From Rhodoplanes tepidamans (GTDB lineage: Bacteria; Pseudomonadota; Alphaproteobacteria; Rhizobiales; Xanthobacteraceae), in contig NZ_JAUSUJ010000002.1 in assembly GCF_030813915.1 (NCBI RefSeq), forward strand, positions 1 to 64,000: a DNA stretch of 64,000 nt, read 5' to 3'. Shown one piece after another: positions 1 through 64,000 of this stretch; within the stretch, counting starts at the first letter, position 1, and each line of letters starts with the position of its first letter. The position numbers were made by a program, and so were the translations under genes. Under the pieces are notes generated by a model. It was not told the origin of the DNA. It saw only the letters and a list, made by a program, of their open reading frames with translations, and did no database searches.

Positions 1-1
1 C

Positions 2-430
2 GCCCACAACGTGATGCTGGGCGTCGTGATCGAGAACCTGATCGAGATCACGCTGCTGGTGAACAAGATGGGGGTGTCGCGCAGCGCCTTCCTGACGTTC
101 CTCAACAACAGCGTGATGGGGTCGACCTTCACGGCCTACAAGTCGCCGGCGCTGGTCAATCTCGACTGGACGACGACCTTCACGCCGGAGCTGATGCGCA
201 AGGACCTGGATCTCGGGCTCGAGCTCGGCCGCGAGCAGGACGTGCCGATGCCGGTGACGGCGGCGGCGCGCGAGATGCTGCAGACGCATTTCGGCGCCGC
301 CATGCTGCGAGAGGATCCGGACGCGTATCTCCAGAAGGACTTCGCCGCCCTGATGGAGACCATGGCGCTGCTCTCCGGCATGACGATCGCGCCCGAGAAC
401 GTGCCGACCCCGACCGGCCTGGAGCACTGA
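2..430 (+). CDS. 3-hydroxyisobutyrate dehydrogenase-like oxidoreductase, C-terminal part
   Basis: The reading frame is open from the first bases, so the gene starts before the window; about 142 residues are visible. They form an all-helical C-terminal domain of the 6-phosphogluconate / 3-hydroxyisobutyrate dehydrogenase superfamily. The first visible helix (AHNVMLGVVIENLIEITLL) matches the dimerisation helix that follows the catalytic lysine, and the segment with RKDLDLGLELGREQDVPMP is the usual second helical pair. The Rossmann NAD(P)-binding domain and the lysine lie outside the window, so the substrate cannot be predicted. It ends at a TGA 210 bp before dmeF and need not be cotranscribed with it. 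The family is fairly sure; the exact enzyme is not. Confidence 0.8.
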   Translation, partial: AHNVMLGVVIENLIEITLLVNKMGVSRSAFLTFLNNSVMGSTFTAYKSPALVNLDWTTTFTPELMRKDLDLGLELGREQDVPMPVTAAAREMLQTHFGAAMLREDPDAYLQKDFAALMETMALLSGMTIAPENVPTPTGLEH

Positions 431-640
431 CCGGCCGCGTCACGCCGCACGGCCGGCGCGGTCCGGCCGCCCCCGTGGTGCGGCTTGGAGGCATTTCAAA
501 CAAGCGCCCGCCGCCCGCGTGAAACGCGCGGGCACGCTCGTTCTGTGCTGCGCGGTGGCACCCGGCGGCCGGGCGCATCTTGCGCTCGTCACGTCGCACC
601 GCCACAGTGCGGCGATGTTCCGCAAGCCCCGGACCGCGCG

Positions 641-1765
641 ATGCACACACGTTCGCTGAAAGCCTGGCAGCACGATCACGTCTTTCTGGGCGAGAGCCAC
701 GACGCCAACGAGCGCCGCACCTGGGCCGTGGTGGCACTCACCGGCACCATGATGGCGGTCGAGATCGTCGGCGGGTACCTGTTCGGCTCGATGGCCGTGG
801 TGGCCGACGGCTGGCACATGGCGACCCATGCGGGCGCGCTCGCCATCGCGGCCGTCGCCTACCGGCTGGCGCGGCGCCGCGCCCGCGATCCGGCCTACGC
901 GTTCGGCACCGGCAAGATCGGCGAGCTCGCCGGCTTCGCCAGCGCCGTGGTGATGGCGATCGTCGCCCTCCTGGTCGCCTGGGAGTCGGTCCAGCGCCTG
1001 ATCGCGCCGGTGGAGATCGAGTTCGGCCAGGCGATCGCCATCGCGGTGGCCGGCCTCGCCGTCAACCTGGTCAGCGCGTGGCTGCTGTTCGATCCGCACC
1101 ACCATCATCACGATCACGACCACGGTCTCGCCGCGCACGATGATCATGATCATGATCACGCTCGCGACGACCACGGCCACGGCCACGGCCACGACCACGA
1201 CCACGATGATCACGGCCACGGCGACCACGACCATCATCGTGATCACGACCATGCGCACGGCCACGACAACAATCTGCGCGCGGCGTATTTCCACGTGCTG
1301 GCCGACGCGCTGACCTCGGTGCTCGCCGTGGCGGCGCTGCTGTCGGCCCGCTATCTCGGCTGGACCGTGATGGACCCGCTGATGGGGCTGGTCGGCGCCG
1401 TGCTGATCACCCAGTGGTCGGTCGGGCTCCTGCGCTCGGCCGGCGGCGTGCTGGTCGACCGCGTGCCGGACGTCCGCCTCGCCACCCGCATCCGGGAGAC
1501 GCTCGAGGTCGGCACCGACCGGGTCAGCGACCTGCATCTGTGGCGCGTCGGCCCCGGCCATGCCGCCCTGATCGTCGCCGTCGTCAGCGATCATCCGCAG
1601 CCGCCGGCGCACTACAAGGAGCGGCTCGCCCGGTTCTCGTGGCTGTCGCACGTGACGGTCGAGGTGCATCGCTGCGACGGCCACGGCGACCACGACCACG
1701 ACGCCGGCGCGACCACGGCGGGCAGCGGCAAGGGCACGCCGCCGCGGCTCAGCGCGGCCGCCTGA
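641..1765 (+). CDS. dmeF: CDF-family Co(II)/Ni(II) efflux transporter DmeF
   Basis: A 374-residue cation diffusion facilitator that exports divalent metal by proton antiport across the inner membrane. Six membrane segments are visible. An HxxxD-type metal site occurs early (VVADGWHMATHA) and a second later (YFHVLADALTSV). Between segments four and five lies a very histidine/aspartate-rich loop of about 60 residues (window 1097-1270), and the C-terminus has another small His/Asp patch. The opening MHTRSLKAWQHDHVFLGESH is characteristic of the DmeF branch. I chose the ATG at 641 because homologues start there; the frame stays open upstream to 485. The dmeR repressor gene that often precedes dmeF is not in the visible upstream gap. 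The 3' end overlaps the convergent smr gene by 17 bp. Confidence 0.9.
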   Translation: MHTRSLKAWQHDHVFLGESHDANERRTWAVVALTGTMMAVEIVGGYLFGSMAVVADGWHMATHAGALAIAAVAYRLARRRARDPAYAFGTGKIGELAGFASAVVMAIVALLVAWESVQRLIAPVEIEFGQAIAIAVAGLAVNLVSAWLLFDPHHHHHDHDHGLAAHDDHDHDHARDDHGHGHGHDHDHDDHGHGDHDHHRDHDHAHGHDNNLRAAYFHVLADALTSVLAVAALLSARYLGWTVMDPLMGLVGAVLITQWSVGLLRSAGGVLVDRVPDVRLATRIRETLEVGTDRVSDLHLWRVGPGHAALIVAVVSDHPQPPAHYKERLARFSWLSHVTVEVHRCDGHGDHDHDAGATTAGSGKGTPPRLSAAA

Positions 1766-2291
1766 TCCGCACGTAGAGGGCGCCGGCCCCGCCGTGCCCG
1801 ACGGCGGCGTCGAACCCGGTCACGCAGGCCCGGAACTCGGGCAGCTGCAGCCACTGCGGCACCTGGCGCCGCAGGATGCCACGGCCGAGCCCGTCGCCGT
1901 CGCCGCCCTTGCCGGTGATCACCAGCACGTAGCGCGCCCCCGCGCCCTGCGCCCGCACCAGGAAGCCGCGCAGCGCCGCATGCGCCTCGCTCTGGGTCAT
2001 GCCGTGCAGGTCGATGCGCGCGTCGATGTCGGTCGTGCCGCGCACCAGGCGCCGGGTGTCGCGGCGGCCGATCGGGGCGAGCGGCGGCGCCTGCGGCTTC
2101 GGCGGCTCGGGCACGACCGGGGCGGCGCGCCGCGGCTTGGCCCGCGGCGGCTGCCGGGCCTCGGGCGTCGCCGGCGCCCCGGTATCGGCCGGCAGTGGCG
2201 TGACGCTGGCGCGGGCCGGATGCAGCGGTCGCACCGAGCGGACCACGCCGGCCCACAGCCGGTGCTCCTCGTCGCTGAGCTTGCGGACCAT
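1749..2291 (-). CDS. Smr/MutS2-domain protein
   Basis: A 180-residue protein with a proline/alanine-rich, probably disordered first half and a C-terminal Smr domain. The domain signatures are RIDLHGMTQSEAHAALRGF (the DLHG motif) and VLVITGKGGDGDG (the GxG loop). Smr domains act as nucleases or nucleic-acid-binding modules, for example in ribosome rescue and MutS2. The role of the stand-alone alphaproteobacterial protein is not established. It is the last gene of a minus-strand run tim44-mltA-smr that recurs in Rhizobiales, and starts 18 bp after mltA ends, so cotranscription is likely. Its end overlaps dmeF convergently. Confidence 0.88.
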   Translation of the reverse strand: MVRKLSDEEHRLWAGVVRSVRPLHPARASVTPLPADTGAPATPEARQPPRAKPRRAAPVVPEPPKPQAPPLAPIGRRDTRRLVRGTTDIDARIDLHGMTQSEAHAALRGFLVRAQGAGARYVLVITGKGGDGDGLGRGILRRQVPQWLQLPEFRACVTGFDAAVGHGGAGALYVRIRRPR

Positions 2292-2309
2292 GGTGCAGCC
2301 TGCGGCTCC

Positions 2310-3698
2310 TCATCGTCCGTGCGGGCGTCGCGGGCCGCGCGGCTCGCCACGGGCCGGGCGCCGCTTCACGGCCGGCTTCTCGGGCGGCAGCGGCGGCGGC
2401 CGCAGCAGCGGCAGCGGCATGGTCGCACCGACCGCGACCGGATCGATCTCGCGCGGCACCAGGAGGGTGAAGCGGCCGGCCTGGCGGATGCGGCCGGCGA
2501 CCCGCCCGGCCTCGTCGCCGGCGCCGAAATAGAGATCGGCGCGCGCCGGCCCGACGATCGCCGAGCCGGTGTCCTGGGCGATCATCGTGCGGCGGAACGC
2601 ATCGGTCGTGCGCAGGCCGGTGATCGGCAGCTCGGCCGCGATGAAGAACGGCGTGCCGTAGACGTGCAGCACCCGGTCGACCGCGATCGAGCGGCCGGCC
2701 GCCAGCGTCACGCCCTGGGCGCCGACCGGCTCGTCGTCGACGTCGAGCCCGGTGATGCGGAAGAACACGAAGGAACGGTTCTGCCGGCGCACCTCGTTCG
2801 CCTCGACCGGGTTCTCGCGCATCCAGTCGCGGATGCGCGCCATCGACATCTCCTCGCGCGGAATGTGGCCGCGCTCGATCAGCACCCGGCCGACCGGCGT
2901 GTAGGAGAAGCCGTTGTGGCCGTCGTAGTTGACCCGCAGCAGCGTGCCGTCCTCCAGCCGGACGCGGGCCGAGCCCTGGATCTGGATGGTGAGGAGGTCG
3001 GCCGGATCCTTCAGCCAGCAGATCTCGAGCCGGCGGCCGTCGAGGGCGCCATCCTCGATCTCGGCGCGGTCGTGATACGGCACGGTCGAGCCGTCGGCGA
3101 GCAGCCGCAGCGCCTGGCCGCGATTGGGGAAGGGCTGGCCGGGCTTGGCACCGGGCGCCACCAGGTCGGGCGGCCGGCGATACATCGGCACCTTGAAGAC
3201 CTGGGTGGGAAAGCGCGAGCCGTCGACGATCGGCTCGTAATAGCCGGTGAGGAAGCCGGCCGGCTCGGCGATCCGGCTGATGCGCAGCGGCCGGAAGTTG
3301 TGCTCGAAGAAGTGCCGCGCCGCCGCGGGCCCGTGCTGGCCGCGCAGCGCCAGCGCGCGCCGGCACGGCGCGACGAGGGCACGGCGCATCGGCCGCGGAT
3401 CGGCTTTCGGGTCGCCGCGGACCAGCGGACGGCAGCTGGTGCGGAAGGCGGCGAAGGCGGCGGCGTGGTCGTCGTCGGCCCAGCCGTCGAGATCGGCGAA
3501 GTCGACCGGCTCGAGCTGGGCATCCTCGACGACGAGCGGGGTCTCGGTGGCGAGCGCCGGACGGTGCCGCGGCAGCGGCGGGTCGTCGCCGCGTCGGGCC
3601 GCCTCGGCGGGCGAGGAGACGCTCGCCAGTCCGGCGGCCGACAGGCCGATCGCACAGGCGAGGACCAGTCGCAGTCGACGCGGCCGGACGGCGTGCAT
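2310..3698 (-). CDS. mltA: membrane-bound lytic murein transglycosylase A
   Basis: A 462-residue MltA, which cleaves the MurNAc-GlcNAc bond of peptidoglycan with formation of 1,6-anhydro-MurNAc. An N-terminal hydrophobic segment (VLACAIGLSAAGLASV) acts as a signal peptide; no lipobox cysteine is evident, so it is probably secreted rather than a lipoprotein. The MltA barrel has the TGYYEP motif and IQIQGSARVRLEDG. The C-terminal 3D domain carries the aspartates in MIAQDTGSAIVGPARADLYF. I chose the ATG at 3698 rather than the longer open frame to 3773, because the longer form would overlap tim44 and begin with unlike residues. It lies 19 bp after the tim44 stop, in the usual alphaproteobacterial order. 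Confidence 0.92.
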   Translation of the reverse strand: MHAVRPRRLRLVLACAIGLSAAGLASVSSPAEAARRGDDPPLPRHRPALATETPLVVEDAQLEPVDFADLDGWADDDHAAAFAAFRTSCRPLVRGDPKADPRPMRRALVAPCRRALALRGQHGPAAARHFFEHNFRPLRISRIAEPAGFLTGYYEPIVDGSRFPTQVFKVPMYRRPPDLVAPGAKPGQPFPNRGQALRLLADGSTVPYHDRAEIEDGALDGRRLEICWLKDPADLLTIQIQGSARVRLEDGTLLRVNYDGHNGFSYTPVGRVLIERGHIPREEMSMARIRDWMRENPVEANEVRRQNRSFVFFRITGLDVDDEPVGAQGVTLAAGRSIAVDRVLHVYGTPFFIAAELPITGLRTTDAFRRTMIAQDTGSAIVGPARADLYFGAGDEAGRVAGRIRQAGRFTLLVPREIDPVAVGATMPLPLLRPPPLPPEKPAVKRRPARGEPRGPRRPHGR

Positions 3699-3717
3699 GG
3701 GCTCGCCGCCGGCCGGG

Positions 3718-4461
3718 CTAGTGGCCGGCCTCGGTGGCGACCAGCTTCCAGTTGGGATCGCGGGACGAGACATCGCGCGCGAAGGTCCAGACGTCGGTGA
3801 CCTCGGTGACCTTCTCGTCGGAGCCGTCGACCACGGCGCCGCTGCGGTCGCGCGTCACCGAGATGAGCTGGGAGACGAAGCGCAGCGTCACCTGGGCGAT
3901 CCGGCCGCGCAGCTCGGCCGACGAGATCTCGGCCGTGTCGATCGACACGAAGCGGGTCTCGGCGGTCTCGCCGCGGCTCTCGCGATCCTTGATGGCCGCC
4001 TCGAAGCCGTCGAACACCTCCTTCGACAGCAGGTTGCGCAGCGAGCGGCGGTCGCCTTCGGCGAACGCCGTGACGATCATCTCGTAGGCGGCGCGGGCGC
4101 CGGCCAGGAAGTGCTGCGGGTCGAAGCTGGAGTCGGCCGTGGCGATCGCCTCAAGGCCGAGCGCGACCGGCGAGCCGGGGGCGGCGATGCCCTTCAGCCG
4201 GTCGGGCGACACCGAGGCGACGACCGGCGCCTCGGTCGTGTCGATCGGCCGCGGCGCCGGCGCAGCGTCGCCGCGCGGCGGCAGGGTCACCACCTTGTCG
4301 TTGGCATTGGCGCTTCCGCGCACGCCGTCACGCGTGGAGAACGGGTCGTAGGGCGGGCGCTCGCGCCCGGTGCGCTGGCCCAATACGCTGCGCAGCCGCA
4401 GGAAGATGAACACGGCGAGCGCGAGAAAAATGATGGTATAGATGTCAAACACGTCTCGCAC
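3718..4461 (-). CDS. Tim44/TimA-family inner-membrane protein
   Basis: A 247-residue protein with one N-terminal membrane helix (DIYTIIFLALAVFIFLRL) and a C-terminal Tim44-like domain that holds the usual FVSIDTAEISS and DVWTFARDVSSRDPNWKLV segments. Tim44 in mitochondria anchors the import motor. The bacterial homologue is an inner-membrane protein of unclear role. Two GTG starts are possible, 4461 and 4452 (VFDIYT). The second has GAGAG about ten bases upstream, so the protein may be three residues shorter. Head of the minus-strand tim44-mltA-smr unit, divergent from fxsA across a 322-bp gap. Confidence 0.88.
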   Translation of the reverse strand: MRDVFDIYTIIFLALAVFIFLRLRSVLGQRTGRERPPYDPFSTRDGVRGSANANDKVVTLPPRGDAAPAPRPIDTTEAPVVASVSPDRLKGIAAPGSPVALGLEAIATADSSFDPQHFLAGARAAYEMIVTAFAEGDRRSLRNLLSKEVFDGFEAAIKDRESRGETAETRFVSIDTAEISSAELRGRIAQVTLRFVSQLISVTRDRSGAVVDGSDEKVTEVTDVWTFARDVSSRDPNWKLVATEAGH

Positions 4462-4783
4462 GCTCTCGCAGGCGTTGCATGGGGCAGGACGGGCGGCTTT
4501 GGGCTAACACGGGGTCGAACAAGCGGGTTCCGCCGCCCTCGTCGCCATGATCAGCAGGTTGCCATGATCTAGGTACGCTCGCGTCGTCGGTCCAGTGGTT
4601 GTCTTCTCCGGATCGGAAGCTCCGGGTTGGAATCGCCGGATCGGAGGCACCCGCCCGGTGGCGGCACCCGTGGCCCGTGACGGCCGAACGGGAGGGCCGG
4701 AAGCCGGCCGGCGCGCACCGCAGCATATCGTACGACCCACGGGCATACCTCGGCATTTGTGACTGCTTCCGGGTGCAAGATCA
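4462..4783. other. intergenic region between tim44 and fxsA
   Basis: This 322-bp gap separates divergent genes and must hold both promoters. I see no convincing gene: the short reading frames across it have arginine/proline-rich high-GC composition and no match I recognise. No clear terminator, operator or dispersed repeat is visible either. Confidence 0.6.
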
Positions 4784-5281
4784 ATGAAAATCGGCAAGTG
4801 GCTCATGGGCGGCCTGATGCTCCTCCCTCTCGCCGAACTGCTCGCCTTTCTCGTGGTTTCGGCCCTGATCGGCCTGTCGGGCGCGGCCGTGCTGCTGATC
4901 GCCGGCTCGGGGGCCGGAGTGCTGATTCTCTATCGAAACGGACCACGGTGGCTGCAGGATGTCCGCGACCTCCTGTCGGGGCGATTTGCCGCGCATGGCA
5001 GCGAGCGGTCGCTGCCGGCCGTGCCGGCGCTCGCCGCCGTGCTGCTGGCGATTCCGGGATTCCTGACCGGCATCGCCGCCGGCCTGGTGCTCATGCCGGC
5101 GGTGCGCAGCCGCCTCGACGCCCTGCTCGGCACGGCGGCGCCGGCCGGTGCACCGGGGCCGGCCTTCACGCGCCGGCGGCATCCCGGGGCCGGGCCGGTG
5201 GTCGACCTCGCCCCGGACGAGTGGGAGGACGTGCCCGACCCGCCGCCGCGCCGCCGCAGGCGCCGCGACCGGACCGGCTGA
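4784..5281 (+). CDS. fxsA: FxsA-family membrane protein
   Basis: A 165-residue inner-membrane protein. It has two N-terminal hydrophobic segments (LMLLPLAELLAFLVVSALIG and AVLLIAGSGAGVLILY), then a polar stretch, a third hydrophobic segment (LAAVLLAIPGFLTGIAAGLVL) and a charged C-terminal tail ending in a run of arginines. The PLAE..FLVVS start and PGFLTG..G motif are typical of FxsA, known in E. coli for easing exclusion of phage T7 by the F plasmid when overproduced. Its normal role is unknown. Neighbour of secB on the same strand, an order common in Rhizobiales. Confidence 0.88.
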   Translation: MKIGKWLMGGLMLLPLAELLAFLVVSALIGLSGAAVLLIAGSGAGVLILYRNGPRWLQDVRDLLSGRFAAHGSERSLPAVPALAAVLLAIPGFLTGIAAGLVLMPAVRSRLDALLGTAAPAGAPGPAFTRRRHPGAGPVVDLAPDEWEDVPDPPPRRRRRRDRTG

Positions 5282-5432
5282 GCGGCCCGCCGGTGGGGGC
5301 CTGGCGCCCGGTGCCCGCCGGCTTGTCGGGTCCGGCCGCCTGTGTTAGCCACGCGCCACGCGCCGGCACCCGCCGGCGGCGGCGGATTTCGCTTCAGTTC
5401 GCGCGGGCATCGTCTCGCGGCTAGGAGACTTC

Positions 5433-5930
5433 ATGGCCACGACCAGCAACGGGGGCGACGCGGCCGCCGCCCAGGCGCAGCCCACGGGGCCGTCGCTCAA
5501 CGTTCTCGCGCAGTACGTCAAGGACTTCTCGTTCGAGAACCCGAACGCCCCGCGCAGCCTGATGCAGCAGGGCCAGCAGCCGCAGATCAGCGTCCAGATC
5601 AACGTCAACACCAACGGCCTGTCGAACACCGACTACGAGGTCGAGCTGAAGCTCGACGGCAAGGCGGAGATCGGCGGCAACACGCTGTTCGGCTTCGAGC
5701 TGGTCTATGCCGGCGTGTTCCGGCTGCAGAACATCCCGCAGGACAACCTGCCGCCGCTCCTGATGATCGAGTGCCCGCGGCTGCTGTTCCCGTTCGCCCG
5801 CGAGATCGTCGCCAATGCCGTGATCCACGGCGGCTTCCCGCCCCTGCTGCTCGACCCGATCGACTTCGTCGGCCTGTTCCAGCAGCGCATGGCGAACCTC
5901 CAGGCGCAGCAGCCCGGCGTCCAGGCCTGA
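5433..5930 (+). CDS. secB: protein-export chaperone SecB
   Basis: A 165-residue SecB that holds precursor proteins unfolded and delivers them to SecA. After an alanine/glycine-rich leader of about 20 residues the family core is clear: [16 protein letters not shown], a strand region with [10 protein letters not shown], and the helix-strand ending with [18 protein letters not shown] followed by [13 protein letters not shown], the conserved SecA-interaction region. Length is close to the alphaproteobacterial norm of about 160. AGGAGA lies just ahead of the ATG. A strong intrinsic terminator follows about 30 bp downstream, so this is the end of its transcript. Confidence 0.96.
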
Positions 5931-5957
5931 TCCGGCCAGAGGACGGAGCGGACGTCG

Positions 5958-5985
5958 AAAGCCCGGCCACGTGCCGGGCTTTTTT
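5958..5985 (+). terminator. intrinsic terminator after secB
   Basis: Perfect 7-bp stem GCCCGGC / GCCGGGC (5961-5967 and 5973-5979) with a 5-base loop, followed at once by six T residues. It starts 28 bp after the secB stop codon. The A run on the 5' side could let it act weakly on the opposite strand too. Confidence 0.9.
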
Positions 5986-6014
5986 GATCGGCGTCCCGCG
6001 ATCCGCTGGCCCCT

Positions 6015-6085
6015 CGCGAAGGCGAGGGCCCAGGGAGCGGGTCGACATGGGGCTCCGGAGTCCCGCTTGCGCGGGAATGAGCAAG
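6015..6085. repeat. REP-like intergenic repeat
   Basis: Contains a GCGAAGGCGAGGGCCC segment, then CTCCGGAGTCCCGCTTGCGCGGGAATGAGC. Matching fragments (inverted CCCGC..GCGGG with a following ATGA) recur near 29,610 and 55,100. It lies between the convergent secB and dnaQ genes, as such elements usually do. Confidence 0.5.
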
Positions 6086-6123
6086 AACGACGCAGGCTCG
6101 TGTGCGAGGGCCGGCCGGCGCCG

Positions 6124-6861
6124 TCACCCCGCCGCCCGTGTCTCCTCCGCGGCCGGCTCGGGGGCGGGTAGGTAGTCCTTCCAGATCGCCTGGTCGCCGA
6201 GCGTGCCGACGAAGGCCCGGTGGGCGGCAATGTCGGCGGCGTCGAGGCGCGGCGGCAGCGGGGCCGGGCGGGCGCGCACGAGGCGAACCGTCTCGCTGAC
6301 CTCGATCGACACGGTCTCGACGCTGACCAGGTCGAGCGAGACCTGCCGGGCCTCGATCAGCTCGAGATAGACCTCGGCCAGCAGCTCGGCATCGAGCAGG
6401 GCGCCGTGCTTGACCCGGCGCGACGTGTCGATGCGATAGCGCGCGCAGAGGTCGTCGAGCCGGTTCGAGGCGCCCGGATACTTGCGCCGCGCGAGCTGCA
6501 GCGTGTCGACCAGCCGGGTGCGCGGAATGGGCGCGAGCCCGCAACGCTCCAGCTCGGCATTGATGAAGCCGAGATCGAAGCTCGCATTGTGGGCGATCAG
6601 CGGCGCGTCGCCCAGGAACGCGACGAACTCCTCCACGACGTCGGCGAACAGCGGCTTGTCGGCCAGGAACTCGGCCGACAGGCCGTGGACCGCGAACGCC
6701 TCGGCCGGCATGTCGCGCTGCGGGTTGAGATACTTGTGGAAGGTCTGGCCGGACGGGACGCGGTTGAGGAGCTCGATGCAGCCGATCTCGACCAGCCGGT
6801 CGCCCTTGTAGGGGTCGAGGCCGGTGGTCTCGGTGTCGAACACGATCTCGCGCGTGGTCAT
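6124..6861 (-). CDS. dnaQ: DNA polymerase III epsilon subunit (3'-5' exonuclease)
   Basis: A 245-residue proofreading exonuclease of the replicative polymerase. ExoI motif is REIVFDTETTGLDP with the metal-binding Asp and Glu; ExoII is LIAHNASFDLGFINAEL; ExoIII is HGALLDAELLAEVYLEL, with the catalytic His and Asp of the DEDDh class. Length fits epsilon (about 230-245). I start at ATG 6861 (MTTREIVFDT), because the 38 residues of the longer open frame are unlike the family. It follows coaE on the minus strand with a 46-bp gap, an order conserved in alphaproteobacteria, suggesting an operon maf-coaE-dnaQ. Confidence 0.95.
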   Translation of the reverse strand: MTTREIVFDTETTGLDPYKGDRLVEIGCIELLNRVPSGQTFHKYLNPQRDMPAEAFAVHGLSAEFLADKPLFADVVEEFVAFLGDAPLIAHNASFDLGFINAELERCGLAPIPRTRLVDTLQLARRKYPGASNRLDDLCARYRIDTSRRVKHGALLDAELLAEVYLELIEARQVSLDLVSVETVSIEVSETVRLVRARPAPLPPRLDAADIAAHRAFVGTLGDQAIWKDYLPAPEPAAEETRAAG

Positions 6862-6907
6862 CGGCTCCGCATCGCCCGCTGCGTCGTCCCGGTGGTCGGT
6901 GTCCGGG

Positions 6908-7585
6908 TCAGTGCACCTCGCCCGAGCCCGCCCGGCGGCGCGGCTCGCGATTCGCGACGGCCCGGAGAATGGCACGGACCTGGGAGCGGGCGAAATCGAA
7001 GCCGCCGGAGCTGTCCACGATAAAATCGGCGCGCTTGCGCTTCTCCGAATCCGGCAGCTGCTTGGCGAGGAGCGCCGCGAGCTTCGCCTCGGTCATGCCG
7101 GGCCGCCGCAGCACCCGGGCGCGCTGGATGTCGGCCGGGGCCGAGACGACGACGACGAAGTCGACGCGCGCATCCCCCCCGGTCTCGAACAGGAGCGGGA
7201 TGTCGAGCACGGCGACCCTCGCCCCGTCGGCACGCGCCCTGGCGAGGAACGCCTCCTCCTCGCGCCGGACCAGGGGGTGGACGATCGCCTCCAGCCGCCG
7301 CAGCGCCTCCGGATCGTCGATGACGCGCGGCGCCAGCCGGCCGCGGTCGATCCGCCCGTCCACCGTGACGCCCGGAAACGCCGCCTCGACCGGCGCCACC
7401 GCCTCGCCCTCGTAGAGCCGGTGCACGGCGGCGTCGGCATCGTGCACCGGCACGCCGGCCTCGGCGAACAGCCGCGCCGTCACCGACTTGCCCATGCCGA
7501 CCGACCCGGTGAGGCCGATGACGCGCAGGTCGGAGGCGACGGGTTCGGGGGATGTCGGGTCGGAGGGATTCGGTTCGGAGGTCAT
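6908..7585 (-). CDS. coaE: dephospho-CoA kinase
   Basis: A 225-residue kinase that phosphorylates dephospho-CoA on the ribose 3' hydroxyl, the last step of CoA synthesis. The P-loop is [12 protein letters not shown] near residues 24-35; [12 protein letters not shown] is the acceptor-site motif; [10 protein letters not shown] and [17 protein letters not shown] match the rest of the family. It has a short Ser/Pro-rich N-terminal extension and an Arg-rich tail. ATG 7585 is preceded by GGGGTGA, which also holds the maf stop. The gap to maf is only 5 bp, so they are almost certainly cotranscribed. An in-frame ATG at 7609 is possible but would overlap maf. Confidence 0.94.
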
Positions 7586-7590
7586 CGCGA

Positions 7591-8196
7591 TCACCCCGCC
7601 AGGCATCCTTCGCGGCGCAGGAAGGCGAGCAGCGGGAACAGCGGCAGTCCCAGGATGGTGAAGTGGTCGCCGTCGATCCGTTCGAACAGGTGGATCCCCA
7701 GACGCTCGAGCTGGTAGGCGCCGACGCTGCTCGTCACCGCCTCGCCGGCCGCGTCCAGATAGGCGTCGAGGAAGCGGTCGGTGAGCCGGCGCATGGTGAG
7801 ACGCGCCGTCTCGACATGGCCGAAGATGACCCGGCCGTCCTTGGCGACGGCGACGGCCGAGTGCAGCGCATGGGTCTGTCCGCTCAGGGCGCGGAGCTGG
7901 TCGCGGGCGGCAGCGCGCGTCGCAGGCTTGTTGAATCGTCGTTCGCCGAGCGCCAGCGTCTGATCGGCCCCGACGACGTAGTGGCCGGCGAAGCGGGCGG
8001 CCGCGACCCGCGCCTTCTCGCGTGCCAGAAGGAGCGCCGCCTGGTCGGGCGCCACCGGGCCGCCGCGGGTCTCGACCGCGCGTTCGTCGATGTCGGCCTC
8101 GGTCACCTCGAGCGGAAACCCGGCATCGGCCAGGATGGCGCGACGGACCGCGCTCTTCGAAGCGATCACCAGCGGGGTCGGGGCGAGCCACAGCAT
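7591..8196 (-). CDS. Maf-like nucleotide pyrophosphatase
   Basis: A 201-residue Maf/HAM1-type house-cleaning enzyme that hydrolyses non-canonical or modified nucleoside triphosphates. Signatures: [19 protein letters not shown] at the N-terminus (the SxxR motif), [10 protein letters not shown], then [18 protein letters not shown] in the active site and [19 protein letters not shown]. The ADQ and AYQLE motifs fit the YceF-like (7-methyl-GTP) branch more than the dTTP/UTP branch. A GTG at 8199 directly before the ATG at 8196 is an alternative start. First gene of a probable maf-coaE-dnaQ operon. In many relatives aroE lies between maf and coaE; here it does not. Confidence 0.9.
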
Positions 8197-8347
8197 CACA
8201 GCATCCGGTCGGCGAGCCCGGCCACTCCGGGCGGCGTGAGCGCCGGACCCGGACGTGAACCACAGGCGCGGCAGGTGTCGCTGGGATCCGGGGTCGCGTC
8301 GCGGGCGCAGCCGCCGGATCGACGACCCTTATACATCCGAACGGGCG

Positions 8348-9187
8348 TCACTCCAGGCCGGGCTGGCGGCGGCGCTCGGCGAGCAGCGCCATCACGGCGG
8401 CGGCGGTCTCCTCGATCGAGCGGCGCGTCACGTCGATCAGGGGCCAGCCGTTGCGGGCGCACAGGCGGCGCGAATAGGTGATCTCCTCGGAGACGGCATC
8501 GCGGTCGATGTACTGGTCGTCCTCCTGGTGGGCCTTGAGCCCGAGCAGGCGGTTCTGGCGGATCGCGACGATCCGCTCCGGGCTGGCGAACAGGCCGACC
8601 ACCAGCGGCTTCTTCAGGCGCTCCAGCGACGCCGGCAGCGGCACGCCCGGCACCAGCGGCACGTTGGCGGTCTTCACCCCGCGGTTGGCGAGATAGATCG
8701 ATGTCGGGGTCTTGGAGGTCCGCGACACCCCGACCAGCACCACCTCGGCCCGCTCCAGATCGTCGGCGAGCTGCCCGTCGTCGTGCATCATGGTGTAGTT
8801 CAGGGCGTCGATGCGCTTGAAGTACTCGGCGTCGAGGGCGTGCTGGGCGCCGATCCGCGGGGTCGCCTCGGCGCCGAGATGGGATTCGAACAGGCGCAGC
8901 ACCGGGCCGAGGATCGACAGGCAGGGCAGACCGTAATCCCGGCAGGTCACCTCCAGCCGGTCGATGAGGGCGGTGTCGAGCAGCGTGTAGAGAACGACGC
9001 CGGGCTCCTGCTCGATCTCGGCGAGCACGTGGTCGAGCTGCTTGTTGGTGCGCACCGCCGGATAGACGTGCTCGACCGCGGACACCTGGGTGTACTGTGC
9101 CGTCGCGGCGCGCGCGACGGTGATCAGGGTCTCGCCGGTCGAATCCGAGACGAGGTGGAGATGGAAGAAGCTGGTCGGCTTGGTCAT
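8348..9187 (-). CDS. pyruvate phosphate dikinase / PEP synthase regulatory kinase-phosphorylase (DUF299)
   Basis: A 279-residue bifunctional regulator that phosphorylates and dephosphorylates a threonine of PPDK or PEP synthetase and so switches gluconeogenic flux. The start [14 protein letters not shown], the P-loop-like [15 protein letters not shown] and the C-terminal [18 protein letters not shown] are all diagnostic of this family (Rickettsia RP001, E. coli PpsR). Start ATG at 9187; the longer open frame upstream has unrelated low-complexity residues and would run into the origin region. The family has a known position next to oriC and opposite hemE in alphaproteobacteria, as here. Confidence 0.93.
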
Positions 9188-9563
9188 CACGCTCCAGGGA
9201 CGGCGCTCGGGACGACTGTGGACGGCTGGGGAGAACACGGCACCCGCCGCCCCTCCGGGGGGACGAGCGGCGCGTCCCGGCCCGGCTCCGATCACATATT
9301 CACAAGACGGGAGAACGAGTCCCGGGTTTATACGCCTTCAATGTGGAGAGCGGCAATGGTATCACCCGGGGACGGTCCGGCCACGGCCAAGCCACTCTGC
9401 GACAAGGACTCCCGGGCGGCGGTCGCGCGCTTGCCTCCGGGCCCCGAACGGTGGATGACGGTGTGGACGAGGGTGGATCCCGTGTGGACAGCCGACTCGT
9501 GAGTCTTTTCCCGCCCCCAATAGACTCAACAATGAAGATTCTCTTAATCTTTTGAATGAGCAG
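9188..9563. other. putative chromosomal replication origin (oriC)
   Basis: This 376-bp gap lies between the divergent ppsR-type (RP001 family) and hemE genes, the known oriC position in Caulobacter, Rickettsia and several Rhizobiales. Seen directly: four TGTGGA motifs in one orientation (9217, 9342, 9462, 9483), two related GGTGGAT motifs (9450, 9472) and an opposite ATATTCACA (9296); all resemble the DnaA box TGTGGATAA with two or three mismatches. Six GANTC sites, the CcrM methylation target, occur at 9317, 9407, 9494, 9501, 9523 and 9537, four of them within 48 bp; about 1.5 are expected by chance. The last 60 bp are AT-rich compared with the surroundings and could be the unwinding element. 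The hemE promoter must also lie here. Confidence 0.72.
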
Positions 9564-10616
9564 ATGACCAGATCCGACACGCCTTCCAAACCGACCCGTC
9601 CCCTCCTCGAGGTTCTGTCCGGCAAGCGGCAGGCGATCCCGCCGGTCTGGATGATGCGTCAGGCCGGACGCTACCTGCCCGAGTACCGCGCGACCCGCGA
9701 GCAGGCGGGGAGCTTCCTCGATCTCTGCTACAATCCGGCGCTCGCCGCCGAGGTAACGTTCCAGCCCATCCGAAGGTTCGGCTTCGACGCGGCGATCCTG
9801 TTCTCCGACATCCTGGTGGTCCCGCACGCGCTCGGGCAGACGGTGAGCTTCACGGCGGGCGAGGGACCGCGGCTCGAGCCGGTGGTGACGGGCGAGAATG
9901 TCGGGCGCTATGCCGGCGCCTTCGACAAGCAGAAGCTCGCCGCCGTGTTCGAGGCGGTGCGCCTGATCCGGGCCGGGCTGCCGGCCGAGACGACGTTCCT
10001 GGGCTTCTGCGGCGCGCCCTGGACGGTCGCGACCTACATGGTCGCCGGCGAGGGCACGCCCGACCAGGCCCCGGCCCGCCTGCTGGCGTATCGGGATCCC
10101 GCCACCATGCAGCGGCTGATCGACGCGCTGGTCGAGGCCTCGATCACCTATCTGGTCGAGCAGTTCCGGTGCGGCGTGGACGCCGTGCAGCTGTTCGACA
10201 CCTGGGGCGGCATTCTGCCGCCGGCCGAGTTCGACCGCTGGGTGATCGACCCGGCGAGGCGGATCGTCGACGGCGTGCGGGCGGCGGTGCCGGGGGCGAA
10301 GATCATCGCGTTTCCGCGCGGCGCCGGCACCCAGCTCGAGCGCTTCGTCGACCGCGTGCCGGTCGACGCCGTCGGGCTCGACTGGACCATGGATCTGACC
10401 TTCGCGCGCGAGCGCATCCAGAGCCGGGTGCCGGTGCAGGGCAACCTCGATCCGCTGCTGCTGGTCGCGGGCGGAGATGCGCTCGATCGAGGCGTGGATG
10501 CCGTCATGGAGGCGTTCCGCGACGGCCCGTTCATCTTCAATCTCGGCCACGGGATCACGCCGGAGGCGCCGGTCGAGAACGTCGAGCGCATGCTGGCGCG
10601 GGTGCGCGGGCGCTGA
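9564..10616 (+). CDS. hemE: uroporphyrinogen decarboxylase
   Basis: A 350-residue cytoplasmic enzyme that decarboxylates the four acetate side chains of uroporphyrinogen III to give coproporphyrinogen III. The N-terminal signature [18 protein letters not shown], the [13 protein letters not shown] segment with the catalytic Asp, [18 protein letters not shown] and the [18 protein letters not shown] ending are all present. Length is normal. I used ATG 9564 ([10 protein letters not shown]); an in-frame TTG at 9552 would add four residues. The stop overlaps the next gene by one base (TGATG), so hemE and hemJ are translationally coupled. Confidence 0.97.
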
Positions 10617-11173
10617 TGGCGGAGGCCGGCCCGCATCGGGGCGAGCTCGCCTCGCCGGGCCGGCGGATCGTACGGGCCGTGATCGGGCTCGTCCTGCCGG
10701 TCGCGGCGGCGGTGGGCCTCGTGCTTCTCGTCCCGGTCGACGCCTATCTGTGGATGAAGTCGGCCCATCTGGTCACGGTCGGCGCCTGGGTGGCCGGCAT
10801 GCTGGCGCTGCCGCCGCTGTTCGCCATGCATGTGCGGCTCGGCCCCGGGCCGGCGGCCGAGGTGCTCGGGCGCATCGAGCACAGGGTCATCCGCCACCTG
10901 GTCAACCCCGCCATGGTGCTCACCTGGGGGTTCGGCGGCTGGCTCGTCTGGGAGGGCGGCTGGCTGGCGAGCGGCTGGTTTCACGGCAAGCTGGCGCTCG
11001 TCGTCATCCTGTCGGCCGTGCATGGTAGCGTATCGGCCGAGACTCGCCGTCTGGCCCGTCCGGGCGGCCTGGAAAAGGCGCGCGGGCGGCGCGGATTCTA
11101 CATGGTTCTCAACATCGTGGGCATCGTTTCCACGATCGGGACCGTGGTGCTGGTGATCGTGAAGCCGTTCTGA
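10616..11173 (+). CDS. hemJ: protoporphyrinogen oxidase HemJ
   Basis: A 185-residue inner-membrane protein that oxidises protoporphyrinogen IX to protoporphyrin IX in bacteria without HemG/HemY. It has about four membrane helices. The first conserved block, WMKSAHLVTVGAWVAGML, carries the essential histidine, and HGKLALVVILSAVHG carries the conserved lysine and a second histidine. The N-terminus is about 30 residues longer than in short HemJ proteins. The ATG overlaps the hemE stop, so two haem-pathway steps are expressed together. The next gene, rho, follows after a 231-bp leader, in the order hemE-hemJ-rho seen in Rhizobiales. Confidence 0.9.
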   Translation: MAEAGPHRGELASPGRRIVRAVIGLVLPVAAAVGLVLLVPVDAYLWMKSAHLVTVGAWVAGMLALPPLFAMHVRLGPGPAAEVLGRIEHRVIRHLVNPAMVLTWGFGGWLVWEGGWLASGWFHGKLALVVILSAVHGSVSAETRRLARPGGLEKARGRRGFYMVLNIVGIVSTIGTVVLVIVKPF

Positions 11174-11404
11174 GCGGCAGGCTGCCCGTCGTTTCACCAG
11201 GCAACGCTCTTGCGTGCTACGCCCAGTTTACCTATGTTGGCCGTCATCTCCCCGAACGCAGGCAGATGCATTCGAACAAGGTCCCCCCACAGGGCCGAAG
11301 CGCAGCATCGGGGCCCAGAGGCCTAAGCCCGTTTGCCCAAAGACCTGCGAACCTCCCTTCCAGCGTCGATCGGAATTGACCCGTCGACACACAGGACAAC
11401 CCGC

Positions 11405-12670
<1,266 letters not shown>

Positions 12671-12674
12671 GGCG

Positions 12675-13190
12675 ATGCGCGAGGTCCCGCAGCGGCTGGC
12701 AGTCGGTGAGGCGCGCTGGCCGCAGGACCGAGCGCTCGTCGAGCGTCTGTTCCGCGACTACGTCGCCTGGGCGGGCGGCGGGCTGGGCGACGAGGACGTC
12801 GACCGCGAGGTGGCGCGGCTGCCCGGCCGCTACGCACCGCCGCACGGTTGCGTGCTGATAGCCCATGCCGGGCCGGACCCGGTCGGGGTGGCGGCCTATC
12901 GGCGGCGGCGCGGCGGGGTGTGCGAGCTGAAGCGCATGTTCGTACGGCCGGCGTTCCGCGGCCTGCGGATCGCCGAGGCGCTGCTCGCGGGGCTGATCGA
13001 GACCGCGGCCGGGGCCGGCTATCGCAGCATGGTGCTGGAGCTCGGCGGCGACATGGCGGTGGCGCGCGAGCTCTACGACAAGGCGGGCTTCGCGGCCGAC
13101 CGGCGCCGCGCCCCGGCGCGGCCGGGGCTGGTCGTGCTGCGGCGCGACCTGAAGCCGGCGCGGACACGGGTCGACGCCGGAGCCGGGTGA
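12675..13190 (+). CDS. GNAT-family N-acetyltransferase
   Basis: A 171-residue GNAT acyltransferase. The beta4-alpha3 acetyl-CoA site is visible as RMFVRPAFRGLRIAEALLAG, with R-G-L-R-I-A as the pyrophosphate loop (Q/RxxGxG/A), and LYDKAGF matches the C-terminal motif. The substrate cannot be told. It starts four bases after the rho stop, with GAGG overlapping that stop as ribosome binding site, so it is probably read through from rho. It is not part of the usual rho-mnmE order and looks like an accessory insertion. Confidence 0.85.
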   Translation: MREVPQRLAVGEARWPQDRALVERLFRDYVAWAGGGLGDEDVDREVARLPGRYAPPHGCVLIAHAGPDPVGVAAYRRRRGGVCELKRMFVRPAFRGLRIAEALLAGLIETAAGAGYRSMVLELGGDMAVARELYDKAGFAADRRRAPARPGLVVLRRDLKPARTRVDAGAG

Positions 13191-13202
13191 CAGCCGAGAC
13201 GG

Positions 13203-15317
<2,115 letters not shown>

Positions 15318-15803
15318 CGGGGCTCCCGGGGGTTTTCCGCATTCTGGGGGAGAACCAGCGAGCCGGCGAGGGGTGCCGCCGTCGCGGACCCGGATGGGGC
15401 GAGCGACGCACGACACCAGCCGGGTCCAGCACCGACTATCACGATCAGGCCGGGATGCTCGGGCGGAGCCGGAGGCGGTGAGACGACGGCCCGGGGGGCA
15501 TCCGTCGCGGACGGCGTCGCATGGTCGTTTCGAGGCGCTTCGGCCGGGGTGGACCGCACCGAACGCAGGCGGCACCGCCCTGAACCGGGAAGGGGTGGGA
15601 TTCAGAACGGGCAAGCGGCATGGCTCATCGACAAATCAATATTACGTAATCGAAAGATCTATGGAAATAAAGCGAATGCTGGCATAGTAGTAAAAAGGTC
15701 GATGATCGAGCGGATCATCAGTATGGTGGAAACAAGTTATTAAGACGGTGAACGTAGAACCGCGGCATCGGCCGCGTTAAGAGGAATATAACAGGAATAT
15801 ATC
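15318..15803. other. 486-bp intergenic region with AT-rich promoter zone
   Basis: Divergent gap between the DUF255 gene and a chemoreceptor. Bases 15318-15620 have ordinary high GC and no recognisable gene. Bases 15630-15803 are strikingly AT-rich for this genome and must hold the chemoreceptor promoter. TTAA-GAGGAAT-ATAA at 15777-15791 differs by one base from the CtrA site TTAA-N7-TTAA, but it is too close to the start codon (15804) to be sure of. Confidence 0.5.
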
Positions 15804-17786
15804 ATGATGATGACATTGCTCGAACGAACATCAGTACGCAATCTACTCGCACTTCAAGGTGCACTTGCAGCGGTCGCGGTCTGTGGGTTGATCGCGGTCG
15901 TCGTGTGGTCGTGGTCGGAGAACGACGCGGCGAGAACGGCAGAGAGTCGGGCGCAGGACATCACCCGGTCGGCGACGGCGGTGGAGCTCGCGGTGGTGCG
16001 GCTGTCCACGGCGCAGCTTGCCTACGTGACCGGGCGCACGGAAGCGGCGGGGCGGGCATTGGATGCGGCGATGCAGGCCGTGGAGGCGAGTATCGCCCAG
16101 GCTTCGGCGGTGGAGGCTCGGACGGGGGGCGCGGAACGCGTGTCCGAGTTCAGGGGCGCGTTCGCGGCGTATCAGAACCGGATCGCGGCGCTCCGCGGCA
16201 TCGTCGGGCAGATCGGTCTGGACGAGACCGCCGGGTTGCAGGGAAGCCTGCGGTCGGCCGCGCAGGATGTCGAGCAGGTGCTGGACGACCGCCTGGCGGG
16301 CAGCATCGGGGCGACCTACGACGTGCTGCTGGAGACCAAGGTCAAGCTCGCGACCATGCGTCGTCACGAGCGGGATTTCCTGATGGGGCGGGATCCGGAG
16401 GTGGCCGCGGCCGTGGCGGCGACCGGGGGCGAGCTCGAGCAGAAGCTGCGATCGGCACCGCTGTTCGACGCCGTGAAGGGGCCGCTCCTGGAAAAGAACG
16501 GGCGATATCTCGCCGACTTCGAGGCGGTGCGAGCCGGCTTCGTCGCGCTTGAGGAGCTGCGCTCGGCCGCCGACGCGGCGCTGCGGAGCGTGGTCGAGGG
16601 GGCGGCGGCGCTCGTGGCGGGCGAGACGGCGACCGCCGCGGCGGCGACGGCGCGTGCGGCGGCGTTCGCGCGCGGGAGCAACCAGGTGGTGCTGTGGAGC
16701 GCGGTCGCCCTCGCGGTCTTCGCCCCGCTCAGCGCGCGGGTGATCAGCCGGAGCATCACCGGGCCGACGACGCGTCTTGCCGAAGCCATGGCGCGGCTGT
16801 CCGAGGGCCACCTGGACACGGAGGTGCCGGCTGTCGGTCCCGAGACGGAGTTCGGCGCCATGGCGCAGGCCATGGTGGTGTTCAAGAGGACGATGATCGA
16901 AGCCGAGCGGTTGCGGGGCGAGGAGGCGGAGGCCGAGCGGAGGGCCGCGCTCCGGCGTCTGGCCGACCGGTTCGAGGAGATGGTGGGTGACATCGTCGAT
17001 GCGGTTTCGGCGGCCTCGGCCGATCTCGAGTCGGCAGCGGAGCGTCTCGCCCGGACGGCATCGACGACCGGCCGGCTCGCTGCCGACGTCGCGAGTGCGG
17101 CGTCGGACGCCTCTGTCGGGGCAGAGTCGGTGGTGTCGCATACGAGGGGATTCTCGGAAGCGATGGAGGCGATCGTCCGGAAGGTCGAAGCGTCCACGGC
17201 CGTCGCGAACGATGCCGTCCGACAGTCGACGGAGACCAATGGACGTGTGGCGGCTCTGACCGACGCGGCGGGGCGGATCGGCGACGTGGTCGAGGTGATC
17301 GCCGGGGTCGCCGGGCAGACGAATCTTCTCGCGCTCAACGCCACGATCGAGGCAGCGCGTGCGGGCGCGGCGGGGCGCGGCTTCGCGGTCGTGGCGGGCG
17401 AGGTGAAGGCGCTGGCCGGGCAGACGGCGACGGCAACGGGCAAGATCGCCGCCGAGATCGCCGCGATGCAGTCGGCCACCCGGGGGTCTGCCGCGGCCAT
17501 CGAGGAGGTCGGGGTGACCATCGACCAGATGTCCGGGATCGCCGGGGAGATCGCGGCCGCGGTCGCGGCCCAGGGGGCGGCGACGGGCGAGATCGGCGAG
17601 AGTGTTCGGCAGACCGCGAGAAGCACGGCCGATCTGGCGGCGGCGGCGCGAGAGGTGAGCAAGGGTGCGAGCGAGACCGGTGTGGCCTCCGGAACGGTTT
17701 TGACCCTTGCGCAGGGGCTCGTGGGCCAGAGCCGGATCCTCGAAACCGAGGTCGAGAAGTTTCTGGCGACCGTGCGGGCGGCGTGA
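15804..17786 (+). CDS. methyl-accepting chemotaxis protein with HBM sensor
   Basis: A 660-residue transmembrane chemoreceptor. TM1 lies near residues 14-35 and TM2 near 293-314. The periplasmic part (about 36-292) is all-helical and has the [11 protein letters not shown] motif typical of the helical bimodular (HBM) sensor, which binds small ligands such as TCA-cycle acids in Pseudomonas. HAMP follows at about 315-368, then the signalling domain with hairpin-tip sequence [18 protein letters not shown] near 504-521. There is no CheR/CheB pentapeptide at the C-terminus. ATG 15804 has AGGA ten bases upstream. It interrupts the conserved rho-mnmE order. Confidence 0.93.
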
Positions 17787-18010
17787 CACGCGACGCCGGC
17801 CTTCGCTATTCTCTGTCCCCTCCGTCATGGGCAGGTCGACCCCGCGATCTGGCGGGGCCGTAGACGGTCTTCTCGCGAAGAGACGAACGGATGGGTGGGT
17901 CGGGCCCGCGCCTGACCCCGGGGGAGGTCTTGACGGCCGGGCACGCAGGCTGCGGTCGTGCACCATGGGCGAGCGGCGCAGCGTCGTGCGACGGGACAGC
18001 GGTGACGGGG

Positions 18011-19348
18011 ATGCGGCTCGGTGACACCATCTTCGCCCTCTCCTCGGGTCGGCCGCCGGCGGCGATCGCCGTGATCCGGGTGGCGGGGCCGCAGGCCGGC
18101 GCGGCCGTCGCGGCGCTGACCGGGTCGGTGCCGAAGCCGCGACACGCGACGCTCGCCACGCTGCGGACGCCGGGGAGCGGCGAGGCGATCGACCAGGCCG
18201 TGGTGCTGTGGTTTCCGGGCCCGGCGAGTGAGACCGGTGACGACACGGCCGAGCTGCAGGTCCATGGCGGGCGCGCCGTGATCGCGGGAGTGCTGGCGGC
18301 GCTCGGGACGGTGCCGGGCTGCCGGCCGGCCGAGCCGGGCGAGTTCACCCGCCGGGCGTTCCGCAACGGCAAGCTCGACCTCACCCGGGTCGAGGGGCTG
18401 GCCGACCTGATCGCCGCCGATACCGGGGCGCAGCGGCGCCAGGCGCTCAGTCATCTCAGGGGCTTTCTCGGCGACCGCGTCGAGGGGTGGCGCCGCAGGC
18501 TGATAGAGGCGCAGGCCCTGGTCGAGGCCGGCATCGACTTTTCCGACGAGGCGGACGTGCCGGCCGAGCTGCTCGGGCCGGCGCTGGCGCAGGTGCGGAT
18601 GCTGCGCGACGAGATCGTCCAGGCGCTGGCCGACGGGAGGCGGGGCGAGCGGCTGCGCGACGGGCTGGTGGTCGCCATCGCCGGCCCGCCCAATGCGGGG
18701 AAGTCGAGCCTGCTGAACCGCATCGTCCGCCGCGAGGCGGCGATCGTCTCGCCGGTGCCGGGCACCACCCGCGACGTGGTCGAAGTCCATCTCGACCTCG
18801 GCGGCCATCCGGTGACCCTGCTCGACACCGCGGGGCTGCGCGATACCGACGATCCGGTCGAGCAGGAGGGGGTGCGGCGAGCGCGCGAGCGCGCGGCAGC
18901 CGCCGATCTGGTGCTGTGGGTCCGCGACGCCACCGCCCAGTCGGAATTCCCGCCCACCGATATTCTCGGACGGGCCTGGACGGTCGCGACGAAGATCGAC
19001 CTGTCGGGCGTTCGCGAGGCCGCTGCGCCCGATGTCGCCGGCCGACAGTTCTGGACCTCGGCCGTAACCGGCGAGGGCCTTCGCGAGCTGGTGGCGGCGC
19101 TGCAGGCGGCGGCGGAAGCGGTGGTCGGGGCCGGGGAGCCGGCTCTCGTCACCCGGGCCCGCCATCGCGCGGCCCTGGAGGAGACCGTGGCGGCCCTCGA
19201 CCGGGCCCTGGCAGAGCCTGCGGGACGCGACGAGCTGGTCGCCGAGGAGCTGCGGCTCACCGGGCGGGCACTGGGTCGGCTGGTCGGTCGGGTCGACGTC
19301 GAGGACGTGCTCGACGTCATCTTTCGTGATTTCTGCATCGGCAAATGA
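18011..19348 (+). CDS. mnmE: tRNA uridine-5-carboxymethylaminomethyl GTPase MnmE
   Basis: A 445-residue GTPase that with MnmG makes the cmnm5 modification of wobble U34 in several tRNAs. N-terminal folate-binding domain begins [20 protein letters not shown]; the G domain has [13 protein letters not shown] (G1), PGTTRD (G2), DTAGLRDT (G3) and TKID (G4); the C-terminal FCIGK holds the conserved cysteine. ATG 18011 gives the family start; the open frame upstream to 17891 and a GTG at 18002 are less likely. mnmG follows 84 bp later, with a parS site in between. Confidence 0.96.
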
Positions 19349-19392
19349 TAGATGGCCGGGCGCGGCGCCGGGCCACAGGCACGCCGACCCGG

Positions 19393-19408
19393 TGTTTCAC
19401 GTGAAACA
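19393..19408. other. parS centromere site (perfect)
   Basis: TGTTTCACGTGAAACA, a perfect match to the ParB-binding consensus, inside a longer perfect palindrome GGTGTTTCACGTGAAACACC (19391-19410). It lies between mnmE and mnmG, about 4 kb before parB and 10 kb from the putative oriC, as expected for the chromosomal partition centromere. Confidence 0.96.
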
Positions 19409-19432
19409 CCGCCCCCAACTTCCGACGCGGCC

Positions 19433-21313
19433 ATGGAAACACGCTGGGACGTCATCGTGATCGGAGGCGGGCACGCCGGCTGCGAGGCCGCCGCGGCGGC
19501 CGCGCGCATGGGCGCGCGCACCGCGCTGGTGACCCACCGGTTCGACACCATCGGCGCGATGTCGTGCAATCCGGCCATCGGTGGCCTCGGCAAGGGCCAC
19601 CTCGTCCGCGAGATCGACGCCCTGGACGGGCTGATGGGCCGGGTCGCCGACCAGGGCGGCATCCAGTTCCGCGTCCTCAACCGCCGCAAGGGTCCGGCGG
19701 TGCGGGGCCCGCGCTGCCAGGCCGATCGCCGGCTCTACGCCGCCGCCATGCAGGCGGCGATCCGGGCGACCGACGGACTCGCCGTGATCGAGGGCGAGGC
19801 GGACGACCTCGTCGTGCGGAACGGTCGGGTGGCCGGGATCCGGCTGGCCGACGGCCGGGAGCTCGCCGCCGGCGCCGTGGTGCTGACCACCGGCACGTTC
19901 CTGCGCGGTCTCATCCATGTCGGCGAGCGCACCGTTCCGGCGGGCCGGGTCGGCGAGGCGCCGGCGCTCGGACTATCCGCGGCGCTCGAACGGGCCGGCT
20001 TCGTCCTCGGCCGCCTGAAGACCGGCACGCCGCCGCGACTCGATGGCCGTACCATCGACTGGGCCGCTCTGGAGATGCAGCCGGGCGACGATCCGCCGGA
20101 GCCGTTCTCGGCCCTGACCGACCGCATCGACACCCCGCAGATCGAGTGCGGCATCACCCGCACGGTCGACGCGACCCACGCGGTGATCCGGGCGAACGTT
20201 CATCGCTCGCCCATGTACTCCGGCCAGATCGCCAGCCGCGGGCCGCGCTACTGCCCGTCGATCGAGGACAAGATCGTCCGCTTCGGCGAGCGCGACGGCC
20301 ACCAGATCTTCCTGGAGCCGGAGGGGCTGGACACCGACACGGTCTATCCGAACGGCATCTCCACCTCGCTGCCCGAGGAGGTCCAGGCCGCGCTGGTCGC
20401 GACCATCCCGGGGCTGGACAAGGCCGTGATCACCCGGCCCGGCTACGCGATCGAGTACGATCACGTCGATCCGCGCGAGCTGACGCCGTCGCTCGAGGCG
20501 AAGCGGCTGCCGGGCCTGTTCCTGGCCGGCCAGATCAACGGCACCACGGGCTACGAGGAGGCGGCCGGGCAGGGCCTGGTCGCCGGGCTCGCCGCGGCCA
20601 TGCGGGCCGGCGGCGGTGACGGCGAGCCGATCGTGTTCGACCGGGCCGAGAGCTATCTCGGCGTGATGATCGACGACCTGGTGACCCGCGGGGTCACCGA
20701 GCCGTACCGCATGTTCACGTCGCGGGCCGAGTACCGGCTGACGCTGCGGGCCGACAATGCCGATCAGCGCCTCACCGACCGAGGCATCGCCCTCGGCTGC
20801 ATCGGCCCCGAGCGCGCCGCCCGGCACCGGGCCCGGATGGTGGCGCTCGAGGGCGCCCGGTCTCTGGCGCGGTCGCTGTCGGTCACGCCGACCGAGGCGG
20901 AGCGTCACGGGCTCTCGCTCCGCAAGGACGGCCAGCGGCGCACCGCCTTCGACCTTCTCTCCTACCCGGACATCGGGCTCGCCGACGTCGCGCGCATCTG
21001 GCCGGAGCTCGGCGCCCTGCCGCCGGCGGTCGCCGGCCAGCTCGAGATCGACGCCAAATACGCCGTCTACCTCGACCGGCAGCAGGCCGACATTGCCGCG
21101 TTCCGGCGCGACGAGGCCCTGGCGATTCCGGCGGACCTCGACTTCGCCGCCGTGACCGGGCTCTCCAACGAGGTCCGGGCGAAGCTGTCCGCTGCGCGCC
21201 CGGCGACGCTGGGGCAGGCCGGCCGGATCGACGGCATCACGCCGGCCGCCCTGATGCTGCTCGCCGCCCATCTGCGCCGCCCCCGCCCCCGGACCGCGAC
21301 GGGGCAGGGGTGA
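19433..21313 (+). CDS. mnmG: tRNA uridine-5-carboxymethylaminomethyl modification enzyme MnmG (GidA)
   Basis: A 626-residue FAD protein, partner of MnmE. The FAD motif is [20 protein letters not shown] at the N-terminus; [54 protein letters not shown] and [16 protein letters not shown] are all family signatures. Length is normal (about 620-630). I start at ATG 19433 ([12 protein letters not shown]). The frame is open up to 19352, and that extension would translate the parS as GVSRET, so a longer form cannot be excluded. A 304-bp repeat-bearing gap separates it from rsmG. Confidence 0.96.
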
Positions 21314-21617
21314 TGGATCGGCGCTGGACGACTCTCCGTCACCCCGGCGGGCAGCGTCGGGGTGCGGGGCCAAATCGGGAACGCACTTCGCTCCGTCGCG
21401 CCGAGGTGCCGGCGCGGAGCGTCGGCCTCGAAGGGCGACAGCGGCTGTGGTGGCCTCATGGTTCGAGGCTCGCGCCGCGCCCATCTCACCACGAGGGGCA
21501 GCGTTGGGGTGTAGGCCCCGGCCGGGAACGCACTTCGCCCTATCACCCTGAGGTGCCGGCGCGGAGCGGCGGCCTCGAAGCGCGACGGCGGCTGCGGTGG
21601 CCGGAAAGGGGGGCCGC
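21314..21617. repeat. mnmG-rsmG intergenic gap with two 147-bp-period direct repeats
   Basis: The gap is nearly filled by two related copies of about 107 bp, 21349-21455 and 21496-21602, offset by exactly 147 bp. The best-conserved part (21376-21455 and 21523-21602) shares CGGGAACGCACTTCG, GAGGTGCCGGCGCGGAGC and GGCCTCGAAG. A third relative with CCGAGGTGC and GGCCTCGAAGGGCGACGG lies near 39,030. No gene is apparent; short reading frames here are Arg-rich and unconvincing. Confidence 0.75.
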
Positions 21618-22283
21618 ATGAAGCCACCCCGGACCCTCCCTGCCGTCGACCCGGCCGACCGCGCAGCGGCGCTGACGCTCACCCCCGTTTCACGTGAAAC
21701 AGAGGCGCGCCTCGATCGCTTCGTCGCGATGCTGCTGGAGCGTCAGTCGGTCATGAACCTGATGGCGCCGTCCACCATCCCGACGCTGTGGACCCGGCAC
21801 GTCGCCGACTCGCTGCAGCTCCTGCCGCTGATCCCCGAGAGAGCGCGCACCTTCGTCGACCTCGGCTCGGGCGGTGGGTTTCCCGGCCTCGTGCTCGCCT
21901 GCGCCCTCGCCGACCGGCCGGGCGCCGCGATCCATCTCGTCGAATCGACCCAGAAGAAGGCCGCCTTTCTGCGCGACGTCGGCGCCGCCCTGGCCCTGCC
22001 GGTGGTCGTCCATGCCGCGCGTATCGAGGACTTCAACCGCAAAAGGCCCGTCGTCCCCGATATCATCACGGCTCGTGCCCTCGCGCCGCTTCCTGTTTTG
22101 CTCGGCTACGTTTATCCTCTTTTAACCAAGAGCGGGGTAGCCCTGCTCGCCAAGGGTCAAGATGTAGAGGCCGAATTGACCCAGGCATCTAAATCTTGGA
22201 AGATCACGGCCGATCTCGTTCCGAGCCAGACCAGCCCGGAGGGTCGGATCGTCGTCGTCCGCGGCCTCGAGCGCGTCCGATGA
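21618..22283 (+). CDS. rsmG: 16S rRNA (guanine527-N7)-methyltransferase RsmG (GidB)
   Basis: A 221-residue SAM-dependent methyltransferase that modifies G527 of 16S rRNA. The SAM-binding motif is VDLGSGGGFPGLVLACAL; HVADSLQLLPL and HLVESTQKKAAFLRDV are family signatures, and ITARALAPLPVLL follows. The N-terminal VSRETEARL is encoded by DNA that contains the second parS site, an arrangement seen in other alphaproteobacteria. ATG 21618 has GGAAAGG upstream. Between mnmG and parA as usual. Confidence 0.95.
   Translation: MKPPRTLPAVDPADRAAALTLTPVSRETEARLDRFVAMLLERQSVMNLMAPSTIPTLWTRHVADSLQLLPLIPERARTFVDLGSGGGFPGLVLACALADRPGAAIHLVESTQKKAAFLRDVGAALALPVVVHAARIEDFNRKRPVVPDIITARALAPLPVLLGYVYPLLTKSGVALLAKGQDVEAELTQASKSWKITADLVPSQTSPEGRIVVVRGLERVR
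21686..21701. other. parS site inside rsmG (one mismatch)
   Basis: CGTTTCACGTGAAACA differs from the ParB consensus TGTTTCACGTGAAACA only at the first base. It is in the coding region of rsmG and is read as part of VSRETE. It lies 2.3 kb from the perfect site at 19,393, so ParB could load at both. Confidence 0.92.
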
Positions 22284-22358
22284 CCCGTCCGTCCGACCAG
22301 CCCCGTGCCCGCGCGTTCCGCGCCGCCGGCCGGCCGGTCCGAACCGAAAGCCACTGAG

Positions 22359-23219
22359 ATGTTCGACCAAGGCTCCGGCGAGGTGGTCCCGTTCCCGGGC
22401 GGGGACGACGCGCCGCGTCCGCGCGTGCTGGCGATCGCCAACCAGAAGGGCGGTGTCGGCAAGACCACCACGGCCATCAATCTCGGCACCGCCCTCGCCG
22501 CCACCGGCGAGGAGGTGCTGGTGATCGACCTCGACCCGCAGGGCAACGCCTCGACCGGGCTCGGCATCGACCACAAGAGCCGCGAGGTGTCGACCTACGA
22601 CGTGCTGACCGGCGAGGCGCTGCTGCGGACCATCATCCGCGACACCGCGGTGCCGCGTCTCGCCATCGCGCCGTCGACCCTCGACCTCGCCGGACTCGAG
22701 CTGGAGATCGGGCAGGAGCGCGACCGCGCCTTCCGGCTGCGCGACGCCGTCACGGCGCTGAACGCCGACCCGACCGAGCCGCCCTTCACCTATGTGCTGG
22801 TCGACTGCCCGCCGTCGCTCAACCTGCTCACCATCAACGCCATGACGGCGGCCGACGCGATCCTGGTGCCGCTGCAGTGCGAGTTCTTCGCGCTCGAGGG
22901 CCTGTCGCAGCTCCTGAAGACGGTCGACCAGGTGAAGTCGTCGCTCAATCCGGAGCTGACCATCCACGGCATCGTGCTGACCATGTACGACGCCCGCAAC
23001 AACCTCTCGGGCCAGGTCGTCGCCGACGTGCGCGAGTTCATGGGCGAGAAGGTCTACGAGACCGTGATCCCGCGCAACGTCCGCGTCTCGGAGGCGCCGT
23101 CCTACGGCAAGCCGGTGCTGGTCTACGATCTCAAATGCGCCGGCAGCGAGGCCTATCTGCGGCTCGCCACCGAGGTGATCCAGCGCGAGAAGCGCCTCAC
23201 CGAACGGCTCGCCGGCTGA
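22359..23219 (+). CDS. parA: chromosome partitioning ATPase ParA
   Basis: A 286-residue Walker-type ATPase that drives segregation of the ParB-parS complex. The deviant Walker A is NQKGGVGKTTTAINLG with the signature lysine; VLVIDLDPQGNASTGLG and YVLVDCPPSLNLLTINAM are Walker A' and B. It lacks an N-terminal helix-turn-helix, so it is the chromosomal (Soj-like) type. Start ATG 22359 is preceded by CCACTGAG; a longer open frame reaches 22305, but homologues begin near this methionine. Followed by parB after 136 bp. Confidence 0.96.
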   Translation: MFDQGSGEVVPFPGGDDAPRPRVLAIANQKGGVGKTTTAINLGTALAATGEEVLVIDLDPQGNASTGLGIDHKSREVSTYDVLTGEALLRTIIRDTAVPRLAIAPSTLDLAGLELEIGQERDRAFRLRDAVTALNADPTEPPFTYVLVDCPPSLNLLTINAMTAADAILVPLQCEFFALEGLSQLLKTVDQVKSSLNPELTIHGIVLTMYDARNNLSGQVVADVREFMGEKVYETVIPRNVRVSEAPSYGKPVLVYDLKCAGSEAYLRLATEVIQREKRLTERLAG

Positions 23220-23355
23220 ACGGACGGGGGCCGAGGATGCGCGGCGCCGGCCGTCCCGTCCCCGCCCGGGGGCGAGCCGAGGACGGGGAACCCCGGGCCG
23301 CGGCGAAGAGCGCGCGGCCTGTATACTTGGTATGAAGAGTACGCTGGAGACACCG

Positions 23356-24267
23356 ATGGCCGAAGACGCGCCGCGATCGCGACTGGGACGCGGGCTCGCC
23401 GCCCTGATCGGCGACGTCGAGCCGTCGCAGACGGCCCCCGCCGGGCGCGGCCGCGCGCCGGCGGCGCCGGAGCCGCCGCGGCCCGGCCGCAAGGTGCCGA
23501 TCGCCTTCATCCGCCCGAATCCGAAGAATCCGCGCCGCACCTTCGCCGAGGCCGAGCTCGCCGAGCTCGCCGACTCGATCCGGGCGCACGGCCTGATCCA
23601 GCCGATCGTGGTGCGCGCCGTGAAGGGCGCGGCCGACGCCTACGAGATCATCGCCGGCGAGCGCCGCTGGCGGGCCGCGCAGCGGGCCGCCCTGCACGAG
23701 GTGCCGGTCGTCGTGCTGGAGGTGACCGACGGCGAGGCGCTCGAGCTCGCCATCATCGAGAACGTCCAGCGCGCCGACCTCGATCCGCTGGAAGAGGCGG
23801 CCGGCTACCAGTCGCTGATCGACAGCTTCTCCTACGCCCAGGACGACGTCGCCAAGACGGTCGGCAAGAGCCGCAGCCACGTCGCCAACACGCTGCGCCT
23901 GCTCAAGCTGCCCGAGGGCGTGAAGGCGCTGATCACGGACGGCAAGCTCACCGCCGGCCACGCCAGGATGCTGGTCGGCCTGCCGGACGCCGAGGCGCTG
24001 GCCGGTCAGATCGTCGCGCAGGGGCTGAACGTGCGCCAGGTCGAGGCGCTGGTGCGCAAGGACACCGACGGGCCCCGCCCCGGCCCGAAGCCGAAGGCGC
24101 CGCCGCCCCCGAAGGACGCCGACACCCGCGCGCTGGAGAAGCGTCTCTCCGACGCGCTCGGCCTCACGGTCACCATCGACCACAAGGGCGAGGCCGGCAC
24201 GCTCCACATCCACTACCGCGACCTCGACCAGCTCGACGAGGTGACGCGACGCCTGGAAGGCGGGTGA
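23356..24267 (+). CDS. parB: chromosome partitioning protein ParB
   Basis: A 303-residue CTP-dependent DNA clamp that binds parS and spreads. The N-terminus RSRLGRGLAALIGD holds the ParA-stimulating arginine; the CTPase/ParB-N domain has IRPNPKNPRRTF and EIIAGERRWRAAQRAAL (the GERR box); IENVQRADLDPLEEA follows; the helix-turn-helix is in KTVGKSRSHVANTLRLLKLP; a C-terminal dimerisation domain ends LDQLDEVTRRLEGG. ATG 23356 has GGAGA six bases upstream, better than the in-frame ATG at 23332. It pairs with the two parS sites upstream. Confidence 0.96.
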   Translation: MAEDAPRSRLGRGLAALIGDVEPSQTAPAGRGRAPAAPEPPRPGRKVPIAFIRPNPKNPRRTFAEAELAELADSIRAHGLIQPIVVRAVKGAADAYEIIAGERRWRAAQRAALHEVPVVVLEVTDGEALELAIIENVQRADLDPLEEAAGYQSLIDSFSYAQDDVAKTVGKSRSHVANTLRLLKLPEGVKALITDGKLTAGHARMLVGLPDAEALAGQIVAQGLNVRQVEALVRKDTDGPRPGPKPKAPPPPKDADTRALEKRLSDALGLTVTIDHKGEAGTLHIHYRDLDQLDEVTRRLEGG

Positions 24268-24334
24268 GCGTCGCCGCCACGCCACGCCCGCCTCGCCGCT
24301 CTCCTGCTCCCGATCGCCCCCGATGCGCGGCCGC

Positions 24335-26026
24335 TCACGCGGCTCGCACGGCGCCCAGGAACTTGGTCACCTCGGTCTTCAGCCGGGTGCTGTCGCCCGA
24401 CAGCGACTGTGCGGCGGAGAGCACCTGGGCGGCCGCCGCGCCGGTCTCCTGGGCTCCGATCCGCACGTCGCCGATATTGGCCGACACCTCGCGGGTGCCG
24501 TGCGCGGCCTGCTGGACGTTGCGCGAGATCTCGTGGGTCGCCGCGCCCTGCTGCTCGACGGCGGCTGCGATGGTGGACGAGATCTCGGACAGCCGGCCGA
24601 TGGTCGTGGCGATCTCGCGAATCGCCGCGACCGAGCCCTGGGTCGCGCCCTGGATCTCGGTGATCTGTTGGCTGATCACGCCGGTCGCCTTGGCGGTCTC
24701 CTGGGCGAGCTGCTTCACCTCGGCGGCCACCACGGCGAAGCCCTTGCCGGCGTCGCCGGCGCGCGCCGCCTCGATGGTCGCGTTGAGCGCCAGCAGGTTG
24801 GTCTGGCCCGCGATGGTGTTGATCAGCTCGACGACGTCGCCGATGCGATTCGCCGCCTCGGCCAGATCCTCCACCTGCTTGTTGGTGGTGTTCGCCTGAT
24901 CGACCGCGCCCTTCGCGACCCGCGCCGACTCCTGCACCTGGCGGCTGATCTCCTGCACCGAGGACGACATCTCCTCGGTCGCCGAGGCCACCGACTCGAC
25001 GTTGGACGAGGCGTCCTCGGCGGCGCCCGCGACCGTCGCGGTGAGCGACTGCGAGCGCCGCGCCGTCGCGCTCAGGGTGTCGGCCGAGGCCTCGAGCTCG
25101 GTCGAGGCCGAGGACACCGTCTCGACGATCTCGCCGATCATCGCCTCGAACGCCTGGGTGATGCCGTCGACGCGCCGCGCCCGCTCGATCTTGGCCTCGG
25201 CCTCGACGGCGGCGGCCTCGTCGGCGGCCTTCTTCTCGATGAGCGCCTGCTTGAACACCTGCAGGGTGTCGGCGATGTGGCCGATCTCGTTGCGCTCGCC
25301 CCGGTGTGGCACCTCGGCGGAGAGGTCGCCGCGCGCCAGCGCCTGCATGGGCGTCACCACCGAGGCGATGCCGCGCGAGACGTCGACGACCAGATAGACG
25401 GCGAGGCCGATGCCGGCGAGCGCCGACGTCCCGAGAATGATCAGCAGCAGGCCGAAGGCGCGGTCGTAGGTCGCGGCCGCGGTCCGGGCGGCGGCGTCGG
25501 CGCCGGCGTTGTTGAGCGCGATGTTCCTGTTGAGCAGGTCGTCGGCCGCCTTGCCGATCGGGTAGACCTTGGTCTCGTTGAACGCGCTCACCTCGGTCGG
25601 CAGCTTGCCGGCGTTGGCGCGCGACATCTCGATCACCTTCTTCACGCCCTCGTCGTAGAGCGCCGATTGCCTCTTCCACTCCTGGAAGGTGCTGCGCTCC
25701 TCCGGCGAGGAGATCAGCCTCTCGTAGGCGGCGCCGTACTTGGCGTTGCGGTCGTAGTTCAGGGCCAGCGTCTTCTCCACCGCCGCCTTCGCCTCCGGCG
25801 TCTCGGCGAGCAGATGCAGGCGGACGACGCTGCGGATGATCGTCACGCCGGCGCGCAGATCGGCGAGGGCGCGGACGCTCGGCAGCCAGTTCTGCGTGAT
25901 CTCGTCCGTCTTGGCGTTGATGGTCCTCATGTTCACGATCGCCAGCAGACCCATGCCGGTCATGCCGACCAGCAGGAACGACACCACGACGATGATCTTG
26001 GCGCGGATGGAGAGCTTCGCTAGCAT
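24335..26026 (-). CDS. methyl-accepting chemotaxis protein (four-helix-bundle type)
   Basis: A 563-residue transmembrane chemoreceptor. TM1 is in residues 8-30 ([20 protein letters not shown]), TM2 in about 192-215 ([20 protein letters not shown]). The periplasmic part, only about 160 residues, looks like a 4HB_MCP four-helix bundle ([28 protein letters not shown]). HAMP and the signalling domain with [20 protein letters not shown] follow. No methyltransferase-tethering pentapeptide is present. I chose ATG 26026 ([10 protein letters not shown]); the longer frame to 26077 is not typical. It converges with parB (67-bp gap) and sits in the usual parB-holA interval together with a second receptor. 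Confidence 0.92.
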
Positions 26027-26308
26027 GGGCCCGATCCAGACGTTCGTGTTTCGGAATGCGAACAAGTCGCGGTCCAAGGTCGATCGCGACCCCGGACCGG
26101 CGCAAGCTCGCGTCGGCCTGATGAGAGAAGAGTGTCGATCGCGCCCACGGCACGCGGTCGTCGATCTTATAACGAGCCGAGTCCTACCCTGACGTTAATC
26201 GCGGGCGGGGGACACGTCCGCCGTCGTCCGGCCGCGATCGAGGCGCGTTCGGGACCCGGCCCGACGCCGAGCTCGGCCGCCCGCCGCGACGCGGTCGTGC
26301 GATGCGCG

Positions 26309-27712
26309 TCAGCCGCGCTCCGCCGTGTAGCCCATCCTGAATCCGCCCCAGTGGCGGCCCCGGACCGTGATGGGGGCGGAGCAGTCCTTCATCAGCACGA
26401 AGGTGCCGCCGCCCATGTCGCGCCGGTAGGTCTGCAGCAGGAACGGCTTGGTGCTGCGGCCCGCGGCGAGGCCGGTGCGGTCGTTGAACATGCGACGGTT
26501 ACGGCAGTTGGCCGTGTTCCATGCCGTCTCGCCCGGCCGCTGCGGCTGCGAGAACTTCCTGTTGTGAGTCGGCAGGTAGCCGTTGCGGTCGACCGCGGCG
26601 CAGAAGGCGATCTGGGCGTTCTTCGCCAGCAGCGGTTCCTGGACGCCCGGCAGCAGCTGGTCGCACAGCGCCGTGAACCGGGTCGTCACCTGCTGCGGAT
26701 CGGTGCCCGGCACCGGTACGTAGGTCTCGTCGAACAGCTCCGTCGTGCCGATCCGCCCCTCGTCGAGGGCGCGCTCGAACAGCCGTCCGATCTCTCGCGC
26801 CGCCTCCGCGACCAGTTCGACGAAGCCGGTGTCGTCGGTCTCGACGCCGGCCTGGGCGGTGAGCAGCGCCAGCTCCTCGCTGCGCTTGAGGAGTCCGTGC
26901 ACCCGCTGGTCGGCGGTGCGTAGATCCTCCGAGGAGCGGGCGACGTTGTCGCTCATCGCCTCGAAGGCGGCCTGCAGGGAGTCGCAGCGCGCCTGGATGT
27001 CGACGTTCGCCTCGACGATCGCCCGCATGTCGCCGCGCATCCGCGTCATCGCCGGGCCGACATGGTCGATCACCTGCCGGATCGCCGTCGTTCCGGCCTG
27101 CACGGTGGTGGCGCGGCCGACCGTCTCGGCCGACTCGGCCATCAGGCCGCGCGTCTGGGTGTCGAGCAGGGCGAGCGTCGCGGCGATCTCGGCGGTGGCC
27201 TCCGAGGTCTGCTTGGCCAGCGCCTTGACCTCCTGGGCGACGACCGCGAAGCCCTTTCCGGCCTCGCCGGCCCGTGCCGCCTCGATGGTCGCGTTGAGCG
27301 CGAGCAGGTTGGTCTGCCGCGCGATCGCGTCGATGCCGCCGGCCGCCTTGGCGACCCGCTCCAGCGCCAGCCGCAGCCCGTCGAGCTTGCTCTCGAAGCT
27401 CGCCGTGGCGGTGGCGAGCGCGCTGATCTCGCCGAGCGAGGTCTGCACCGACTGGGCCGAGGCGTCCATCTCGGCGCAGGCTGCCTCGATGGTCCGATCG
27501 GCCGCCGTGGCGGCGGTGCCGATGCGGCGGTTCGAGCTGGTCAGCTCGGTCGCCGCCATCGAGAGGGTGCGGCACTCGGTGGTGAGGCTCTGCGCCTTGG
27601 CGTCGACGTCGGCGATGTTGCCGGCCACGTCGGCGAGCTCGACCGAAAGCACCCCCACGGTCCGCGCGATGGTGCGCACCACCTCGTCGCCCGTCGCCGG
27701 TCGTGCGGCCAT
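26309..27712 (-). CDS. soluble methyl-accepting chemotaxis protein with C-terminal sensor-like domain
   Basis: A 467-residue receptor with no membrane segment. The signalling coiled coil comes first (hairpin tip [20 protein letters not shown] near residues 130-150). It is followed by another coiled coil and a C-terminal domain of about 140 residues ([20 protein letters not shown], then [20 protein letters not shown], and WGGFRMGYT at the very end). This reversed order is found in several alphaproteobacterial cytoplasmic receptors. The C-terminal part resembles a Cache/PAS-like sensor, but its ligand is unknown. GGAGGGG precedes the ATG, so the start is firm. Divergent from the secreted Cache protein next door. 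Confidence 0.9.
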
Positions 27713-27956
27713 GGCGTCCCCTCCAATCTCTTATGCAGTCCTCGGGTTGCATGATGCCGGGCCGAGCCTACTTCGAGGTTAATCGAGCACGTCCTAGTCG
27801 TATGAGGCTACCTGTTCCCGCCGTCGATCTCGCCGTCCCGCACCGCATGGTTGCATCGATCTGCCATCCACACCGATACTGGGGCGGGCGACCGAGGCCG
27901 GGCAGGACCCGGCCGGCCCGACTTTTCAGCATCGATTATCGATCAGGGAGGACGTC

Positions 27957-28430
27957 ATGAGATCGTCGCTCGCAGCTGCGCTCGTCGCCACCGCCGCGGT
28001 CCTGCTCGGGCCGGGTCCGGCGGGCCCCACGCCGGCCGCCGCCGCCGAGTTCGGCTCCGCCGCCGAGGCCAAGGCCATGGTCGAGAAGGCGCAAGCCACC
28101 CTGAAGCAGGGCGAGGCCGCGGCCGTCGCCGCGTTCAACGAGGCCGGCGGCGGCTTCCGCGACCGCGACCTCTACGTCTTCTGCTTCGAGACCGGTAGCG
28201 GCAAGTTCACGGCCCATCCGAACAAGGCCCTGCTCGGCACCGACGTCCGCAATCTCAAGGAGAAGGACGGCACGCCGCTCGGCGACAAGCTCTACGCCGC
28301 CCCGAAGGAGGGTGCCGTCACCGCGGTGGAGTACCGGTTCCCGCGGCCGGGCGGCGCCGACCCGGTGCCGAAGGAGACCTATCTGATCCGGGTCGGCGGC
28401 CAGGCCTGCGGGGTCGGGTACTACAAGTAG
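27957..28430 (+). CDS. secreted single-Cache-domain protein
   Basis: A 157-residue protein with a Sec signal peptide (about residues 1-30, ending ...AAAAEF) followed by one Cache-like domain. The motif RDRDLYVFCFETGSGKFTAH and the following NKALLGTDVRNLKEKDG are characteristic of the small type-2 Cache proteins found alone in periplasm. VEYRFPRPGG and the ending ACGVGYYK complete the domain. Such proteins are thought to bind small ligands and may feed a receptor, but this is inference. AGGGAGG lies seven bases ahead of the ATG. Divergently placed from the soluble chemoreceptor with a 244-bp shared upstream region. Confidence 0.85.
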   Translation: MRSSLAAALVATAAVLLGPGPAGPTPAAAAEFGSAAEAKAMVEKAQATLKQGEAAAVAAFNEAGGGFRDRDLYVFCFETGSGKFTAHPNKALLGTDVRNLKEKDGTPLGDKLYAAPKEGAVTAVEYRFPRPGGADPVPKETYLIRVGGQACGVGYYK

Positions 28431-28521
28431 GACCGGCTCTCGGCTCCATGCCCCGGACGCGCCGCTTCGCCTCGCGACGCCCCACGTCCGGGACCACGGT
28501 GGCAGCCCGCACCGCGTCGGC

Positions 28522-29544
28522 CTACCGCTTCTGGCGCGCCCGCAGGGTGGCCTGCAGCAGGGCGCGATGGCAGAGCGCGTCGGCGAGGTCGGCGTTGCGG
28601 CGCACCGCGGTCGCGGCCTCGGCCAGATCCGCCATCGTCTGGGCGAGGCGGGGCGTCGTCCACGCCGACAGCGCCGCCCGCACCATCGGCTCGCGCCGGA
28701 AGAACAGCCCGCGAAACCCTTCGCGCAGAGCCTCCTGGGCGGGCCGGCCGGAATCGATCGCGACCCGGGTGCGGTGGAGCTGGGCCGCGTGGCGCAGCGC
28801 CGTCGTGATCAGCCGGTCGGCCGCCGTGCCGGCGGCGCGGGCGCGGGCGTATTCGGTGTCGAACACCTGCGGCCTGCCGGCGAACACCGCGTCGATGACG
28901 TCGTCGAGGGCGAGCGCCGCGGCGTCGGCGATCACGGCCAGCACGTCGTCGACCTCGACGCGGCCGCGGCCGTGGCCGTAGAGGGCGAGCTTCTTCAGCT
29001 CGCCGCGCGAGGCGCGGCGATCGCCGCCGATCAGCGACACCAGCAGGGTCTTGGCGTCATCCGCGATGGTCAGGCCGGCGGCCTTCATCTCCTGGTCGAC
29101 GAGGCGGCCGAGATCGGCGTCGCCGTCGACGTAGCAGGGCAGGGCGACGGCGTTGCGGGCCTTCTCGCAGACGAGGCGGATCGGCGCGTCCTTGCGGAGA
29201 TCCCCGGCCTCGACCACCACCCGGCAGTCGGTCGGCGGGTCGGCGGCGAGCGCCTCGACGGCGGCGGCCAGGTTGGTCCGCCCGGCCTTGATCCACACGG
29301 CGCGGCGGCCGCCGAACAGCGGCACCGTATGGGCCTCCTCGGCGATGCGGCCGGGCTCGACCGCGTCGCCGTCGAGCCGCACCAGCGCGAACGGGTCGTT
29401 CGGATCGTCGACCGAGGCCTTCACCAGCGCCTCGACCCGCTCCCGCACCAGCCCGGCGTCCGGCCCGTAGACGAGCGCGATCGGCCGCCCGGCGTCCGGC
29501 CGGCTGACATAGGCGTCGATCTCGGAGCCCTTGAGGGCGGTCAT
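28522..29544 (-). CDS. holA: DNA polymerase III delta subunit
   Basis: A 340-residue clamp-loader subunit that opens the beta clamp. Recognised by the N-terminal IALVYGPDAGLVRERVEALV, FALVRLDGDAVEPGRIAEE, VPLFGGRRAVWIK and the central LLVSLIGGDRRASRGELKKL (the conserved GxDRxxxxxELEKL segment), followed by the helical C-terminal domain. Length fits. I start at ATG 29544 (MTALKGSEIDAY), rejecting 29 upstream residues encoded by a dispersed repeat. It follows lptE on the minus strand across a 161-bp gap that holds a REP-like repeat; leuS-lptE-holA is the standard order. Confidence 0.93.
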   Translation of the reverse strand: MTALKGSEIDAYVSRPDAGRPIALVYGPDAGLVRERVEALVKASVDDPNDPFALVRLDGDAVEPGRIAEEAHTVPLFGGRRAVWIKAGRTNLAAAVEALAADPPTDCRVVVEAGDLRKDAPIRLVCEKARNAVALPCYVDGDADLGRLVDQEMKAAGLTIADDAKTLLVSLIGGDRRASRGELKKLALYGHGRGRVEVDDVLAVIADAAALALDDVIDAVFAGRPQVFDTEYARARAAGTAADRLITTALRHAAQLHRTRVAIDSGRPAQEALREGFRGLFFRREPMVRAALSAWTTPRLAQTMADLAEAATAVRRNADLADALCHRALLQATLRARQKR

Positions 29545-29599
29545 GTCACGGCGGTCATGGGACGATGTCGCTCGAACGGTCGCGGCGTGGCCGATCCAC

Positions 29600-29700
29600 G
29601 GACCCGTCATGCCCGCGCTGGTCGCGGGCATCCACGTCTTTCAGCGGTCGCCGCGAGACCAGACGGGGATGACCGGGACGAGCCCGGCCATGACGGTGGA
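29600..29700. repeat. REP-like intergenic repeat
   Basis: Between holA and lptE. Contains CCCGTCATGCCCGCGCTGG, an inverted GCGGGCAT, and near the other end GACGGGGATGACCGGGACGA with CCATGACGG. The outer GTCAT / ATGAC pair makes the element roughly palindromic. Related to the repeats near 6,050 and 55,100. Confidence 0.5.
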
Positions 29701-29705
29701 ACGGC

Positions 29706-30299
29706 TCACGTCCCGGCGACGAAATAGGAGGCGAGGCGCGACCGGATGGTCTCGGCGATCACGCCGGCGGCGCGGTTCTCCGCGTCGCGCAGGGCGCGCT
29801 GGCGGGCGAACCGCTGCTGCTGGCCGGGGATGTCGTAGGACACCCGGCTGAACGCCTGGTCGGTGACCACCGGCTTGCCGGTGTTGAGGTCGACCAGGCT
29901 GTAGCTCGCCGTGATGCCGAAATTCTCGACGTCCGGGCGGGCCGTCTGGGTGTCGACGATCACCGAGACGCGGCTGGTGGTGATGCGGATGTCGAGCCGG
30001 TGGGTCGGCGGCGCCGGGTTGCCGCCCGACAGGCCGAAGACGAGCTGGTTGCGCAGCTCCACCGCGATGCGCGACTCGGCGGTGCCGTTCGGCGCCGGGA
30101 TCTGGGCGATGTCGACCTGGGACAGCGAGGCGTTGACCGAGGGGCCGCCGTCAAGGGTGCGGCTGCCGTAGAGCGGCTGGAAGCAGCCGGCGAGCGGCAG
30201 CGCGAGCGCGAGCAGGGTGACGCCGACCCGCGCCGTGCGCGCGAGCCCGGTCCGCCCCGCTTCCGTTCGGTTCAGTCCCGTCCGATCAAGCCACCACAT
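29706..30299 (-). CDS. lptE: LPS-assembly lipoprotein LptE
   Basis: A 197-residue lipoprotein that plugs the LptD barrel and helps insert LPS in the outer membrane. The signal peptide ends in the lipobox LPLAGC (cysteine near residue 39), followed by FQPLYGSR, the usual alphaproteobacterial LptE start. The rest ([40 protein letters not shown]) matches the family. It overlaps the end of leuS by 14 bp, so the two are translated from one message; this pairing is conserved. Confidence 0.92.
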
Positions 30300-32913
30300 T
30301 GACGATCCTGTGCGGGACGACGATGACTTTTTTGGGGGCTGCGCCCCCGAGCGCCTTTTGTACAGCGTCCAGGGCGAGAACGGCAGCCTCCACCTCCGCT
30401 TTTCCGGCGGTGCGTGGCACCGTTACATCACCCCGCTTCTTGCCGTTGATCTGCACCGGCAGCGTGACCGTGTCCTCGACCAGCAGATCGGGCTCGACCT
30501 CCGGCCAGGCGGCCTCGCAGACGAGGCCGGTCCGCCCCAGCACCGCCCAGCATTCCTCGGCGAGGTGCGGCATCATCGGATGGAACAGCTGCACCAGGAT
30601 GGTCGCCGCCTCGCGCACCGCCCAGCGGTAGTCGGCCGGCGGCTCGCTCCCGGCGGCCGCGAGCGACCCCTGGAACGCGTTGGCGAGCTCGTAGATATGG
30701 GCGACGCAGCGGTTGAACCGCAGCTTTTCGATATCCTCCGAGACGCGCGACAGCGCCAGATGGGCGGCCTTGCGCAGCGCCACGGCCGCCTCGCCGAACA
30801 CGGCGGGGCGCGGCAGGTCGCCCGCGGCGGCCACGGCCTCGGCGTCGCCGATCAGCCGCCACAGGCGCTGAACGAAGCGGGCGGCGCCCTGCGCCCCCTC
30901 CTCGGTCCAGATGACGTCGCGCTCGGGCGGCGAGTCCGACAGCATGAACCAGCGCGCCGTGTCGGCCCCGTACGAGCCGATGATCTCGTCGGGGTCGACG
31001 GTGTTGCGCTTCGACTTCGACATTTTCTCAATGGGCCCGATCTCGACGGGCACGTCGGTGCCGGACAGGACCGCGGTGCGGGCGTCGCCCTGGCCGGCGA
31101 TCGTCACCTCGGCCGGCGCCGCGAAGGTGCCGTCCGGCTTCCGGTAGGTCTCGTGCACCACCATGCCCTGGGTGAACAGGCCGGCGAACGGCTCGTCGAG
31201 TCCGGCATGGCCGGTCGCCTTCATGGCGCGGGTGAAGAAGCGTGAGTAGAGGAGGTGCAGGATCGCGTGCTCGATGCCGCCGATATACTGGTCCACCGGC
31301 AGCCAGGAATCGACCGCGGCGCGGTCGGTCGGCGCGTCGGTCTTCCACGGGTCGGTGAAGCGCGCGAAGTACCAGGACGAGTCGACGAACGTGTCCATGG
31401 TGTCGGTCTCGCGCGTCGCCGGGCCGCCGCATTGCGGGCAGGCGACGTGCTTCCAGGTCGGATGGCGGTCGAGCGGGTTGCCGGGCCGGTCGAACTCGAT
31501 GTCGTCCGGCAGCGTCACCGGCAGATCGGCGATCGGCACCGGCACCGTGCCGCAGCTCTTGCAGTGGATCACCGGGATCGGGCAGCCCCAGTAGCGCTGG
31601 CGCGAGATGCCCCAGTCGCGCAGCCGGTACATCACCTCGCGGCGGCCGACCGGCGCATTGCCGCGGATCTCCTTCTCCAGCCGCTTCGCCACCTCCTCCT
31701 GGGCCTGCGCGAACGTCATGCCGTCGAGGAAGCGGGAGTTGATCATCCGGCCGTCGCCCACATAGGCCTCGTCGGTGATCGTGAAGGTCGCCGGATCCTG
31801 GCCCTCGGGGCACACCACCGGGGTGTTGCCGAGCCCGTACTTGTTGACGAAGTCGAGGTCGCGCTGGTCGTGCGCCGGGCAGCCGAAGATGGCGCCGGTG
31901 CCGTACTCCATCAGCACGAAGTTCGCGACATAGACCGGAAGCTTCCAGCTCGGGTCGAACGGGTGGACGGCCCGGATGCCGGTGTCGAAGCCGAGCTTCT
32001 CGGCCTTGTCGATCGCCTCCTGGGCGGTGCCGATGCGCTTGGCCTCGGCGATGAACGCGGCCAGTGCCGGGTTCCTCTCGGCCGCCGCCCGGGCGAGCGG
32101 GTGGTCGGGCGACAGGCCCATGAACTTCGCCCCGAACAGCGTGTCGTGCCGGGTGGTGAAGATCTCGAGCTCGGTCTCGCCGGAGGGCGTGGTCGCCGGG
32201 TCCAGCGCGAAGCGCACGTGCAGGCCCTCGGAGCGGCCGATCCAGTTGCGCTGCATCAGCCGCACCTTCTCGGGCCAGCGGTCGAGGCCGTCCAGCGCGG
32301 TCAGCAGCTCCTCGGAGAACTTGGTGATCTTGAAGAACCACTGGGTCAGCTCGCGCTGCTCGACGAGCGCGCCGGAGCGCCAGCCGCGGCCGTCGATCAC
32401 CTGCTCGTTGGCCAGCACGGTCTGGTCGACCGGGTCCCAGTTGACCTTGGACTGCTTGCGCTCGACCAGCCCGGCCTTCACGAAGTCCAGGAACATGCGC
32501 TGCTGGTGCTTGTAGTAGGCCGGGTCGCAGGTGGCGACCTCGCGGTCCCAGTCGAGCGACAGGCCCATCGACTTGAGCTGCGCCTTCATGGTCGCGATGT
32601 TGGCGTAGGTCCATTCGCGCGGATGGACCTTGTTGGCCATGGCGGCGTTCTCGGCCGGCATGCCGAAGGCGTCCCAGCCCATCGGATGCAGCACCTTGAA
32701 GCCCCTGGCGCGCTTGTAGCGGGCCACCACGTCGCCCATCGTGTAGTTGCGCACATGCCCCATGTGGATGCGCCCCGACGGGTAGGGGAACATCTCGAGC
32801 ACGTAGTATTTCGGCCGGGGATCGTCGTTCCGGGTGGCGAAGATGTCGCGCTCGTCCCACACGGCCTGCCAGCGCGGCTCGGAGACGCGGGCATTATAGC
32901 GTTCTGCAGTCAT
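30286..32913 (-). CDS. leuS: leucyl-tRNA synthetase
   Basis: An 875-residue class I synthetase. The HIGH-type motif is in [18 protein letters not shown] near residues 40-57; the editing (CP1) domain includes [17 protein letters not shown] and [19 protein letters not shown] (the conserved Asp region); the KMSKS loop is [17 protein letters not shown] near residue 620; a C-terminal anticodon-binding domain ends with [16 protein letters not shown]. Full length for a bacterial LeuRS. First gene of a probable leuS-lptE-holA operon on the minus strand. Confidence 0.98.
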
Positions 32914-33059
32914 GAGATTCGGCTCGCTCGCAGCGAAATGTCCGGCCCGTTGGACATCATTGCGGCGCCCGGGTCAACGCTCGCGCGTCCCGGACGGGGT
33001 GATCCGGGGTTGTGCCCAGGGCGGGGCGGCGGCGGCCGCTGCGGGGGCGGCCCGTCCTC

Positions 33060-34721
33060 TCACCCTGCCTCGGCCAGCGGGATGTCGCGGTCGATCACGG
33101 TGGTGTTGCGGCCGCGGCGCTTGGCGGCGTAGAGGGCGGTGTCGGCGGCCTCGATCAGCCGTTGCGGGCGGCTGTCGGCGGCCGGCACGTGCGCCGTGAC
33201 GCCGACGCTCACCGTGATGGTGCCGCACGGCGCGCCCTCGTTGCGGATGCGCAGCGCCATCACGGCGAGGCGCAGCCGCTCGGCGATCGCCACGGCCCGG
33301 TCGAGCCCGGCCCCGGGCAGCAGCAGCACGAACTCCTCGCCGCCCCAGCGGGCCGCGAAGTCGGACGGTCCGTCGGCCACGGCGGTCAGCACCCGGCCGA
33401 TCTGGCGCAGGCAGGCGTCGCCCTGCACGTGGCCGTAGCTGTCGTTGAACAGCTTGAAATGGTCGACGTCGACCATCAGCAGCCCGACCGTGTGGCCGGC
33501 CTCGGCGGCCTGGTGCCACTCGGCGGCGAGCCGGGCGTCGAAGCTGCGGCGGTTGGCGAGCCCCGAGAGGGCGTCGATCGAGGCGAGCTCCTCCAGGTGC
33601 TCGTTGACCGAGCGCAGCTCGCGCTCGCGGGTGGCGAGCCGGTCCGCCATGTCGGCGAGCGCGCTGGCGAGCGGGGCGAACTCCGGCGCCCAGCTGCCCG
33701 GGTCGGTGCGCACCTTCAGGTCGCCCTGGCCGATCCGCGTCGCCGTGCGGGCGAGCGCCCGGATCGGCTCGACGATCAGGTGCTCGCCGACCATCCAGGC
33801 GGCCATCACGGTGAGCAGGCCGAAGAAGGCGACGTGCAGGTAGGCGATGCCGGAGTCGCGGTCGATCTTGCCGACCACCTCGCGCTCGGCGAAGCCGACC
33901 ACGATGCGGGCGTCGGTGCCGGGCAGGCTGGTGTAGCCGTAGATGCGGCGCACCCCGTCGAAGCCCTCGAGCGTGGCGGTGCCGTCGGGCTGCGCCTGCA
34001 CGGTCTTGACCAGGGGGTGATCGCCGAAATGGCGCCCGACCAGGCGCTCGCGGCTCTGCACCCCGGCCAGCACCGTGCCCTTGCCGTCGATCAGGTAGGC
34101 CGCCATCCCGGCGCGGCTCTCGACCCCCTGGCCGAGGCGGGCGAGCCAGTGCAGGTCGATCGGCGCCAGCAGCACGTCGACCTCGGCGACCCCGGGCCGC
34201 ACGATCGGGAACGCCATCAGCACGGTCGACTTCTCGTAGGAGCGCTCGAGCAGGTAGTCGCTGAGCACGTAGTGCCGGGTGCGCTGGACGTCGTTGACGT
34301 AGTCGCGGTCGGACAGGTCGAGGCCGATCACCTGGCGGCGGGTCGAGCAGGAGATGCGGCCGTCGGGGCCGACCACCGACAGGCTGGTCACCCACGGGGC
34401 GTCGGAGACGAAGCCCCACAGGAAGGAGGCGCAGTCGGACGAGCTCGCCGCCGTCGCCACATAGGCGCGCGCCACCACCTGCATCAGGGCGCGGGCCGCC
34501 TCGATGGTCTCGATCTGGGCGTCGCGGGCCCGGTGGGCCACGGTGACGACCTCGGCATAGGCGGTCTGGATGCGCTCGACCCGGTTCGTCTCGGTGAGGT
34601 GCACCCGGTCGAGGATCAGCGGCACCACGGCCAGCAGGGCGAGCAGCATCAGGCGGGCTCGGATGCTCAGTCTCGGCTTGCCACGGCGCCGCGTGCTAGG
34701 AGACCGCTGCTGATGCTTCAT
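33060..34721 (-). CDS. membrane diguanylate cyclase with Cache sensor and HAMP
   Basis: A 553-residue protein predicted to make cyclic di-GMP. TM1 is near residues 22-38 (ARLMLLALLAVVPLIL), followed by a periplasmic double-Cache sensor (VTSLSVVGPDGRISCSTRR, DLSDRDYVNDV, YLIDGKGTVLA), TM2 near residues 300-320, HAMP, a short coiled coil and a GGDEF domain. The active site is RWGGEEF (GGEEF at 460-464), with VDVDHFKLFNDSYGH as the metal-binding loop, so activity is expected. The inhibitory I-site RxxD is GPSD here: the arginine is missing, so product inhibition is probably weak. ATG 34721 gives the best N-terminus; the frame stays open far upstream only as a high-GC artefact. Confidence 0.93.
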   Translation of the reverse strand: MKHQQRSPSTRRRGKPRLSIRARLMLLALLAVVPLILDRVHLTETNRVERIQTAYAEVVTVAHRARDAQIETIEAARALMQVVARAYVATAASSSDCASFLWGFVSDAPWVTSLSVVGPDGRISCSTRRQVIGLDLSDRDYVNDVQRTRHYVLSDYLLERSYEKSTVLMAFPIVRPGVAEVDVLLAPIDLHWLARLGQGVESRAGMAAYLIDGKGTVLAGVQSRERLVGRHFGDHPLVKTVQAQPDGTATLEGFDGVRRIYGYTSLPGTDARIVVGFAEREVVGKIDRDSGIAYLHVAFFGLLTVMAAWMVGEHLIVEPIRALARTATRIGQGDLKVRTDPGSWAPEFAPLASALADMADRLATRERELRSVNEHLEELASIDALSGLANRRSFDARLAAEWHQAAEAGHTVGLLMVDVDHFKLFNDSYGHVQGDACLRQIGRVLTAVADGPSDFAARWGGEEFVLLLPGAGLDRAVAIAERLRLAVMALRIRNEGAPCGTITVSVGVTAHVPAADSRPQRLIEAADTALYAAKRRGRNTTVIDRDIPLAEAG

Positions 34722-34808
34722 CCGTGTCGCCCCATTCCCCGATAAGATGCTACCCGGGCGGCGTGAAAGTCGCGTTCGGTCGATCGCTAAAATTCGAGTC
34801 AATCCGTC

Positions 34809-35537
34809 ATGACGACGTCCGACACCTCTCCCCCTCCCGCCGACGGCGCCGCGCCGGCCGCCGCCCGGCTCGCCGCCGTGCGGACCGGCATCGCCGCCGC
34901 CGCCCGCGAGGCGGGGCGCGACCCCGGCTCCGTCGCCCTGGTGGCGGTGAGCAAGACCTTCTCGGCCACCGAGATCGAGCCGGTGATCGCCGCCGGGCAG
35001 CGCCTGTTCGGCGAGAACCGGGTCCAGGAGGCCAAGGCCAAGTGGCCGGCCCTGCAGGAGAAGCACCCCGGCATCGCGGTGCACATGATCGGGCCGCTGC
35101 AGTCCAACAAGGCGCGCGAGGCGGTGGCGCTGTTCGATGCCATCCACTCGCTCGACCGGCCGAGCCTCGCCGCGGCACTCGCCAAGGAGGTCCAGCGCGC
35201 CGGCCGCCAGCCGCTGCTGTTCGTCGAGGTCAACACCGGGGCCGAGCCGCAGAAGGCCGGGGTTCTGCCCGAGGAGGCCGACGCCTTCGTCGCCGCCTGC
35301 CGCGACGTCTACGGCCTGACGGTCGGCGGCCTGATGTGCATCCCGCCGGCCGACGAGGCGCCGGCCCCGCACTTCGCCCTGGCGCAGAAGATCGCCCGCC
35401 GCAACGGTCTCGAGCTGCTGTCGATGGGGATGAGCGACGACTTCGACGTGGCGATCCGGTTCGGCGCCACCCATGTGCGGGTCGGCACCGCGATCTTCGG
35501 CCACCGACCGAAGGCGGACGCCGGCGGGCCGGGGTGA
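34809..35537 (+). CDS. YggS/PLPBP-family pyridoxal phosphate homeostasis protein
   Basis: A 242-residue PLP-binding protein of the alanine-racemase-barrel type. The PLP lysine is in ALVAVSKTFSATEIEPVI; LFGENRVQEAKAKW, VHMIGPLQSNKAREAV and LSMGMSDDFDVAIRFGATHVR are the family signatures. It buffers PLP and affects amino-acid pools; no enzymatic activity is known. A short Pro/Ala-rich N-terminal extension precedes the domain. It is divergent from the diguanylate cyclase, with 87 bp between starts. Confidence 0.94.
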   Translation: MTTSDTSPPPADGAAPAAARLAAVRTGIAAAAREAGRDPGSVALVAVSKTFSATEIEPVIAAGQRLFGENRVQEAKAKWPALQEKHPGIAVHMIGPLQSNKAREAVALFDAIHSLDRPSLAAALAKEVQRAGRQPLLFVEVNTGAEPQKAGVLPEEADAFVAACRDVYGLTVGGLMCIPPADEAPAPHFALAQKIARRNGLELLSMGMSDDFDVAIRFGATHVRVGTAIFGHRPKADAGGPG

Positions 35538-35906
35538 GTTGCCATTCGCGGCCGGCGCACCCCGATGGATGAAGCGACGATCCCGGTGCCCGGCCTCGTG
35601 CCTCGGACGAGGCGCAGCAGGCCGCAGGCCTGATGCGCCGCGCCCGGGACACGAGGCCTTCGCCGAGGCAGCGCAGCGGAACAGCGAGCTTCCGGGCAGG
35701 GCGACCGCGCATCCCGCTGGAGACGGGTTCCCGGTTCTCGGTCGCATGCCTCGGATGCGGCGCTTCGGGTCAGAGCCCTGATCCCGGCCGCCGTCGGTGT
35801 CGGTCCGAAGGGGCCGAAAAATCCTTTCCTGTCCGGCCCGGCGTGCCATAAGGGCGGCCCGAACCGCCCCGATCCCCCTGGACCGCGCCCCGAGAAGCTC
35901 GCCTCG
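35538..35906. repeat. 369-bp intergenic region with dispersed-repeat DNA
   Basis: No gene is apparent between yggS and the ABC-F gene. It contains two GC-rich blocks: 35581-35665 with GCCTCGTGCCTCGGACGAGG and an inverted CGGGACACGAGGC, and 35725-35790 with GCATGCCTCGGATGCGGCGCT. A shorter relative (CATGCCCCGGACGCGCCGCT) is seen at 28,447. Such CCCGGACG-type blocks are common interspersed repeats in Rhizobiales genomes. The ABC-F promoter must be in the right half. Confidence 0.5.
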
Positions 35907-37529
<1,623 letters not shown>

Positions 37530-37593
37530 TCAGCTTCGGTCGTCGCGTGCCACGGCCACTCTTCCCTCTCGCTTCGAGAGCTTTGCAGAGTTC

Positions 37594-37660
37594 GTCATTC
37601 CGGGACGACGCGGAGCGTCGGACCCGGAATCCAGCCCGGAATGCCGCGGTCGGAGCCGGT
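37594..37660. repeat. REP-like repeat (GTCATTCCGGG type)
   Basis: Begins GTCATTCCGGGACGACGC and contains GGACCCGGAATCCAGCCCGG, matching the left half of the longer palindromic elements at 53,435 and 56,503. The right half is degenerate here. It lies between convergent ABC-F and vapC genes. Confidence 0.6.
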
Positions 37661-37752
37661 TCCCGGTTCGCTCACGCATTCCGCCGGGGACATGGGGTCT
37701 CTGCGCTCGACATCAGCGAGCGGCTCTGCGTGACGGAGAGAAGCCGGCCCCC

Positions 37753-38151
37753 TCAGGCCCGCCGGGCATCGGTGGCGGCGAAGTCCTCTCCCTTGAACAG
37801 CAGCGCCGCGTCGTGCGCGGCGGCGCATGCATAGGACAGGCAATCGCCGAAGTTCAGCCGGGCCTCGTGGCGGCCCTTGCCGTACCGCTCGAAGGCCGCG
37901 ACCGCCAGATGGGCGGTCTCCTCGGTGATCGGCACGATGGTGATCCGCGCCTCGCGAAGCAGACGCGTCACCAGCCCGTCGGCCACGGTCGGCGTGACGC
38001 CGAGCAGGGTGGACAGTCGCATCGCGGCCTCGAGCACGACATGGCCGGCCGAGACGGCCCCGTCCGCCGCCTCGATCGCGCGAGCGAGCTCGGTGGCCTC
38101 CGGCTCGGAGGTCAGGATGGCGACGATCGCCGAGGTGTCGACGAAGATCAC
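37753..38151 (-). CDS. vapC: type II toxin VapC (PIN-domain ribonuclease)
   Basis: A 132-residue PIN-domain protein, a metal-dependent ribonuclease toxin. The acidic active-site residues are visible: FVDTSAIVAIL (first Asp), VVLEAAMRL (Glu), FGDCLSYACA (third Asp) and the Asp in FAATDAR at the end. The family usually cleaves tRNA or rRNA. It starts with GTG, overlapping the vapB stop by four bases, so toxin translation depends on the antitoxin. It lies at the edge of an accessory region. Confidence 0.9.
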   Translation of the reverse strand: MIFVDTSAIVAILTSEPEATELARAIEAADGAVSAGHVVLEAAMRLSTLLGVTPTVADGLVTRLLREARITIVPITEETAHLAVAAFERYGKGRHEARLNFGDCLSYACAAAHDAALLFKGEDFAATDARRA

Positions 38152-38387
38152 GAATTGCCCCAGAGATCGTCGACCTCCTGCTCGTCCACGGGGCGGCTGC
38201 GCTGTGGATCGCGTAAGCGGGCCGCATCGCGGGCGATCTCCTCGAGGCGCTCCGCCAGCGGCCTGGCGTCGCGAGCGAGCGCCCCTTCGAGCGCCTCGAT
38301 GACGGCGCGAGTCATGGTCACGCCCCGACGCTCGGCCAGGGCCTTGGCCAACCGGCCGGCGCGATCGTCCCGGATGTGGAGTGCCAT
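38148..38387 (-). CDS. vapB: type II antitoxin VapB
   Basis: A 79-residue antitoxin of the PSK/Rv0623-like VapB type. The N-terminus (ALHIRDDRAGRLAKALAERR) resembles the short ribbon-helix-helix DNA-binding region of this group. The C-terminal acidic tail (VDEQEVDDLWGNS) is expected to wrap the toxin. It precedes vapC in the usual antitoxin-first order with a 4-bp overlap. An inverted repeat just upstream is a plausible autoregulatory operator. Confidence 0.88.
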   Translation of the reverse strand: MALHIRDDRAGRLAKALAERRGVTMTRAVIEALEGALARDARPLAERLEEIARDAARLRDPQRSRPVDEQEVDDLWGNS

Positions 38388-38396
38388 GGGCGTCCT

Positions 38397-38435
38397 GTCT
38401 ACACCAGCGATCTAGATGTCTACACGTATTGTAGA
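38397..38435 (-). promoter_or_regulatory. probable vapBC operator
   Basis: TCTACACGTATTGTAGA (38419-38435) is an inverted repeat with 6-bp arms TCTACA / TGTAGA. The half-site GTCTACA occurs again at 38397, exactly 21 bp (two helical turns) from its copy at 38418. It starts 10 bp upstream of the vapB ATG, where VapBC complexes normally bind to repress their own operon. Confidence 0.65.
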
Positions 38436-38574
38436 TGCAGATCCGCGCACCGGCAACCCGTGCGGCCTTCGCAGGCGACGACGTCCCACGCTGACTATCC
38501 TCCTCTGCGCCCGAAGCCCGCTCCTCGACCGACGTCGCCGCCGGTGACGTCGCATGCGTCCGCGCCGCGCCTGC

Positions 38575-38802
38575 TCACCTCCGGACGACGATCCGGGTCT
38601 TCGGCCCGATCATCGCCAGCAGCCGGCGCAGGTCGTTCGGGGCGAGCGCGACACAGCCGGCGGTCGGCAGGAAGCCGTCACGGGCCAGATGGACGAACAC
38701 GGCGCTGCCGCGGCCGGCGATGCGCGGGCGGGCATTGTGGTCGAGCTCGATCATCAGGTCGTAGAGCCGGTCGTCGCGCCACAGGTGGTCGCCGGCCGGC
38801 AC
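38575..38802 (-). pseudogene. truncated copy of the L,D-transpeptidase gene (3' fragment)
   Basis: Encodes the last 72 or so residues of the L,D-transpeptidase whose intact gene lies 3.3 kb to the right. The shared DNA is 213 bp (38585-38797) with only three mismatches. The catalytic His and Cys region (VHLARDGFLPTAGCVAL) is kept, but the N-terminal two thirds of the domain are missing, so it cannot be active. The 3' end differs by a 3-bp indel and reads VVRR instead of VVR before TGA. The ATG at 38802 lies outside the repeat and is probably accidental. It is best seen as a footprint of the insertion or duplication that brought the cassette at 39.1-41.1 kb. Confidence 0.9.
38585..38797. repeat. 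213-bp direct repeat, left copy
   Basis: Identical to 41891-42103 except for three substitutions (at 38653, 38755 and 38787 by my count). The two copies are in the same orientation, 3306 bp apart. Confidence 0.95.
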
Positions 38803-39147
38803 CGGTGCCGCGTGGATCAGCGGCGGCGACGTGGATCGTGATCTCGGGCGCGTTTCGTCGACCCGAACACGACGCTCGTCGTCGCTGCGCGCCGTCGCAA
38901 GTCCGGATCGTGAGGCCCGCGTCTCGAATCGCGCGGGATGGGGCGCGCCGGAAAAGGCAGCCGTTCCTCGCTGCTATATGAAAATGGGAGGCTCGTTTCC
39001 GGCGGCCGCGCATTTCGACTCGCTCCGTCACCCCGAGGTGCTCGGCCGAAGGCTGGGCCTCGAAGGGCGACGGCCCGGGCCGCTCTCCTCCGAGGCTCGC
39101 CGTGCTCGCACTTCAGGATGACGGGTCGAGGTTCAGGGCTGCTGGTG
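38798..39147. other. 350-bp non-coding region left of the ImmA/IrrE cassette
   Basis: Starts at the left-repeat boundary with the perfect palindrome GGCACCGGTGCC (38797-38808). I see no convincing gene. Bases 39025-39122 hold a dispersed repeat with CACCCCGAGGTGC, GGCCTCGAAGGGCGACGG and AGGATGACGG, related to the two copies between mnmG and rsmG. Confidence 0.6.
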
Positions 39148-40671
39148 TCAGTCGCTCGACGGTCCGCGAAAGGCGGCGCGCAGTCTTTCACGATCCCACT
39201 CGCCGATCAGGTCCAGATTGTAGATGTGCTCGGTGAGGGCCGTTTCGCTCACGCGCAAGGTCGCAGCGGCTTTCACGATGTCATCGCGCTCGATGCGCTG
39301 CTGCGCCGGCAACAGCCGCCGCACGAGTGGGCCAGGCATCAGCAGGTAGGCCGCGAACGCATTCGCCCGTTTTTCGATGCCGGGCGCGACCCAAGGGCCG
39401 CTCGCCACAGCCACCCGACGGGCGCGGCCGCGATCGAACAGGACGTGGCAGAGCTCGTGGGCCAGCGTGAACCGCCGGCCCTCTTCGGCGGCGTTGTAGA
39501 TGCTCGCCGTGTTCACCAGAATCGTGGGACCGAATCCTTCACCCGCGAGGGCGACGCCGCGGATCGTGTCGGTGACGAGGCGGGTCTCCCTGACGTCGAT
39601 GCCGAGCCGACGGACGACGCCGCGGATGTCGATGCATTCGGCGTCGCCGGGCTCGTCGAGGTCCTCCAGCAGCTCCGCGGCGAAGTCGTAGCCGTCCTGG
39701 TGGGGGACGCCGAGCGGAACCCCGGCGCGCGGGCGGACGAGCTCGGCCAGGGCAGGGCTCTCCGGAATGTCCATGCGTGAGGCCAGAAGGGACGAGATCG
39801 TGTCGACATCCTCGCGACCGATGTTCGGCGTCACGCCGCCGAACATCGCGACCGCGGGTGAGAATGTGGACACCGCCGGGACGTCCACGATCCGCACGTC
39901 GTCGAGCAGGCGGTGCGCGGCGGCGCCAAGTCGCGCAAGAGCGGCCCGAACGCTCGCGAGGAGATCACTCTGGACATAAGCGGCCGTCATCGCGGCCGCC
40001 GACGTGTCACGCAGCGCGGTGATCTTGGTCGCGAGCCGCGTAGCTGCCGCCCGGTCGGAGTCCGTCTCGGCCGGCGCCGTTCGCACGGCCCAGGCCAGCG
40101 CCTCCCAGAGCGGTCCGGCGACGTCCGCCACCGGAAGGCGCGCCGTGCCGGGCTCCGCCACGAAGGTGAATCCCTCCGGCGCGAAGAGCGGAGTCGCGAG
40201 GGACCAGGACAGCTCGATGTCGTCAATGAAGCGGCGAACGAACAGGTCCGGAAGCAGACCGCCCTCCGCGGCAGACCGCAGCGCATGGCGACGATACCAG
40301 GCCTGCACGGTCGCGTAGGTTGCGCGTCCGGTCTCGTCGGATTCGCCGATCCAGCGGTCCAGGGCGCGCCGGCAGGCCACCAGGGCCGGTGCCGAGGACT
40401 TCTCCGACCAGGAAAAGTCCTCCTCGTGCAGCAACGGGATCCAATTGTCGGCGAGCCACTCGAGGAGCGGTGACAGATACCAGCCGACATGAGCCTTCGG
40501 CTGGGTGCCCTGGAGGCTTTGCGTGATGTTGCGCCCGGCGACGTCGATCCTGAGATCGCCCATCGACCACCCATGGTCCGCCGGCCGACGCTCGCGTGGC
40601 TCGCTGTCGCGAACCCACCGCACCGCGATCGAGAACCGCTGCGGGTCTCCAAACCGGGTGAACTCAGTCAT
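39148..40671 (-). CDS. ImmA/IrrE-type metallopeptidase with long unrecognised N-terminal region
   Basis: A 507-residue protein. Residues about 365-470 form an ImmA/IrrE zinc peptidase domain: FTLAHELCHVLFDR has the HExxH site and EKRANAFAAYLLMP the third ligand. ImmA/IrrE enzymes cleave transcriptional repressors in mobile elements and in the Deinococcus DNA-damage response. The first 330 residues are unusual; a Trp-rich block (GWYLSPLLEWLADNWIPLLH, about residues 63-82) and WSMGDLRIDVAGRNIT stand out, and I recognise no known domain. The helical C-terminus (VSETALTEHIYNLDLIG) resembles the segment after the peptidase in phage-type ImmA. It overlaps the preceding 136-residue gene by 8 bp, so the two form one unit. 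No repressor gene lies next to it. Confidence 0.85.
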   Translation of the reverse strand: MTEFTRFGDPQRFSIAVRWVRDSEPRERRPADHGWSMGDLRIDVAGRNITQSLQGTQPKAHVGWYLSPLLEWLADNWIPLLHEEDFSWSEKSSAPALVACRRALDRWIGESDETGRATYATVQAWYRRHALRSAAEGGLLPDLFVRRFIDDIELSWSLATPLFAPEGFTFVAEPGTARLPVADVAGPLWEALAWAVRTAPAETDSDRAAATRLATKITALRDTSAAAMTAAYVQSDLLASVRAALARLGAAAHRLLDDVRIVDVPAVSTFSPAVAMFGGVTPNIGREDVDTISSLLASRMDIPESPALAELVRPRAGVPLGVPHQDGYDFAAELLEDLDEPGDAECIDIRGVVRRLGIDVRETRLVTDTIRGVALAGEGFGPTILVNTASIYNAAEEGRRFTLAHELCHVLFDRGRARRVAVASGPWVAPGIEKRANAFAAYLLMPGPLVRRLLPAQQRIERDDIVKAAATLRVSETALTEHIYNLDLIGEWDRERLRAAFRGPSSD

Positions 40672-41074
40672 CGTCGGATTCCAACGCCCAGTGGACGTCG
40701 TCCTCGGGCCTCTCCATGTATCGCTTCAGGTCGCGCGACCGTATCAGCTTTTCGTCCTGCCAACGATTCTTGAGCGCCGCAGGAACGCTTTGCCACGGCA
40801 CCGGATAGCCATGCCACGTTCCGTCGTTGGTGGGGACGGCGATGAAGGCGATGCCGCGCGCCGTTGCATAACGTCGGCCGGAGCCGTTCGGGCAGGGAAC
40901 GCTGCTCTCGAAGAGACGGCCAGCCTGCGTCTTTTCCCAAGGATGCGCGTCGACATCGTTGCCGAGGCGGCGGCAGACATCCGTGATGTGAGTCCATTCC
41001 GGGCACAGCGTGCCCTTTCTCCCGGTCGCCGGCCGGTTCTTGTGCTTTTGCGAGCCGCGATATGGTTCGGACAT
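40664..41074 (-). CDS. uncharacterised 136-residue protein paired with the ImmA/IrrE peptidase
   Basis: I do not recognise a named family. Visible features: a basic N-terminus (SQKHKNRPATGRKGTLCPEW), a glycine-rich middle (PNGSGRRYATARGIAF), a TNDGTWHGYPVPW block rich in aromatic residues, and an acidic C-terminus ending in DDD. It has no membrane segment, signal peptide or obvious helix-turn-helix. Its last 8 bp overlap the start of the ImmA/IrrE gene, so it is translated first and is coupled to it. By analogy with toxin-antitoxin and ImmR-ImmA pairs it could be the regulator or target of the peptidase, but that is inference only. Confidence 0.8.
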   Translation of the reverse strand: MSEPYRGSQKHKNRPATGRKGTLCPEWTHITDVCRRLGNDVDAHPWEKTQAGRLFESSVPCPNGSGRRYATARGIAFIAVPTNDGTWHGYPVPWQSVPAALKNRWQDEKLIRSRDLKRYMERPEDDVHWALESDDD

Positions 41075-41883
41075 CTCGGTTTGCGCGGCCGGACAGTGAA
41101 CTGGGGCGGGCGTCTCGAATCGGAATTCCGGCCGAATTCAGCCCGGGCCCGGGCGGTTCCTGCGCTCGCGTTCCTGAGTACGCAGCGCGGCTTTCGAAAA
41201 CTCGTTCTGCGTCCTAATGGTGGCGATCGTAACAACGGGCCGCAGTTTCTGCAAACCGCACAAAGGCCGAGCCAACCGGCCTCTTGACTAAATTCCTATC
41301 CAGGATCATACTCCTCCCGTCTCGCTCGTCGAGGGACGTCGACCGGTGACGTCGGGCGGCGGAGCGGGCCGGTGACGTGCGGGTCTTCTCGGACGCGCCT
41401 CCGGTTACGGGGGCGAGGCCGAAAGCTCCGCACCACGGCGGGGGCGGTCCCCGTCAGAAAAGCCGGGCGCCGGATCCGGAGAGACGCCGGCCGGCGCATG
41501 CGGCACCTGCGGGCCCGGCCTCGTCAGCCGCGGTCCCCGGGCGGTGTCGGGGGATCTTCGCTGGGCATGGACGACCCGGAGCGCCGCACAGGCCGACGCC
41601 GGACCACCGCCGTCGGTGCTGCGGAGAGCGCGCGAGACCCGTCGCCGTAAAGATGCCGCCGCGGAGCGCCGGGAGGCGTGCGCATCGACGCTTCGATGCG
41701 CGTTGCGTCCCGACGGACGCAGCACGGTTTCGGCGCCTGTCGGCGCTCCGCGTCCCTCGGCTTCTGCGGACGCCGCGGGGAACGGGTGGTGGACCTCATG
41801 GGCAAAGCCCGGGCGCGCCGGCGCCGCGGGATCGGGAGATCGTTCGCATGCGGACCGAGAGCGCCGCGCCCGGACGGCGGGCG
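41075..41883. other. 809-bp non-coding region right of the cassette
   Basis: No convincing gene on either strand: the reading frames here are long only because of high GC and are Arg/Pro-rich. The part 41075-41320 is less GC-rich and should hold the promoter of the minus-strand cassette; an AT-rich patch lies at 41285-41315. GACGTCGACCGGTGACGTCG at 41336-41355 resembles GACGTCGCCGCCGGTGACGT at 38531-38550, left of the truncated ldt copy, so the duplicated segment may originally have extended further left. Confidence 0.55.
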
Positions 41884-42450
41884 TCACCTCACGACGATCC
41901 GGGTCTTCGGCCCGATCATCGCCAGCAGCCGGCGCAGGTCGTTCGGGGCGAGCGCGACGCAGCCGGCGGTCGGCAGGAAGCCGTCACGGGCCAGATGGAC
42001 GAACACGGCGCTGCCGCGGCCGGCGATGCGCGGGCGGGCATTGTGGTCGAGCTCGATCACCAGGTCGTAGAGCCGGTCGTCGCGCCACAGGCGGTCGCCG
42101 GCCTCGCCGTCGCGCCGGCGGAACGGCCGGTTGTAGCGGCGGTCGGCGGGATCCTCGCACCAGGCGAGGTCGGGCCCGATGCGTCGCACGGGCAGGCCGG
42201 TGCGCGGCCGCGGGCCGCGGTCGGGCCGCCACCACAGGCGGAGCGGCCGGAACACCCCGCGCGGGGTGGCGCCGTCGCCTTCGCGCTTGTCGGCCCTCAG
42301 CCCGGCGCGGCCGAGCGCCACCGGCAGCCGCAGCGGCCCGGCCGCGAGCCAGCCGCGGGTCGGCCGGCCGGCGCACGCCGTCACCACGACGCGGCGGAGA
42401 CGGGCGTCCGGCGGGCGCGCCGCCTCTCGCCCATGGGTCTGACGAATCAA
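41884..42450 (-). CDS. L,D-transpeptidase (YkuD family)
   Basis: About 188 residues. The domain contains GLRADKREGDGATPRGVFRP, WCEDPADRRYNRPFRR and the catalytic segment VHLARDGFLPTAGCVALA, with His and the nucleophilic Cys. These enzymes make 3-3 peptidoglycan cross-links or attach proteins to the wall; this short type has no evident signal peptide in the visible frame. The start is uncertain: TTG 42450 fits the homologous N-terminus, ATG 42531 would leave only 27 bp to the divergent regulator, and GTG 42387 is also possible. Its last 213 bp are duplicated at 38,585. It is divergent from an OmpR-type regulator. Confidence 0.82.
   Translation of the reverse strand: MIRQTHGREAARPPDARLRRVVVTACAGRPTRGWLAAGPLRLPVALGRAGLRADKREGDGATPRGVFRPLRLWWRPDRGPRPRTGLPVRRIGPDLAWCEDPADRRYNRPFRRRDGEAGDRLWRDDRLYDLVIELDHNARPRIAGRGSAVFVHLARDGFLPTAGCVALAPNDLRRLLAMIGPKTRIVVR
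41891..42103. repeat. 213-bp direct repeat, right copy (inside ldt)
   Basis: The original copy, within the intact L,D-transpeptidase gene; 210 of 213 bases match 38585-38797. The boundary with non-matching DNA on the right is at 42103/42104. Confidence 0.95.
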
Positions 42451-42558
42451 GGGTATGGCCGCCTGCGAATGCGTCGGGACACTTGCTCTTTCGCCCCCGA
42501 ATGCTCTACTTCGCGCACTATCGCGTTCCATGTGCGCGTGCGCCAGAGGCCTCGAGCG

Positions 42559-43245
42559 ATGCCGAATGCCCGCAAGATCCTGATCGTCGACGACGAAGCC
42601 GAGCTGCGCGAGGCCCTGGTGGAGCAGCTCTCGCTCCACGACGAGTTCGAGCCGGCCGCGGTCGACACCGGTGCCAAGGCCGTCCAGGCCGCCAAGGTGG
42701 GGCCGTTCGATCTGGTCATCATGGATGTCGGGCTGCCCGACATCGACGGTCGCGAGGCGGTGCGCATCCTGCGCAAGAACGGCTTCAAGGCGCCGATCAT
42801 CATGCTGACCGGCCACGACACCGATTCCGACACGATCCTCGGGCTCGAGTCGGGCGCCAACGACTACGTGCCGAAGCCGTTCCGGTTCGCCGTGCTGCTC
42901 GCCCGCATCCGCGCCCAGCTGCGCCAGCACGAGGCGAGCGAGGACGCGGTGTTCGCCATCGGCCCCTACACGTTCCGGCCGAGCTCGAAGCTGCTGGTCG
43001 GACCCAAGGGCAACAAGGTGCGGCTCACCGAGAAGGAGACCGCCATCCTGCGCTTCCTCTACCGGGCCGGGCAGAAGCCGGTGTCGCGCGACGTGCTGCT
43101 GCAGGAGGTCTGGGGCTACAATTCCGGCGTCACCACGCACACGCTGGAGACCCACATCTACCGGCTGCGCCAGAAGGTCGAGCGCGACGCCGCCACGCCG
43201 TCGATCCTGGTCACCGAGGCGGGCGGCTACAAGCTGGTGCCCTGA
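42559..43245 (+). CDS. OmpR-family response regulator (CenR-like)
   Basis: A 228-residue two-component regulator. Receiver domain: ILIVDDEAELREALVEQLS with the acidic pair, DLVIMDVGLPDIDG with the phospho-acceptor Asp near residue 56, and GANDYVPKPFRFAVLLARIR with the conserved Lys. DNA-binding winged helix: LTEKETAILRFLYRAGQKPV and THTLETHIYRLRQKVERD. No histidine kinase is next to it. The sequence closely resembles the alphaproteobacterial envelope regulator CenR as I recall it, which would fit its place beside an L,D-transpeptidase, but I am not certain enough to give the symbol. ATG 42559 gives the normal N-terminus. Confidence 0.9.
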   Translation: MPNARKILIVDDEAELREALVEQLSLHDEFEPAAVDTGAKAVQAAKVGPFDLVIMDVGLPDIDGREAVRILRKNGFKAPIIMLTGHDTDSDTILGLESGANDYVPKPFRFAVLLARIRAQLRQHEASEDAVFAIGPYTFRPSSKLLVGPKGNKVRLTEKETAILRFLYRAGQKPVSRDVLLQEVWGYNSGVTTHTLETHIYRLRQKVERDAATPSILVTEAGGYKLVP

Positions 43246-43488
43246 CGCCGGGCCGCCCGGTCCGCGTCGCCGCGCGAGGCTCCGCCGCCCGCCGCGGGCG
43301 GTCCGGACGCGAAGAAAACTGTTTAAGGTTATCGCATTACGGTTCATTTGCGCGGAAGATGGGAATCCACTTTCGCCGATGTCACGGTAAGTTCGACAGT
43401 TCCGGCCGCCGGGGCGCGGCCGGACCTGCCTTCCACGGAACCGGCCGCCCCGGGAGCCGCCCCAGGCCTGCAGCATCGTCGCGACGGC

Positions 43489-43944
43489 ATGAGCATCGAA
43501 GACGATATCGGCTTCCTGGCGGGCGTCCCGACGTTCCGCCTGCTGGGGCCGAACGCGCTGCGGATCCTGGCGATCGGCTGCGAGAGCCGCTCGCTCGGGC
43601 CGGGCGACGTGCTGTTCCGCGCCGGCGAGGCGGCCGACTGCGGCTACGTCGTGCAGGAGGGGGCGTTCCGGCTCGATCCGGACCGCACCGACGGGTCGCT
43701 CGTCACGGTCGGCCCCGGGGTGCTGCTCGGCGAGATGGCGCTGCTCATCGACACGGTCCGCCCGGTCACCGCCACGGCGACCGAGCCGGCCGTGGTGATG
43801 CGCATCCCGCGCCAGCTGTTCCTCAAGATGCTGGAAGGCTTCCCCGACGCCGCCTTCCGGTTGCGCGACCACCTGGCGGAGCGCGCCCTGGAGACCGCCG
43901 ACGACATCGCCCAGGTGCGGGCGAATCTGGACCCGGGCCGCTGA
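43489..43944 (+). CDS. cyclic-nucleotide-binding domain protein without DNA-binding domain
   Basis: A 151-residue protein consisting of one CAP-type cNMP domain: LGPGDVLFRAGEAADCGYVV, then LLGEMALLIDTVRPVTATA, which corresponds to the phosphate-binding cassette (GEMALL...RPVTATA). The C-terminal helix ends without a helix-turn-helix, so it is not a Crp/Fnr transcription factor. Its role is unknown; it may signal through a partner. The frame is open upstream to 43348, but ATG 43489 (MSIEDDIGFLAG) matches the family. It is 243 bp downstream of the regulator on the same strand. Confidence 0.85.
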   Translation: MSIEDDIGFLAGVPTFRLLGPNALRILAIGCESRSLGPGDVLFRAGEAADCGYVVQEGAFRLDPDRTDGSLVTVGPGVLLGEMALLIDTVRPVTATATEPAVVMRIPRQLFLKMLEGFPDAAFRLRDHLAERALETADDIAQVRANLDPGR

Positions 43945-43961
43945 GGCGTGCTCGCCTCGAA

Positions 43962-43994
43962 CTGATGCATCAGCGGGGGCGACAAATGCATCAG
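43962..43994. other. short palindrome cluster between CNBD gene and xthA
   Basis: CTGATGCATCAG (43962-43973) is a perfect 12-bp palindrome, and ATGCATCAG recurs at 43986-43994. It lies in the 67-bp gap between convergent genes. There is no T run, so it is not a typical terminator; meaning unknown. Confidence 0.4.
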
Positions 43995-44011
43995 TGGGCC
44001 GGTCCGTGCGC

Positions 44012-44827
44012 TCAGATCTCCAGCTTCACGGTCACCGGCACGTGGTCGGAGGGCTGGGTCCAGCCGCGCGCCGCCCGGCTGACCGTCATGGCCGAGACCC
44101 GGTCGCCGATCGCCGGGCTCACCCAGACATGGTCGAGCCGGCGGCCGCGGTCGGAGGCGGCCCAGTCGGCGGCCCGGTAGCTCCACCAGGTGTAGAGCTT
44201 CTCGGTCGCCGGCACGTGCATGCGCATGGCGTCGACCCACTGCCCGGCGGCCCGCACGGCCCCGAGCTTCTCGCACTCGATCGGCGTGTGCGACACCACC
44301 TTGAGCATCTGCTTGTGGCTCCACACGTCGTGCTCGAGCGGCGCGACGTTGAGGTCGCCGACCAGGATGGCGCGGGCGCCGGGCGCGGCGTGCAGCCCGG
44401 CGGCGCTCCGCATCTCGTCGAGGAACTGCAGCTTGTGGGCGAACTTCGGGTTCACGGCCGCATCCGGCTCGTCGCCGCCGGCCGGGACGTAGAAGTTGTG
44501 CAGGGTCGCCGGATCCTTCAGGCCGGCCCGCTCGCCGAACGTCACCGCGACGTGGCGGCAGTCCTGCTTGTCGCAGAAGCTGCGCCGGTCGACCGCCTCG
44601 AACGGGAGGCGCGAGACGACGGCGACGCCGTGGTAGCCCTTCTGGCCGTTGGTCGCGACATGGACGTAGCCGAGCTTCGCCAGCGGCTTCAGCGGGAAGG
44701 CGTCGTCCGGGCACTTGGTTTCCTGCAGGCACAGCACGTCCGGCCGGGTCGCCTTCAGGAACTTGGCCACGAGATCGATCCGCAGCCGGACCGAGTTGAT
44801 GTTCCAGGTGGAGATGGTGAGGGGCAT
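44012..44827 (-). CDS. xthA: exodeoxyribonuclease III
   Basis: A 271-residue AP endonuclease / 3'-5' exonuclease of the EEP superfamily for base-excision repair. Motifs: ISTWNINSVRLR (metal Asn), CLQETKCPDDAFPL (catalytic Glu), LVGDLNVAPLEHDVW (Asp/Asn), YRAADWAASDRGRRLDHVWV and the final PSDHVPV with the catalytic Asp-His. Length is normal. GAAGG precedes the ATG. It lies in the minus-strand run ftsK-lolA-hydrolase-xthA. Confidence 0.96.
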   Translation of the reverse strand: MPLTISTWNINSVRLRIDLVAKFLKATRPDVLCLQETKCPDDAFPLKPLAKLGYVHVATNGQKGYHGVAVVSRLPFEAVDRRSFCDKQDCRHVAVTFGERAGLKDPATLHNFYVPAGGDEPDAAVNPKFAHKLQFLDEMRSAAGLHAAPGARAILVGDLNVAPLEHDVWSHKQMLKVVSHTPIECEKLGAVRAAGQWVDAMRMHVPATEKLYTWWSYRAADWAASDRGRRLDHVWVSPAIGDRVSAMTVSRAARGWTQPSDHVPVTVKLEI

Positions 44828-44905
44828 CGGGACCTTCTTCTCGGTCCCTTGATAGCCCGGATGCAGGCAGGAGCAAGGCGTCGCGCCGGCCGGCGACGCC
44901 GGTCG

Positions 44906-45922
44906 TCAGGCCGAGGCGGCGCCGACGACGGGCTGCGCCTCGGGGTCGGCGTCCGGCTCGAGCGGCGGGCCGGCGGCGAACGGCGGGCTCGGCGCGGCGA
45001 GCGCCGCGGCGGCGGCCGCGATCCGGTCCGCCACGGCGGGATCGTAATGCATCATGTGGCCGACCCCCGGCACGATCCGCAGCGTCGCGTTCGGCAGGGC
45101 CTCGACCAGCCGGGGGGCCTGAAGCTCCTCGACCAGCCGGTCGCCGGCCGCCGCCAGCACGGTCACCGGGCAGGCGATGTCGGCGTAGCGGCGCCGCAGC
45201 CGCCGGGCGGCCGGGATCATGACGACCGATTCCTCGGCGGTCGCCCGGAGCTGCTCCGGTCGCAGCGCCATCGCGACCGGGAAGCCGGCCCGGAAGGCCG
45301 GCGAGACCGGGCGCGGCGCGAACAGCCGCCGGACGAACGGCCACGCGATCGCGGCGCCGATCAGCGGCGAGAGGGTGTGCCGCATCAGCAGCCCGACGCC
45401 GGGCCAGGCCGGGCCGGACACCATCCACACGTCGAGCCGCCGGGTCGGGACGTAGTAGCCGGCCGCCAGCACCAGGCCGGTGACGAGCTCGGGAGCGTGG
45501 AGGGCGAGCGCCAGCGCGACGAGCGTGCCCCACGAGTGCCCGACCACCACGGCGCGGTCGATCCCGAGGAGGCGCAGCAGGTCGGCGGCGAGCTCCGCCT
45601 GCGCCTCGGGCGGCAGCGGGTGCCGCGGGCGCTCGCTCCAGCCGAAGCCCGGGCGGTCCGGACAGATCACCCGGTGGGTCCGGGCGAGCCGCTCGATCAG
45701 GCCGCTCGCCACCATGTCCTGGGCCATCGCCCCGTTGCCGTGCAGCAGCAGCACGGCCGGCGCGTCGGCCGGTCCGGCCTCGATCACGTGCAGGCGCAGG
45801 CCCATCACCCGGACGAAGCGGCCGCGCGGCGGATTTCTCCGCTCCGCCCGGCGGGTCGCGATCGCCACGGCCACGGCGTTGGCGGCGAGAAGTCCGGCGA
45901 CCACGGCGAGCGTCTTCTTCAT
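44906..45922 (-). CDS. membrane-anchored alpha/beta hydrolase
   Basis: A 338-residue serine hydrolase. One N-terminal hydrophobic helix (TLAVVAGLLAANAVAVAIA) anchors or exports it. The alpha/beta-hydrolase core has the oxyanion motif LLLHGNGAMAQDM, the nucleophile elbow VVGHSWGTLVAL (Ser), and the C-terminal GVGHMMHYD with the catalytic His. A Pro/Ala-rich tail follows. The substrate is unknown. It lies between lolA and xthA, 141 bp after lolA; it is not part of the usual conserved order I know for that run. Confidence 0.88.
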   Translation of the reverse strand: MKKTLAVVAGLLAANAVAVAIATRRAERRNPPRGRFVRVMGLRLHVIEAGPADAPAVLLLHGNGAMAQDMVASGLIERLARTHRVICPDRPGFGWSERPRHPLPPEAQAELAADLLRLLGIDRAVVVGHSWGTLVALALALHAPELVTGLVLAAGYYVPTRRLDVWMVSGPAWPGVGLLMRHTLSPLIGAAIAWPFVRRLFAPRPVSPAFRAGFPVAMALRPEQLRATAEESVVMIPAARRLRRRYADIACPVTVLAAAGDRLVEELQAPRLVEALPNATLRIVPGVGHMMHYDPAVADRIAAAAAALAAPSPPFAAGPPLEPDADPEAQPVVGAASA

Positions 45923-45966
45923 CGGCGGGGGTCCTGTGAACGGAGGTCCTGCGATCGGCGAAACGG

Positions 45967-45996
45967 CGAAGGGCGCACCGGCCGGCGCGCCCTTCG
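45967..45996 (-). terminator. hairpin between lolA and the hydrolase gene
   Basis: Perfect 10-bp inverted repeat CGAAGGGCGC / GCGCCCTTCG with a 10-base loop. On the minus strand it is followed by CCGTTTCG rather than a clear T run, so it could be a weak or Rho-assisted terminator for lolA. Confidence 0.4.
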
Positions 45997-46063
45997 AACA
46001 AATCCGCGTCGCAGCATCCGTTCCGCCGGCCGCTCCGGCGGTGGCGGGATCCGGCCGTACCGG

Positions 46064-46837
46064 CTACTGCAGCACCCGCTCGTAGTTGATCCGGAACAGG
46101 CCCGGGTCGGGCTTCGAGGCCGGGTCGAGATTGTAGACCGCGACGGTGGTGTCGTAGCCCTGCGGGTCCGTCACGGTCCACTGCTTGAGCTGCAGGTCCT
46201 TGGCGCCGAACATCATCATCAGCTTGTGGGTGCCGGTGAGCGCCTGCTTCTCCTCGATCACGATGGTGACGAACACGTCGTCGGCCGAGACCGACACCAG
46301 GTTGGTGTCCTTGGTGAGGTCGATCTTGTCGACCAGGAGGTAGCGCAGCGGCGTCTGCGACAGCGGGTAGAGGTCCTGGGTGGCCAGCTTGCGGTCGCGC
46401 ACCACCACCGAGTTGCCGTCGGCGATCACGTCGATCGGGCTCGGCGGGTTGTACTCGAACCGCACCTTGCCGGGCTTCTGGATGTAGAACTGTCCCTCGG
46501 TCCGGCCGCCGTCCGGGCCGACCTGGATGAAGTTGCCGACCAGCGTCGACATGCCGGACAGATAGCCGCTGACCTTGTCGGCGAGCGCCTTCTGCGAGCC
46601 GTCCAGCGCCCCGGTCCGCGCCGGGGCGGCGACCGGGACGATCGAGCCGGTCGGCGGGGTGCCGGTCAGCGCCGGTGCGGTGAGCGGCGCCCGGGCCGGC
46701 GGGGTGGATTGGGCGACCCGCTTGGGCGAGGGCACCGGAAGCGGAACCGTCTGCGCTGCGGCCATTGCGGTGGCGCCCAGCAGGCAGGTCCCGAGCACCA
46801 TGCCGCCGACCAGCGCGGCCGCCCCCGAAGTCCGCAT
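46064..46837 (-). CDS. lolA: outer-membrane lipoprotein carrier LolA
   Basis: A 257-residue periplasmic protein that carries lipoproteins from LolCDE to the outer membrane. Signal peptide at residues 1-28 (ending AMAAAQ), a Pro/Thr-rich linker of about 50 residues, then the LolA fold: VGNFIQVGPDGGRTEGQFYI, KPGKVRFEYNPPSPIDVIAD and TVTDPQGYDTTVAVYNL. I chose ATG 46837 because GGAG lies six bases before it; the ATG at 46843 abuts the same GGAG. Downstream of ftsK, as in many Rhizobiales. Confidence 0.9.
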   Translation of the reverse strand: MRTSGAAALVGGMVLGTCLLGATAMAAAQTVPLPVPSPKRVAQSTPPARAPLTAPALTGTPPTGSIVPVAAPARTGALDGSQKALADKVSGYLSGMSTLVGNFIQVGPDGGRTEGQFYIQKPGKVRFEYNPPSPIDVIADGNSVVVRDRKLATQDLYPLSQTPLRYLLVDKIDLTKDTNLVSVSADDVFVTIVIEEKQALTGTHKLMMMFGAKDLQLKQWTVTDPQGYDTTVAVYNLDPASKPDPGLFRINYERVLQ

Positions 46838-46984
46838 GATCATCTCCGATTCACCCCTTGCCCAGAGAGAAGACCTGTCGTCCAGGTCTATGGCGATTTC
46901 GCGGCCCGGCGGGCGGCGAATCGATCGGACCGGCGCGCCGCGGGGCGACTCGCCGCGGCGTTCGAACGGAGCATAGCGGCTCGC

Positions 46985-49510
46985 TCAGAAGCTGTCCTCG
47001 GCGCCGTCGCCGCCGACGAGAATCTCGCGCTTTCCCGCGTGGTTGGCCTGGCCGACGATGCCTTCCTGCTCCATCCGCTCCATCAGCGAGGCGGCCTTGT
47101 TGTAGCCGACCTGCAGGCGGCGCTGGATGTAGCTGGTCGAGGCCTTGCGGTCGCGCAGCACCACCTGGACGGCCTGCTGGTAGAGGTCGCCGCCCTCCTG
47201 GCCCATGGCGGTGCCGTCGAACACGGCCTCGCCGTCGCCCTCGGGCTCCTCGGCCGTGACCTCCTCGACATATTGCGGGGTGCCCTGGGCCTGCAGGTGG
47301 CGGACGATCTTCTCGACCTCCTCGTCGGAGACGAACGGGCCGTGCACGCGGCTGATGCGGCCGCCGCCCGCCATGTAGAGCATGTCGCCCTGGCCGAGCA
47401 GCTGCTCGGCGCCCTGCTCGCCGAGGATCGTGCGGCTGTCGATCTTGGAGGTGACCTGGAAGGAGATGCGGGTCGGGAAGTTCGCCTTGATGGTGCCGGT
47501 GATGACGTCGACGGACGGGCGCTGGGTGGCGATGATCACGTGCAGGCCGGCGGCGCGGGCCATCTGGGCGAGGCGCTGCACGGCGCCCTCGATGTCCTTG
47601 CCGGCCACCATCATCAGGTCGGCCATCTCGTCCACCACCACGACGATGTAGGGCAGCGGCTCGAGGTCGAGCTCCTCGGTCTCGTAGATGGCCGTGCCGG
47701 TCTCCTTGTCGTAGCCGGTGTGCACGGTGCGGGTCAGCCGCTCGCCCTTGGCCTTCGCCTCGGCGAGGCGGGCGTTGTAGCCGTCGATGTTGCGCACCCC
47801 GACCTTGGAGAGCTTCTTGTAGCGGCTCTCCATCTCGCGCACCGCCCATTTCAGCGCGACCACCGCCTTCTTCGGGTCGGTGACGACCGGCGTGAGCAGG
47901 TGCGGGATGCCGTCGTAGACCGACAGCTCCAGCATCTTGGGGTCGACCATGATCAGCCGGCACTGATCCGGCCGCAGCCGGTACAGCAGGCTGAGGATCA
48001 TGGTGTTGACGGCGACCGACTTGCCCGAACCGGTGGTGCCGGCGATCAGGAGATGCGGCATGCGGGCGAGGTCGACGATCACCGGATCGCCGCCGATCGT
48101 CTTGCCCAGGCACAGCGGCAGCTTGGCCGAGGAGTCGTGATACTGCTCGGCCGCCAGCATCTCGCGCAGATAGATCTTCTCGCGCGTCGCGTTGGGCAGC
48201 TCGATGCCGATCACGTTGCGGCCCGGCACCACGGCGACGCGGGCCGACACGGCGCTCATCGAGCGGGCGATGTCGTCGGCGAGCCCGATCACCCGCGACG
48301 ACTTTATGCCCGGCGCCGGTTCCAGCTCGTAGAGAGTCACCACCGGCCCGGGATGCGCGTCGAGAATCTCGCCGCGCACGCCGAAGTCGCCCAGCACGGT
48401 CTGCAGAGCCGCCTCGTTGGCCTTGATCAGCTCCATCGACGGCGCGTGGCGGTCGGACGCCTTGGGCGCCGCCAGGAGATTGATCGACGGCAGCTCGTAC
48501 TCGCTCGCCTTCGCCTTGGCCGGCGGCTTCCTGGCGGGCGGCTTCCTGGCCCGCTTGGGCGCCGGCTCCTCGTCCTCCTCCTCCTCGACGTCCTCCTCGA
48601 TCTCCGCCTCGTCGGCCGCGTCGAAGGGCGGCGCGTCGTCGAAGGCGCGGCGCTCGGCGGCGTCGGCGGCCTCGCCGTCGAAGCGCGGCTCGCGGCGCTC
48701 GAAGGCGAAATGGTCGATGTCGGGCTCGCGCGAGGTCTTCATCAGCCGGGCGCCGGCCGCGATGCCGTGGCGGGCGAGCCGCAGGGCGCGCGCCTTCAGG
48801 CTGAGCATCGAATGCACCAGGAAGCCGAGCGAGACCGAGGCGCGCTCGCTGCCGTCCTCCTCGTCGTCGGCCTCGGGCTCGCGGACCGGCGGCGGCGCTG
48901 CGGGCTTCCGGGCCGGCGCCTTCGCGGCGGTCTCCTCGTCCACCTCGGCGAAGCCGAAGCCGCTGGCGAACACCATGGCGCCGAGCGCCAGCAGGCCGTA
49001 GACGGCGGCGAGGCTGACATAGCCCCAGCCGGCCGGGAGGAGCGTGGCGGGCCCGCGCACCAGGAAATCGCCGATCACCCCGCCGAGCCCGCTCGGCAGC
49101 GGCCAGGCGGCGCTGCGCGGCAGGCAGGCGGCGAAGCCGGCGGCGAGCGGCGCGCCGACCGCCCAGGCGAGCACGCGCCAGCGCTCGCGGTCGAAGCGGC
49201 GCTGGTTGGCGAGGCGCCAGCCCCAGGCGGCGACCGGGCCGACCAGGGCCAGGGTGGCGAGGCCGAACAGCTGCATGAACAGGTCGGCCGCGATCGCCCC
49301 CGGCACGCCGAGCAGGTTGCGCACCGGCGCCGAGGTCGCGTGGCTGAGGCTCGGATCCTTCACCGACCAGGTGACCAGCGCCGCCGTGCACAGCATGGCG
49401 AGCCCGACGAGGACGAGCCCGCTCGCCTGGCGGATGCGCCGCTCCAGCCCCGCGCGGAACTCGTCCGGCAGGAGAGCAGGGGCCCCGATTCGGCGCTGCA
49501 GTGCGGGCAT
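46985..49510 (-). CDS. ftsK: DNA translocase FtsK
   Basis: An 841-residue septal DNA pump that helps resolve and segregate chromosome termini. The N-terminus has four membrane segments within the first 170 residues (for example [17 protein letters not shown] and [19 protein letters not shown]), then a short acidic/proline-alanine linker ([20 protein letters not shown]), the RecA-like motor with Walker [19 protein letters not shown] and Walker [17 protein letters not shown], and the C-terminal gamma winged helix ([20 protein letters not shown]) that reads KOPS. GGAGACGCA precedes the ATG. It follows the aminotransferase by 92 bp and may share its CtrA-type promoter. Confidence 0.97.
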
Positions 49511-49602
49511 TGCGTCTCCGTGTCTGCCCGGGCGGCCGCAGGGTGCGGGCGGCCCAAGTCCTCAGTTCAAGGTTCTCAGCCCAGAGTCCTCGGTCGATGT
49601 CC

Positions 49603-50832
49603 TCAGCCCAGCACGGCGACGAGGCGGTGCAGCGCCTCGGCCGTGGTCTCTTCGTCCTGAACCATGGCGATGCGGATGTAGTCGGCCCCCGGATTGGAGC
49701 CGTCGGCCTGGTCGCGGGCGATGTAGCGGCCCGGCAGCACCCGCACCCCGGCCTCGCGCCACAGCTTCAGCGTCGCGGCCTCGCTGCCGCCGAGCGCGGC
49801 GACGTCGAGCCACAGATAGAAGCCGCCGGCCGGCCGCCGGTAGCCCCAGCGGTCGCCGACGATCTGGTCGGCGAGGTCGAACTTCCGCGCATAGAGGCGG
49901 CGGTTCTCCTCCACATGCGCCTCGTCCGCATAGGCGGCGGCGGCGACGGTCTGCGCGACCACCGGCACCTGCGGGGCGGCGACGTTGCGGAGATCCAGGA
50001 ACTTCTGCAGGAACCCGGCGTCGCCGGCGGCGAAGCCGACGCGCAGGCCGGGCAGGTTCGAGCGCTTGGACAGCGACTGGAACACGACCGCGTTGGAGAA
50101 GTCCGCGCCGGCCGCCTGCAGGATGCCGGGCGGCGGCTCGCGGGTGTAGATCTCCGAGTAGCACTCGTCCGCGAAGACCAGGAATCCGTGCCGGCGGGCG
50201 AGCGTCAGCAGCCGCGCCAGATAGTCGAGGTCGGCGACGGCGCCCTGCGGATTGGCCGGCGAGGCGATGTAGAGCGCCGCGGTGCGGGCGAGCAGCGCGC
50301 CGTCGAGGGCGTCGAGGTCCGGCAGGAAGCCGTTGCGCTCGAACGCCGGCATGTAGACGACCTCGCAGTCGGCGGCGGTGCCGCCGGCCGGATAGGCCGC
50401 GTAGAACGGGTTCGGCACCAGCACGGCGGGCTTTCCGGGAAGCGGCCCGCGCTGCGTCTCGACCCAGCGCTTGGCCGCGAGGGCGCCGAGAAACAGGCCC
50501 TCGCGGGTGCCGCACAGCACCAGCACCTCGCTCGCCGGATCGACCGGCCGCGGCAGGTCGTAGCGGCGCGTCAGCCAGCCGGCCGCGGCGGCCCGGAACG
50601 CATCCGTGCCCTTGCCGGCCGGGTAGCGGCCGAGCGACGCGAGATCGGCGACGAGCGCATCCTTCACGAAGGGCGGGATGGGGTGCTGCGGCTCGCCGAT
50701 CGACAGGTTGATGGGCGTCTGCGCGGGCTCGACCCCGGCGAGCAGCTCGGTGAGCCGCACGAAGGGCGAGCGTGTGTCGAGCGGCCTCGCGGACGAGGTC
50801 GGGGGCGCGCAGGCGGCAGGCGTCATGGACAT
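49603..50832 (-). CDS. class I/II aminotransferase (DapC-like)
   Basis: A 409-residue PLP-dependent aminotransferase. INLSIGEPQHPIPPFVKDAL and LGRYPAGKGTDAFR are the substrate and early motifs; CGTREGLFLGALAA precedes the cofactor site; FADECYSEIYTREPP has the Asp and Tyr that hold PLP; the Schiff-base lysine is in FQSLSKRSNLPGLRVGF. The SLSKRSN form is that of N-succinyldiaminopimelate aminotransferase (lysine/peptidoglycan precursor pathway), but other acceptors are possible. ATG 50832 or 50826 may start it. Upstream lies a perfect CtrA site; downstream is ftsK. Confidence 0.88.
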   Translation of the reverse strand: MSMTPAACAPPTSSARPLDTRSPFVRLTELLAGVEPAQTPINLSIGEPQHPIPPFVKDALVADLASLGRYPAGKGTDAFRAAAAGWLTRRYDLPRPVDPASEVLVLCGTREGLFLGALAAKRWVETQRGPLPGKPAVLVPNPFYAAYPAGGTAADCEVVYMPAFERNGFLPDLDALDGALLARTAALYIASPANPQGAVADLDYLARLLTLARRHGFLVFADECYSEIYTREPPPGILQAAGADFSNAVVFQSLSKRSNLPGLRVGFAAGDAGFLQKFLDLRNVAAPQVPVVAQTVAAAAYADEAHVEENRRLYARKFDLADQIVGDRWGYRRPAGGFYLWLDVAALGGSEAATLKLWREAGVRVLPGRYIARDQADGSNPGADYIRIAMVQDEETTAEALHRLVAVLG

Positions 50833-50905
50833 CGGTCGTGTGTTCGTGAGCGGGGCCGCGCCGGTCGGCGCGGTCGCGTCGGGGTGAAGCTTAGAGGGGG
50901 CGAGG

Positions 50906-50920
50906 TTAAGGCGCGATTAA
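50906..50920 (-). promoter_or_regulatory. CtrA-type binding site upstream of aminotransferase-ftsK
   Basis: TTAA-GGCGCGA-TTAA is a perfect match to the CtrA consensus TTAA-N7-TTAA, and the right half continues as TTAACCAT, the extended form of the half-site. It lies about 75 bp upstream of the aminotransferase ATG. Full TTAA pairs are rare in DNA of this GC content. CtrA is the alphaproteobacterial cell-cycle regulator; ftsK is the next gene downstream. Confidence 0.7.
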
Positions 50921-51096
50921 CCATCGGCCGTCAAGGGCCTCGGGCGACGAGGAACCCCTCGTTCCGGGGCGCGGACCGCAAGGTCCGCGAGCCCGGAATC
51001 CAGACTCCCGGCGTCACTGGCTCACGAAGGACAGGGGATAGGGGATCCGGGCTCAGACCTTCGGTCGGCCCCGGAACGACGCGACACGGACGGGCC

Positions 51097-51130
51097 AAAA
51101 AAAGAGGCCCCGACGCGAGGTCGGGGCCTC
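51097..51130 (-). terminator. intrinsic terminator after amtB
   Basis: Perfect 10-bp stem GAGGCCCCGA / TCGGGGCCTC (51104-51113, 51121-51130) with a 7-base loop, followed on the minus strand by seven T residues (plus-strand A run 51097-51103). It ends the glnK-amtB transcript 60 bp after the amtB stop. Confidence 0.92.
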
Positions 51131-51190
51131 CCAGCGGCAGGGGCGGTGCCGGGTCTCCACCCCTGCCGGGTCCGTGTGCGAGGTGGGACC

Positions 51191-52633
51191 TCACATGTTG
51201 TAGGCACGCTCCCCGTGGTCGGCGAGGTCGAGGCCCTCGCGCTCCTGCTCGGCGGTCGGACGCAGGCCGACGACCAGATCGACGATCTTGTAGAGGATCG
51301 CCGAGCCGACGCCGGACCACACGATGGTCAGGCCGACGGCCTTCAGCTGCGAGATCAGCTGGGCCATCTGGTCGAAGTCGGCGACCTTGGCGGCGACGTA
51401 GTCGTAGACGCCGGTGCCGCCGAGCGCCGGGTTGACCAGGATGCCGGTGCCGATGGCGCCGACGATGCCGCCGACGCAGTGGATGCCGAACACGTCGAGG
51501 GCGTCGTCGTAGCCGAAGGCGTTCTTCACCACCGAGCAGAAGAACAGGCAGACGACGCCGACGATCAGGCCGAGCACCAGGGCGCCCATCGGGCCTGAGA
51601 AGCCGGCCGCCGGCGTCACCGCGACGAGGCCGGCGATGCAGCCCGACAGCGCGCCGAGGAGCGACGGCTTGCCCTTCACGATCCACTCCGCGAACATCCA
51701 CGACAGCGCCGCCGCGGCCGTGGCCACGAAGGTGTTGGTCATGGCGAGCGCGGCCGAGCCCGAGGCCTCGAGCGCCGAGCCGGCGTTGAAGCCGAACCAG
51801 CCCACCCACAGCAGGGCGGCGCCGATCATGGTCTGGGTCAGCGAGTGGGGCGGCATCAGCTCCTTGCCGAAGCCGATGCGGCGGCCGACGATCAGGGCAC
51901 CGACGATGCCGGCGATGCCCGCATTGATGTGCACCACGGTGCCGCCGGCGAAGTCGAGCGCGCCCCACGAGAAGATCTGGCCGGCGTCGGCCATCACCTC
52001 GTCGAGCTTGGCCTGCGCGGCCGCCTTGGCGGCCTCGTCGGTCGCGGCCGCGAGGGCGGCGGCGGCATCGGCGATCGCGTCGGGGCCGGCCCAGTACCAG
52101 ACCATGTGGGCGATCGGGAAGTAGATCAGCGTGATCCACAGCGGGATGAACAGGGCCAGCGCCGAGAACTTCATGCGCTCCGCGAAGGCGCCGACGATCA
52201 GGGCCGGCGTGATCGCCGCGAAGGTCATCTGGAAGCAGACGTAGATCAGCTCGGAGATGTTGGCGCCGACCGAGAAGGTCGCGGCCGCCGACTCCGGCGT
52301 CACGCCCGAAAGGAACAGCTTGGAGAAGCCGCCGATGAAGGGCGAGCCGCCCGTGAACGTCACGCTGTAGCCGTAGATGGCCCAGATCACCACGGCGATG
52401 CAGACCGTGTAGAACACGTGGGCCAGCACCGACAGCATGTTCTTGGAGCGCACCAGGCCGCCGTAGAACAGGGCGAGGCCGGGAATCGTCATCAGCAGGA
52501 CCAGCACGGCCGACGTCATCATCCAGGCGTTGTCGCCCTTGTTGATGGTCGGCGCGGCCCAGGCCGAGCTCGCCGCCAGCATCGCGACCGCGAAGGCCGC
52601 GATGCCCGCACGATACGGATTCTTGTATGTCAT
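51191..52633 (-). CDS. amtB: ammonium transporter AmtB
   Basis: A 480-residue ammonium channel. A cleavable signal sequence (residues 1-24, ending SSAWA) is followed by eleven membrane helices. The conserved pore histidines are in PIAHMVWYW and FGIHCVGGIVGAIGTGI. A longer extramembrane insertion is rich in alanine (DAIADAAAALAAATDEAAKA). GlnK plugs the channel when nitrogen is plentiful. AGGAGTGACAAG precedes ATG 52633; the frame is open 14 codons further, but that stretch overlaps the glnK end region. It follows glnK by 28 bp in the standard glnK-amtB operon. Confidence 0.96.
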   Translation of the reverse strand: MTYKNPYRAGIAAFAVAMLAASSAWAAPTINKGDNAWMMTSAVLVLLMTIPGLALFYGGLVRSKNMLSVLAHVFYTVCIAVVIWAIYGYSVTFTGGSPFIGGFSKLFLSGVTPESAAATFSVGANISELIYVCFQMTFAAITPALIVGAFAERMKFSALALFIPLWITLIYFPIAHMVWYWAGPDAIADAAAALAAATDEAAKAAAQAKLDEVMADAGQIFSWGALDFAGGTVVHINAGIAGIVGALIVGRRIGFGKELMPPHSLTQTMIGAALLWVGWFGFNAGSALEASGSAALAMTNTFVATAAAALSWMFAEWIVKGKPSLLGALSGCIAGLVAVTPAAGFSGPMGALVLGLIVGVVCLFFCSVVKNAFGYDDALDVFGIHCVGGIVGAIGTGILVNPALGGTGVYDYVAAKVADFDQMAQLISQLKAVGLTIVWSGVGSAILYKIVDLVVGLRPTAEQEREGLDLADHGERAYNM

Positions 52634-52661
52634 CTTGTCACTCCTGTCCGTTGGGTGCGGA

Positions 52662-53081
<420 letters not shown>

Positions 53082-53099
53082 TTAGCCTGGAGGACCCGA

Positions 53100-53115
53100 A
53101 TCAAACCGCGTGCCA
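53100..53115 (-). promoter_or_regulatory. sigma-54-type promoter of glnK-amtB
   Basis: On the minus strand TGGCACG-CGGT-TTGAT. The -24 element TGGCACG is a perfect match and the spacing is right; the -12 element is TTGA instead of TTGC. The position, about 100 bp before glnK, and the nitrogen-control context support it. Confidence 0.65.
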
Positions 53116-53434
53116 ACCCGGGTTCCATCCGGAGCGGCCATGATTCTGCGGTGCTTTGCCGCGCCGCCGCATGGCCGGGCCGCAGCCGCGCGCGTCCGGG
53201 CGGCCGAAAAGGCGGGCAGCCGCCGCGCGACGGCCGCGCCGTGCGCAATCGGGAGGCGTCTTCTGCCTAATTCGTGGTCAATGAGGCTGCGGCCGTTACC
53301 GGAGTGTAAACGGCAGGCGACCAAAGTATGATTTCGGCGTCGGGAAAGCGGGAGGACCGGCGCGCCACGGCCGCCCGGGGCCCGGGGCGGTCCGCGACGA
53401 GGGGGCTCCGCGCAGGCGAGGGCTCCGGATCAGG

Positions 53435-53539
53435 CGTCATTCCGGGCGCGCGTCAAAGGCGCGACCCCGGAATCCAGCGGCAAGCACCGCGTTCTGGGCT
53501 GGCTTCCGGGTCCGGCGCCCCGCGCCGGCCCGGAACGAC
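53435..53539. repeat. palindromic dispersed repeat
   Basis: Begins GTCATTCCGGGCGCGCGTCA and ends CGCGCCGGCCCGGAACGAC. The inner parts CCCCGGAATCCAGC and GGCTGGCTTCCGGGTCC are also inverted. Same family as the element at 56,503. Confidence 0.7.
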
Positions 53540-53592
53540 CGGATCATGCAAGCCATCGCCGGGCGGGAGCATCCGGTGCGCCGCCCGTCCGC

Positions 53593-54072
<480 letters not shown>

Positions 54073-54138
54073 CTACGACAATGCCGCGCGGTCGTCAGCC
54101 GCCCTTTGCCCGCTGCGACGGACGGACGGCGCCTTCCC

Positions 54139-55008
54139 TCAGTCGTGGCGCGGCCGCACCACGCCCTCCTGCGCCACCGAGGCGACCAGCGTGCCGTCGC
54201 GCGAGAAGATCAGGCCGCGGCCCAGCCCGCGCGCCCCGTGCGAGCTCGGGCTGTCCTGGCAGTAGAGCAGCCACTCGTCGGCCCGGAACGGCCGGTGGAA
54301 CCACATCGCGTGGTCGAGGCTCGCCGCCATGATGTCCTTCTCGAACAGGGTGCGGCCGTGCGGGATCATCGAGGCGTCGAGCAGCAGCATGTCGGATGCG
54401 TAGGCGAGCACGCAGCGGTGGATCGCCGGCTCGTCGGGCAGCCGGCCGGTGGTGCGGATCCACACGTGGAACCGGCCTTCCGGGTGCGCCTTGCCGAGAT
54501 AGCGCTCGAACTCGACCGGCCGCAGCTCGATCGGCCGCTCGCGCTCGTAATAGCCGCGCACCGGGTCGGGCATCAGCGGCAGGATGCGCTCCTTCAGCTC
54601 GAGCTCGCTCGGCAGGTTCTCCGGCCCGACCACGTCCGGCATCCTGAACTGGTGCTCGAAGCCCGCTTCGGCGCGATGGAACGACACCATGGCCGAGTAG
54701 ATCGGGCGGCCGTGCTGGATCGCGGTGACGCGCCGCGTCGTGTAGCTCTTGCCGTCGCGCAGCCGTTCCACCTCGTAGATGATCGGCACCTTGGGATCGC
54801 CGGCGAGCAGGAAATAGGCGTGCAGCGAGTGCGGCGGCCGCTCGGCGATCTCCTCGACGGTGCGGCAGGCGGCGACCAGCGCCTGGCCGATCACCTGGCC
54901 GCCGAACACGCGCTGCCAGCCCGACTGCGGCGAGCGTCCGCGGAAGAGGTTCACCTCGAGTCGTTCGAGATCGATGACGGATAGAAGGTGCTGGACGGCG
55001 GACGCCAT
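54139..55008 (-). CDS. tesB: acyl-CoA thioesterase II
   Basis: A 289-residue double-hotdog thioesterase that hydrolyses medium- and long-chain acyl-CoA. Signatures: VFGGQVIGQALVAACRTV and HSLHAYFLLAGDPKVPI in the first half, and LASLDHAMWFHRPFRADEWL-like sequence near the catalytic Asp-Thr/Ser-Gln region (YCQDSPSSHGARGLGRGLIF) in the second. Normal length (286 in E. coli). ATG 55008 gives the family start (MASAVQHLLSVIDLERL). Minus strand, divergent from the ubiquinone hydroxylase gene. Confidence 0.94.
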   Translation of the reverse strand: MASAVQHLLSVIDLERLEVNLFRGRSPQSGWQRVFGGQVIGQALVAACRTVEEIAERPPHSLHAYFLLAGDPKVPIIYEVERLRDGKSYTTRRVTAIQHGRPIYSAMVSFHRAEAGFEHQFRMPDVVGPENLPSELELKERILPLMPDPVRGYYERERPIELRPVEFERYLGKAHPEGRFHVWIRTTGRLPDEPAIHRCVLAYASDMLLLDASMIPHGRTLFEKDIMAASLDHAMWFHRPFRADEWLLYCQDSPSSHGARGLGRGLIFSRDGTLVASVAQEGVVRPRHD

Positions 55009-55094
55009 GGACTGCGGACCTGTCGTTGCGGGTGGATGTCGCAGTGACGCCGGCGCACCGCACAAAGTCAAGGCGAGGACGCCACGGTCCGCTC

Positions 55095-55165
55095 GTCCCC
55101 GCGCAGGCGGGGATCCAGGGCGACACGGCACGACGCCCCTGGATGCCCGCTTTCGCGGGCATGAG
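55095..55165. repeat. REP-like intergenic repeat
   Basis: GTCCCCGCGCAGGCGGGGAT and CTGGATGCCCGCTTTCGCGG with GGGCATGAGCGGAC form a pair of hairpins in the tesB / UbiH-family upstream gap. Related to the elements near 6,050 and 29,650. Confidence 0.5.
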
Positions 55166-55273
55166 CGGACGGGGCGAAGACTCCGCCGCATGGCCGCGGG
55201 CTCGCGGTCGGTGCTATAGCTCGCCCCGGGGCCGCGCCGCTGCGCCGGGGCGACCGAACGATGCGGTGACGAC

Positions 55274-56494
55274 ATGACGGCTGAACGAACCAATGTGGTG
55301 ATCGCCGGCGGCGGCTTCGCCGGCCTGGCGCTGGCGCTGGCGCTGCGCCAGTCGCTCGGGCCCGCCTTCGGGGTCGTCGTCGCCGATCCGGCCGTCGCCC
55401 GCCCGAACGTCGATGCGCGCGCCTCGGCGATCGCGGCGGCGACCCGGCGGATGCTGGAGACGCTCGGCGTGTGGCCCGCCGTGGCGCCGGCCGCCCAGGA
55501 CATCCTCGACATGGTGATCACCGACAGCCGGCTCGACGACGCCGTGCGGCCGGTCTTCCTCACCTTCGCGGGCGAGGTGGCGCCCGGCGAGCCCTTCGCC
55601 CAGATGGTCGAGAACGGCGTGCTGCTGCAGGCGCTGACCGCGCGGGCCAAGGTGGACGGCATCGATCTGCGCGCCACCAGCGTCACCGGTTACGAGGCGA
55701 ACCCGCAGAGTGTGAGAGTCACGCTCGGCGACGGCGCCGTGATCGAGGCGGGCCTCCTGGTCGCCGCCGACGGCGTGCGCTCGCGGCTGCGCGACCTCGC
55801 CGGCATCACGGTGGTCGGCTGGGAATACGGCCAGTCGGCGATCGTCACCACGGTGAAGCACGAGCGTGAGCATCACGGCTGCGCCACCGAGCACTTCCTT
55901 CCCGCCGGGCCGTTCGCGATCCTGCCGCTGACCGAGAACCGCGCCTCGCTGGTCTGGGTCGAGACCACCGAGGAGGCGAAGCGCATCGTCGCGCTGCCGG
56001 ACGCGGGGTTTCACGACGAGCTGGAGAAGCGCTTCGGCCTGCATCTCGGCACGCTCGAGGCCGTCGGCCCGCGCCAGGCCTATCCGCTCGGCCTCGGCGT
56101 CGCCCGCGCCTTCGTCGCCGAGCGCCTCGCCTTGATCGGCGACGCGGCGCATCGCGTCCATCCGATCGCCGGCCAGGGCCTCAATCTGGGTCTCCGCGAT
56201 TCGGCGGCGCTCGCCGAAGCGGTGGCGGACGCCGCGCGGCTCGGCCTCGACATCGGCGGCCCCGACGTGCTGGAACGCTACCAGCGCTGGCGCCGCTTCG
56301 ACACCATGACGATGGGCATCGCCACCGACGGGCTCAACCGCCTGTTCTCGAACCGCTCCGACGTGCTGCGGCTGGTCCGCGACCTCGGCCTCGGCCTGGT
56401 CGACCGCGCCCCCGTGCTCAAGCGCGTCTTCGTCCGCGAGGCCGCCGGCCTCTCCGGCGAGGTGCCGAAGCTGCTGAAGGGCGAGGCGCTGTAG
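55274..56494 (+). CDS. UbiH/UbiF-family ubiquinone biosynthesis hydroxylase
   Basis: A 406-residue FAD monooxygenase that hydroxylates the ubiquinone ring. FAD-binding GxGxxG motif VVIAGGGFAGLALALAL, the second motif LLVAADGVRSRLRDLAG (DG), and the ribityl-binding motif ALIGDAAHRVHPIAGQGLNL are all intact. The specific ring position cannot be told; alphaproteobacteria use UbiL or UbiM variants, and this could be UbiL. It is in a conserved Rhizobiales neighbourhood with tesB and the LON/thioredoxin genes. Confidence 0.92.
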   Translation: MTAERTNVVIAGGGFAGLALALALRQSLGPAFGVVVADPAVARPNVDARASAIAAATRRMLETLGVWPAVAPAAQDILDMVITDSRLDDAVRPVFLTFAGEVAPGEPFAQMVENGVLLQALTARAKVDGIDLRATSVTGYEANPQSVRVTLGDGAVIEAGLLVAADGVRSRLRDLAGITVVGWEYGQSAIVTTVKHEREHHGCATEHFLPAGPFAILPLTENRASLVWVETTEEAKRIVALPDAGFHDELEKRFGLHLGTLEAVGPRQAYPLGLGVARAFVAERLALIGDAAHRVHPIAGQGLNLGLRDSAALAEAVADAARLGLDIGGPDVLERYQRWRRFDTMTMGIATDGLNRLFSNRSDVLRLVRDLGLGLVDRAPVLKRVFVREAAGLSGEVPKLLKGEAL

Positions 56495-56502
56495 GGGTTC
56501 CC

Positions 56503-56605
56503 GTCATTCCGGGGCGCACCGAAGGCGCGAACCCGGAATCCAGCGGCAAACTCTGCGTCCTCGGCTGGATTCCGGGTTCGGCGCTGCGCACCGCCCCGGA
56601 ATGAC
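56503..56605. repeat. 103-bp palindromic dispersed repeat
   Basis: Outer arms GTCATTCCGGGGCG and CGCCCCGGAATGAC are a perfect 14-bp inverted repeat at the very ends. Inner arms AACCCGGAATCCAGC and GCTGGATTCCGGGTT are a perfect 15-bp pair. The whole element can fold as a long hairpin. It is the best-preserved copy of the family seen at 37,594, 50,950 and 53,435 and lies between convergent genes. Confidence 0.88.
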
Positions 56606-56631
56606 CCGTTCTGATCGGCCGGTTCCCGGCC

Positions 56632-57258
56632 TCACACCATCGGAATCGAGGCGACGTGCTGCTGGAAGGCGGGGCGCTGGTCGATGGCGGCGTACCAGCG
56701 TTCGAGATTGGGCATCGAGGGCCGCTCCGGCACCAGCTCGAGGAAGCGCCGCGCCATGATGGCGAGCGGGATGTCGCCGTAGGAGAAGGCGTCGCCGGCC
56801 AGATAGGTCGAGGTCGCCAGCGCCGCGTCGGCGACCGTCATCGCCGCGATGCACTTCTCCTTGCCGGCCGCGATCGCCGCCGCGTCGCGCTGTTCCGGCG
56901 GAGTGCGCACCAGGCCCCAGAACACCGGGAAGATGGCGGGTCCGGCGACGCTGAGCTGCCAGTCCATCCACTGCCCGGCGCGGGCGCGGCCGCGCGCGTC
57001 GGCCGGCTCCAGCGGGCCCGGCCCGTAGGTGGCCGCGAGATAACGGACGATGGTGTTCGACTCCCACAGCACGAAGCCGTCGTCCTCGCGCAGCGTCGGG
57101 ATCAGTCCGTTGGGGTTCAGGGCCAGATAGTCGGGATCCTTGTTGCCGCCGAACGGGCCGCCGAGATCGATGCGCTGGTGCTCGAGCCCCAGCTCGCCGA
57201 TCGCCCACATCACCTTCTGCACGTTGGACGAGGTCGTGCGGCCCCAGATGGTCAGCAT
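56632..57258 (-). CDS. glutathione S-transferase
   Basis: A 208-residue GST. N-terminal thioredoxin-like domain (LTIWGRTTSSNVQKVMWAIG, with Ser in the SSN site), the glutathione-binding NPNGLIPTLRED and WESNTIVRYLA motifs, and the all-helical C-terminal domain with FSYGDIPLAIMARRFLEL (the conserved Asp capping motif). Residues fit the general GstA-like group; the substrate is unknown. A short gap of 90-100 bp follows to the Trm112 gene. Confidence 0.92.
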   Translation of the reverse strand: MLTIWGRTTSSNVQKVMWAIGELGLEHQRIDLGGPFGGNKDPDYLALNPNGLIPTLREDDGFVLWESNTIVRYLAATYGPGPLEPADARGRARAGQWMDWQLSVAGPAIFPVFWGLVRTPPEQRDAAAIAAGKEKCIAAMTVADAALATSTYLAGDAFSYGDIPLAIMARRFLELVPERPSMPNLERWYAAIDQRPAFQQHVASIPMV

Positions 57259-57352
57259 GGTCTGCTCAGGCTCCGGCGTTGCGACGGACCGGCCGGGCGC
57301 GGCACCGGCGCCGCCCGGAACGATCAGGCGCGGGGAAGGGCACGGCCGCGCC

Positions 57353-57553
57353 TCAGTCGAGGCGGCGGGCCTCGTCGACCAGCATGATCGGGATGCCGTC
57401 GCGGATCGGATAGGCGAGGCGGGCGGCGCGGGACACCAGCTCCTGGCGCTCGGCGTCGTATTCGAGCGGGCCCTTGGTGAGCGGGCAGACGAGGATTTCG
57501 AGGAGTTTCGGGTCGACCGCGCCGGCCGCGCGGTCGGGAGGCGTCGAGGTCAT
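57353..57553 (-). CDS. Trm112-family small zinc-ribbon-like protein
   Basis: A 66-residue protein of the YcaR/Trm112 family: [19 protein letters not shown] and [18 protein letters not shown] are the two family blocks. Only one Cys of the usual metal site (CPLT) is present, as in many bacterial members. Eukaryotic Trm112 activates methyltransferases; the bacterial role is unclear. ATG 57553 (MTSTPPDR) is my choice; ATG 57562 would add three residues. Last gene of the cnoX-LON-Trm112 run. Confidence 0.9.
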
Positions 57554-57701
57554 GCGATGCATCCGTTGGCGGAACGTCCGTCGTCGACGGCGGAACGGGC
57601 CGGCCGTCCGGCCGGGCGGGGCACCATACTCTCAGGGACCGCGCAGCGCCAACGGTCCGAGCCGCACCCGGTTCCGTTCCGTGTCTCCGGGCGGGCCCGC
57701 C

Positions 57702-58376
57702 TCACTGCAGCGGGGCGTCGCCGGGCGTGCGGCTCTTGGCGAGCTCGATCTCGGTGACGGCGACCAGGATCTCGGCCCGGGTCTTGAGGTCGGGCGCCTC
57801 CAGCAGGGCCTGCTTCTCGGCCGGCCCGTAGGGCGACATCATCGCCAGCGCGTTGACCAGCGCCTCGTTGGGGGCGTTCTCGATGCCCTCCCAGTCGGCC
57901 TTCAGCTTGTTGGCCTCGAGGAAGTCGCGCAGCGCCCGCAGGAGCGCCTCGCGGTCGACCGCCTTCTCGCCCTTGCGGGCGACGAAGTCGTCGGCGAACG
58001 GGCCGTAGGTGACGAGGCACTGGCGATAGGGGGTGTCGACCGAGAGCTCGTGCTCCACCCGGAACCGCGACACGCCGGTGAGCTGCAGGAGATAGCGGCC
58101 GTCGCCGGCCTCGGCGAACTGGGTGATGCGGCCGACGCAGCCGACCTTGAACAGGGTCGGCCTGTCTTCCGGGCCCGGATGGGCGCTGTCCGGCTGGATC
58201 ATGCCGATCAGCCGGTGGCCGTTCCGGAGGGCGTCGTCCACCATGGCGAGATAGCGCGGCTCGAAGATGTTGAGCGGCATCTGGCCGCGCGGCAGCAGGA
58301 GGGCGCCCGGCAGCGGGAACACCGGGAGGGTCGACGGCAGATCCGCCGGGCCGCGATACACCGCATTCATCGGCAT
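57702..58376 (-). CDS. LON substrate-binding-domain protein
   Basis: A 224-residue protein with only the N-terminal substrate-recognition domain of Lon: LPVFPLPGALLLPRGQMPLN, IFEPRYLAMVDDAL and GCVGRITQFAEAGDGRYLL are the usual blocks, followed by a helical C-terminal part. There is no ATPase or protease domain, so it is probably a chaperone-like or adaptor protein. In relatives it lies directly after the thioredoxin-TPR gene, as here (42-bp gap), and is likely cotranscribed. Confidence 0.92.
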   Translation of the reverse strand: MPMNAVYRGPADLPSTLPVFPLPGALLLPRGQMPLNIFEPRYLAMVDDALRNGHRLIGMIQPDSAHPGPEDRPTLFKVGCVGRITQFAEAGDGRYLLQLTGVSRFRVEHELSVDTPYRQCLVTYGPFADDFVARKGEKAVDREALLRALRDFLEANKLKADWEGIENAPNEALVNALAMMSPYGPAEKQALLEAPDLKTRAEILVAVTEIELAKSRTPGDAPLQ

Positions 58377-58418
58377 GGCCGGTCTCCGGGCCTGGTCCGG
58401 CGAGCGGACCGGGCCGTC

Positions 58419-59330
58419 TCAGGCGAACAGGATGGACGACAGGCGGCGGCGGCCCGACACGGTCGCCTCGTCGGTGGGGCCCCAGGCCTCGAACAGCTGG
58501 ACGAGCTGCTTGCGGGCGCCGTCCTCGTTCCACTTGCGGTCGCGCCGTACGATCTCCAGCAGGTGGTCGACCGTCTCGGCCTTGCGGCCCTTGGCGGCCA
58601 GCGCCAGCGCGAGGTCGAAGCGCGCCTGGTGGTCGAGCGGATCGGCCGCGACCTTCTTCTCCAGCTCGACCAGCGGACCGAGCGCGGCGGCCTGCTCGGC
58701 CACCTCGAGGGCGGCGGCGGCGGCGGCCACCGGCGCCTCGCGCCGCTTCGCCTCCGGGATCATGGCGAGCGTCTGCCTGGCCTGATCCAGCGCGCCGGTC
58801 TCGACCTGGCAGCGCACCAGGCCGGCCATGGCGTGGACGTTCTCGGGATCGTGCTGCAGCACCTCGGCGTAGATCTGCGCCGCCGAGGTGGCGTCGCCCT
58901 CGACCAGGGCGGCGTCGGCGGCCTCGATGGCCTGCTGGACCGGGTCGCCCTCGGGGGCGCCACGGCCGCGGGTCAGCCGGTCCAGGAAGGCGAGCACCTG
59001 CTGCTCCGGCAGCGCCCCCATGAAGCCGTCGGCCGGGCGGCCGTCCACGAAGGCGACCACGGCGGGAATCGACTGGATGCCCATCTGGGTCGGGATGGCG
59101 CGGTGCTCGTCGATGTTCATCTTGACGAGCTTCACCTTGCCGCGTGCCGCCTTGACCACCTTCTCCAGCACCGGGGTGAGCTGCTTGCAGGGCTGGCACC
59201 ACGGCGCCCAGAAATCGACCAGCACGGGCTGCCGGCGCGATTCCTCGATCACGTCCTTCACGAAGCCCTGGGTCGTGGTGTCCTTGATGAGCCCGTCCGC
59301 GGCGACCGCCGCTCCGCCGTCCTGAAACAT
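58419..59330 (-). CDS. cnoX: thioredoxin-TPR protein (CnoX/YbbN family)
   Basis: A 303-residue chaperedoxin: an N-terminal thioredoxin domain with WAPWCQPCK active site (both cysteines present, unlike the E. coli SxxC form), followed by a TPR-like helical C-terminal half (VLQHDPENVHAMAGLVRCQV, ALALAAKGRKAETVDHLLEI). CnoX holds substrates for GroEL and protects them from oxidation. ATG 59330 has AAAGGA nine bases ahead; the open frame up to 59399 does not match homologues. Start of the minus-strand cnoX-LON-Trm112 cluster. Confidence 0.92.
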   Translation of the reverse strand: MFQDGGAAVAADGLIKDTTTQGFVKDVIEESRRQPVLVDFWAPWCQPCKQLTPVLEKVVKAARGKVKLVKMNIDEHRAIPTQMGIQSIPAVVAFVDGRPADGFMGALPEQQVLAFLDRLTRGRGAPEGDPVQQAIEAADAALVEGDATSAAQIYAEVLQHDPENVHAMAGLVRCQVETGALDQARQTLAMIPEAKRREAPVAAAAAALEVAEQAAALGPLVELEKKVAADPLDHQARFDLALALAAKGRKAETVDHLLEIVRRDRKWNEDGARKQLVQLFEAWGPTDEATVSGRRRLSSILFA

Positions 59331-59412
59331 CTGGAGTGTCCTTTGTCGGGGTGCCGCCGCGCCCCACCGATCGAACAGATGGGGAAGCAGGGAACTCATT
59401 GCAATCGTGACG

Positions 59413-59964
59413 TCAATCGGGCGAGTCGCCGCTCCGTGCCGGGGCCTCGTCGGAGACGGTGACGAGACGCGGCTCGTGGCCCGTGTGGCGCAGGAACCGC
59501 AGCAGGTCCCCGGGCGCGATCGCCGTCGTCATGGTGTTGACCAGCGGATGATAGTTGAGCGGGTCGTGCGCCAGCATCGGCTCGTCCAGCACGACGGTCA
59601 CCCGCCCGGCGGTGTCGTTGATGGCGGCGAAGGGCGTCACCGAGCCGGGCTCGACCCCGAGCGCCTCGCGCAGCAGCTCGGCCGAGCCGAACGAGAAACG
59701 CGCGGCGTCCAGCCGCCGGTGCAGGCCCTTGAGGTCGATCACGGCGTCCTCCAGCGCCACCACCAGGAACAGCGTGCCCCGCTTGTCCTTGAGAAACAAG
59801 TTTTTCGTGTGCCCGCCCGGGATCGTGCCGCGCAGCCCCTGCGATTCCTCGACCGTGAAGACCGGCGGATGCGTCACGGTGCGGTGCGGCACGCCGAGCC
59901 GGTCCAGGCAGGCGAACAGGTCGGCCGGGGTGGCGGCGGCGGGCGATGTCGGTGCGGTCGTCAT
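59413..59964 (-). CDS. YbaK/ProX-type prolyl-tRNA editing protein
   Basis: A 183-residue trans-editing deacylase that clears mischarged tRNA-Pro (typically Ala-tRNA-Pro, ProXp-ala type). HPPVFTVEESQGLRG and GGHTKNLFLKDKRGTLFLVV are the diagnostic blocks, with the conserved Lys in TKNLFL; EPGSVTPFAAIND and HPLVNTMTTAI follow. I start at ATG 59964 (MTTAPTSPAAATP) rather than the longer frame, because homologues start there. It precedes cnoX on the same strand with an 82-bp gap. Confidence 0.92.
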   Translation of the reverse strand: MTTAPTSPAAATPADLFACLDRLGVPHRTVTHPPVFTVEESQGLRGTIPGGHTKNLFLKDKRGTLFLVVALEDAVIDLKGLHRRLDAARFSFGSAELLREALGVEPGSVTPFAAINDTAGRVTVVLDEPMLAHDPLNYHPLVNTMTTAIAPGDLLRFLRHTGHEPRLVTVSDEAPARSGDSPD

Positions 59965-60088
59965 GGCATGTCGGGGCGGCGGTCCGTCGGGCGGCCGCAA
60001 TGGACCCCGGCGGGCCCCCCGGCGTCAACCCCGCCGAACCGCGGCCGGCCGCCCGGAGGGAGGGCCGGAATTCGGTGCGTCGGGACGG

Positions 60089-60117
60089 TTGCCAAGCGAT
60101 CCGAGTTTGGGTAGAGA
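60089..60117 (+). promoter_or_regulatory. possible sigma-70 promoter of tRNA-Gly
   Basis: TTGCCA (60089-60094), a 17-bp spacer and TAGAGA (60112-60117), ending 30 bp before the tRNA. The -35 box is a 5/6 match, the -10 box is weak. Confidence 0.35.
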
Positions 60118-60147
60118 AGCGCTCCGGCGGCGCTGCCGCCCACGGAT

Positions 60148-60222
60148 GCGGGTGTAGCTCAGGGGTAGAGCACAACCTTGCCAAGGTTGGGGTCGAGGGT
60201 TCGAATCCCTTCGCCCGCTCCA
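60148..60222 (+). tRNA. tRNA-Gly (anticodon GCC)
   Basis: Folds as a standard cloverleaf: acceptor stem GCGGGTG / CGCCCGC, D arm GCTC..GAGC, anticodon stem CAACC / GGTTG around TTGCCAA (anticodon GCC), T arm GAGGG / CCCTT with TTCGAAT, discriminator T and an encoded CCA end. Reads GGC and GGT codons. Confidence 0.97.
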
Positions 60223-60284
60223 ATTTCCCCGGGTGCGATTCACTCGGGTGCGTGCAGCGGTCTGCGTTTTTCAGGACGATTGCA

Positions 60285-60485
60285 ATGTTTCGGCGGGTAT
60301 TGCGCTCCCTGGCGGGTTCGTCCGGCTCCTCCGATCCGATCGCCGGCCGCTTCAAGATCGCTCCGCTCTTCGTTCCGGCCTATCGCAGCGGCCTGTCGAT
60401 CCGCATCAACGCTCGTCCGCCCCGGCAGGCGCTCGCTCGCCGCCGGCTCGGCCGCCTGATCGAGACCCGTCGCCGGTCGAGCTGA
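60285..60485 (+). CDS. small basic protein, hypothetical
   Basis: A possible 66-residue gene, unrecognised. It begins MFRRVLRSLAGSSG, is Arg-rich (about 18 Arg) and ends RRLGRLIETRRRSS. AGGA lies nine bases ahead of the ATG, the main support. High-GC DNA often gives such frames by chance, and there is no conservation I can recall. It follows the tRNA on the same strand. Confidence 0.3.
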   Translation: MFRRVLRSLAGSSGSSDPIAGRFKIAPLFVPAYRSGLSIRINARPPRQALARRRLGRLIETRRRSS

Positions 60486-60513
60486 CCCGCGAGCTGCTTT
60501 CACCACGCAACGG

Positions 60514-62241
60514 TCAATCGCCCGCCGCGCCGGCGCCGCGGGCGCGGCGGTCCGCGACCCCGACCATTCCGTCCGGCGTCACCACCACGGTATGGGCCGA
60601 GCCCGCCGTGGGGCCGACCCGCACCGGGTGGCCCATCGCCGCCAGGGCCCGGGCCGTGGCCTCGGGCACGGCGCGCTCCAGCAGGACCTCGTCGGGCCGC
60701 CACTGGTGATGGACCCGCGGTGCCGCGACCGCGAGGGCCGGCGACAGGCCGAAGTCGATCCGGTTCAGGATCACCTGCAGCACCGTCGAGATGATGCGGC
60801 TGCCGCCCGGCGCGCCGGTGACCAGCACCGCGCGGCCGTCCTTGACGACGATCGCCGGCGTCATCGAGGAGAGCGGCCGCTTGCCGGGCGCCGGCGCGTT
60901 GGCGGCACTGCCGACCAGGCCGAAGGCGTTGGGGGCGCCGGGCTTGGCCGAGAAGTCGTCCATGGTGTTGTTGAGCAGCACGCCGGTGCCGTCGGCGGTG
61001 AGTCCCATGCCGTAGTTGAAGTTGAGCGAGGTGGTCAGCGCCACGGCGTTGCCGTCGCGGTCGACCACCGAAAGATGCGTGGTGTTCGCCCCGCCGCCGC
61101 CCAGCGCCGGGCTGTCCGGGCGAATCTCCGCCGATGGCCGGGCCCTGCCCGGGTCGATGCTCCGGCGCAGCTCCGCCGCGTAGTCCTTGGACAGCAGCTT
61201 CGCCAGCGGCACGTCGACCTGGTCGGCGTCCCCCAGGAAGGCGGCGCGGTCCGCATAGGCGAGCTTCATGGCCTCGATCTGGAGGTGGAACGCGGCCGGC
61301 GACCCGGCGCCGCGGCTCTTCAGGTCGAAGCCTTCGAGGATGTTCAGCATCTCGACGAGATGGACGCCGCCCGACGAGGGTGGCGGCATCGCGACGATGC
61401 CGAAGCCCCGATAGGTGCCGCGCACCGGCGGCCGCACCACGGCGCGGTAGCCGGCCAGGTCCGCCAGGGTGAGGAGCCCGCCCGCGCCCTGCACCGTCGC
61501 GACGATCTTCTCCGCCACCGGCCCGCGATAGAAGCCGTCCGGCCCGTCCGCCGCGATTCGCTCCAGCGTCGCGGCGAGATCGGGCTGCCGCAGGAGGTCG
61601 CCGTCCGCCGGCGGGCGGCCGCCGGGCAGGAACACCCGGGTCGAGGAGGGCCAGCGGCCGAGCCGGCGCTCGGCGAGCGTCAGGGTCTCGAACAGGTCGC
61701 CCGTCACCGGCACGCCGTCGCGGGCGAGGGCGATCGCCGGCGCGATCAGTGCGGCGAGCGGCAGCCGCCCCGAGCCGTAGCGCTCGTGCGCCAGCGCGAG
61801 GCCGGCGACGCTGCCCGGCACCGCGATGGCGCGGGCGCTGAACCGCGACAGCTCCGGATCGGCGTCGCCCTTGGCGTCCAGGAACATGGTCGCGGTCGCG
61901 GCCGCCGGCGCGGTCTCGCGGAAGTCGACGGTCACGGCCTCGCCCGAGGCGCGGTGCAGCACCAGGAAGCCGCCGCCGCCGAGATTGCCGGCGCGCGGCA
62001 GCGTCACGGCGAGCGCGAAGGCGGTGGCGACCGCGGCGTCGACGGCGTTGCCGCCGCGGGCCAGCACGGCGGCGCCGATGCGGCTCGCCTGCGCCTCCTG
62101 GCTCGCCACCATGCCGTGCCGGCCCGTGATCGCGGCGGCGTCGATCTCGCCGGTGCTCGGGGTGACGTCGGTGCCCTGGGCACGCAGCGGGACGGGCGCG
62201 GCGACGAGCAGCGCGAGGAGCAGCACGAGAGCGAGACGCAT
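60514..62241 (-). CDS. ggt: gamma-glutamyltransferase
   Basis: A 575-residue periplasmic Ntn-hydrolase that transfers or hydrolyses the gamma-glutamyl group of glutathione. Signal peptide at residues 1-20 (LALVLLLALLVAAPVPLRAQ). GMVASQEAQASRIGAAVLAR, the glutamate-binding VDFRETAPAAA, and the autocleavage site before Thr in NTTHLSVVDRDGNAVALTTS are present; GAPGGSRIISTVLQVILN is the conserved GGS region of the small subunit. Full length. Its minus-strand neighbour is the AhpD-like gene 61 bp upstream. Confidence 0.94.
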   Translation of the reverse strand: MRLALVLLLALLVAAPVPLRAQGTDVTPSTGEIDAAAITGRHGMVASQEAQASRIGAAVLARGGNAVDAAVATAFALAVTLPRAGNLGGGGFLVLHRASGEAVTVDFRETAPAAATATMFLDAKGDADPELSRFSARAIAVPGSVAGLALAHERYGSGRLPLAALIAPAIALARDGVPVTGDLFETLTLAERRLGRWPSSTRVFLPGGRPPADGDLLRQPDLAATLERIAADGPDGFYRGPVAEKIVATVQGAGGLLTLADLAGYRAVVRPPVRGTYRGFGIVAMPPPSSGGVHLVEMLNILEGFDLKSRGAGSPAAFHLQIEAMKLAYADRAAFLGDADQVDVPLAKLLSKDYAAELRRSIDPGRARPSAEIRPDSPALGGGGANTTHLSVVDRDGNAVALTTSLNFNYGMGLTADGTGVLLNNTMDDFSAKPGAPNAFGLVGSAANAPAPGKRPLSSMTPAIVVKDGRAVLVTGAPGGSRIISTVLQVILNRIDFGLSPALAVAAPRVHHQWRPDEVLLERAVPEATARALAAMGHPVRVGPTAGSAHTVVVTPDGMVGVADRRARGAGAAGD

Positions 62242-62302
62242 GCGGTGATCGGGCCTTTCGGTCGGGGGCAGCTTCGCGGGCGGAGCGGCGGGCGCGTGGC
62301 CG

Positions 62303-62893
62303 TCAGCGTGCCTGGCCGTGATACTCGGGATTCGGCCGCATGTCGGTCGCCGCGGCGATGCGGTTGGTCATGTTGAAGAACGCCGCGACCGCGGCGATGT
62401 CCCAGATGTCGCGGTCCGCGAAGCCGGCGGCGCGCAGCCGGGCGCGGTCTTCGTCCTCCACGGTCCACGGCGTCGCCGTCAGCGTCACGGCGAAGTCCAG
62501 CATGGCGCGATGGCGAGGCGACAATCGGGCGGCCCGGTAGTTGGTCACCAGCTGCTCGCCGAGCAGCGGATCGCCCGACAGCGTCCGCACCGCCGCCCCG
62601 TGGGCGACCAGGCAGTAGTAGCAGCGGTTCTGCGACGACACCGCGACCGCGATCATCTCGCGCTCCAGCCGGGTCAGGCCGGACGGTGCCCGCATCAGGT
62701 CGTCGTGCAGGGCGACGAAGGCCTCCAGCTTGGCCATGTCGAACCTGTAGGCCTTCAGGACGTTGGGCACGAAGCCGAGCTTCTCGTCGCACTTCGAGAG
62801 ATAGTCCGCCATGGCGGCGCTCGGCGGGACGGCCGGCAGGTCGAGGGCGATCGGCGGGTCGTCGTCGCTCGCGTTGCGCGTGGTCTCGGTCAT
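62303..62893 (-). CDS. AhpD-like peroxidase-related (carboxymuconolactone decarboxylase family) protein
   Basis: A 196-residue protein of the uncharacterised peroxidase-related family. The redox motif is NRCYYCLVAHGAAV (CxxC followed by His three residues later), preceded by LEREMIAVAVSS with the conserved Glu; DFAVTLTATPW and AAFFNMTNRIAAATDM complete the AhpD fold. The Cys pair probably reduces peroxides or disulphides. GAGGAGG precedes the ATG. It is divergent from gdhZ with a strong inverted repeat between them, and ggt follows. Confidence 0.9.
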   Translation of the reverse strand: MTETTRNASDDDPPIALDLPAVPPSAAMADYLSKCDEKLGFVPNVLKAYRFDMAKLEAFVALHDDLMRAPSGLTRLEREMIAVAVSSQNRCYYCLVAHGAAVRTLSGDPLLGEQLVTNYRAARLSPRHRAMLDFAVTLTATPWTVEDEDRARLRAAGFADRDIWDIAAVAAFFNMTNRIAAATDMRPNPEYHGQAR

Positions 62894-63001
62894 GCTCGCC
62901 TCCTCGTGGGCGCGTGAATATGCGTGCCAAGCTCGGTCCGCCGGTCCGCGGCGGGCGCAGGTCCGCTCCGCGGCCCCTCGGCCGCTGCCTGCCGCAATCG
63001 G

Positions 63002-63020
63002 TTGCTCTAAAATAGAGCAA
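63002..63020. promoter_or_regulatory. perfect inverted repeat between the AhpD-like gene and gdhZ
   Basis: TTGCTCTAAAATAGAGCAA: 8-bp arms TTGCTCTA / TAGAGCAA around AAA, a perfect palindrome in DNA that is otherwise very GC-rich. It lies 109 bp from one start and 48 bp from the other. This is the form of a dimeric repressor or activator site; the regulator is not known. Confidence 0.7.
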
Positions 63021-63067
63021 GCCCCGGGCTCGGTGGCGAGCACCGGAGGTGCAGCGAGGAGCACGCC

Positions 63068-64000
63068 ATGGACGCGGAAACGGCGGGGCCGGGACCCGAC
63101 GAATCGCGCGCGAAACGAGTGATCGCCGAAGCCGAGGCGATCCTGGTCACACGACAGGGACGGCCGGAGGAGCGGCCGGAGGCCGGGCTGGTCGGCGCCC
63201 TCTACGGGGAGGTCGCCGCCGAGGACCTGGCCGGCTACGACGGGGCCGAGCTCGCGATCCTCACGCGCGGCGCCCTCGCCTTCATGGCGGAGCGGCCGCC
63301 GCGCACCCCCCGCATCCGGATCGTGACGCCGGACGGCGTCGCCGCGCCGGCGCCCGTGTCGGTCGTCGAGATCGTCAACGACGACATGCCGTTCCTGCTC
63401 GATTCGGTGCTCGGCGCGCTGCGCGAGAGCGGGCTCGATCCGCTGCTGGTCGCTCACCCGATCCTCGCCGTCGAGCGCGACGCCGCGGGCCGTCTGGTGT
63501 CGTGGGCTCCGGCCGCCGCCGGGGAGACGCGGGCCAGGGAAAGCCTGATCCACATCCATGTCGACCGGATCGTCGACGCCGGCCGCCGCGACGAGGTGAC
63601 CGCCGCGCTCGCCGCGACGCTCGCCGACGTGCGGCTCGCGGTCGAGGACTGGCGGGCGATGCGGGCCCGGCTCGACGAGGTGATCGCCACGCTCGAGCGC
63701 GACCCGCCGGCGCTGCCCAACGGCGAGGTCGCCGAGACGGTGGCGTTCCTGCGCTGGCTCGGCGACGACAATTTCACCTTCCTGGGCCTGCGCACCTACG
63801 CGATCGCCGGCGACGAAGGCGCCGCGGTGGAGACCGGCGCCGAGGCGTCCGACGCGCTCGGCATCCTGCGCCAGGAGAACGTGCGGGTGCTGCGGCGCGG
63901 CCGCGACTACGTCACCATGACGCCCGAGGTGATGGAGTTCCTGCAGGAGCCGAAGGCCCTGATCATCACCAAGGCGAACGCGCGCTCGCGCGTGCATCGC
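63068..64000 (+). CDS. gdhZ: NAD-dependent glutamate dehydrogenase (large type), N-terminal part
   Basis: The first 311 residues of a very large (family about 1,600 residues) NAD-specific glutamate dehydrogenase; the frame is still open at the window end. The N-terminal regulatory region is recognised by EIVNDDMPFLLDSVLGALRE, VAHPILAVERDAAG, SLIHIHVDRIVDA and RWLGDDNFTFLGLRTYAI. It deaminates glutamate to 2-oxoglutarate. The catalytic domain lies outside the window. The ATG at 63068 opens the conserved frame. An inverted repeat 48 bp upstream may control it. Confidence 0.93.
   Translation, partial: MDAETAGPGPDESRAKRVIAEAEAILVTRQGRPEERPEAGLVGALYGEVAAEDLAGYDGAELAILTRGALAFMAERPPRTPRIRIVTPDGVAAPAPVSVVEIVNDDMPFLLDSVLGALRESGLDPLLVAHPILAVERDAAGRLVSWAPAAAGETRARESLIHIHVDRIVDAGRRDEVTAALAATLADVRLAVEDWRAMRARLDEVIATLERDPPALPNGEVAETVAFLRWLGDDNFTFLGLRTYAIAGDEGAAVETGAEASDALGILRQENVRVLRRGRDYVTMTPEVMEFLQEPKALIITKANARSRVHR

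Follow-up and report, generated by a model that had tools for sequence, protein, structure and literature searches.

A near-identical repeat of the ldt gene end in Rhodoplanes tepidamans encloses a protease gene pair and a candidate structured RNA, and may be the scar of one-sided recombination

Results

The window, i.e. the whole 64-kb stretch of DNA that was analysed, contains a variable gene interval located between an ABC-F gene and the L,D-transpeptidase gene ldt, whose features are listed in Table 1. The short dispersed repeat and the RNA element were absent from the original prediction, an earlier account of the same DNA.

Table 1. Features of the interval between the ABC-F gene and ldt
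Feature	Position	Strand	Basis or remark
ABC-F type ATPase gene	35907..37529	+	Bounds the variable interval on the left
VapBC-like pair (PIN toxin and Rv0623-like antitoxin)	37753..38387	-	Next to the left copy, on its outer side
Second, left copy: ldt 3′ fragment that includes the stop codon	38575..38797	-	Repeat comparison; YkuD match
Abrupt inner junction of the left copy	38797..38809		12-bp palindrome GGCACCGGTGCC from 38798, read off the sequence
Short dispersed repeat	39015..39150		Dozens of matches in the own genome
507-aa ImmA/IrrE-like protease	39148..40671	-	Peptidase_M78, 53.7 bits (cutoff 22); HEXXH motif present
136-aa partner protein, family unrecognised	40664..41074	-	8-nt overlap with the protease gene
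Promoter-like TTGACT-N17-CATACT of the RNA element	41284..41312	+	Sequence reading and promoter scoring
Candidate ncRNA gene, copy of a dispersed structured RNA family	41316..41831	+	Covariation; family model
Intact ldt (L,D-transpeptidase, YkuD)	41884..42459	-	Right repeat copy at 41884-42103; start codon uncertain

The repeat pair at ldt

The presence of the repeat pair is confirmed: the copies at 38585-38797 and 41891-42103 lie on the same strand, differ by 3 mismatches per 213 bp (99% identity; mismatches at 38653/41959, 38754/42060 and 38786/42092), consist of identical runs of 68, 100, 31 and 11 bp, and enclose 3,093 bp. When one 3-nt gap is allowed, the homology extends through the ldt stop codon, from 38575 to 38797 on the left and from 41884 to 42103 on the right; the outer limit of the homology is thus the stop codon, while the inner limit is an abrupt stop within ldt, and the junction at 38797/38798 reads as it had been described. 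The left open frame (75 aa) matches positions 84-146 of the 146 positions of the YkuD profile of Pfam, and the right copy is located within a 191-aa frame in which the Pfam match spans residues 43-190, in keeping with the earlier distinction between an intact right ldt and a fragmentary left one.

Within the window, this is the sole near-identical repeat of at least 80 bp that was found, the two further repeats being of 75% and 81% identity; a DNA search of the own genome listed the ldt end nowhere else. The insert carries the 136-aa and 507-aa ORFs that had been predicted, and the predicted lack of a transposase or integrase holds by Pfam for these two and a 160-aa frame at 41405-41887, the ORFs of the insert that were scanned.

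The ImmA/IrrE-like protease module

Residues 344-480 of the ImmA-like protease match capP of PADLOC (E 2.9e-18). The 136-aa protein has no match in Pfam, NCBIfam or PHROGs and a weak match to NsnC in PADLOC (E 0.0086); its predicted structure, computed without an alignment, has a mean pLDDT of 44.5. In Pfam, NCBIfam and PHROGs, neither protein matched an HTH family, the sole regulator-like match being that of ImmA residues 331-500 to a PHROGs “transcriptional regulator” family. The two genes lie next to each other in 8 other genomes too, and the pair is a sporadic two-gene module. Judged from the sequence searches, the module is rare: among 149 genomes of the family, the 136-aa protein was found in the own genome and as two weak matches, and among 385 genomes of the class, ImmA was found at E<=1e-30 in the own genome and in one other. 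The G+C content of the 136-aa gene (0.635) is below that of the window (0.713); that of ImmA (0.691) is not unusual, and has been counted against a reading of uptake.

According to the original prediction, the insert could be a cassette that carries a regenerating gene end. As a property of this class of cassette the proposal is not supported: no integrase was found, and none of the 8 other module sites, two of which (L177 and L182) have one flank shorter than 500 bp owing to a contig end, has a near-identical bracketing repeat, so a regenerated gene end is not the usual mark of the module. At one site (L183), a 30-nt pair of 77% identity brackets the module and looks like chance. Given the pairing of the genes and what is known of the ImmA/IrrE family, the cassette probably works as a protease switch, with the ImmA-like enzyme either acting on the 136-aa partner or the partner's target, or being restrained by one of them.

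The structured RNA element

The right end of the insert looks like a copy of an apparently undescribed structured-RNA gene family: the stretch 41282-41831 is a dispersed element with further copies elsewhere in the own genome. By the family model, whose count is used in place of search rows of which those matching query positions 462-511 alone belong to another repeat, the RNA occurs in 43 of the 149 genomes of the bacterial family, a single genome having up to 11 matches (11 in each of four genomes). The covariation is strong: double changes were observed at 19 of 72 pairs, compared with 8.4 in shuffles (0/500) and 1-2 in slid controls; a promoter score of at least 9 of 12 was reached by 16 of 40 RNA copies, compared with 4 of 800 control 50-mers. 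The length of the element is about 390-520 nt across 16 aligned copies, and from its sequence we infer that it is transcribed.

The searches of Rfam release 15 gave no match to the element at E<=1 in the window stretch and at six other loci, the four matches that were listed being located outside the element, and no match at the gathering score at seven more RNA loci. In the accessible parts of the literature on noncoding or small RNAs of Rhodoplanes, Bradyrhizobium and Rhodopseudomonas, no description of the family was found. A protein-coding reading of 41405-41887 has been rejected, with no Pfam match and with alignment gaps that, by eye, are often not multiples of three. A link of the family to a mobile-element protein has also been rejected, on the evidence of neighbouring ORFs and common blocks: among the first 12 ORF clusters listed for 57 RNA loci there is no widely common neighbour, and the larger of these clusters are reading frames that overlap the RNA or represent orthologous sites, while the blocks common to RNA copies within one genome are mostly about 300-730 bp long (about 100 bp at a contig end), with one 904-bp match that joins two loci containing short tandem repeats. 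We consider it an even chance that the family is an undescribed class of large structured ncRNA genes (about 390-520 nt, with a promoter-like 5′ end and at least 8 helices) that spreads inside genomes, promoter and RNA together as one unit and no protein linked to it, and that either marks variable gene intervals like the one at ldt or contributes to their formation.

Beyond the ldt stop codon, the sequence does not appear to be clearly duplicated. The outer flank at 38519-38553 is similar to the 5′ portion of the RNA element (0/500 shuffles scored better against 41282-41400, 1/500 against 41284-41883 and 10/500 against 41784-41883), and some of the flank could have been duplicated too. The left flank as a second RNA copy was discarded, the RNA model giving 12.3 bits there (E 0.93).

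The ldt locus in relatives

A second ldt match is absent from all 80 named ldt loci, and the insert was not seen in any relative searched; the event that produced the repeats is for these reasons recent, as had been predicted, and lineage-specific. The repeat copies diverge by 1.4%, while the same stretch is 17% different in R. elegans and likewise in Cfx2-03. Two of the three mismatches set the left copy apart from 8 of 9 relatives, with which the right copy agrees; the third is ambiguous, the right copy agreeing with R. elegans and Cfx2-03, and the left with 6 of 9 relatives. Four other genomes of the Rhodoplanes group were inspected, and each has different DNA downstream of ldt. The adjacency of the RNA and ldt, which Cfx2-03 also shows, was dropped as proof of an ancestral right side, the tree having separated the two RNA copies onto different branches.

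Discussion

Our preferred reading, at a probability of roughly 0.4, is that homologous recombination on one side, with DNA of a close strain, left the repeats as its scar. A single additive uptake of such DNA would have occurred into the variable interval that the ABC-F gene and ldt delimit: one end of this DNA would have recombined by homology within ldt, the other end would have been joined without homology at 38797, inside ldt, and about 220 bp of the ldt end would have been left behind as a second copy, i.e. by homology-facilitated illegitimate recombination; one-ended homologous integration is described in the accessible text of PMC3240628. The two strains would have differed downstream of ldt, with VapBC in the one and the ImmA cassette and the RNA element in the other, which would explain why the two sides are unlike beyond the stop codon. 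Both the donor and the joining steps are what we infer from the scar. In favour of this reading are the two limits of the homology, the low divergence of the copies next to that from R. elegans and Cfx2-03, the single ldt of the other named loci, the varied DNA downstream of ldt, the rarity of the module and the low G+C content of the 136-aa gene; the likeness of 38519-38553 to the RNA element has been counted against it.

Break repair or template switching inside a single cell, by which about 220 bp of ldt would have been copied beside the joining site of the cassette, needs no second strain and is possible, if on the doubtful side: the abrupt inner junction, the small size of the copy and the short similarity between the outer flank and the RNA element agree with it, but an outer boundary at the stop codon and a 3-nt length difference just before it are better suited to two diverged alleles than to a fresh copy. 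Integrative elements that restore the 3′ end of a gene leave the intact gene on one side and a displaced 3′ fragment on the other, and ImmA-type proteases occur in such elements; the geometry at ldt would fit a decayed site-specific element that has later lost its integrase, with the right copy as the restored gene end and the left as the displaced old end. This origin is nevertheless improbable, considering the missing integrase in the ORFs scanned, the eight module sites discussed above and the absence of the usual Xre-type repressor from the gene pair.

We see a slim chance for plain unequal recombination, also put forward in the original prediction, in which a tandem duplication of the ldt end was followed by insertion of the cassette between the copies: the direct orientation and high identity of the repeats speak for it, but it requires two events, and it is not favoured, since no clear repeat of the flank past the ldt stop codon lies beside the right copy. 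Finally, an assembly error is conceivable in a draft of 63 contigs, but is very unlikely, because 3 mismatches and a 3-nt length difference set the copies apart, with no identical run longer than 100 bp. Whatever the origin, it follows from the identity of the repeats that the insert may be lost through recombination between them.

Read as one-sided recombination, the ldt repeat would be an ordinary scar, though an uncommonly clear one, of genes gained without a recombinase. It also leads to the partner protein of the module and to the multi-copy structured RNA family, both of which are without a match in the libraries searched. The two-gene protease module is conserved and scattered across the phylum. 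The RNA family, which we rank as a more interesting result than the origin of the repeat, has promoter-like sequences, and its targets, protein partners and spreading are open to study in cultured Rhodoplanes.

Comparison with known systems

The candidate RNA shares with the structured RNA families of Rfam release 15 its covarying helices, its promoter-like 5′ end and a length of about 390-520 nt, but has no match among them. The protease gene pair resembles the COG2856/ImmA-IrrE Zn-peptidase modules, as presented in the accessible text of PMC2701414, where ImmA of ICEBs1 is also mentioned, and capP of PADLOC, in that an M78 peptidase domain with HEXXH is part of a two-gene module; the protease described here differs in being about 500 aa long, with a long N-terminal part. 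In contrast to the Xre-COG2856 type II toxin-antitoxin systems, the partner was not identified as an Xre/HTH protein by Pfam, NCBIfam or PHROGs.

With integrative elements at gene 3′ ends, the ldt locus has in common the intact gene and the displaced 3′ fragment in direct orientation, whereas its insert has no integrase detected in the three ORFs scanned, and elsewhere the module lacks near-identical target repeats. The boundaries of the ldt repeat fit homology-facilitated illegitimate recombination, as set out in the accessible text of PMC3240628; the ldt case, seen here as a scar, would be like it in the homologous joining of one end, in the illegitimate joining of the other, and in needing no recombinase.

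Position and age of the ldt-end repeat

The two 213-bp copies of the 3' end of ldt, the L,D-transpeptidase (YkuD) gene, lie in the source genome (a 6.86-Mb draft of 63 contigs) where the original prediction had placed them, with 3 mismatches between them; the unit is slightly longer once a 3-nt gap is allowed, because the homology then runs on to the ldt stop codon. At two of the mismatches, the right copy, part of the intact ldt, agrees with the relatives, and the left copy, a 3' fragment, differs from 8 of the 9 compared. At the remaining mismatch, the right copy has the base of R. elegans DSM 11907 and Rhodoplanes sp. Cfx2-03; the base of the left copy there is that of 6 of the 9. The copies are 1.4% apart, while the same stretch is about 17% different from both R. 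elegans and Cfx2-03, which makes the duplication much younger than the splits from these two.

Coordinates of the features discussed (L-numbers are extracted loci)
Feature	Window	Other loci
213-bp repeats as predicted	38585-38797 / 41891-42103	
Repeat unit with 3-nt gap	38575-38797 / 41884-42103	
Stretch of the outer flank resembling the RNA element	38519-38553	
Short dispersed repeat	39015-39150	
Two-gene module	39148-41074	L134, L166-L172
RNA element copies	41282-41831	L030, L036-L038, L041-L048, L137, L143, L152, L184-L213, L217-L233
Promoter-like sequence	41284-41312	
Cfx2-03 counterpart interval		L030 8562-11235
R. elegans ldt region		L029 7448-13130
Paired hairpin matches, Cfx2-03		L230 2-607

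The ldt locus in relatives

Among the named ldt loci, of which the 80 best out of 303 were compared, none has a second ldt match. A search with the whole region, with seven first-look candidates scored in each genome, matched 30 of 40 genomes, the source genome included. Outside the source genome, the insert was not matched as a whole; the matches there fall on the RNA element, the short dispersed repeat or ldt, or else span no more than about 80 bp. The short repeat occurs at dozens of places in the source genome, and also in relatives.

The sequence downstream of ldt is different in each of four same-genus relatives. In the window, this interval is occupied by VapBC, the ldt fragment, the ImmA cassette and the RNA element. 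In 'Rhodovulum' sp. PH10, ldt has on its downstream side, 28 bp away, the neighbour that it has in other genera; in R. serenus DSM 18633, a Sortilin/Vps10-like gene and a glyoxalase-family gene are found; in R. elegans, ldt adjoins an obg/L27/L21-like block (by eye) and the ABC-F gene is inverted, an arrangement that we read as a rearrangement relative to the window. Cfx2-03 has the ABC-F gene, 749-aa GNAT-domain and 156-aa ASCH proteins, and an RNA element; the GNAT and ASCH proteins are another pair, occupying the counterpart interval.

Origin of the repeat

The repeat is an ordinary type of recombination scar, and a recent one. Four features call for explanation: the outer homology edge at the ldt stop codon, the abrupt inner edge inside ldt, the slight divergence of the copies, and the failure to find a recombinase. 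All four would be accounted for by homologous recombination with a close strain at one side only, which we tentatively prefer, at a probability of about 0.4. Break repair or template switching within one cell, which could have made the ldt-end copy, accounts for most of them and is judged rather unlikely. The insertion of a cassette that regenerates the ldt 3' end, one of the origins named in the original prediction, has no more than partial support. A decayed integrative element at ldt, which we consider improbable, would fit the geometry but leave the missing recombinase and the missing target repeats at the eight other module sites unaccounted for. A short stretch of the outer flank resembles the 5' portion of the RNA element more closely than 500 shuffles did; the RNA model gives this resemblance no support.

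The repeat is of interest chiefly for two finds made through it: a two-gene protease module of scattered occurrence and, more so, a multi-copy structured RNA family.

The RNA element

The element at the right end of the insert recurs within the source genome at about 71% identity. The fold of a 16-copy alignment, drawn from the source genome, three further Rhodoplanes and two additional genera, has 104 pairs, 25 with compensatory changes; for 72 pairs chosen from it, 98.5% of cells pair, a share favourably biased since the structure was derived from the same alignment. Double changes occur in 19 of these 72 pairs, against 8.4 in shuffles (0 of 500 reaching that number), and slid controls give 1-2 such pairs. 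Rfam release 15 gave no match to the element, and this multi-copy structured RNA family does not appear to be in that release.

A 53-nt search model of the 5' hairpin, whose E-values are rough, matches 43 of 149 genomes of the family (21 of 47 genera) at E<=0.01 and 4 of 249 genomes of the order at E<=0.001, the source genome included in both counts; four genomes have 11 matches each and the source genome has 4, and no match was obtained in 2 of 5 same-genus genomes, one of these being 58% complete. Among the 80 named ldt loci, the element is near ldt in Cfx2-03 alone, and this copy is on a different tree branch from the window copy. Copies within one genome have the promoter-plus-RNA unit in common, with unrelated flanks, and some copies are at orthologous places in two species. 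At one Cfx2-03 locus, two hairpin matches (82.6 and 47.2 bits) in the same orientation, with a spacing of about 550 bp, are possibly a tandem pair.

A sigma-70 promoter score of at least 9 of 12 is found upstream of 16 of 40 copies, against 4 of 800 control 50-mers; upstream of 6 of the 40, the score is just 6. The promoter-like sequence of the window copy is TTGACT-N17-CATACT, from whose position a start near 41320 is predicted, and we infer that the element is transcribed. By eye, repeated ATTCCTAT-like motifs are frequent between and after the -35 and -10 boxes of these promoters, for example in the window copy, and may be a regulator site.

The two-gene protease module

The genes of the 136-aa protein and of the ImmA-like protease overlap by 8 nt. 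The ImmA-like protein matches Peptidase_M78 of Pfam, capP and RmrA (PADLOC) and a transcriptional-regulator family of PHROGs; its spr1629 antitoxin match is far under the cutoff.

Matches of the 136-aa protein occur in 3 of 149 genomes of the family (the source genome and two weak matches), and those of the ImmA-like protein in 2 of 385 genomes of the class at E<=1e-30: the source genome and G346, where both proteins (55% and 48% identical) are adjacent, in the same order as in the window. A profile search matched 10 of 398 genomes of the phylum, i.e. the source genome, seven strongly and two weakly; ImmA directly follows all seven strong matches of the 136-aa protein, and the pair is thus present in 8 genomes besides the source genome, given the adjacency in these seven and in G346. 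In G635, ImmA follows in two separate pieces, and in G672 a stop codon lies within the 136-aa match; the 3-kb loci of the two weak phylum matches and of the weak matches in G096 and Cfx2-03 have no ImmA match.

No mobile gene was noticed beside the eight other sites, where the neighbours resemble ordinary core genes (by eye, first 60 residues), and a near-identical bracketing repeat was found at 0 of 8 (two having one flank under 500 bp); a bracketing pair at L183, of 30 nt and 77% identity, looks like chance. Searches of viral contigs and of plasmids confirmed no relative of the 136-aa protein; the ImmA-like protein has no match in phages and three partial matches in plasmids. The two overlapping genes make up a conserved module, scattered across the phylum as a lone cassette. 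The COG2856 modules described in print have an Xre protein as partner (PMC2701414); no Xre-type partner was found in the window cassette.
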